From contig JAITBJ010000048.1 in assembly GCA_031283665.1 (NCBI GenBank), positions 1 to 32,151 on the forward strand: a stretch of 32,151 nucleotides of DNA. Reading direction: 5' to 3'. Origin of the DNA: Candidatus Opitulatrix cubana. Lineage in GTDB: Bacteria; Actinomycetota; Actinomycetes; Actinomycetales; Bifidobacteriaceae. Of the stretch, positions 1 through 32,151 are shown one piece after another (the stretch's first letter is position 1; the number at the start of each line of letters is the position of its first letter). Below the pieces are notes generated by a model. It was not told the origin of the DNA. It ran no database searches and saw only the letters and a program-made list of their open reading frames with translations. The translations under genes and the position numbers were made by a program.

Positions 1-101
1 TATTGGGAAGTAATTGATTGAATTAGTTGAGTTAAAAAACTCTTTAAATCTTTTGGTGTTCCTGCTAAGGTTTTTCTAATTTTTCCTGATTCTGTAATCA
101 T
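1..101 (-). CDS. Partial hypothetical protein (MITESGKIRKTLAGTPKDLKSFLTQLIQSITSQ...), runs off the window edge
   Basis: Open minus-strand frame from ATG at 101 to the window edge, starting directly after the stop codon of the 104..871 ORF. Confidence 0.4.
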   Translation of the reverse strand, partial: MITESGKIRKTLAGTPKDLKSFLTQLIQSITSQ

Positions 102-103
102 TT

Positions 104-871
104 CTACGGGGATGGAGCAGGAGTTCCGCATGAAATTGTAAGAGGCGTCCATCCTTTGTCAGTTACTCCATCTGGTTCACTTTCAGATGTGTTTGTCAAA
201 AGTACATCGTCCGATTGTATAATTGGACCAGAGGCTCCAATTAGTTGTGCTTTACCTGAAGCATAAAAAGCGTGGTTGGCGACATTTCTATTATCTCTTA
301 TCCAAATTGAATATATTCCATCTGTATTGACTATAGCAAATTCTATCTTGGTTGTATTTGTAGTAGAAAAAAGAGTTGGGCACCACCTAGCCCCAGTTAT
401 ATAAGGAATGGTCTCTGAAATATTTTTAAAGATAGCTAAATATACTGTTCCGCTGACATTTTCAGTATTGCCGTTTAGAAGATATAGAGAAAAATTGTAA
501 CTTGCATTATAGCTATTGCGATATGTATAAGCAAGAATTTTTGAATAAAGCGTGTAAGTTTGGGACTTCCAGATGTAGGGAGAGTTGGCCTTCCAGCCTG
601 TTGGATAGTTAATCGCAGTATTCATTTCGGTGGTGGATGAAACCTCTAAATTAGTTCGTGCATTAGCTGCATTATTACTTCCAGTTCCACCCTTAGCTAT
701 TGGTAAAACTGAACTAGCGCCACTGGTAGCAGAGTTTAATTCATATCCGCCAATCGCACAAATTAATCCAAACAGTAGCACTGTGATAACAGCACCAATT
801 TTTTGAGGCTTGATTTGTTGCAATTTGTTTTTTAATGTATTCTGTATTTTAGGTTTAATTTTTGTATTCAT
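104..871 (-). CDS. Membrane-anchored/secreted protein with a phage tail-fibre-like GGTG motif
   Basis: 255-aa ORF; N-terminal basic region then hydrophobic segment IGAVITVLLFGLICAIGGYEL; then LPIAKGGTGSNNAANARTNLEV, similar to the tail-fibre GGTGxxxxxxARxNL motif. Confidence 0.65.
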   Translation of the reverse strand: MNTKIKPKIQNTLKNKLQQIKPQKIGAVITVLLFGLICAIGGYELNSATSGASSVLPIAKGGTGSNNAANARTNLEVSSTTEMNTAINYPTGWKANSPYIWKSQTYTLYSKILAYTYRNSYNASYNFSLYLLNGNTENVSGTVYLAIFKNISETIPYITGARWCPTLFSTTNTTKIEFAIVNTDGIYSIWIRDNRNVANHAFYASGKAQLIGASGPIIQSDDVLLTNTSESEPDGVTDKGWTPLTISCGTPAPSP

Positions 872-899
872 AGTTATAGTTTACAAAAAAATCGCCGAA

Positions 900-907
900 C
901 CCCCCCC
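900..907. repeat. C8/G8 homopolymer tract upstream of the 104..871 gene
   Basis: Run of eight C on the + strand (G8 on the coding strand), ~29 nt upstream of the ATG. Confidence 0.8.
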
Positions 908-996
908 GTGCACATAATTATAACAAAATTATAACAATGAGTTTTTTTATTTTTTTTAATTTTTAATGTGATTAAGTTTGAAATAGTATAATTTTG

Positions 997-1069
997 CAGG
1001 GCGGACAGGACTTGAACCTGCAACCCTCGGTTTTGGAGACCGATGCTCTACCAATTGAGCCACCGCCCT
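997..1069 (-). tRNA. tRNA-Trp (CCA)
   Basis: Reverse complement folds as AGGGCGG...CCGCCCU acceptor stem; anticodon loop CU-CCA-AA; T arm GGTTCAAGTCC; located just upstream of secE. Confidence 0.93.
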
Positions 1070-1222
1070 ATTTACATATTTAGTTTATATTATAATGCTC
1101 GTTTTTACAAATAGAGTATTTTTCTTTCAAGATTTGCTAATGTGTGGTAATCTATATTATATCCCCCAAATTATACACAGATTTGCTGTATAGGGCGGAA
1201 AAGAGTAAAAAAAAGGAGAAAA

Positions 1223-1408
1223 ATGAGTGCTATAAAAAAGTTTGTGCTTGAGGTGATTGCTGAGCTAAAGCGAGTAGTCTATCCAACAAGGGCAGAGCTT
1301 ATAGAAAACTCAATAGTAGTTTTAGTGTTTGTGACTATTATGATGGCATTTATCACTCTTATAGATTTTGGAATTGGTCAAGGCGTGATGGCCTTGTTTA
1401 CGAAATAA
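1223..1408 (+). CDS. secE: Preprotein translocase subunit SecE
   Basis: 61 aa, FVLEVIAELKRVVYPTRAELIENSIVVLVFV; SD aaaaggag; followed by nusG. Confidence 0.93.
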   Translation: MSAIKKFVLEVIAELKRVVYPTRAELIENSIVVLVFVTIMMAFITLIDFGIGQGVMALFTK

Positions 1409-1429
1409 GGATGTTTACGAAATAGGTAA
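1396..1429 (+). repeat. Tandem duplication of secE 3' end including stop
   Basis: GTTTACGAAATAaggat then GTTTACGAAATAggtaa; 12 identical nt at 17-nt spacing, encoding FTK-stop in each copy. Confidence 0.75.
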
Positions 1430-1432
1430 TTA

Positions 1433-2131
1433 ATGAGTGAAGAAGTAAAAGATCAAGAAAAGACTACTGAAAGTGTAGTAGCTCCTGCTGAAAAAGCATC
1501 TGTAGAGGTAGATCCTAAAGTAAAAGAGCTAAAAGAGCGTTTGCAAAAAGAAAATGGCAAATGGTATGTAATACATTCGCAAGTAGGATTTGAAAACACT
1601 GTAAAAGATAATTTAGAAAAGCTTTTGACAAGTGGAAGAGCTGGTTCAGATGCTGTTTATGAAGTGGTGGTGCCTACACATATTGAAACTACTGTAAAAG
1701 GTGGTCAGAAAAAATCGAAAGTGGTAGTTAGAATACCCTCTTATGTGTTAGTCAGGATGGATTTGAATGAGGATTCTTGGACTTTAGTTAGAAACACACC
1801 TGGAGTTACATCATTTGCAGGATTAGGTCGTCAGCCAGTGCCTCTTACTATAAAAGAAGTGATGTCTATGTTAGAGCCTATGATTTTGTCTGATGAAAAA
1901 ATCATTGAAGAGGAAAAAGCTCCAGAGCAGGTGAAAAGGACTCGCGCAAAAGCAAATGTAAATTACGAAGTGGGCGAGTTTGTCACAGTTATAGATGGAC
2001 CTTTTGAATCATTAGATGCTACTATTACAGAAGTGAATACAGAATCTGAGAAAATTAAGGTTTTAGTGTCTTTATTTGGAAGAGAGACACCTGTGGAATT
2101 AGGATTTGATCAAATAGAGAAGAAAGATTAA
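1433..2131 (+). CDS. nusG: Transcription termination/antitermination protein NusG
   Basis: [22 protein letters not shown]..., [13 protein letters not shown] region [22 protein letters not shown]. Confidence 0.95.
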
Positions 2132-2143
2132 AGAAAGGCGATT

Positions 2144-2566
2144 ATGGCAAAAGAAATTGTTGGGATTATAAAACTTCAAATTCCTGCAGGGCAAGCTAAT
2201 CCTGCTCCACCAGTTGGTACAGCATTAGGCCCTCATGGCGTAAACATTATGGAGTTTTGTAAAGCGTATAACGAAGTTACTCAGTCCGAGGCAGGAAGTA
2301 TAATACCTGTAGAGATAACTGTGTATGAAGATAGATCTTTTACATTTATTACTAAAACACCTCCAGCAGCTGATTTAATAAAGAAAGCTGCAAAAGTGAA
2401 AAAAGGTGCAGCAAATCCGCTGACTACAAAAGTGGGAGCTATTACATGGGACCAATGTAAGCAAATTGCTGAGCAAAAAATGAAAGATCTTAATGCTAAT
2501 GATTTAGATGCAGGAGCAAAAATAATTGCTGGCACTGCAAGATCCATGGGTATTAAAGTAAATTAA
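2144..2566 (+). CDS. rplK: 50S ribosomal protein L11
   Basis: [36 protein letters not shown]. Confidence 0.97.
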
Positions 2567-2586
2567 CGGTATTAAGGTAAACTAAA
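2549..2586 (+). repeat. Tandem duplication of rplK 3' end including stop
   Basis: GGTATTAAAGTAAATTAAC / GGTATTAAGGTAAACTAAA; 16/19 identical; both encode GIKVN-stop. Confidence 0.8.
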
Positions 2587-2595
2587 TATAGAAAA

Positions 2596-2631
2596 CAGTA
2601 GCAGGACAGCGTTAGTCCAGACTACAGCTGC
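2596..2631 (+). promoter_or_regulatory. Structured rplK-rplA intergenic mRNA element (possible autogenous L1 site)
   Basis: Nested complementary arms GTAG(2598-2601)/CTAC(2622-2625) and GGAC(2604-2607)/GTCC(2615-2618). Confidence 0.4.
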
Positions 2632-2656
2632 AAACTAAACGAAAGAGAGGAAGCAG

Positions 2657-3346
2657 ATGCAAAAACGCGGAAAAATATATAATCAGGCTTTGTCTAAAAT
2701 AGATAAGTCACGAGTTTACACAACTGATGAGGCTTTTGAGATTTTGAAATCTTTGCCTGATAAGAAATTTGATGAGACTATAGATGTGTCAGTGCGCTTA
2801 TCAGTGGACCCTAAAAAAGCTGATCAAATGGTTAGAGGCACTGTAAGTTTGCCAAATGGCACAGGAAAAACTGCAAAAGTGATAGTTTTTGCACAAGGCG
2901 AAAATGCCGAGGCGGCTAAAGCTGCTGGGGCTGATGAAGTGGGCGCTGATGAGCTAATTGAAAAGGTTTCAAAAGGTTATACAGATTTTGATGCTGCTGT
3001 GGCTACACCTGACCTTATGGGAAAAGTTGGTAAATTAGGTAGAGTTTTAGGTCCAAGAAATCTTATGCCAAACCCTAAAACAGGCACAGTGACTCCAGAT
3101 GTGAAAAAAGCAGTGGAAGATATAAAAGGCGGAAAAATAGATTTTAGAATAGACCGCAATTCTAATTTAGCGTTTATTATTGGGAAAAAATCATTTGAGA
3201 AGACGGCTTTAGTAGAAAACTTTTCTGCTGCTATGGATGAAGTTATTCGTTTGAAGCCAGTAAGCGTAAAAGGTAGATATATTACAAAAGTGGCTATTTC
3301 ATCAACACAAGGACCATCTATTATAGTAGATGTGACACAATTATAA
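2657..3346 (+). CDS. rplA: 50S ribosomal protein L1
   Basis: [62 protein letters not shown]. Confidence 0.97.
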
Positions 3347-3358
3347 AGGAGTAAAATT

Positions 3359-3706
3359 ATGCAAACACTAGACGCAGTAGATAAAGCAAATTTGAAAGAG
3401 AATCTTCCACAGCTCAGATCAGGAGACACTGTAAAAGTTAATGTTAAGGTTGTAGAGGGAAACCGATCTCGTATACAGGTTTTTCAGGGTGTGATAATTG
3501 CTATTAACGGCTCTGGGGTGCGACAAACTATTACTGTTAGAAAGCAGTCATTTGGCGTAGGCGTGGAAAGGATTTTTCCTATACATTCACCATCTGTAGA
3601 GTCATTAGAAGTTTTGACACATGGAGATGTGAGAAGAGCAAAACTTTATTATCTGAAAAATCTTGTTGGTAAAAAAGCTAGAGTTAGAGAAAAAAGAGAA
3701 AACTAA
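3359..3706 (+). CDS. rplS: 50S ribosomal protein L19
   Basis: [26 protein letters not shown]...[44 protein letters not shown]. Confidence 0.96.
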
Positions 3707-3708
3707 TT

Positions 3709-4401
3709 ATGTCCGAAGATAACTTGAGTGAGGCTATAACAGATTGGAAAGCTAAACGGGAAGTTAATCAGGAGGCAAAAAAGAAATGGCCTTTTTGGGC
3801 GCAGCTGTTAACTATTTTTGGCACAGCTTTTATATTATCAGTGTTTGTAAGAGTCTTTTTATTTCAGCCATTTCTTATTCCAAGCGGGTCTATGAGACCT
3901 ACATTAGTGGAAAATGATAGAATAGTAGCTAATAAATTATATCCTAAACCATTTGGTCTAAATCATCAAGACATTATAGTGTTTAGAGATCCAGGCGGTT
4001 GGCTTCTGCTTCATAATTTAGAAAATGATAATGATTCTTCATCTCTGTCAGGAGTTTTGGAGTTTTTTGGTCTCAAAGCTCCTGAAGATGAGTATTTGAC
4101 AAAACGCCTTATAGGTATGCCAGGTGATCATATAACATGTGATGGAAACGGCGGACCTGTGGAGATAAATGGAGCGCCATTGAGCGAGCCTTATTTGCCG
4201 CAAGGCGCTTTTCCCTCTCAAGCAAAAATAGATGAAACAGTGCCCCCTAATATGCTCTATGTGTTAGGCGATAACAGATCTAACTCTGCGGATTCGCGCT
4301 ATAATAAAGATAAAGAATATGGTGGATTTGTGCCTGTTGCAAATGTGGTTGGAAAAGTGGTAGCAATTATGTGGCCTTGGGACCATATGAAAACTTTTTA
4401 A
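3709..4401 (+). CDS. lepB: Signal peptidase I
   Basis: FLIPSGSMRPTL catalytic Ser box, KRLIGMPGDHI Lys box, VLGDNRSNSADSR. Confidence 0.95.
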   Translation: MSEDNLSEAITDWKAKREVNQEAKKKWPFWAQLLTIFGTAFILSVFVRVFLFQPFLIPSGSMRPTLVENDRIVANKLYPKPFGLNHQDIIVFRDPGGWLLLHNLENDNDSSSLSGVLEFFGLKAPEDEYLTKRLIGMPGDHITCDGNGGPVEINGAPLSEPYLPQGAFPSQAKIDETVPPNMLYVLGDNRSNSADSRYNKDKEYGGFVPVANVVGKVVAIMWPWDHMKTF

Positions 4402-4525
4402 AAATAACTGTTTACCTGTAAATGCTAACTGTGTAATTTTTGTAAAATCACTTCTAACATAAGTATACAGGTTTAAAATATGCTATCATTTATATAGAAA
4501 ACATTATTGCAAATAAAGGAGAATA

Positions 4526-7129
4526 ATGGTTGCAGAAGTTGAAAAAAAAGTTGACTTGGCGCTAAAAGCCCTTGATGAGTTTTACAAATTAGATCAAGAA
4601 AAAATAGATTATATAGTAAGTAAAATGTCAGTGGCAGGCTTGAATGCCCATCTAACATTAGCAAAAGAGGCTGTGGAAGAGACAAAAAGAGGCAGAATTG
4701 AAGATAAAGCAGTAAAAAACATTTTTGCTTGCGAGCATGTGACCCATTATTTGAAAAAGCAAAAAACAGTTGGCATTATTTCAGAAGACCCAATTTCTGG
4801 AATTATTGAAATTGCAGATCCTGTGGGAGTGATAGCAGGAGTGACGCCTGTTACAAATCCTACATCTACAACTATTTTTAAATCACTTTTAGCAATCAAA
4901 ACGCGTAATCCAATTATTTTCGGTTTCCACCCAAGTGCACAAAAATGCTCTGTGTCAGCTGCAAAAATTATGTTAGAAGCGGCTCGAAAAGCTGGTGCGC
5001 CGAAAAACTGCATTCAGTGGATAGAAAAGCCATCTATAGAAGCTACAAATGCGCTGATGAATAATGATGGTGTGGCTACAATTTTGGCAACAGGCGGAAA
5101 CGCTATGGTAAAAGCTGCATATTCATGCGGCAAGCCAGCACTAGGCGTGGGAGCAGGAAATGTGCCTGCATATGTAGAAAAGTCTGCTGATTTAGATAAA
5201 GCTGCTAATGATATTATCGTGTCTAAAAACTTTGATTATGGTATGATATGCGCTTCAGAGCAGGCTGTGATAGTTGATAAAAGCATTTATACTTCATTTC
5301 TTGGAAAGCTCAAAAAGCTCAATGCTTATGTTTGCACTCCGCAAGAGAAAGCAAAATTAGAAGAGTTTATATTCGGTGTGAAAGCTTATTCAAAAAATTG
5401 CTCACTCAAGTGTTTGAATCCTGATATAGTCGGTCAATCTCCACAATGGATTGCTAAAAATGCAGGATTTAGCGTTCCAGAATCCACATCTGTGATTTTA
5501 GCAGAGGTAAAAGAGGTAGGATGCAAAGAGCCGCTATCTGCAGAAAAGCTCTCTCCTGTGTTAGCAGTTTTGAAAGCTAATACTACTGCGCATGCGTTTG
5601 ATTTAGCAGAGGCGATGCTTGAAAACGGTGGTTTAGGTCATTCAGCTTGTATACATTCCACAGATAAAGAAATTATTAAAAAATACGGTATGAAAATGAA
5701 AGCATGCAGGATTTTGGAAAACTCTCCTACATCTTTAGGCGGTATAGGAGATGTTTATAACGCCATTATTCCATCATTGACTCTTGGATGCGGATCATAC
5801 GGAAAAAATTCAGTATCAAATAATGTGCAGGCAATAAACTTAGTAAATGTGAAAAGAATAGGACGGAGAAATAATAATATGCAATGGTTTAAGATTCCAC
5901 CAAAAATATATATAGAGCCAAACTCAATTCAGTATCTTCGTGATATGCAAGGTGTTCAAAAAGTAGCTATTGTCACAGATAAAGTGATGAGCGATCTTGG
6001 AATGACGCAAAAGGTTATAGATGAACTAGCTGCAAGAGGGGATGCTATTCAAACAAGAGTTTTAGATTTTGTGGAGCCGGAGCCATCTATTGAAACAGTG
6101 CAAAAAGGTGCTGAAATTATGAGAGGATTTTCGCCTGATACTATTATTGCATTAGGGGGCGGTTCACCAATGGATGCTGCTAAAGTGATGTGGCTTTTAT
6201 ACGAAAATCCGGATATTACTTTTGCAGATATTCGTGAAAAGTTTTTCGATATTAGAAAAAGAGCTTTCACACTTCCTAATTTAGGGCGTCTTGCTAAATT
6301 AGTTTGCATTCCTACATCATCTGGAACTGGTTCAGAGGTTACGCCTTTTTCGGTGATTACAGATCATAAAACAGGCTATAAATATCCGCTAGCAGATTAT
6401 TGCTTGACACCAAGCGTGGCAATAGTGGACCCTGTGCTAGCTATGACTCAGCCAAAATCGCTTGCATGTGATAGCGGCTTTGATGCTCTGACTCATGCTA
6501 TTGAAGCTTATGTTTCCACATATGCTAATGATTTTACAGATGGATTAGCTTTGCATGCTATTCGCCTAATATGGGATAATTTAGAGGAATCTGTAAATAA
6601 GGGAGCTGACGCACCTAAAGCACGAGAAAAAATGCATAATGCTGCCACTCTTGCTGGTATGGCATTTGGTTCTGCGTTTTTAGGATTGTGTCATGGAATG
6701 GCTCATACTATTGGCGCCACATTCCATATTCCGCACGGGAGAACAAACTCTATTTTATTGCCTAATGTGATAAGATATAACGCATCTAGTGATGTGAAAC
6801 CAACTTCATGGCCTAAATATGAAAAATATAATGCTGCTGAGCGCTATCAAGATATTGCAAAGCTGCTAAATTTGAAAGCATCTACACCAGTTCAAGGTTC
6901 TGAATCTTTAGCAAAAGCTGTGGAGGATTTGAGAGGCAGATTAGGAATGAGTGCATCGCTAAAAGAAGCGGGCGTGAAAAAAGCTGATTTAGATAAGTCA
7001 TTAGACGCTATTGCTATGAGAGCTTATGAGGACCAATGCACTCCTGCAAATCCTAGAGTTCCTATTTTAGAAGATATAAAAGCTTTAGCATTGAAGTGCT
7101 ATGACGGAGATTCGTGGAAAATTAAATAA
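4526..7129 (+). CDS. adhE: Bifunctional aldehyde-alcohol dehydrogenase AdhE
   Basis: 867 aa; N-terminal ALDH domain (GVGAGNVPAYVEKSAD, ICASEQ) and C-terminal Fe-ADH domain (ALGGGSPMDAAKVMWLLYE, CHGMAHTIGATFHIPHGRTN). Confidence 0.95.
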   Translation: MVAEVEKKVDLALKALDEFYKLDQEKIDYIVSKMSVAGLNAHLTLAKEAVEETKRGRIEDKAVKNIFACEHVTHYLKKQKTVGIISEDPISGIIEIADPVGVIAGVTPVTNPTSTTIFKSLLAIKTRNPIIFGFHPSAQKCSVSAAKIMLEAARKAGAPKNCIQWIEKPSIEATNALMNNDGVATILATGGNAMVKAAYSCGKPALGVGAGNVPAYVEKSADLDKAANDIIVSKNFDYGMICASEQAVIVDKSIYTSFLGKLKKLNAYVCTPQEKAKLEEFIFGVKAYSKNCSLKCLNPDIVGQSPQWIAKNAGFSVPESTSVILAEVKEVGCKEPLSAEKLSPVLAVLKANTTAHAFDLAEAMLENGGLGHSACIHSTDKEIIKKYGMKMKACRILENSPTSLGGIGDVYNAIIPSLTLGCGSYGKNSVSNNVQAINLVNVKRIGRRNNNMQWFKIPPKIYIEPNSIQYLRDMQGVQKVAIVTDKVMSDLGMTQKVIDELAARGDAIQTRVLDFVEPEPSIETVQKGAEIMRGFSPDTIIALGGGSPMDAAKVMWLLYENPDITFADIREKFFDIRKRAFTLPNLGRLAKLVCIPTSSGTGSEVTPFSVITDHKTGYKYPLADYCLTPSVAIVDPVLAMTQPKSLACDSGFDALTHAIEAYVSTYANDFTDGLALHAIRLIWDNLEESVNKGADAPKAREKMHNAATLAGMAFGSAFLGLCHGMAHTIGATFHIPHGRTNSILLPNVIRYNASSDVKPTSWPKYEKYNAAERYQDIAKLLNLKASTPVQGSESLAKAVEDLRGRLGMSASLKEAGVKKADLDKSLDAIAMRAYEDQCTPANPRVPILEDIKALALKCYDGDSWKIK

Positions 7130-7143
7130 TGAAAATTAAATAG
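7118..7143 (+). repeat. Tandem duplication of adhE 3' end including stop
   Basis: AAAATTAAATAA tg AAAATTAAATAG; KIK-stop repeated at 14-nt spacing. Confidence 0.7.
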
Positions 7144-7163
7144 TTTTTTTGTAAGAGGTAATT

Positions 7164-8978
7164 ATGTTTAAAGGTTCAGCGTTCAAGGTTTTATTAACCT
7201 CATTTTTGATTATAACATTAACAGGTTTTGGTATTATTGTAAATAATACTGTATCAAACAGTATTGCATCTACATATAGTGCCGAATCTATACATAGTGC
7301 TGAGTTTACAGCAAATGTTGTAAAAGTGGCACGAGTCGACAATTTAGTAGGTTATTCAACAGGTGGCATAACCTGGGAATATAGTAATGCAAAAAATGCA
7401 GAACATGAAAATACACTACTTGAATATAGGGTTTTGAAAAATGATAAATGGAGCAACTGGGAAAGTGTGGAAGAAGAAAAATCTTTATCAGGTAAAAAAG
7501 GTGCTAGTGAGTTTATTGTATTTGGAAATGTAAAGTCTATAGAAGCACGAATTGGATCAGAGTCAGAAATAAAAGATTTTAAAATAAATGCAACTAATGC
7601 AGATGAGCCAAGTGCTCTTGCTACTGATAGGCTAACAAATGGAGCCAGCGCAAATGGAGACAGCGCAAATGGAGAAAGCACAGAAGATGCTGAAGCAAGC
7701 AGCTCTAATAGTTTGCGTTCAGCACCGCTCACAAGCAGCACATCTCAAACTGTGAAAGCAGGCGCTAGAGAGCCAGCAATTTGTGATAGAGCTTGCTGGG
7801 GCGCTAATGAAAGCTGGATGAGGTGGAATCCTCAGATTATAGAGTATAGGGGTGCTGTAATACATCACACTGCAGGGAGCAACGATTATACAAAAAGCGA
7901 ATCAGCAGGAATAGTCAGGTCTATATATTCTTATCATGCAAACAATCTTGGTTGGGGAGATATAGGATACAATTTTTTAGTAGATAAATATGGTCAAATT
8001 TTTGAGGGCAGATGGTTAAGCAGATATCATCAAGTTCAAGGAGCACATGCTTATGGTGCTAATGAATACACTTTTGGAGTTTCAGCATTAGGAAACTATG
8101 AAACAGCCCAGCCCACTGCCGCTTTATTAGATGCTTTTGCATCTATTATTAGCTGGAAGTTTAGCGTTTATGATATAGACCCTAGAGGTTATGCAAATAT
8201 AGGAACAGAGTCTCAAGGTGTGAAATGGCTACCAACTATTTTAGGTCATAGAGATGTGGGTGCTACAGCTTGCCCTGGAAAAAACTTGTATGCTAAATTG
8301 ACTGATCTAAAGCTGCTTATTCAATCAGATTATGGAGTAGGGGGTGCTATAGGCAATAAATGGATGGCATTAGGAGCTGCAGGCGGGAGAATGGGATTTC
8401 CAACTTCTGAAGAGATTCCTGATGGTAATGGTCAAGCACAAACTTTCCAAGGCGGAAATATATATTGGAAAAAATCAACAGGTGATACACATCCTACATG
8501 GGGAGCAATTAAATCAAAATACAATTCCATGACTGCTAGATATGGTGTTTTAGGCTATCCAACTAGCGATGAACTGAATTTGGCAAAAGGTGCAGCACAA
8601 ACTTTTGATGGCGGAAACATTTACTGGAATAAATCTACAAAAAAAACGTTTTCAGTAATAGGGCTTATAAAAAAAGCGTATAGCGCTAAAAACGGTGCAA
8701 GCGGACCTGCTGGATTTCCTAAATCTGATGAGATGGCGGGCTCTAAAGGACTGGGTCAAATTTTTGATAATGGAAAAATCTTTTTGCAAGACGGGAGTTC
8801 AAAAGCATATTGGGCGCATGATGCGATAGGAAACTTATATGATGCATTAGGCTCTCGAGGAGGAAAACTTGGTTATCCAATCACTGATGAAATAAAAACA
8901 TCATCATACACTTATCAAAAATTTGAGAATGGTGAAATCAGATGGACGCAGGCTCGCGACGCATGGGTAGTTTATTAG
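7164..8978 (+). CDS. Secreted peptidoglycan recognition protein/N-acetylmuramoyl-L-alanine amidase with C-terminal LGFP repeats
   Basis: Signal-like N-terminus; PGRP core AVIHHTAGSNDYT...HANNLGWGDIGYNFLVDKYGQIFEGR...GHRDVGATACPG; four LGFP-like repeats (GRMGFPTSEE, YGVLGYPTSDE, PAGFPKSDE, GKLGYPITDE). Confidence 0.93.
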   Translation: MFKGSAFKVLLTSFLIITLTGFGIIVNNTVSNSIASTYSAESIHSAEFTANVVKVARVDNLVGYSTGGITWEYSNAKNAEHENTLLEYRVLKNDKWSNWESVEEEKSLSGKKGASEFIVFGNVKSIEARIGSESEIKDFKINATNADEPSALATDRLTNGASANGDSANGESTEDAEASSSNSLRSAPLTSSTSQTVKAGAREPAICDRACWGANESWMRWNPQIIEYRGAVIHHTAGSNDYTKSESAGIVRSIYSYHANNLGWGDIGYNFLVDKYGQIFEGRWLSRYHQVQGAHAYGANEYTFGVSALGNYETAQPTAALLDAFASIISWKFSVYDIDPRGYANIGTESQGVKWLPTILGHRDVGATACPGKNLYAKLTDLKLLIQSDYGVGGAIGNKWMALGAAGGRMGFPTSEEIPDGNGQAQTFQGGNIYWKKSTGDTHPTWGAIKSKYNSMTARYGVLGYPTSDELNLAKGAAQTFDGGNIYWNKSTKKTFSVIGLIKKAYSAKNGASGPAGFPKSDEMAGSKGLGQIFDNGKIFLQDGSSKAYWAHDAIGNLYDALGSRGGKLGYPITDEIKTSSYTYQKFENGEIRWTQARDAWVVY

Positions 8979-9055
8979 CATGGCCTGTTTATTAGTATGG
9001 CTTGTTTATTAGTGTGAGTTGTTTATTTGATAGAAACTGTTTATTAGGTTTGACT
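8970..9055 (+). repeat. Five-copy ~17-bp tandem repeat starting in the last codons of the amidase gene
   Basis: GTTTATTAGCATGGCCT/GTTTATTAGTATGGCTT/GTTTATTAGTGTGAGTT/GTTTATTTGATAGAAACT/GTTTATTAGGTTTGACT. Confidence 0.85.
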
Positions 9056-9073
9056 AATTGAAAAAGGAGAAAA

Positions 9074-10963
9074 ATGGCTACAGATTATGCTAGTATAGGC
9101 GACAAAATATATGAAAAAATTGGTGGAATATCAAATGTAAAAAAAGTCTATTATTGTATGACTCGTGTGAGAGTTCAGCTTCACAATTTAGATAAAGTAG
9201 ATGATAATGCAATTAAAGCAGTTGATGGCGTTTTGGGATTAGTTAGAGATGCTGACACTATTCAAGTGATTGTGGGACCAGGCAAATCGGTCAAAATAGC
9301 AGAAGCAATGGCTAAAAAAGCTGGCGTGAAAACAGGAGAGGAAATCAAGCAGAGTGGTCTAAATAACCCTGATGAACTTGATGTGAAAAGCCTTGCTGCT
9401 AAAACAAAAGCAGATATAAAGTCTAAACAGAAGCAAAGTAAAGCAAAAGCAGCTTTGAAAATTATTTCAGCTGTGTTTATACCCCTGATACCAGGAATGG
9501 TTGGTGCTGGTTTAATAGCTGGTATAGGTTCTGTACTGTCTAATATGATTACAGGGCATCAGATATCTGGCGAGCCATGGATGACTATTGTGATGCTTAC
9601 TTCTCTTGTACAAAAGTCATTTTTTGCATATTTAGTTATTTTTTGTGGAATAAATGCTGCAAAAGAGTTTGGCGGCACACCTGTGATAGGTGGAATTGTA
9701 GGCTCTTTAACACTTTTGACGGGATTATCAGGCGACAATGCGATCACAAATATATTTGATGGTAAGCCTTTGCAAGCTGGGTATGGTGGGATTATCGCTG
9801 TGCTTGTTGCTGTTTGGCTATCTAGCCTTTTAGAGAAGTTTTGCAGAAAATGGGTGCCTGATGCAGTTGATATAATTATCACTCCTACAATAGTTTTATT
9901 AGTTATGACAGGCGTGCAAATCTTACTTATTATGCCCCTTGCTGGCACAGTTTCTTATTGGCTAGTTTTTGTTATTAATTGGGTACTCAATGTTGGCGGT
10001 GCGTTTTCTGGTTTTGTGCTTGGTGCTACTTTTTTGCCTATGGTGATGCTTGGACTTCATCAAATTTTGACTCCTATTCATTTAGAAATGATAAGCTCTT
10101 TAGGTTTCACACCTCTTCTTCCTGTTCTTGCAATGGCTGGTGCAGGACAAGTGGGCGCTGCATTTGGTTTGATTATTAGATGCAAAAAGAATAAAGAACT
10201 TATGAATCTGATTAAAGGAGCTTTGCCTGTTGGCATTTTGGGAATTGGAGAGCCTCTTATTTATGGTGTGACCTTGCCACTTGGAAGACCTTTTATCACA
10301 GCGTGCTTAGGAGGAGGTATAGGGGGTGCTGTGATAGGCGGTATGCCAGGTATGATAGGGTCTACAGCAATTGGTCCATCAGGTGTGGCTCTAATTCCGC
10401 TTATTGCTGACGGAAGATGGCTTGGATATATTGCAGGGCTTTTATCAGCATATTTAGGTGGTATGCTTCTAACAGCGTTTTTCGGGATTCCAAAAGATAT
10501 TAAAGGTGTGAAAACTAGTGAGACTATATATTCTGTAGCAGATGGTGAAGTAGTAGATTTGCAAAATGTGCCAGATAAAACCTTTTCAGAAAAGATAATG
10601 GGTGAGGGTGTGGCTGTGAAGCTAAATGACCGAAAAATAGTGGCTCCAGCCGATGGGGTAATCACTTCATTTTTAGACTCTTATCATGCTTTTACTTTGA
10701 CCACCGATAAAGGCATTAATATATTGGTTCATATAGGCATTGATACTGTGAAATTAGCAGGCGAGGGATTTAAGCCGTTTGTAAAGCAGGGAGATAAGGT
10801 GAAAAAAGGTCAAACTGTTTTAGAAGTTAATTTAGATTTTTTGCGTGAAAAAGGTTTTGATACTATAACGCCTATAATACTTTTAGATTTAGAAAAAGAT
10901 GTGAAAGTAAAAGAGCATTTAGGTGATGCTAAAGCTGGAAAAACACCAGTTATAAATATATAG
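9074..10963 (+). CDS. PTS sugar transporter EIIBCA
   Basis: EIIB YYCMTRVRVQLHNLDKVDD; EIIC with GIGEPLIYGVTLPLGRPF; EIIA(Glc-like) PADGVITSF...ILVHIGIDTVKLAGEGFKPFVKQGDKVKKGQ. Confidence 0.93.
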   Translation: MATDYASIGDKIYEKIGGISNVKKVYYCMTRVRVQLHNLDKVDDNAIKAVDGVLGLVRDADTIQVIVGPGKSVKIAEAMAKKAGVKTGEEIKQSGLNNPDELDVKSLAAKTKADIKSKQKQSKAKAALKIISAVFIPLIPGMVGAGLIAGIGSVLSNMITGHQISGEPWMTIVMLTSLVQKSFFAYLVIFCGINAAKEFGGTPVIGGIVGSLTLLTGLSGDNAITNIFDGKPLQAGYGGIIAVLVAVWLSSLLEKFCRKWVPDAVDIIITPTIVLLVMTGVQILLIMPLAGTVSYWLVFVINWVLNVGGAFSGFVLGATFLPMVMLGLHQILTPIHLEMISSLGFTPLLPVLAMAGAGQVGAAFGLIIRCKKNKELMNLIKGALPVGILGIGEPLIYGVTLPLGRPFITACLGGGIGGAVIGGMPGMIGSTAIGPSGVALIPLIADGRWLGYIAGLLSAYLGGMLLTAFFGIPKDIKGVKTSETIYSVADGEVVDLQNVPDKTFSEKIMGEGVAVKLNDRKIVAPADGVITSFLDSYHAFTLTTDKGINILVHIGIDTVKLAGEGFKPFVKQGDKVKKGQTVLEVNLDFLREKGFDTITPIILLDLEKDVKVKEHLGDAKAGKTPVINI

Positions 10964-11051
10964 TTTTTTTATTTTTTTAATAAGTATAACAGGATTGTTA
11001 TTTTTCTGTGATTAGTTATTTTTTCAAAAATGCTATGATAGAATTATATAT

Positions 11052-12263
11052 ATGGCAAGTGCTGACGATTTTGAAGCAGAAGATTTAGAGAATATAGAAT
11101 CTGATGATATTTCTAAACTCATTGAAGAAGATTTAGAAAAAAACATATTTACACCTCTTGATGATGCAGATGCTGATGATATTATTTTAAAAAATGTAAA
11201 AAAGGAAATTGCTACTGATATAGACGAAATTCCTGATTCACAAGAGGAAGAATCTATAGATATAGAAGATGATACACTTTTGCCTGATTTTGATGAAGCG
11301 GCACAGCAAAAATCTGATGCCGAAGAGGCGCGTAATAAAGTTTTAGCTACAGGCACGCGCTCTGACCCTGTTAGAGATTATCTGAAGCAGATTGGTCGTG
11401 TTTCTCTTTTGACTGCTGAAGAAGAGATTGACCTGTCAAAGAGAATTGAAGCTGGTTTATATGCAAAACATCTTATAGAGGAAGAAAAGAAAAAGTATTC
11501 CCCTGCAAAGATGAGAAATATGCGATGGTTAATTAAAGATGGTGTGAGAGCAAAAAATCATTTGCTTGAGGCTAATTTGCGATTAGTGGTTTCACTTGCA
11601 AAGCGCTATACAGGTAGAGGTATGCTTTTTCTGGATTTGATTCAAGAGGGCAATCTTGGATTGATTCGTGCTGTGGAAAAGTTTGATTATGAAAAAGGTT
11701 TCAAGTTTTCTACTTATGCTACATGGTGGATTCGTCAGGCAATTACTCGGTCTATGGCTGATCAGTCAAGAACTATTAGAATACCAGTTCATATGGTGGA
11801 AATTATTAATAAATTATCAAAGCATACTCGTGAACTGACTCAAACTCTTTCAAGAGAGCCAACTGTAAAAGAATTAGCAAAAGTAATGGGCATTACGCCA
11901 TCAAGAGTGACAGAGATTCAAAAATATGGAAGAGAGCCTATTTCACTTCATACGCCTTTAGGAGATGAGGGCGATAATGAAATAGGAGATATTATTGAAG
12001 ATATTGAGGCAATAGCGCAAGAAGATGTGGTTTCTTTTAAACAGAAGCAAAGAATAGTTTCTAATCTTTTAATTAAATTAGACGAAAAAGAGGCAGCAGT
12101 GTTAGCTATGCGATATGGTTTGCAAGATGGGCATATTAGATCATTGGATGAAATTGGAAGAATTTTTGGACTCTCTAAAGAAAGAATTCGTCAGATAGAA
12201 AGCAAAAGTGTTGCAAAGCTTTCCCATCCCTCAAACTCACAAGATTTAGTAGATATATTATAG
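11052..12263 (+). CDS. rpoD: RNA polymerase primary-type sigma-70 factor
   Basis: [94 protein letters not shown]; region 4 [27 protein letters not shown]. Confidence 0.95.
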
Positions 12264-12266
12264 ACA

Positions 12267-14132
12267 ATGTCTTCAAACGCAGAAGTCTTTCAAAAAGTTT
12301 TAGACAATCGTTATAAAATAATTGAAAAAATCGCTACAGGCGGTATGGCTGCTGTCTATAGAGCTCATGATCAAAAGTTAGAGCGAGATGTAGCGGTAAA
12401 AATACTACATAAGCATCTGCTAACAGATGAAAGCGGAAAAAACTTTGAGCAGCGTTTTATAAAAGAGGCTAAAGCTGCTGCTTCTCTTATACATCCAAAT
12501 ATAGTGGGCGTTTATGATCAAGGGTCTGATGGCGATGATATTTATTTAGTTATGGAGCTTGTAAAGGGCAGGACGCTTAGAAATCTGCTAAATGAAAAAG
12601 GTAAATTAGATGTGAAAACATCTTTTGCAATTGTAAAAAGCGTTTTAGAAGGTTTGCAAGCGGCACATAAAAAGAATATGGTTCACCGAGATATAAAGCC
12701 TGAAAATGTGATTATTCAAGATAATGGGGTAGTCAAGTTAACTGATTTTGGACTTGCTAGAGTTATGAGTGATTCACATTCTACAGCCACTAACACTGCT
12801 CTTGGCACTGTAGCATATATGTCTCCTGAATTAGTGGAGGCGGGTCAAAGTGTGCTAGCATCTGATATTTATTCTGTAGGAATTATGCTTTTTGAAATGC
12901 TAATTGGCAAAACGCCGTATCAAGAGAGCACACCTTTGCAAATAGCTTTAGATCACGTGAAAAAGTCTGTTCCAAGATTGTTAGATTTAGACTCTTCAAT
13001 TCCTGCACCTGTTAGCGGGCTTGTGGAAGTATTTACTATTAAGGATTGCGAGAATAGGCCTCCGGATGCTCATACAGCTTTGGAGCTTCTTGATAAAGCG
13101 GTAGATGCTATGAACAGCATTCCTGAGATGGACTCTACACAAGTTCTAGATTTAGATCCTACAAAAACAATTATGATGTCATTAGGGGACATGAAAACAA
13201 AAGGAACTAAAAAGAGTAAGGACAAAAAAAGAGCCAGCAAAAAACAAAAAAAGTTTTATATTGTATTAGCTTGTATTCTGGCATTAGCATTAGCGGTTGG
13301 CTCTTTTTTTGTGTGGAATTATTTAGGCCCTGGTGCATATAAAACTATTCCAGGTGATCTTATTGGAAAAACCTATGATGAAGCCAGTTTAGAGTTGCAA
13401 GCGCTTGGAATAAAAGTAGATAGAGCAGAGGATTATTCTGACAAAATTGAAGTTGGAAAGATTATGCAAGTGAAACCTGACGAAAATACTAGTATTAGAT
13501 TCAGAGATGAGACTGCTATTTTAACAGTGTCAAAAGGTATAAAATATATTGATTTTCCGCAAACAGTAAAAGATAAAAAAACATCTGATTTAGTAAGTGA
13601 GTTAACTAGTTTAGGATTTACGAATATAGTTGTTGAAAATGATTATTCTGTGAAAGTGAAAAAAGATTTTTTGATAAAATCATCTGTAAAAGATGGTACG
13701 CGGCTTAGGTGGGATGCAAAAATAGTTTTAACAAATTCAAAAGGTCCAAAGCCTATAACATATCCTGATGTTATAGGTCAAAATGTGGCAACAGCTAAGG
13801 CGGCCCTGCAAGCGATGGGCGTTACGGTAAAAATAAAAACTCAATTTTCAGATACTGTAGAAACGGATTTGGTTATATCGCAAAATCCAGCTGGTGCTGC
13901 TAAAGGGTTTGAGGGTGAAACTATTACTTTAATTGTGTCAGCAGGTCCGCCTATAACTACAGTGCCAAATGTTGTTGGACTATCAGTAAAAGATGCCCAT
14001 AACAAATTGAGTGCTGCAAATTTGAAGTGGTCGGATTCAGGCAGTGCTGTTTTAGGGCTTATTCAAAAGCAAAGCATTTCTGCCGGTAAACAAATCGCAG
14101 TCAATACTGTTATAATACTCACTATTGTGTAG
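12267..14132 (+). CDS. pknB: PASTA-domain serine/threonine protein kinase
   Basis: [44 protein letters not shown] segment; PASTA-like repeats. Confidence 0.94.
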
Positions 14133-14158
14133 TTAAATTACTATTGTGTAGATAAATT
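14121..14158 (+). repeat. Tandem duplication of pknB 3' end including stop
   Basis: ACTATTGTGTAGTTAAATT / ACTATTGTGTAGATAAATT, 18/19 identical. Confidence 0.85.
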
Positions 14159-14214
14159 ATTGGCTAATTTAAATGGGTTTGCATTTTTGTGATAGTTTAT
14201 GCTAGACTGCTATT

Positions 14215-14577
14215 ATGAAATATACTATATCAAACAGGTCGATAGCTTTATGGGTTGTTCTTTCAATTTTAACATGTGGTATATGTTATTTAGTTTGGAT
14301 AGCTATGATAAATAATGAGATTCAAGCTTTGAAAGGTACTAACGAGAGATCTGGTGCAGGAGTTGTGGTACTTGGTATTATTACTTGCCACATTTACACT
14401 CTTTATTGGCTTTATATAACAGGTGCAGATCTTCAAAAAATTGAAATAGATAATAATTTGCAATCAAGAGATGAGAGTGTTGCATATTTGCTATTAGGAT
14501 TGTTTGGTTTTGGTATAGTGTCATTAGCACTTATGCAGCGTAGATTAAATGAAATGGTAGATTTATATTCTGAATAA
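14215..14577 (+). CDS. DUF4234-like multipass membrane protein
   Basis: SIALWVVLSILTCGICYLVWIAMINNEIQAL...GVVVLGIITCHIYTLYWLYITGADLQ. Confidence 0.7.
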   Translation: MKYTISNRSIALWVVLSILTCGICYLVWIAMINNEIQALKGTNERSGAGVVVLGIITCHIYTLYWLYITGADLQKIEIDNNLQSRDESVAYLLLGLFGFGIVSLALMQRRLNEMVDLYSE

Positions 14578-14578
14578 G

Positions 14579-14980
14579 TTGCATACTTTTCAAGCGCATT
14601 TGAGGCATCACACTCATAAAGATTTTTTAGTTGTTATTTGTTTTTTAGTAGCGATTTTAACATTTGGATGGTATTGTCCGTTCTATTATATAACAGGAGT
14701 TCCGTGTCCAGGTTGCTTTGCTACAAGATCATTACTGTCTTTGTTTCAGTTTGATATTTCTAAAGCTTTTTACTATTCTGCAGTAATTCCTTTTTTGCCA
14801 CTTTTTGGTGCTGCAATGATAATTTTTTATATAAAAGATAATAAAAAAGCGTGTAGAATAGTTTTTTATATATTTGCAACTATTTTAGTAGGATATTGGA
14901 TTTATAGATTAATTTTTTGTTTTGGAACAGAGCCGTTTGTGTATAACTATAACAGTCTATTTATAATGATGTTTTTCTAA
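14579..14980 (+). CDS. DUF2752-like membrane protein
   Basis: TTG start; FGWYCPFYYITGVPCPGCFATRSLLSLFQFDISKAFYYS, similar to the PCPGCGxTRA signature. Confidence 0.75.
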   Translation: MHTFQAHLRHHTHKDFLVVICFLVAILTFGWYCPFYYITGVPCPGCFATRSLLSLFQFDISKAFYYSAVIPFLPLFGAAMIIFYIKDNKKACRIVFYIFATILVGYWIYRLIFCFGTEPFVYNYNSLFIMMFF

Positions 14981-15388
14981 TTCTAGTAAAGCAGTTTTTA
15001 TATTTAGTCCTCCAGCATAGCCAACTAGCTTTTTGTTTTGTCCTATAATGCGATGGCACGGAATAACGATAGGGATTTTGTTGCGATTGCATGCCATACC
15101 TACAGCTCGTGCTGCATTAGGTTTGCCAATAGCAATGGCTAAATCTTTATAGCTAGCAGTTTTTCCATAGGGGATTTTTTCCATTTGCTCCCAAACAGAT
15201 TTTTGAAAATCAGTTCCTTCTATTTTGAGCGGTAAACTAAATTTTTTTCGTTTGCCGTTGAAATACTCTTTTAATTGTTTATTTGCTTTTTTAATTAGTG
15301 GGGTAGAGGCTTGCTTTTTATGGGATTTATTACTGTTTTCAAAAAGAATTTCTGAAATAAATCCTTCTTCTTCAATGATGTATAGCAT
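14957..15388 (-). CDS. ogt: Methylated-DNA-[protein]-cysteine S-methyltransferase
   Basis: GTDFQKSVWEQMEKIPYGKTASYKDLAIAIGKPNAARAVGMACNRNKIPIVIPCHRIIG. Start reassigned to ATG at 15388 (MLYIIEEEG) because the longer ORF N-terminus is antisense tRNA sequence. Confidence 0.92.
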   Translation of the reverse strand: MLYIIEEEGFISEILFENSNKSHKKQASTPLIKKANKQLKEYFNGKRKKFSLPLKIEGTDFQKSVWEQMEKIPYGKTASYKDLAIAIGKPNAARAVGMACNRNKIPIVIPCHRIIGQNKKLVGYAGGLNIKTALLELEKHHYK

Positions 15389-15407
15389 TCCAATTTCATC
15401 TAGCACG

Positions 15408-15480
15408 CGCGCCTGACAGGAGTCGAACCTGCAACCTCCTGATCCGTAGTCAGACGCTCTATCCATTGAGCCACAGGCGC
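15408..15480 (-). tRNA. tRNA-Arg (ACG)
   Basis: Reverse complement GCGCCTGTGGCTCAATGGATAGAGCGTCTGACTACGGATCAGGAGGTTGCAGGTTCGACTCCTGTCAGGCGC; anticodon ACG. Confidence 0.95.
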
Positions 15481-15574
15481 ATCTATTTACAGTTTATCAT
15501 GATACAAAATAGTATTAAGATTACAATCATTGTGAATTGAAAATAGTTTTAGAGTTATATGGTATAATGAGATT

Positions 15575-16855
15575 ATGAATGATATAAAAACAGCACCAGA
15601 TACAAAAAATCAAAAAGAACCAAAAGGATATGCAGTTACTTATCCGTTAGCTAACTTCGGATTTATGTTTGCTATATTAACGGGTACGCTTGGAGGTTTA
15701 GCAGTAAAACTTCAACATATTAATAATGGCGATTTATCTGCAGCAACAGCTCAGCTTGCTTTAGTTACAGGCGTAGGTGCTTTGTTTGCATTATTGTCAC
15801 AGCCTTTAGTAGGCAGATTATCTGACAGGACTAGATCTAGATTTGGTATGCGCAGACCTTGGATTTTTGTTGGTTTAATAGGTGCAGCATTATCTTTATT
15901 TTTGGTTGGCTCTGCAGAAGATTTGCCGCTGATACTTGTCGGCTGGTGTGCAGCACAGACTTTTAATAATTTTGTGCAAGCTGCTATAACAGCTACTTTG
16001 CCAGATCAAGTTCCAAAGCATAGACGCGGTATAATTTCAGGACTTGCAGGTATGGTTTCTCCAATTGCAATTCTTTTAGGAGCCATTTCTCTAAATGTGC
16101 TTCATTCTGATTTATTGAGATTTGCTATTCCTGGTTTCGTTAGTTTAATTTTTGGATTACTATTCGTATTTACATTTCGTGACCGTAAACTTGTCGGCGA
16201 AGTTCCACCATTAGATATAAAAGAGTTTTTTACATTATTTGTTTTTAATCCGTTCAAAGAAAAATATCACGATTTGGGATGGGCTTGGCTCTCAAAGTTT
16301 TTAGTGATGTTTGGCTATTGTACAGTGGGAACATATAGTTTGCTTTTGTTGGCCACAAAGTTTGGTATGAGCGTAGAGCAGCAAACGCAATATCATATGT
16401 ATATTAATTTTATCTCAATCATTGCTATGGTAATAATGTCAATAGTGGGCGGAAAATTATCAGATAAATTTGGTAAGCGTCGTCTATTTGTTTGCATTGC
16501 TGGTATTACAACAGCTGTTGGTATTTTGTTTTATGCTGTATCACCACTAATTGACAAAAGCACAGGTATTTTATTAATTTTTATAGGTGCCACATTACTT
16601 GGTCTTGGTATGGGCAATTTTTTTGCTACAGATCAAGCACTTTGTGCAGATGTTTTACCCTCTAAAGAAAATACTGCAAAAGATTTGGGCGTTTTGAATA
16701 TCGCTAATGCTCTTCCACAGTCTATTGCTCCAGCTGTTGCAGGTCCGCTTATTCTTGCAGTTGGAGATAACGGATATACTGTATGGTTTATAATTGGTGC
16801 AATAATTTGCGTTCTTGGAGGAGCAATAGTCTATAAAATTAAGACTGTAAAATAG
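15575..16855 (+). CDS. MFS (GPH-like) sugar transporter
   Basis: ~12 TM segments; GRLSDRTRSRFGMRRPWIFVG and GGKLSDKFGKRRLFV loops; adjacent to GH3. Confidence 0.87.
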   Translation: MNDIKTAPDTKNQKEPKGYAVTYPLANFGFMFAILTGTLGGLAVKLQHINNGDLSAATAQLALVTGVGALFALLSQPLVGRLSDRTRSRFGMRRPWIFVGLIGAALSLFLVGSAEDLPLILVGWCAAQTFNNFVQAAITATLPDQVPKHRRGIISGLAGMVSPIAILLGAISLNVLHSDLLRFAIPGFVSLIFGLLFVFTFRDRKLVGEVPPLDIKEFFTLFVFNPFKEKYHDLGWAWLSKFLVMFGYCTVGTYSLLLLATKFGMSVEQQTQYHMYINFISIIAMVIMSIVGGKLSDKFGKRRLFVCIAGITTAVGILFYAVSPLIDKSTGILLIFIGATLLGLGMGNFFATDQALCADVLPSKENTAKDLGVLNIANALPQSIAPAVAGPLILAVGDNGYTVWFIIGAIICVLGGAIVYKIKTVK

Positions 16856-16882
16856 TTGTTTATTTGAAAGGAATAAAATTCA

Positions 16883-18634
16883 ATGAAAGACTTCGAAGAT
16901 AAAACGCTGTCAGCAGAAAAAAGAGTGGAAGATCTTTTGCCTCGTATGAGTTTAGAAGAAAAAGCTGGAATGCTATTTCAAAATATGTTTGGATGCGGAC
17001 CCGTTGATAAACCGTTTTCACAATTTAATTTGCCACCGGTGAAAGAGCAAATTGAAAATTTAAAAATGAATCATTTTAATTTGATAGGTTCATTAGATAC
17101 TGCAAAAGATATGGCAAAAGTGTATAATGATGCTCAAGAAATAGCTGCTAGCGTAGGACAGGGTATCCCTTTATCAGTTTCTACAGATCCTCGTAATGGT
17201 GTTAGCGATAACCCGTTAGCTGCAATGCTTTCTGGTCCTTTTTCGCAGTGGCCTGAACCATTGGGTTTTGCTGCTTTGAGAGATCCTGAGAGGATCAAGC
17301 AATTTGGAAATATGATACGACAAGAATATAATGCTGTTGGCATTCGTGTGGCACTTCATCCGCAAATTGACTTGTCTACAGAATATCGCTGGCCTAGAAT
17401 TAACGGCACATATGGTGAAGATGCTAATCTTACTAGTAAATTAGGAGTAGCGTATATTCAAGGTTTGCAAACAAATGATTTTGGCTATGAAAGTGTTAGC
17501 GCTATGGCTAAACATTTTCCTGGTGGGGGAGCACAAGGAAATGATGGTGAAGATTCTCATTTTGCATACGGGAAAGATCAAATATATCCAGGTGAAAATT
17601 GGAATTATCATCTTGAACCGTTTAAAGCTGTAATAAAGGCTGGTGTTCGTCAGATGATGCCCTATTATGGTCGTCCAATTGGTACGCATATGGAGGAGGT
17701 TGGTTTTGGTTTTAATAAAGGAGTTTTAACTGATTTATTAAGAAAGGAGCTCGGGTTCACAGGCATTATTTGCACAGATTGGGGCTTGGTGACAGATGCA
17801 GAAGTTTTTGGTAAACCGTTTCCAGCTCGTGCGTGGGGTGCAGAAAATCTCACAGAGGAAGAAAGAGTTTTGAAAATACTTGATGCCGGTGCTGATCAGT
17901 TTGGAGGAGAGAGCAGACCTGATTTGATTATCAAATTGGTAAAAGATGGAAAGCTGGATGAAAAAAGAGTGGATATTTCGGTTTACCGTTTACTTATGGA
18001 AAAGTTTTTGCTAGGACTGTTTGATGAAAAAAGATTTGTAGATATCGATCAGGCAAATAGTTTAGTGAAGACAGCTGAAATCGAGGCAGCATCTTATAAG
18101 GCACAGTCTGAAAGTGTTACTGTTTTGAAAAATGAAGAGTTTTTGCCGTTGAAAAAAGGAATAAATGTTTATTTAGAGGGTATGAATGAAGAAGCTGTGA
18201 GATCTTCCGAATTTGCAAAAGTAGTTGATGTTCCAGAAAAAGCAGATGTGGCTATTCTTCGCGTTGTTGGACCCTATGATCATAACAGAGAGGGTTTTGA
18301 TGCTTTTTTCCATGCAGGAAGTTTAGAGTTTAGCTCTGAAGAAATTGCTCATATTAAAGATATAAGCTCAAAAGTGCCTACAGTAGTTGATATGTATACA
18401 GAGCGCCCTGCTGTTTTGACAAATGTAATTGACTATCCAAGTGCTTGGACTTTGACTTATGGAACTAGTGATAAAGCGTTACTAGATGTGTATTTTGGTG
18501 ATGTGAAGCCTTTAGGAAAGATACCGTTTGATTTGCCAAGAAGTCAAAAAGCGGTAGAAGAATCTCGTGCAGATATGCAATTTGATACAGACAATCCGTT
18601 ATTCAAATTTGGATACGGTCTTATATACCCATAG
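16883..18634 (+). CDS. Glycoside hydrolase family 3 protein
   Basis: VEDLLPRMSLEEKAGMLFQ; SVSAMAKHFPGGG; GFTGIICTDWGLVTDA. Confidence 0.9.
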   Translation: MKDFEDKTLSAEKRVEDLLPRMSLEEKAGMLFQNMFGCGPVDKPFSQFNLPPVKEQIENLKMNHFNLIGSLDTAKDMAKVYNDAQEIAASVGQGIPLSVSTDPRNGVSDNPLAAMLSGPFSQWPEPLGFAALRDPERIKQFGNMIRQEYNAVGIRVALHPQIDLSTEYRWPRINGTYGEDANLTSKLGVAYIQGLQTNDFGYESVSAMAKHFPGGGAQGNDGEDSHFAYGKDQIYPGENWNYHLEPFKAVIKAGVRQMMPYYGRPIGTHMEEVGFGFNKGVLTDLLRKELGFTGIICTDWGLVTDAEVFGKPFPARAWGAENLTEEERVLKILDAGADQFGGESRPDLIIKLVKDGKLDEKRVDISVYRLLMEKFLLGLFDEKRFVDIDQANSLVKTAEIEAASYKAQSESVTVLKNEEFLPLKKGINVYLEGMNEEAVRSSEFAKVVDVPEKADVAILRVVGPYDHNREGFDAFFHAGSLEFSSEEIAHIKDISSKVPTVVDMYTERPAVLTNVIDYPSAWTLTYGTSDKALLDVYFGDVKPLGKIPFDLPRSQKAVEESRADMQFDTDNPLFKFGYGLIYP

Positions 18635-19164
18635 CAATATCTATTTGTTCAGGATTAGTTTGTGCAAAACCTCCTGTATCAACACAGACAGCTCCTGAGA
18701 CCAATTCTTGACCTTTGTATTTTTCAGCGCATGCAAGCATTATCTTTTTATCAGTGCACCTTCTTTTGAAGCCATTTTTATCTACATAATTGCACCCGAA
18801 AGCAGACATATCTAAATTATAATAAGTTAGTTTATGCTCTCCACAATAGCCAACTCCGCCCACTACAGTATTTAAGCACAATTGCATTAAACAGTAGTAT
18901 TGCAAAAGCAAAAATTAAAACAGTTTTCATATCCCGTGTTAGTCTATTATTCTCTTTTATATATGTCATTTTTGGTATAAACCAAATTATCACAAATAGC
19001 ATCACAAAAAGTATCAAAAATATAATAGATAATATATAATTAGAAGTCATAATATGTAAGTTATCAGTTCTTAAAATACCAAAAATGCTAACTGCTGTTT
19101 CACATAGAATTGCTATAATTACAGGTAAAGAACTAATAATTAGTCGTTTATCTACATCGTTCAT
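18621..19164 (-). pseudogene. Possible frameshifted gene: N-terminal multi-TM segment plus C-terminal 3D/DPBB-like domain
   Basis: Two overlapping minus ORFs (18832..19164 and 18621..18911) in different frames. C-terminal part has MTAYD/DTGG-like features: TYYNLDMSAFGC...MLACAEKYKG...VCVDTGGFAQTNPEQIDIAMG. Confidence 0.4.
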
Positions 19165-19200
19165 ATAATGCTCCTTTTGATTGTGAGGTTTACATGATAT

Positions 19201-19245
19201 AAAAATACAGTTTACACTAAAAATTGAGTTTAAACTGTATATAAA
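19201..19245 (-). terminator. Candidate intrinsic terminator downstream of the 19252..19707 gene
   Basis: On the minus strand ATACAGTTTA-16 nt-TAAACTGTAT then TTTTTAT; perfect 10-bp arms at 19205-19214/19231-19240. Confidence 0.5.
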
Positions 19246-19251
19246 CGCGTT

Positions 19252-19707
19252 TTAGTCTTTGGCATTGGCCATAACGATTATTAATTTGATAAAATCAGCA
19301 TCCTGTATAAGATTGCCCACAACAAAATTATCAACAGATTCTCTATCAGATTTTTTATTTTCATCTGTTTTTTCAAATAAATCGGAAGCAGGACCATTCA
19401 TTTTTGTTAAAATCTCTTTTTTGAATTCAGCATCGACTGTGTAACCCTTCTTTTTCAGTTCATTATATACTAGTAATCCTTCTTTTCTTTCATATTTCTT
19501 TGGATCTAATATAGGTAATGAACTATCTTGGGGCGGAACACTGGAAACAGCATTTGTAGGATTATCTTCTGGTTTATTTACGTCTTGATTAGAATTACCA
19601 ATAGCTCCGATGCCAGAACCAAATATTATTATAATTATGAGCCAAAACCACCATCTTTTTAATATACTTTTTTTTGGTTTTGCATCATTGTTGTTTGTTT
19701 TTGCCAT
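19252..19707 (-). CDS. Hypothetical single-TM protein
   Basis: KRWWFWLIIIIIFGSGIGAIG hydrophobic segment, polar extracytoplasmic domain; SD aaaggag. Confidence 0.7.
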   Translation of the reverse strand: MAKTNNNDAKPKKSILKRWWFWLIIIIIFGSGIGAIGNSNQDVNKPEDNPTNAVSSVPPQDSSLPILDPKKYERKEGLLVYNELKKKGYTVDAEFKKEILTKMNGPASDLFEKTDENKKSDRESVDNFVVGNLIQDADFIKLIIVMANAKD

Positions 19708-19774
19708 TTTAGCTCCTTTAGTTTAATTTTACTAATAGCATTTTACTATCTATCACTATGCTACCACCGTTCTA

Positions 19775-19782
19775 CCCCCCCC
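19775..19782. repeat. C8 homopolymer tract between divergent membrane-protein genes
   Basis: tctaCCCCCCCCtaatt between starts at 19707(-) and 19836(+). Confidence 0.8.
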
Positions 19783-19835
19783 TAATTGATTCACACTTTA
19801 TAACATTTTTGTTATATTTGTGATAGCCTGAATAT

Positions 19836-20513
19836 ATGCTAAGTGTTTTTTATGAAATAATTACTTTTGAAAATATATTGAAATCGATTACATTTGTTTC
19901 TGCTTCCGTTGTTGCAATTATGGCATTTATTACTTATATGCATTCAAAATATCAGGAAGAGCAGGCACATAAAATTACTATATATTCAGCTAAATTTTAT
20001 GATAAAGATTGGAGTTCTTTAATTGTGGAGCAAAAGGATTTTGTAAAAGTTGGTTCTAAAGAAACTAAATTATATAGTGTTAGTCACGCGCATGGCGTTA
20101 TAATAGAAAACAATTCCGACCAACCAATAAGAGAGCTTAAATTTGAATATTTGTTGTTTGATAAAGCTAGTAAAAAGACAACTACTATTTTATCACCTAT
20201 TTATAAGGTTATACCTCCTGGTGTATTTTTTATAAATATGGATTTTAGAAGCAAACATAAATTTGGAAGGGGAAATCCTTATTCGTTAGTTTCAATTAAA
20301 GCAAGATTAAAAACTAATCCTGATATGATTTGGGTACCCGTGTCTCAAACTGAAAATAATTGTATAGTCTCAAAATATAAATTTCAAGATTTTAATTCTA
20401 AAGAGTGGACTTTTGATGGAAAGAAGTTATATAAGCAAAAAAGTAAGTTTTATCAAAAAGTCAGAAAAGTATTTAGATTTGTTTTTAAACATAAAACTAA
20501 AAAACCAATATAA
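19836..20513 (+). CDS. Hypothetical membrane-anchored protein
   Basis: 225 aa, N-terminal hydrophobic segment SITFVSASVVAIMAFITYM, basic C-terminus. Confidence 0.65.
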   Translation: MLSVFYEIITFENILKSITFVSASVVAIMAFITYMHSKYQEEQAHKITIYSAKFYDKDWSSLIVEQKDFVKVGSKETKLYSVSHAHGVIIENNSDQPIRELKFEYLLFDKASKKTTTILSPIYKVIPPGVFFINMDFRSKHKFGRGNPYSLVSIKARLKTNPDMIWVPVSQTENNCIVSKYKFQDFNSKEWTFDGKKLYKQKSKFYQKVRKVFRFVFKHKTKKPI

Positions 20514-20546
20514 AAGCGGATAAATCAGGTAATGCAAAAAACGAAA

Positions 20547-20600
20547 TTACCAATTCTCGTCATCGTCATTTAGATCATCATCATCTATAAAATCGTTCAT
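20547..20600 (-). CDS. 17-aa acidic mini-ORF MNDFIDDDDLNDDDENW, partial paralogue of the 21325..21519 start region
   Basis: Same upstream layout (TATAA[C/T]-AATTxx-ATGAACGATTTTATAG) as the 21519 start. Confidence 0.4.
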   Translation of the reverse strand: MNDFIDDDDLNDDDENW

Positions 20601-20641
20601 GTAATTGTTATAGTAGGATAGTGTGTTTAATTGTGGTAGAA

Positions 20642-21256
20642 TCACCGATTCGCATCGGCCTTATCTTCGTAGGCATCCCAATCGTTATTAAGGTTATCAT
20701 CTAAATCATCTTCATTGAAGCCGTCTTCATCGTCATCATAACCTTCATTGTCTTCGCCTGCGAAATCATTGCGACCATCCCAATAAGGTTTATAAGTGCC
20801 TGATCCGTTCTTTTTCTCATATATACGAGACGCGTAAACTGCCTTCGTTTCGCGAGATAAAATACATACATATAACACAAGCTCATCTCTCAATGTACTT
20901 AGCTTTTTCGTTTGGTCAAGGTATTCCTGTTTGCTGGCGTTCTTCAGTTTCACGATTTTATCAGCGTAAGGCCTTGCTGCATCATTTGTGATTTTAAGCG
21001 ACTTCAGAGTGTCTTTATTTTTCACCTGATCGGTGCGAAGTAGCAGTGCGGCATTGCTTTCCATAATGCCCATCTTCAGTAAGACGTATTCATTGTCGTA
21101 ATTGGAATATGCTGCTTCATATTTGCTTTGTGCGGAGGCGAAACTCTTCGCTTCGGAATCTAAATATAAACCCACCCCTAAAATAATCACCACTGCAAAA
21201 CAGATTCCTGCTTTCAGTTTCCAATTTATCCTAGGCTTCTGCAAAAGGTAGTTCAT
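20642..21256 (-). CDS. Hypothetical single-TM protein with highly acidic C-terminal tail
   Basis: WKLKAGICFAVVIILGVGLYL TM; helical middle; tail GEDNEGYDDDEDGFNEDDLDDNLNNDWDAYED. Confidence 0.65.
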   Translation of the reverse strand: MNYLLQKPRINWKLKAGICFAVVIILGVGLYLDSEAKSFASAQSKYEAAYSNYDNEYVLLKMGIMESNAALLLRTDQVKNKDTLKSLKITNDAARPYADKIVKLKNASKQEYLDQTKKLSTLRDELVLYVCILSRETKAVYASRIYEKKNGSGTYKPYWDGRNDFAGEDNEGYDDDEDGFNEDDLDDNLNNDWDAYEDKADANR

Positions 21257-21324
21257 TGTCTTAAGTATACAGTACTGTTATAAATATCCGGGAAATTTTA
21301 GAAAGTGTGCTAGGCGTCAAATGA

Positions 21325-21519
21325 TTAAAATTTAAAAAACTCGTCGTAATAGTCGTAACCGCTATTTATTCCATCTGTTCTTTTCCAGCCATCTTCGAAT
21401 TTTTGACCGTAATCATCTGTGGTATTGAATTCATCATCTTCATCATCATTGTCGAAATCTTCATCATCCAGGTCGTCTTCATCGAAATCATAATCATCGT
21501 CAGCTATAAAATCGTTCAT
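21325..21519 (-). CDS. 64-aa extremely acidic orphan protein
   Basis: MNDFIADDDYDFDEDDLDDEDFDNDDEDDEFNTTDDYGQKFEDGWKRTDGINSGYDYYDEFFKF; ~28/64 D+E; TGCTATAAT promoter 6 nt upstream of ATG. Confidence 0.6.
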   Translation of the reverse strand: MNDFIADDDYDFDEDDLDDEDFDNDDEDDEFNTTDDYGQKFEDGWKRTDGINSGYDYYDEFFKF

Positions 21520-21547
21520 AAAATTATTATAGCATGTAAGAGATTTT

Positions 21548-21571
21548 AATTTGGTAGAAATCGACCAAATT
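21548..21571. promoter_or_regulatory. Perfect inverted repeat (candidate operator) between divergent genes
   Basis: AATTTGGT-agaaatcg-ACCAAATT between starts at 21519(-) and 21619(+); TATGAT -10-like box at 21584-21589. Confidence 0.55.
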
Positions 21572-21618
21572 GGATTATGGAACTATGATAGAATAAAAGA
21601 AAGTGAGGTGAGTGTGGG

Positions 21619-22425
21619 ATGAAATTAGAAACGGCTAGAAGAAGATTAGAAAATATACATAAAGATAGTTTTAGTGCGAGAGTTTTAGAAAGTATTTTAA
21701 GAGACTCAAGAAATGGAAAAGTTGGATGGTTTATGATTTCTGAGGCGACTTGTATATTTCTTTTTTTTGTTTATATATTTACATTTTATAGTAATGAAAA
21801 AATGAAAGGTAATATATGGCTTCTTGTTATCATGTTAGTCTTTTTTTTCTATATGATTTTTCTACAAATATTTAGTGTTATATTTAATAGAGAATTAAAA
21901 CTAATGAGTTTATATAAAGCTCGTGAATCACGAGAAGCTTTATATATGGCTATTATAAAAGACTATAATGAACAATTATATAAAAATTATGTAAGAAAAA
22001 AAGAAACTTATAGACATGAGGAAATATATGAGTTGACAAAAGAGATGCATAATGCTCAAGGAATAATAGATGAGGCAAAAAAAAGATACGAGCAGATGTT
22101 ATATTATGGGGATTATTCTGATGCATTAAAAAGAAAGTTGCAAAAAGATTATATAGATGCAAATTTATATAGAAAAAAATTAGAACATCAATATTCTGAT
22201 TTAATTAAAGAGGTTGAAAAAGAAAGAGCTTTATTAACTTTTGGTAAAGTGCCTTTTGATGAATCCGAAAGAGAACAATTGACAAAAGAGGTTTTAGAAT
22301 ATGAAAGGAAAATAAAAAAAGAAGTAAATGAAGACTTAAAAGAAAAAGGAATTAAGCCAAGTGATAAATTGATATCATTTGAAAAAATATTAAAAGAATA
22401 CGAAAGCGAGGAAAAACGAAAATGA
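21619..22425 (+). CDS. Membrane protein: two TM segments and long coiled-coil cytoplasmic domain
   Basis: WFMISEATCIFLFFVYIFTFY and IWLLVIMLVFFFYMIFLQIF, then charged heptad-like sequence. Confidence 0.65.
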   Translation: MKLETARRRLENIHKDSFSARVLESILRDSRNGKVGWFMISEATCIFLFFVYIFTFYSNEKMKGNIWLLVIMLVFFFYMIFLQIFSVIFNRELKLMSLYKARESREALYMAIIKDYNEQLYKNYVRKKETYRHEEIYELTKEMHNAQGIIDEAKKRYEQMLYYGDYSDALKRKLQKDYIDANLYRKKLEHQYSDLIKEVEKERALLTFGKVPFDESEREQLTKEVLEYERKIKKEVNEDLKEKGIKPSDKLISFEKILKEYESEEKRK

Positions 22426-22475
22426 ATAGATTATTAAAAGAATTATATGCAGTGAAAACTAATGGAAAATTATAG
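22422..22475 (+). CDS. 17-aa mini-ORF MNRLLKELYAVKTNGKL, possibly a translational coupling peptide
   Basis: ATGA overlap with the upstream stop; its 3' end overlaps the start at 22462. Confidence 0.3.
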   Translation: MNRLLKELYAVKTNGKL

Positions 22476-23325
22476 GCATAGATTGAAAAAATCTACACAG
22501 AAACATAGTAGGAGGAAGTTTACACATTATAAAGATTTACGAACTGGTGAAATCTGTAGTGTTAATTATTTGATTGAAACAATCGGGGACAGTAAAAAAG
22601 GTAAAGAATATATATTAGACAATATAGGATGTCCAGATTGTGGCGTAAAGCTTGAATATGTATTGTTTAGATTTAGTGCTAACCCGTTTTTGCGTAGAGG
22701 TAGCCAACAACATTATGAAGATTGCGAATACCGGTCTTTAGACGGTCAATCAAAAAGAAAAAGATTGAATAATAAAGCTAATTCTTGTAAAGAATTTGAT
22801 ATTGCAACTGGAGAAAATTTTTTAAAATCGATTTTGTTTGCTAGAGAGAAAATAAGCGGTAAACTTGATAGCCCCCAGAATGTTACTACGATAGAAAATA
22901 ATGCCTCAGAAATAGAGAATAAGTATGGAGAAAGTAAAAGTAGTTATATAAAACGGAAATTAAATTATATGACAATGGAAAAAATCTATAATGAAGGAAA
23001 TTGTTTTTATGGAGCTGTGACAATAAAGCTTGTTTTGAGCAGAAGAGAGGGTAAGTTTCCATTTCTTATGTTTTTTGATAAAGAGGCAGGTAAGTATATA
23101 TGTGGCTTATTTTTTGCTTCTCAGAATGTGTATAGCCATTTTTATAATATGTATTCTCTTGAATCTGGAAAGGAATATTTTGGAAATATAGCTTTTATTT
23201 CTACAATAGAGGAAAACAGAAAAGGAAATAAAACATATTATAACGCTTATCTTAAGCACTCAAAGAAAGTACTTATAGAAGGTTTAACTTTAGTAGCCAA
23301 TAATAATGAGATCAATTCAGACTGA
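22462..23325 (+). CDS. Zinc-finger protein with CoiA-like N-terminal pattern
   Basis: CPDCGVKLEYVLFRFSANPFLRRGSQQHYEDCEYR (CxxC...H-x3-C), similar to CoiA-like CPxCG...HFxH...C. Confidence 0.5.
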   Translation: MENYRHRLKKSTQKHSRRKFTHYKDLRTGEICSVNYLIETIGDSKKGKEYILDNIGCPDCGVKLEYVLFRFSANPFLRRGSQQHYEDCEYRSLDGQSKRKRLNNKANSCKEFDIATGENFLKSILFAREKISGKLDSPQNVTTIENNASEIENKYGESKSSYIKRKLNYMTMEKIYNEGNCFYGAVTIKLVLSRREGKFPFLMFFDKEAGKYICGLFFASQNVYSHFYNMYSLESGKEYFGNIAFISTIEENRKGNKTYYNAYLKHSKKVLIEGLTLVANNNEINSD

Positions 23326-23365
23326 ATCGTGAAATATATAGGATTACAGTTGCTATACTAATAGT

Positions 23366-24250
23366 ATGCAAGCAGCGGCAGTTTCTCCTCAAAAAGGCAA
23401 TGATGAGAGAATAGATGTAAAAGAAAATAGGCTGCTGCAGTTAGATAGTGTAGTTTTTGAGACATTGCTAAAAGACAGGACAACAGGCAAAAATATTCTA
23501 TGGGGAACAGACAATTATTTGCATTATGGAAAAGAATATGCACCTGATAAACAGATTTTGAAGGAACTCATTACTGGTAGACATGGTGAAGTAATTCGGC
23601 CAAGAGTGAAAAAGTCTAAGTCAGAACAAAAAAATAGAGTGAAGCAAAAGGCGGAGGTTTTTACTCCAAGTTGGGTTTGCAAATTGCAAAATGATTATAT
23701 AGATGATGCTTGGTTTGGCAAGAAGTCAAAAAGCTTCCCAACTAAGGATGGCAAAACCTGGAGCGACTATATAAAAATGACATGGTTAGAAATAGCGTGC
23801 GGTGAAGCACCATATATTGTTAATAGATATGACGCCACAACCAGCGATACAGTAACACTATTAAAGCGGATAGGCTTTTTAGATATGAAACTTAAGATTA
23901 TTTTTACTGAATGCAAAACGAAAGAAGATTGGATAAAATGGACAAAAATTGCTTATCAAAGTTGTTATGGATTTGAATGGCAGGGTGACAATTTGCTGTT
24001 AGCTCGTGAAAATCTGTTATATACTTTTTCAGATTATTATGAACATAAATTTAGAAACAAACCCGATGTAGAAGTTCTGCGAGAAATTGCAGAGATTATT
24101 TCTTGGAATATATGGCAGATGGACGGTTTGACATATTGCATCCCAAATACAGAAAAAGAAGCTATGTTAATGGATTGGGAAACTAATGAGCCGACAAAGT
24201 TTGCGCAAATAGCGACTGATAGCTACCAGGATTCTCTTTTTGAGGTATAA
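23366..24250 (+). CDS. Restriction-modification subunit M-like: SAM-binding half of an N6-adenine methyltransferase
   Basis: Motif X-like AEVFTPSWVCKLQN; motif I-like WLEIACGEAPYIVNRYD; motif II/III-like AYQSCYGFEWQGDNLLLARENLLYTF; no NPPY motif in this ORF. Confidence 0.8.
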   Translation: MQAAAVSPQKGNDERIDVKENRLLQLDSVVFETLLKDRTTGKNILWGTDNYLHYGKEYAPDKQILKELITGRHGEVIRPRVKKSKSEQKNRVKQKAEVFTPSWVCKLQNDYIDDAWFGKKSKSFPTKDGKTWSDYIKMTWLEIACGEAPYIVNRYDATTSDTVTLLKRIGFLDMKLKIIFTECKTKEDWIKWTKIAYQSCYGFEWQGDNLLLARENLLYTFSDYYEHKFRNKPDVEVLREIAEIISWNIWQMDGLTYCIPNTEKEAMLMDWETNEPTKFAQIATDSYQDSLFEV

Positions 24251-24260
24251 TTAAAGTAAG

Positions 24261-27200
24261 ATGAGTGAAATTCGAATGAGTACTAATACAATAAATAGAA
24301 CTGATACTACAAATTTTGAATTCTTGAAACTTGAACCAGATGACTGGGAAGTGAATAAACGTTTTCAAGAATATTATCGGCGCGCACAATTTATTGAAGG
24401 GCTTTATGTGAAGGATAATTACCAAAACACGATTAAGCAGGCTGAGAAATTTATAATTGATCTATTAAATGATAATACAGCATTAAAGTCAATGGACACT
24501 TATGCGACCGAAGATGAAGTTACGGATGAGAAAACGAAGAGTCTTATTTGGCTAAAAAATATATGGCTATACCTGAAACAAATTGCCATTGAGTGCAAGC
24601 AGACCATAGAAAGTGAATTCACTGAGCCTATTGCAAAAGATTTATATAAACCAAGTGAGAGAAAACTGATATATATTCAGACTGCTGATAATTCCTCAGG
24701 AAATTGGGGAGTTTATTCTGGATATGAGAAAATTGGAGACGCTACTGCTGACCCCAGTAAAAATTCATTGGATTTCCAACCAAATAGCGAATATCTTAGG
24801 AATCAAGCTAAGCGAAATAGAATTAATGATTATATGAAGACTGCAGGAGTGCCTTATAAAATTGATTGGGCTGAACTTGCATATAAATCTGTGGATAAAT
24901 CTTGGTTTCGAGATTATGATGTGTTTAATGTACTTAAGCGGTCGGGATATAAGCGGAGTGAAAAGCTTGACGGCAATGAATGGTGGAAAGTTAACCTTGA
25001 AGATGCTAAAAAAGCCATAGAGGCGGTCAAAGAAAACCGCGAGGTGATCGATGGGCCTAAAATCGACATGGACGAAATTGTGCTGCGTAATGAGCAAAAC
25101 GAAGCTGTTTGGAAAACTATAAAAGTATTCGAAACAAAGAACCGTATGCTCTGGAACGCAAAAATGCGCTTTGGAAAAACTTTGGCTGCTTATCAGCTAA
25201 TCAGAGAAAGCGATTATCAGCGTGTATTGGTTTTAACTCACCGTCCAGTTGTTTCAGATTCTTGGTTTGATGACTTCAATAAACTTAAAATGGACGAAAA
25301 GGGTTATCGATATGGATCACAAAAAGGTGAAAGTATTGAAAGTTTGCTAAAATCTTCTAAAAAATTTGTTTATTTTGCTAGTATGCAAGATTTGCGAGGT
25401 TCTAGTCAGGTGGGAGGAAAGTATGGTGAAAAAAATGAATTTGTTTTTTCTACTGATTGGGATCTTATTGTGTTTGATGAGGCTCATGAAGGCACTCAAA
25501 CTGAGCTAGCTCAAAATGTGGAAAATGCAGTAAAAAACTTCGGTACAAAAATATTGGAGCTATCTGGTACACCTTTTAATTTGATTGAAAATTATGAAGA
25601 AAACCAAGTGTTCACATGGGATTATGTAATGGAACAAGAAGCGAAGCTTCGCTGGAATGTTGAAAAACCCGATGTGCCAAATCCTTATGAAACTTTACCA
25701 AAAGTGAATATGTTTACTTTTGAAATGAAGAATAAAACTAAATACGAAGATACGAGCAAAGCATTTAACTTTCGGGAGTTCTTTAGGCTCAGAGACAATC
25801 AATCTGATACAAATGAGAGAGGCGAAAAATCTTTTGTGCATGAAAATGATGTAAAGAAGTTTTTAGATGAAATTACCAAAGAGTCGGACACAAATTTTCC
25901 GTATTCTACTGATAAGTTTCGAAATGAATTGCGCCATTCATTATGGTTGCTTCCTGGGGTTGCAGAAGCTAAAGTGCTTAAGTCTTTAATGGATAAGCAT
26001 TCAATTTTTGGTAAAGAATATACGGTTATTAACATTGTTGACAATAATGATAGTGAAGATGCAAGTGAGGGCGACTTGGATCGTGTCCGTAGTGCTATTA
26101 CTGATAAACCTTGGGAGACTAAAACCATTACTTTGACTGTTCGAAAGCTAACGGCTGGAGTAAACATCCCAGAGTGGACGGCAGTAATGTTTTTGAATAA
26201 CACCAATTCACCTACTAATTATCTTCAGGCTGCTTTTCGTGCACAAACACCATATTCTAATGAAGTGCAAGGTCAGAAAAAGAACTGCTATATATTTGAT
26301 TTTGCACCTGATAGGGCACTAACTGTGGTGACAGAATCAGTGGCATTAAACTCTGGTGTAGGGAAGAGAAATACGCCAGAACAAAAAGAAAAGATGAGCA
26401 AATTGCTAAACTTCCTTCCAATTCTAGGCATGCGAGATAATAAGATGAAGCCTTTCAATGTTCAACAAATGCTAACACAACTGAAAACAGTTTATGCGGA
26501 AAAAGCTGTTCGCTCTGGATTTGATGATGATAGTCTTTATTCTGACGCATTATTAACTATTGATCCAGATGCAGCAGAACTGCTTAAAAAACTTAAGGGG
26601 ATTGTTGGGAAAACTGGTGTTTCAAAAAGAAATAAAGATGTTGATATTAACAATCAGGGATTGACAGATGAAGAGTATGAGCGTGCTGAAAAAGCGAAAA
26701 AGAAACCAACCCGTCAACGCACACCTGAAGAGCAGGAAGCTATAGATAAACAAAATAATGCGAGAAGGGAAAGAAAAAATGCTATATCAATTCTTCGTGG
26801 AATTTCTATTCGTATTCCGCTAATGATTTATGGCATGAAAGTAGATCTGTCTAAAGACATTGATATAGAAACTTTTGTTAAAGAAGCAGATGATGCTTCA
26901 TGGGAAGAGTTTATGCCCACAGGTGTAACAAAAGAAATGTTTAGAAAACAAGCAAAGTATTATGATTCAGAAGTTTTTATTGAAGCAGGAAGGATAATAA
27001 GGGCCCGTGCAAAGTCGTATGACGATTTGCCTTATATTGAAAGAGCTAAACAAATTGCTTTATTAATTGGAACATTTAAAAATCCTGACAAAGAAACTGT
27101 TTTGACGCCGTGGCGTGTAGTAAACATGCAATTGTCTTCTACAATAGGGGGTCTTTCATTTTTTAATGAAGATTTCAGTGAATGCAAAGAAGATGTATCT

Positions 27201-28583
27201 GATTTAAATTGGGTGCGACAAGCTGATACTGATGAAATTTACAAAGATGATAAAACCTTTTTGGAAATAAATTCGAAAACAGGACTTTATCCTTTATATG
27301 TTACAACTAGTTTATTATATCACTTTATTCAACGAAATAAAAGAGGAACTAATTTTGATATTCAAAATGAAAAAGTATCAGAAATAATCAAGAATCAAAT
27401 TTACGTAATTGCAAAAACCCCAATGGCTAAGACAATAACTCAAAGAACTTTAGCCGGTTATAAAAATTGGGATTCAAATATTCAGTACTTCCCTGAAATT
27501 ACAAAAAAATTGAAAAATGATATTTTGGCTGTGAAAGAAGATGTTTTGAAAAGGTTTAACAAGGGAGAAAATATGAGATTTGATGTAGTAGTAGGTAATC
27601 CGCCGTATCACGAGCAAAAGGGAGGCACCAAAAATGCAGATATTTGGCAATATTTTGTTTTTTGTGCGAATAAAATGGGAAGATATGTTTCTATGGTGCA
27701 TCCAGCAAGATGGATTATTCCGAAAAAACAAATGGAAAAGATAAAAAATCAAATTATTGATTCTGGACTATATTATTTTGACTATTTTCCTGATGCGAAG
27801 ATCTTGTTTCCAAATACTCTTATTGATGGTGGAATTACAATAACAGCTTATAAAAAGAACTATAAAGAAAAAATAAAGTATTCACAAAATGGTAATTATA
27901 AAGGAATTTTTAATCCACATGAAAAGTTTTTTATAAATTTGTTCGAAGAGGAAATTTTTGGCAAATTAAATCCAGGTATTTTTGGTGGAGGATCTATGAA
28001 TGATAGAGTTTTAGGTAATTTGGGGAGTCTTGGTGGAAGTGAATTCGGTTATAGTAAAACGAAGCACATTTTATATTTAAAGAGCAGCTCCAAAGAATTA
28101 GAATCACCTGTTAGAATATGGGCAAATAATGATTATGGCAAGGGAAGTCGTTTTAATTGGTATTATATTGAGGAGTCAATATTGAATAACTCTCCTAAAG
28201 CATTATTTGAAAATAGAAAAGTTATGCTTGATAAAAAAGGACATGCTATTACGGAGAGAAAGGCAAATATAATAAATAATGAACCAAAAATTGTTGATAA
28301 AAAAGTAATTGCTAGCGGAGATGTTTTTTTTATAATTCCAGAAAATGATAATGATTATGAGTTGAAATTAATAAGTAGTATGTTTAAGACAAAAACTGTA
28401 CGATTTTTGATGTCAATAACCCAAAAGGATCTATATGTTAGAGGCTTAGAAAATATACCGGATTATACATATTTTATAGATATGTTGAATGGAAAGCTGT
28501 TTACAGATGAGTGGTTCTATGAAAAGTTTGATTTTAGTCTGGAATTAATAAATCACATAGAAACTGTTATATCTGCGAAATAA
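24261..28583 (+). CDS. Fused SF2 helicase and Eco57I-like methyltransferase (NPPY half), with possible N-terminal GIY-YIG-like domain
   Basis: MRFGKTLAAYQLI Walker A-like; LTHRPVVSDSW; DLIVFDEAHEG (DEAH); LELSGTPFN; LQAAFRAQTP motif VI-like; C-terminal MRFDVVVGNPPYHEQ. Confidence 0.87.
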   Translation: MSEIRMSTNTINRTDTTNFEFLKLEPDDWEVNKRFQEYYRRAQFIEGLYVKDNYQNTIKQAEKFIIDLLNDNTALKSMDTYATEDEVTDEKTKSLIWLKNIWLYLKQIAIECKQTIESEFTEPIAKDLYKPSERKLIYIQTADNSSGNWGVYSGYEKIGDATADPSKNSLDFQPNSEYLRNQAKRNRINDYMKTAGVPYKIDWAELAYKSVDKSWFRDYDVFNVLKRSGYKRSEKLDGNEWWKVNLEDAKKAIEAVKENREVIDGPKIDMDEIVLRNEQNEAVWKTIKVFETKNRMLWNAKMRFGKTLAAYQLIRESDYQRVLVLTHRPVVSDSWFDDFNKLKMDEKGYRYGSQKGESIESLLKSSKKFVYFASMQDLRGSSQVGGKYGEKNEFVFSTDWDLIVFDEAHEGTQTELAQNVENAVKNFGTKILELSGTPFNLIENYEENQVFTWDYVMEQEAKLRWNVEKPDVPNPYETLPKVNMFTFEMKNKTKYEDTSKAFNFREFFRLRDNQSDTNERGEKSFVHENDVKKFLDEITKESDTNFPYSTDKFRNELRHSLWLLPGVAEAKVLKSLMDKHSIFGKEYTVINIVDNNDSEDASEGDLDRVRSAITDKPWETKTITLTVRKLTAGVNIPEWTAVMFLNNTNSPTNYLQAAFRAQTPYSNEVQGQKKNCYIFDFAPDRALTVVTESVALNSGVGKRNTPEQKEKMSKLLNFLPILGMRDNKMKPFNVQQMLTQLKTVYAEKAVRSGFDDDSLYSDALLTIDPDAAELLKKLKGIVGKTGVSKRNKDVDINNQGLTDEEYERAEKAKKKPTRQRTPEEQEAIDKQNNARRERKNAISILRGISIRIPLMIYGMKVDLSKDIDIETFVKEADDASWEEFMPTGVTKEMFRKQAKYYDSEVFIEAGRIIRARAKSYDDLPYIERAKQIALLIGTFKNPDKETVLTPWRVVNMQLSSTIGGLSFFNEDFSECKEDVSDLNWVRQADTDEIYKDDKTFLEINSKTGLYPLYVTTSLLYHFIQRNKRGTNFDIQNEKVSEIIKNQIYVIAKTPMAKTITQRTLAGYKNWDSNIQYFPEITKKLKNDILAVKEDVLKRFNKGENMRFDVVVGNPPYHEQKGGTKNADIWQYFVFCANKMGRYVSMVHPARWIIPKKQMEKIKNQIIDSGLYYFDYFPDAKILFPNTLIDGGITITAYKKNYKEKIKYSQNGNYKGIFNPHEKFFINLFEEEIFGKLNPGIFGGGSMNDRVLGNLGSLGGSEFGYSKTKHILYLKSSSKELESPVRIWANNDYGKGSRFNWYYIEESILNNSPKALFENRKVMLDKKGHAITERKANIINNEPKIVDKKVIASGDVFFIIPENDNDYELKLISSMFKTKTVRFLMSITQKDLYVRGLENIPDYTYFIDMLNGKLFTDEWFYEKFDFSLELINHIETVISAK
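27563..27575 (+). promoter_or_regulatory. Internal in-frame Shine-Dalgarno plus ATG at the start of the NPPY methyltransferase segment
   Basis: aaGGGAGaaaatATGAGATTTGATG; ATG at 27573 is in frame with 24261 (codon 1105). Confidence 0.45.
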
Positions 28584-28710
28584 AATATGTTCGTTTATAA
28601 TTCGTTTTTGAAAACACCCAGCAAAAGATAATAGAAAATATAGTTAATAATTAGAATATATTAAACATCTAAAACATACTCCAAATCCAAAAATTTAAGA
28701 TGAATTGGGG

Positions 28711-28733
28711 TATAATATACTTATTAGTATAAT
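28711..28733 (+). promoter_or_regulatory. Candidate promoter with overlapping dyad upstream of the AAA ATPase gene
   Basis: TATAAT 28711-28716 and a second TATAAT 28728-28733; dyad TATACT(28716-28721)-TATT-AGTATA(28726-28731). Confidence 0.45.
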
Positions 28734-28785
28734 CAAGCAGTAATTCTAAAAAATGTGGAACTCTATAATTATAAGTCTTAAATAG

Positions 28786-28831
28786 CCTTAAATAATAACT
28801 CAGCTGTTTGAGTTAAACAGTTGGATTAAGG
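28786..28831 (+). ncRNA. Structured 5' leader element or small RNA upstream of the AAA ATPase gene
   Basis: CAGCTGTTT(28801-28809)-GAGTT-AAACAGTTG(28815-28823) 9-bp stem with one G-U; flanking CCTTAA(28786-28791)/TTAAGG(28826-28831); competing AACTCA(28797-28802)/TGAGTT(28809-28814). Confidence 0.4.
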
Positions 28832-28933
28832 TAGATAGAGAAACTAAAATTTTTTAGGTTGCTCTTTAAGTAGAGAAATAAAATTCAGTGAATGAATATT
28901 TATACTTATTGATTAAAAGAATGAAAGGATAAA

Positions 28934-31108
28934 ATGATAATAGAAAAAGTACAAAATTTAAATAAAAAGTCTTGGAACGGGTATACTAATCCTGAGGATT
29001 TGATTTTTAAGCAAAGAAATATAATTTTTGGTTATAATGGTAGTGGCAAATCTTCATTAGCTGATGGCATCGTAGATGAGTTCCGTAGAAATAATGTAGT
29101 AAGAGATGATAACTTTAGATATTTTAATAAGGACTATCTTGGAAAAATATTGTTAAGCGAGAATAAAAATCTTAGAGGAGTAAAGGCGAGCTTTGGCAAG
29201 AAAAATGTTGATATCGAGAATGAAATTAATGAAAATAAAAAGAGACTTGATAAGACTAATTACCAAATAGAGGGATTGGAGGAGAAACTCAAAAAAATTG
29301 AAAATGATATAAACACTAGAATAAAAGAGATTTTTATGGAAAAAAAGGGAAATATTAATCTTAAACAAAAGTCTGGAAGTTTTAAAGAAAAAATTGAATT
29401 ATATAAAAAAGACTATAATTCTGTAAAAGAAAGTTTGTCAGATGTAGAACTGAAAAAAGCAAGTTCTGATACTGATTATGAAAAGTTATTGAATCAGATA
29501 GAAAGTCTAGACATAGGAACTTTAGAGTCATTTAACTTATCAAAGTCTGAAGAAATAAAAAATATTTGTGAATTTATAGATTATAGCTTGGAAAATGTAC
29601 CCGAACAGGATTTACTTTTATGGTTAAATAAAGGTCTTCAATTCCATACGAATACAAAGAATTGTGAATTTTGTGATGGCAAATTATATATTGAAAAGAT
29701 AAGGTTTAAGATAAAAAAATATAATGAAAATAAAAAGGCAAAAGATGAAGCAACAATAAGAGAATTTTATAATAATTTGTCGACTTTTTGTAAATCTGTT
29801 TATGAAATATATAATAAAAAGGATTTAGTTAAATCTTTTATAGATATAGACGAACAGTTTTATTTAGATCTTGAAAACTACAGTAAGGAAATATTAGGAG
29901 TCCAGCAAATACTAAAAGATAAATTAGAAAAAATGGAAAAGTTAATAAATTTTGATATTCTTCATTTTTCTAAAAGTGTATCTTGTATCGTTGAAATATA
30001 TGAGATGATAAAACTAGGAAAAGAAAAGTTGATTGATGTTTACAAGGAGCGATTTATTAATATTAATCAAATTATAAGAGGTGCAATTGGATATGGAGTT
30101 ATTAATGATTCTTTTATTATAAAAAATACTAATGATTATAATAATATTGAGAATGATCAAATAAAACTAGAAAAAGAAAGAAAGTCAGTTCTACAAAATA
30201 TAAAAACTCTTGTAGATGAAAAATCATCGGTTAAGGATTTTTGCGATTTTTTAAATGATGTTCTACATGGATTAAATAGCAATTTAAAGCTTAAAATACA
30301 AGGTAATGATTATGTAATAAAGACAAGGGATGACACAAATTTAGCTATTAAAGATATAAGCGAAGGTGAGAAGAATATGTTAATGCTGTTGTTCTTTTAT
30401 TTTGAATTATTTAATGATAATAAACAAAAAGATTTTAAAAAAGAAATTAAGTTAATTATAATAGATGACCCAATTTCTTCATTAGATAATCACAATTCTT
30501 TTTATGTTTTAGATTTGATTAGAAAAATTTTAAATCTAAAAGAAAATTTTCAGCTATTTATTTTTACACATTCTTGGGATAATTTTTGTAATCTTACGTT
30601 TGGTAAAAAAGGCGCCGAAAACAATTTTAGATTTTTTGAAGTATACAAAAATTTTGATGGTGAAAGTCAATTAAAAACCCAAAAATGTTTGACGAAACCA
30701 TATAAATATAACTTTATAAAGTTATTAGAATTTTCGGAAAAGAAGGATGCTAGTCAGTTTACAGATTGTGAAATATATCATTATCCAAATTTATTAAGGA
30801 TTGTTTTAGAGGAATATATAAGTTTTATTCTTCAAGACGAAAGCGTTCAACCAAATAGTAATGTTTCAAATAAAAATAAAATTATAAAAGTATTATATAA
30901 TGAAGAACCAGATAAGGTAGGAGATGATGAAAGAATAAGATTAGAGTCCTTTCTTAGCGTTTGTAATATTTTATCACATGAATTTTCACGCAGCCCAGAC
31001 GATATTCTAAATGCTGCTAAATTCTTTTTAGAAAGAATAAAAAAAACTAATAAACAACATTATGACAGTATAGATGGATCAAGATGGCAAACTAAAGAGC
31101 AGATATGA
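28934..31108 (+). CDS. AAA_13/RloC-PrrC-like ATPase with coiled coil and CxxC zinc-hook motif
   Basis: IIFGYNGSGKSSLADGI Walker A; FRYFNKDYLGKILLSENKNLRGVKASFGKKN; NCEFCDGKL at coiled-coil apex; ISEGEKNMLMLLFFYFELF signature; LIIIDDPISSLDNHN Walker B; FIFTHSWDNFC. Confidence 0.82.
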   Translation: MIIEKVQNLNKKSWNGYTNPEDLIFKQRNIIFGYNGSGKSSLADGIVDEFRRNNVVRDDNFRYFNKDYLGKILLSENKNLRGVKASFGKKNVDIENEINENKKRLDKTNYQIEGLEEKLKKIENDINTRIKEIFMEKKGNINLKQKSGSFKEKIELYKKDYNSVKESLSDVELKKASSDTDYEKLLNQIESLDIGTLESFNLSKSEEIKNICEFIDYSLENVPEQDLLLWLNKGLQFHTNTKNCEFCDGKLYIEKIRFKIKKYNENKKAKDEATIREFYNNLSTFCKSVYEIYNKKDLVKSFIDIDEQFYLDLENYSKEILGVQQILKDKLEKMEKLINFDILHFSKSVSCIVEIYEMIKLGKEKLIDVYKERFININQIIRGAIGYGVINDSFIIKNTNDYNNIENDQIKLEKERKSVLQNIKTLVDEKSSVKDFCDFLNDVLHGLNSNLKLKIQGNDYVIKTRDDTNLAIKDISEGEKNMLMLLFFYFELFNDNKQKDFKKEIKLIIIDDPISSLDNHNSFYVLDLIRKILNLKENFQLFIFTHSWDNFCNLTFGKKGAENNFRFFEVYKNFDGESQLKTQKCLTKPYKYNFIKLLEFSEKKDASQFTDCEIYHYPNLLRIVLEEYISFILQDESVQPNSNVSNKNKIIKVLYNEEPDKVGDDERIRLESFLSVCNILSHEFSRSPDDILNAAKFFLERIKKTNKQHYDSIDGSRWQTKEQI

Positions 31109-31150
31109 GAACTAATATGCTATCGACTTTAAACATTTAAATTTTTATTT

Positions 31151-31873
31151 TTATAGTTTTACAATTTTTTTGTGTATTTCCTTTTGTTCTAAATCTATTA
31201 TAATTGCCAAAACAGTATTGTAGGTGCTATCATACCAATATTCTAAATCTTCTATGGGAACTTTAATTTTAGTGTGTCGTATATCTAAAATATCATTAAC
31301 TAATCTTTTGTAATCTGTTCTAAGTTGTTTATTTAAAGTAGGATTTTTAATTAATTCTTCTATGCTATTTGCTGTAAATTTTAAAATATTTTTCTTTTCC
31401 TCAAGACTATTAGAAAAATGATTATATTCAAATAGTTTTAATGATAAATTTATATCGTCATTAGAAATCAATTGGGCAGCTTGCGACATTTTAGAATTTG
31501 ATTCGACCACAATGTAGTGATTATTTACTTTAATTATTTCGTGGTTTAATTGTGACAAAGTGTATGTTATTATTTGAAACAAATTGTATAAACACGAAGC
31601 GAACTCGCTAGAATTATTTTTTAAATTATTGACTTTTAAAAATCCTAAAAATAAATAAACTATTTCACTCATATTAAATATTCTATTTGTAACCGATTTT
31701 TGAAAAATAACTAAATTATCAAAAAAAAGATTAAAATCTTGATTGTATTTAATTCGTAAATGTAAATGTTCTTCATCGTTTCTTTTAAAAAATAGATACT
31801 TGATAACATTTAAAATAGTTGTTTCTTTTATTTCGGAATCAGAATCTTGAAAAAAATTTAATGGCTCATCCAC
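31151..31873 (-). CDS. Hypothetical helical protein, convergent to the ATPase gene
   Basis: 240-aa ORF with GTG start; mostly helix-forming sequence; no recognised motif. Confidence 0.55.
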   Translation of the reverse strand: MDEPLNFFQDSDSEIKETTILNVIKYLFFKRNDEEHLHLRIKYNQDFNLFFDNLVIFQKSVTNRIFNMSEIVYLFLGFLKVNNLKNNSSEFASCLYNLFQIITYTLSQLNHEIIKVNNHYIVVESNSKMSQAAQLISNDDINLSLKLFEYNHFSNSLEEKKNILKFTANSIEELIKNPTLNKQLRTDYKRLVNDILDIRHTKIKVPIEDLEYWYDSTYNTVLAIIIDLEQKEIHKKIVKL

Positions 31874-32093
31874 TAAAAACTTTTTATTAATGATTTATTC
31901 TATTTGTATCCAGAGATCTGAAATGTTAGGATTTTGTGTGGTTATTATTTCGTAAATATTCTTCCTGGTCATAAATGTTCCTTATCTAATTGTAGTTTAA
32001 TTATTTTTATCCTTTCTGTTTCACATCTATTTCCAGTTTACCACATTGTCTGATAGACTAGATATATAAGACTTATTTTATAAGGAGAAAGAA

Positions 32094-32151
32094 ATGGCAG
32101 TACCAAAGTTTAAAACATCAAAAAGTCATACACGGAGCAGACGTGCGAATT
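32094..32151 (+). CDS. rpmF: 50S ribosomal protein L32, truncated by window edge
   Basis: MAVPKFKTSKSHTRSRRAN; SD aaggaga. Confidence 0.9.
   Translation, partial: MAVPKFKTSKSHTRSRRAN

Follow-up and report, generated by a model that had tools for sequence, protein, structure and literature searches.

A putative N6-adenine DNA methyltransferase split between motifs III and IV, with two candidate N-terminal halves for one catalytic half

Two adjacent genes in the window (the whole 32,151-nucleotide stretch of Candidatus Opitulatrix cubana DNA analysed here) probably constitute a two-gene system of restriction–modification type, in which an N6-adenine methyltransferase is distributed over two polypeptides, the cut falling between motifs III and IV. 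According to this reading, to which we assign a probability of roughly 0.6, the product of the small gene (alpha) would methylate DNA together with the catalytic and target-recognition half of the large protein (gamma), and a second N-terminal half located on the large protein (beta) would be a pseudo-half. The pair is one member of an extensive family of enzymes for DNA methylation and defence, found in bacteria and phages and mis-annotated. The features of the two genes are listed below. The counts given for alpha come from a set of 113 sequences that were picked by motif I, so that the counts are independent for motifs X, II and III only.

23366..24250, forward strand: alpha gene, 294 amino acids; canonical SAM-binding N-terminal half (motifs X, I, II and III) without a catalytic motif
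23657..23677, forward strand: alpha motif X, VFTPSWV, at residue 98; proline invariant in the 113 alpha sequences
23786..23818, forward strand: alpha motif I, LEIACGEAPYI, at residue 141; invariant alignment columns
23966..23977, forward strand: alpha motif II, YGFE, at residue 201, the acid being E204; an E or D stands here in all 113 alpha sequences
24107..24127, forward strand: alpha motif III, NIWQMDG, at residue 248
24261..28583, forward strand: large gene, 1440 amino acids (GIY-YIG-like region, SF2 helicase, beta, gamma), starting 10 bp downstream of alpha on the same strand
24669..25025, forward strand: GIY-YIG/T5orf172-like region, residues ~130–255 (LIY..KIG..R..E), placed by alignment with relatives
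25077..26246, forward strand: SF2 helicase (AKMRFGKT, DEAH, QAAFRAQ); Pfam ResIII match at residues 273–439, E 1.4e-16
26901..27578, forward strand: beta, residues ~881–1106; N-terminal half with a lysine-substituted motif I
27099..27110, forward strand: beta motif X, VLTP (VLTPW, residues 947–951); T-P invariant in 36 relatives
27258..27299, forward strand: beta motif I-like FLEINSKTGLYPLY, residues 1000–1013, including Lys1006; K and G unchanged across 36/36 rows
27573..28583, forward strand: gamma, the C-terminal ~330 residues of the large protein; NPPY half and target-recognition region
27597..27608, forward strand: motif IV, NPPY, residues 1113–1116; invariant, and also the boundary of cassette exchange

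The original prediction that the small protein possesses motifs X, I, II and III but no (D/N)PPY was borne out, coordinates included, by a check of the open reading frame and its motifs: no (D/N)PPY occurs anywhere in the 294 residues. Alpha has no match in Pfam, NCBIfam or PHROGs, and a search against the sequences of solved structures gave nothing useful. A broken gene or an assembly artefact was considered as the source of the small protein and rejected, as dozens of genomes from several phyla encode a free-standing alpha beside a large protein.

The SF2 helicase expected in the large protein, with further sequence ahead of it, is likewise present, the ResIII match being preceded by the GIY-YIG-like region. 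A Pfam search with the window's large protein gave no GIY-YIG match of its own, and it was the helicase protein of a relative (L097) that produced a T5orf172 match (E 1.4e-11). Where the relatives have VH the window copy has VF, and the nuclease residues have diverged. At the other end of the protein, the C-terminus shows a weak match (E 0.0075) to R.HhaI in a search of solved-structure sequences.

The large protein had been thought to lack a motif I half, its methyltransferase segment starting at MRFDVVVGNPPY. This is contradicted by beta, an N-terminal half that precedes that point from residue ~881 and comprises a motif X situated about 170 residues ahead of NPPY and the motif I-like FLEINSKTGLYPLY; the Pfam Eco57I match on the large protein begins already at residue 1045. 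The original prediction had named a motif I on the large protein as telling against it, and one is indeed present, but in altered form: lysine replaces the first SAM-binding glycine of motif I, and the motif II acid, present in 113/113 alpha sequences (motif II being independent of how that set was picked), is absent from 36/36 beta rows. Neither the canonical motif I glycine nor the motif II acid is therefore found in NPPY's own chain. In the 36 aligned relatives, beta's T-P, K and G never vary, just like NPPY, although the lysine is not universal, being threonine (FSTAGLF) in two three-gene loci (L181 and L182). The match between the alpha and beta profiles is weak past motif X, and beta–gamma gave nothing useful against the sequences of solved structures. 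Judged by its residues, beta would probably not bind SAM in the usual way. Because beta is found beside alpha, gamma has two candidate N-terminal halves, one canonical and one altered.

In the m6A methyltransferase fold the order of strands in the sheet is 3-2-1-4-5-7-6, so that a cut between motifs III and IV leaves two contiguous half-sheets that meet at strands 1 and 4. AlphaFold models were made of both combinations. For alpha–gamma, taken from a natural fusion of the two (L077), the model has a pLDDT of 91.1 and a pTM of 0.90 and unites the full motif set (X, I, II, III and IV) in one predicted fold; for beta–gamma (window residues 881–1440) the values are 82.5 and 0.78, beta being packed against NPPY in cis, with strands at the positions of motifs I, II, III and IV as in a full methyltransferase. 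Among solved structures, CamA, BrxX and M.BseCI are the best matches of both models, covering the greater part of each at a TM of about 0.5, and the recognition regions are for this reason only loosely placed. The alpha–gamma model also matches M.TaqI, and the LlaBIII and LlaGI structures are among the matches of the beta–gamma fold. On these models alpha and beta would occupy the same edge of gamma.

The arrangement of the five modules was surveyed with profiles in 80 loci from GTDB genomes together with IMG/VR loci. The commonest layout, which is also that of the window, is alpha followed by GIY-helicase-beta-gamma. Elsewhere alpha and gamma are fused and accompanied by GIY-helicase-beta (L015, L122 and also G306/L183), or alpha, gamma and GIY-helicase-beta are separate genes (L016, L119, L120), or alpha is found with beta-gamma and GIY-helicase (L097, L102) or with GIY, helicase and beta-gamma each encoded separately (L030). 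Gamma is thus joined to alpha in some loci (L015, L122, L077, L183), to beta in others (the window, L014, L023 and most others, as well as L097, L102 and L030) and free-standing in yet others (L016, L119, L120, L107, L126, L127, L133, L181, L182), where it opens at motif IV itself, as in MKFDVVVGNPPY. The alpha–gamma fusion is a single chain of ~660–720 amino acids in L015, L077, L122, L004 and L183. In a second branch of the family a shorter alpha-like protein (LEPACGSGNF, ~210–300 amino acids, no NPPY) stands beside a beta-gamma (FLDPFTKSGVF...NPPY) or adjoins helicase-beta and a free-standing gamma. One genome of the window's own family (G006) shares an identical alpha with an assembly of Candidatus Ancillula (L011 = L035).

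Several sets comprise alpha and gamma only. A Clostridia genome (L077) encodes an orphan alpha–gamma fusion with no helicase or beta match within 9 kb, and Fusobacterium phage FNU4 encodes another, with no helicase or beta annotated within 5 kb. Four phages (L107, L126, L127, L133) have separate alpha and gamma genes without a helicase. Searches of the whole records of L126 and L133 found no beta; nor was there one in the L127 record, where the sole weak match (E 8.5e-4) falls within alpha. In the L127 record a single alpha is accompanied by two gamma genes, a set that L133 and L126 resemble, both being cut by contig ends. In Tenacibaculum phage PTm1 (L107) a frame-broken remnant of beta (7200–7566) lies directly ahead of an intact gamma, and no helicase was found in the annotated 8.8-kb stretch around it. 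The original proposal that methylation depends on assembly with the translocase applies only in so far as gamma sits on the translocase chain in the window; the orphan alpha and gamma sets suggest that the motor is not intrinsically needed for methylation.

Other phage records, of 14–57 kb (L017/L116, L019/L121, L020/L124 and L110), possess alpha but no gamma in the record, and may be fragments, or their alpha may act on a gamma of the host; L017 also encodes, near alpha (6417–7085), another phage methyltransferase-like protein with sequences resembling motif X (DFTPG) and motif I (EMAAGTGGMMI) but no PPY. In very large records of 233–412 kb (L115, L117, L118, L141–L143), alpha is accompanied by a distant giant frame (about 1800–1930 amino acids) that contains gamma and a beta-like motif, GxKxG or SKxG.

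The window's order was surveyed in 297 genomes; 17 of them have a strong beta (E below 1e-20), and each of these also carries alpha or an alpha-like protein, which lies in the neighbourhood of beta except in two fragmented assemblies (G173 and G286). The window's own assembly is 768 kb in size and 83% complete. A search for counter-examples in the same order turned up one genome with alpha and no beta (G119), on a contig that breaks off within the helicase. The Type IIG organisation, in which a single self-sufficient polypeptide cleaves, methylates and recognises DNA, would not apply here, an alpha-type protein, separate or fused to gamma, being present in 17/17 of these genomes and the large protein lacking the usual residues of a SAM site. 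Fusion, separation and co-occurrence together suggest that both polypeptides are needed for activity. The idea that the SAM-binding and catalytic halves lie on different polypeptides thus survives in part: the fusions, the predicted fold and the two-part phage sets speak for it, whereas the presence of beta means that the large protein has an N-terminal half of its own.

The main rival explanation is that beta–gamma is itself the active enzyme, with K-x-G as an atypical motif I, leaving alpha as a pseudo-methyltransferase or as a subunit with an accessory, activating or specificity role. With its halves in cis, a complete CamA-like fold predicted for it, and a motif X and K-x-G as invariant as NPPY, this has some appeal, but we consider it unlikely, at something like one chance in five: the usual SAM contacts are missing from every beta row and the motif II acid is kept in every alpha, alpha–gamma fusions and phages with alpha and gamma only exist without an intact beta, and none of the genomes surveyed in the window's order has a strong beta without an alpha-type partner. 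A plainer split, in which alpha and gamma alone are functional and beta is an evolutionary remnant without function between helicase and NPPY, would account for the fusions and for the phage orphan sets in which beta is lost or broken. It fits poorly with the invariance of the beta motif X and K-x-G in 36 diverse relatives and with the retention of beta in loci whose gamma is no longer on the helicase chain (L015, L016, L119, L120, L122); for these same two reasons we take beta to be under selection in restriction-type loci, and we regard the remnant explanation as improbable. Less probable still is a complex of two modules, alpha:gamma and beta:gamma, with two copies of gamma, one module methylating and one recognising as in dimeric Type III Mod; each N-terminal half is predicted to complete gamma, and loci with alpha–gamma and helicase-beta leave beta without a gamma of its own in cis.

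Under the preferred reading, a split enzyme with beta as pseudo-half, alpha would contribute the SAM-binding half (motif X and strands 1–3 with motifs I–III) and gamma would contribute NPPY, the remainder of the sheet and the target-recognition region, the two together forming the putative m6A-methylating enzyme. Beta would most likely dock gamma to the helicase/nuclease and, when alpha is absent, may complete gamma's fold to give a SAM-free recognition or restriction state. We infer both the restriction activity and the timing with which alpha and beta pair with gamma. A more specific version, that alpha and beta compete for the edge of gamma, alpha:gamma methylating and beta:gamma, its SAM site occupied by a lysine, being a SAM-blind reader wired to the helicase-nuclease, is tentative and, in our estimation, has rather less than an even chance of being correct. 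If true, modification and restriction would correspond to interchangeable ways of completing a single catalytic/recognition half, and a change of gamma at NPPY would re-target both at once. The presence of two N-terminal halves for one catalytic half makes the choice between methylating and cutting directly testable.

Comparison of relatives identifies gamma as a replaceable cassette, most likely for specificity, that is exchanged at the NPPYQ codons. Across 63 loci the identities of helicase and beta correlate (Spearman 0.88), whereas the C-terminal part of gamma follows neither helicase nor beta (Spearman 0.04 and 0.05, respectively). In one pair of loci (L032 and L033) alpha is 99% identical, helicase 98% and beta 99%, but gamma only 33–35%; at the DNA level near-identity stops at the end of NPPYQ and returns ~40 bases ahead of the stop codon. 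Of 157 gene pairs with long matches, 149 show a break before the end: 84 break 13–25 nt after the first base of NPPY, though these derive from 25 loci and share loci, and are thus not independent, another 61 have their break beyond that stretch, and just 4 ahead of the motif. The break moves downstream by up to ~300 nt in pairs whose gammas are more alike. The window gene behaves similarly, its 69% similarity to Enterococcus faecium plasmids stopping at 27613, two bases past the NPPYH codons. No silent gamma cassettes of the kind found in hsdS shufflons were seen beside the loci. The constant chassis would thus comprise alpha, the nuclease-helicase and beta, gamma being swapped to alter specificity. 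Movement of target-recognition domains is known in other types of restriction–modification system (PMC3983042, PMC3077401).

How does this layout compare with known systems? The N6-adenine methyltransferases with a C-terminal target-recognition domain (CamA, BrxX/PglX, M.BseCI and M.TaqI) have the same order of motifs, X-I-II-III-IV and then the recognition domain, but are single chains with one N-terminal half, whereas the enzyme here is divided at the junction of motifs III and IV and has two candidate N-terminal halves. Type ISP enzymes are single polypeptides with an Mrr-like PD-(D/E)XK nuclease and their own SAM site. LlaGI and LlaBIII, which are of this type, resemble the window in having an SF2 helicase, an NPPY methyltransferase and a target-recognition domain on one chain; the window differs in its two genes, GIY-YIG/T5orf172-like N-terminal region, altered SAM site in cis and separate alpha, and its pair has neither the single-polypeptide organisation nor the Mrr nuclease of Type ISP. 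In Bacillus subtilis and relatives, the DnmA-YeeB-YeeC cluster brings together an m6A methyltransferase, an SF2 helicase and a T5orf172/GIY-YIG protein (PMC9973331). These are the same parts as in the window, but as three separate genes with no split described, DnmA being a single MmeI-like protein that is necessary and sufficient for methylation (PMC9973331). Naturally split methyltransferases of two polypeptides are known among the C5 enzymes M.AquI and M.EcoHK31I (PMC3404938), but these make 5-methylcytosine and are divided after motif VIII, or with motif IX alone set apart, and no second pseudo-half, helicase fusion or cassette exchange at the cut has been described for them.

The proteins themselves are already known, but as separate whole enzymes. 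The PADLOC equivalents are MTase_II PDLC03390 for alpha (E 3.8e-91), MTase_II PDLC03375 for free-standing gamma and REase_MTase_IIG PDLC03626 for the large protein, the MTase_II models treating each of alpha and gamma as an entire Type II methyltransferase rather than as a half. A search of the largely open-access literature on split m6A methyltransferases, T5orf172-plus-helicase systems and degenerate SAM halves found no description of the layout and no account of a catalytic half common to two N-terminal halves or exchanged at NPPY. With databases counting each half as a full methyltransferase, assignments of methylomes to genes would be wrong for many gut bacteria, lactic plasmids and phages. 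An enzyme naturally cut at motif IV, whose SAM subunit is shared by exchangeable catalytic/recognition cassettes, would also amount to a ready-made modular tool for methylation.

Upstream of the pair (22462–23325, forward strand) lies a gene for a 287-amino-acid protein with a CxxC zinc-ribbon-like stretch, which gave nothing above cut-off against Pfam, NCBIfam or PADLOC. Directly after the pair (28934–31108, forward strand) comes a gene for a 724-amino-acid AAA_13 ATPase that matches PDC-S06, a candidate defence family in PADLOC, and, weakly, PrrC, and the pair may lie inside a small defence island.

Follow-up and report, generated by a model that had tools for sequence, protein, structure and literature searches.

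Gene content of the locus

The window, by which we mean the whole 32,151-nucleotide stretch of Candidatus Opitulatrix cubana DNA analysed here, contains an rloC-like gene (P0001) that follows a two-gene restriction-modification (R-M) cassette (P0004 and P0005) on the same strand. The P0001 ORF encodes 724 aa, starts with ATG, and has no internal stop. Fractions in the feature list refer to 89 full-length homologous sequences, which were pooled from all sources and aligned. Because this set was gathered partly by the Walker B motif, conservation of Walker B is biased, while that of the hook and the C-terminus is unbiased.

23366..24250, + strand: R-M cassette gene 1, P0004, encoding a methylase-type protein that carries the motifs FTP and EIACGEAPYI (PADLOC MTase_II, 303 bits; plasmid relatives)
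24261..28583, + strand: R-M cassette gene 2, P0005, 1440 aa, ResIII helicase and Eco57I methylase (profile matches)
28584..28933, + strand: spacer of 350 bp that separates the cassette from rloC and in which no terminator-like site was found
28934..31108, + strand: rloC-like gene P0001, AAA_13 ABC-ATPase with zinc hook and putative C-terminal nuclease domain
29030..29056, + strand: Walker A GYNGSGKSS, residues 33-41 (sequence; N35 88/89, K39 88/89)
Residues 64-73 of P0001, + strand: FNKDYLGKIL (sequence)
29198..30271, + strand: helical coiled-coil insert that splits the ATPase head (AlphaFold2 secondary structure)
29663..29674, + strand: CEFC zinc hook, C244 and C247 (CxxC in 89/89 homologues)
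30359..30373, + strand: ABC signature SEGEK, residues 476-480 (S476 and G478 89/89, E479 88/89)
30455..30487, + strand: Walker B and D-loop IIIDDPISSLD, residues 508-518 (D511 and D512 89/89)
30566..30580, + strand: switch region THSWD, residues 545-549, with linchpin His546 (89/89)
30686..31105, + strand: all-helical putative anticodon-nuclease domain, residues 585-724 (AlphaFold2; weak resemblance to HEPN toxins)
30797..30811, + strand: predicted catalytic Arg622-x3-Glu626 (R 86/89; E 80 and D 6 of 89)
30974..30979, + strand: Ser681 and predicted catalytic His682 (S 85/89, H 85/89)
31058..31060, + strand: His709, a second conserved His outside the published triad (83/89)

The preliminary description of this DNA had proposed an RloC/PrrC-like ATPase with a zinc hook, and all motifs of the RloC-type layout that it listed were present at the places it gave, CEFC included. 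Pfam AAA_13 matched P0001 over its full length (residues 25-685, 157 bits, cutoff 36, E 1.1e-45), and the family assignment was thus borne out by this match, the invariant CxxC, and the C-terminal triad described below. At 724 aa, P0001 lies inside the published RloC size span of 658-897 (PMC2610378); it has the Walker A, signature, Walker B, and switch His of RloC proteins together with a head-splitting coiled-coil insert that carries CxxC. In the AlphaFold2 model, which was built with 65 sequences (mean pLDDT 81.8), the insert helices extend from about residue 89 to about residue 446 and include the hook; the long helices flanking it are followed by the helical C-terminal domain. Foldseek matches of this model in the PDB included Rad50/SMC heads and Lamassu proteins. 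Sequence matches in the PDB were confined to portions of the head or of the coiled coil, and no PrrC or RloC structure was found among them.

The profiles of HsdR, HsdM, and HsdS gave no match across the window. The adjacent R-M genes form a two-gene Eco57I-MTase/ResIII cassette, and a type I identity was rejected. P0005 shows 64.5% identity with Enterococcus faecium plasmid proteins over residues 3-1208; its unmatched C-terminal ~230 residues would fit a variable target-recognition region. Such two-gene cassettes are common on Lactobacillales plasmids (L125, L126, L166, and L167). In the relatives examined, the downstream gene was a DUF262, nucleotidyltransferase, or toxin-antitoxin gene, or none with a known role was adjacent; rloC was absent beside these cassettes. 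The GC content of rloC (0.249) is much lower than that of the R-M genes (0.337 and 0.359). Since a 350-bp gap also separates them, rloC and the cassette were probably acquired separately. The preliminary description had suggested from the R-M linkage that P0001 is a second-line effector. The R-M genes do adjoin it, but they are not type I, and the gap, the GC difference, and the cassette relatives devoid of RloC leave functional coupling no more than plausible.

Upstream of the cassette (19836-23325) are AT-rich ORFs of 225, 268, and 287 aa for which neither Pfam nor PADLOC gave a convincing match; that of 287 aa (22462-23325) contains a CPDC motif. Downstream, a 240-aa ORF on the opposite strand (31151-31873, GC 0.228) is convergent with rloC and matched no family, and no homologue of it was found among the relatives' loci searched.

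The C-terminal domain and its predicted nuclease triad

RloC has been defined by Arg-x3-Glu-x36-52-His, often with Ser before His, and replacement of any of Arg692, Glu696, and His737 by Ala abolishes the activity of the Geobacillus kaustophilus enzyme (Davidov and Kaufmann 2008, PMC2610378). P0001 has the pattern R622-x3-E626-x55-S681-H682, which we assigned from these published residues and the motif rather than by alignment to a proven RloC or PrrC sequence. Since R622, E626, and S681-H682 align with the published pattern, the earlier statement that no anticodon-nuclease motif could be recognised in this domain was wrong; R-x3-E...SH is among its most conserved features. The domain is weakly alignable among homologues outside its motifs, and the columns conserved above 90% in the 89-sequence alignment were N619 (87/89), R622, S681, H682, and H709. 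R, E/D, and H all align in 84 of the 89 homologues, and in 83 they occur together with the hook cysteines, the Walker A Lys, and the Walker B Asp. Because the triad is kept and aligned in this way, P0001 is probably an RloC-type anticodon nuclease. The E-to-H spacing is 30-55 in the homologue set (mostly 37-45) and 40 in G. kaustophilus RloC, whereas P0001, whose clade is divergent, has the longest at 55; this is 3 beyond the range given in 2008, with the triad residues themselves all present.

In the AlphaFold2 model, R622 and E626 share one helix and H682 is located just past another. The C-terminal domain was also modelled alone (pLDDT 88.3, pTM 0.84). Foldseek found no significant match to this model in the PDB, HEPN matches having E of about 1.5-3.7. 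The entries with the best TM scores (about 0.45-0.5, E >1) were the HEPN toxins or relatives 7ae6, 7ae8, 6m6u, 7bxo, and 1wwp, the last of which we take to be HEPN-like. The structural check suggested in the preliminary description showed an all-helical domain with conserved R and H, and PDB matches that lack significance. The nuclease domains of RloC and PrrC have been classed as HEPN (Anantharaman et al., PMC3710099), and the weak matches are supportive, though not proof, of a HEPN-type domain in P0001 in line with that assignment.

His709 sits in an H[YF]xxM context in 83 of the 89 RloC-like proteins and lies outside the mutagenesis described in the 2008 RloC paper (PMC2610378). From its conservation, it may be an extra catalytic or tRNA-binding residue. 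P0001 thus represents a distant RloC branch in which the nuclease triad is still recognisable, and to this triad it adds H709 as a second nearly invariant His.

Distribution of homologues and their linkage to R-M genes

P0001 is rare in its order, with matches in 17 of 396 genomes including its own; the other matches showed 22-38% identity in the matched segments, and identity to the homologue set was 15-30%. The distribution is patchy, and the protein is absent from most of the host order. Three genomes of the same genus, each incomplete, yielded no copy, and the rpmF site, sought as an empty insertion site, could be located in only one same-genus genome, on a short contig with ~60 bp of similarity. 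Two plasmids matched P0001, and a search for homologues in phages and viral contigs found none. When GTDB genome contigs were scanned with a profile, 80 loci were obtained. The best PADLOC family for P0001 was PDC-S06 (119 bits), which matched 65 of 65 scanned homologues. PDC-S06 is a PADLOC candidate label without a mechanism, and from what is seen here it coincides, in part or in full, with the AAA_13/RloC-like group. The PADLOC PrrC profile scored 42 bits over residues 355-632, a span that includes R622 and E626; when a true PrrC was sought with this profile among the relatives and in the phylum, only RloC-size or weak matches were obtained.

In a quick tree with long branches, P0001 grouped with L025, L026, and L019/L020 (SH-aLRT 99; branch length of the clade, 1.54). 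The rloC-like gene lies between hsdM and hsdS in L025, a Coriobacteriia MAG, and directly upstream of hsdRMS in L026 (Latilactobacillus graminis) and in the Lactobacillaceae plasmids L019 and L020. Because L019 and L020 are near-identical, these four type I R-M relatives represent three independent placements. An ArdC-like gene is near the L019 locus. In L025, a 173-aa ORF (7445-7966) without a Pfam match overlaps the 3' end of the rloC-like gene within the hsd operon, and it is possibly a co-translated partner. A clade member found later, G758, belongs to the same family as the host (419 bits with the clade profile), and no type I R-M gene was found within about 8-9 kb of it. Truncated relics of clade members are present on Weissella plasmids.

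An R-M gene was found in the flank of 27 of 82 flanked loci and within 1.5 kb in 22, while 1 of 20 control 20-kb stretches had a type I locus; this contrast is indicative, because the R-M profiles were built from the tested loci themselves and the controls were drawn from one order. It agrees with the defence association expected of homologues. Part of the linked R-M proteins are BREX PglX or type IIG, not type I. In the host's family, a gene for a PglX/type IIG-like methylase precedes an RloC-like gene by 27 bp (L163:5585-11487). RloC has been reported to be rarely R-M-linked, in 8 of 73 cases (PMC2610378), so that such linkage does not define RloC; in contrast, several close relatives of P0001 reside within R-M operons.

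Proposed mode of action and competing readings

P0001 resembles G. kaustophilus RloC in size class, in an ABC head split by a CxxC-bearing coiled coil, and in the R-x3-E...SH triad (PMC2610378). E. coli PrrC, which is linked to EcoprrI, likewise has an ABC-ATPase fused to an R-E-H anticodon-nuclease domain. However, PrrC is 341-416 aa long without a zinc-hook insert and is reported to be invariably linked to type Ic R-M genes (PMC2610378), whereas P0001 has the insert and lies beside an Eco57I/ResIII cassette; PrrC proper was ruled out by the 724-aa length and the insert. PARIS AriA, Septu PtuA, and Lamassu LmuB are phage-defence proteins whose ABC/SMC head is related to that of P0001. The nuclease of these systems is a separate protein, unlike the nuclease-type domain fused to the C-terminus of P0001. 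We consider it likely that P0001 is a divergent RloC-type protein acting by the general mechanism of that family, which is already known; the member is new.

In the mechanism, borrowed by homology from G. kaustophilus RloC, Acinetobacter RloC, and PrrC, a Rad50-like ABC head and an antiparallel coiled coil ending in the CxxC hook, fused to the helical RNase domain, would keep the nuclease in a latent state. DNA damage caused by a phage, or failure of a restriction system, possibly that of the adjacent Eco57I/ResIII cassette, would shift the ATPase state and thereby free the nuclease, which would cut tRNA at the anticodon, stop translation, and abort the infection. Release by DNA breaks is attributed to Acinetobacter RloC in a passage of PMC12707154, and release by R-M failure is reported for PrrC (PMC2610378). 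RloC activity rises when the hook is mutated, and RloC enzymes are characterised by tRNA cleavage at the anticodon with excision of the wobble nucleotide. Nuclease activity, tRNA substrate, trigger, and R-M coupling are what we infer for P0001 from these homologues, and the whole explanation as a latent ATPase-gated tRNA nuclease seems to us quite probable.

An SMC/RecN/SbcC/Rad50-type ATPase with a housekeeping role in DNA repair would share the Rad50/SMC-like head and could account for the SMC_N match, but this match is weak (24 bits against 157 for AAA_13 over the full length), and none of the PDB sequence matches extends beyond segments of the head or coiled coil. With the added conserved nuclease-type domain and the patchy occurrence, this identity was ruled out as extremely improbable; the best Pfam match, AAA_13, was not to the housekeeping proteins that the preliminary description had named as speaking against it. 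The AT-rich composition (25% GC), the single copy in an incomplete assembly, and the Weissella relics could suggest a degenerate, inactive copy. Such decay is highly unlikely, as the ORF is intact and the ATPase, hook, and triad residues are all kept. An RloC-type ATPase-RNase under the same head and hook control might instead cut another RNA or another tRNA site: the clade is divergent, with a long, well-supported branch, its C-terminal domain aligns weakly outside the motifs, and many substrates are known for HEPN-fold RNases (PMC3710099). The low identity to homologues also means that the target may differ from the tRNA anticodon. Nevertheless, the exact triad, N-x-x-R, and the further His are kept as in the wider RloC-like family, and we regard another substrate as unlikely.

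As for the trigger, P0001 could be a PrrC-like guard silenced by P0004/P0005 and freed once a phage inhibitor disables them. P0001 is the next gene on the same strand with no terminator-like site found between them, R-M linkage recurs in the family, and the four nearest relatives identified at first are all located within type I R-M operons. On the other hand, the gap and the GC difference, the other downstream genes or none in the cassette's plasmid relatives, and G758 speak against it, leaving this trigger possible although doubtful. If the adjacent non-type-I R-M genes were the partner, anticodon-nuclease guarding would extend beyond type I/III systems.

Tentatively, and with more doubt than belief, the clade may also be viewed as a restriction-guard RloC branch that moved between unrelated R-M types, the mobile Eco57I/ResIII cassette having an interchangeable downstream guard slot. 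This slot would be filled by RloC here and by DUF262, nucleotidyltransferase, or toxin-antitoxin genes elsewhere, so that a restriction enzyme other than type I would be under surveillance by a Rad50-like sensor with a zinc hook. Novelty is limited; what is new and best open to testing is H709, together with the question whether the guarded partner can be an R-M system other than type I. As the branch has both type I-linked and R-M-free relatives, it could serve to distinguish directly between restriction failure and DNA damage as the signal that RloC senses.
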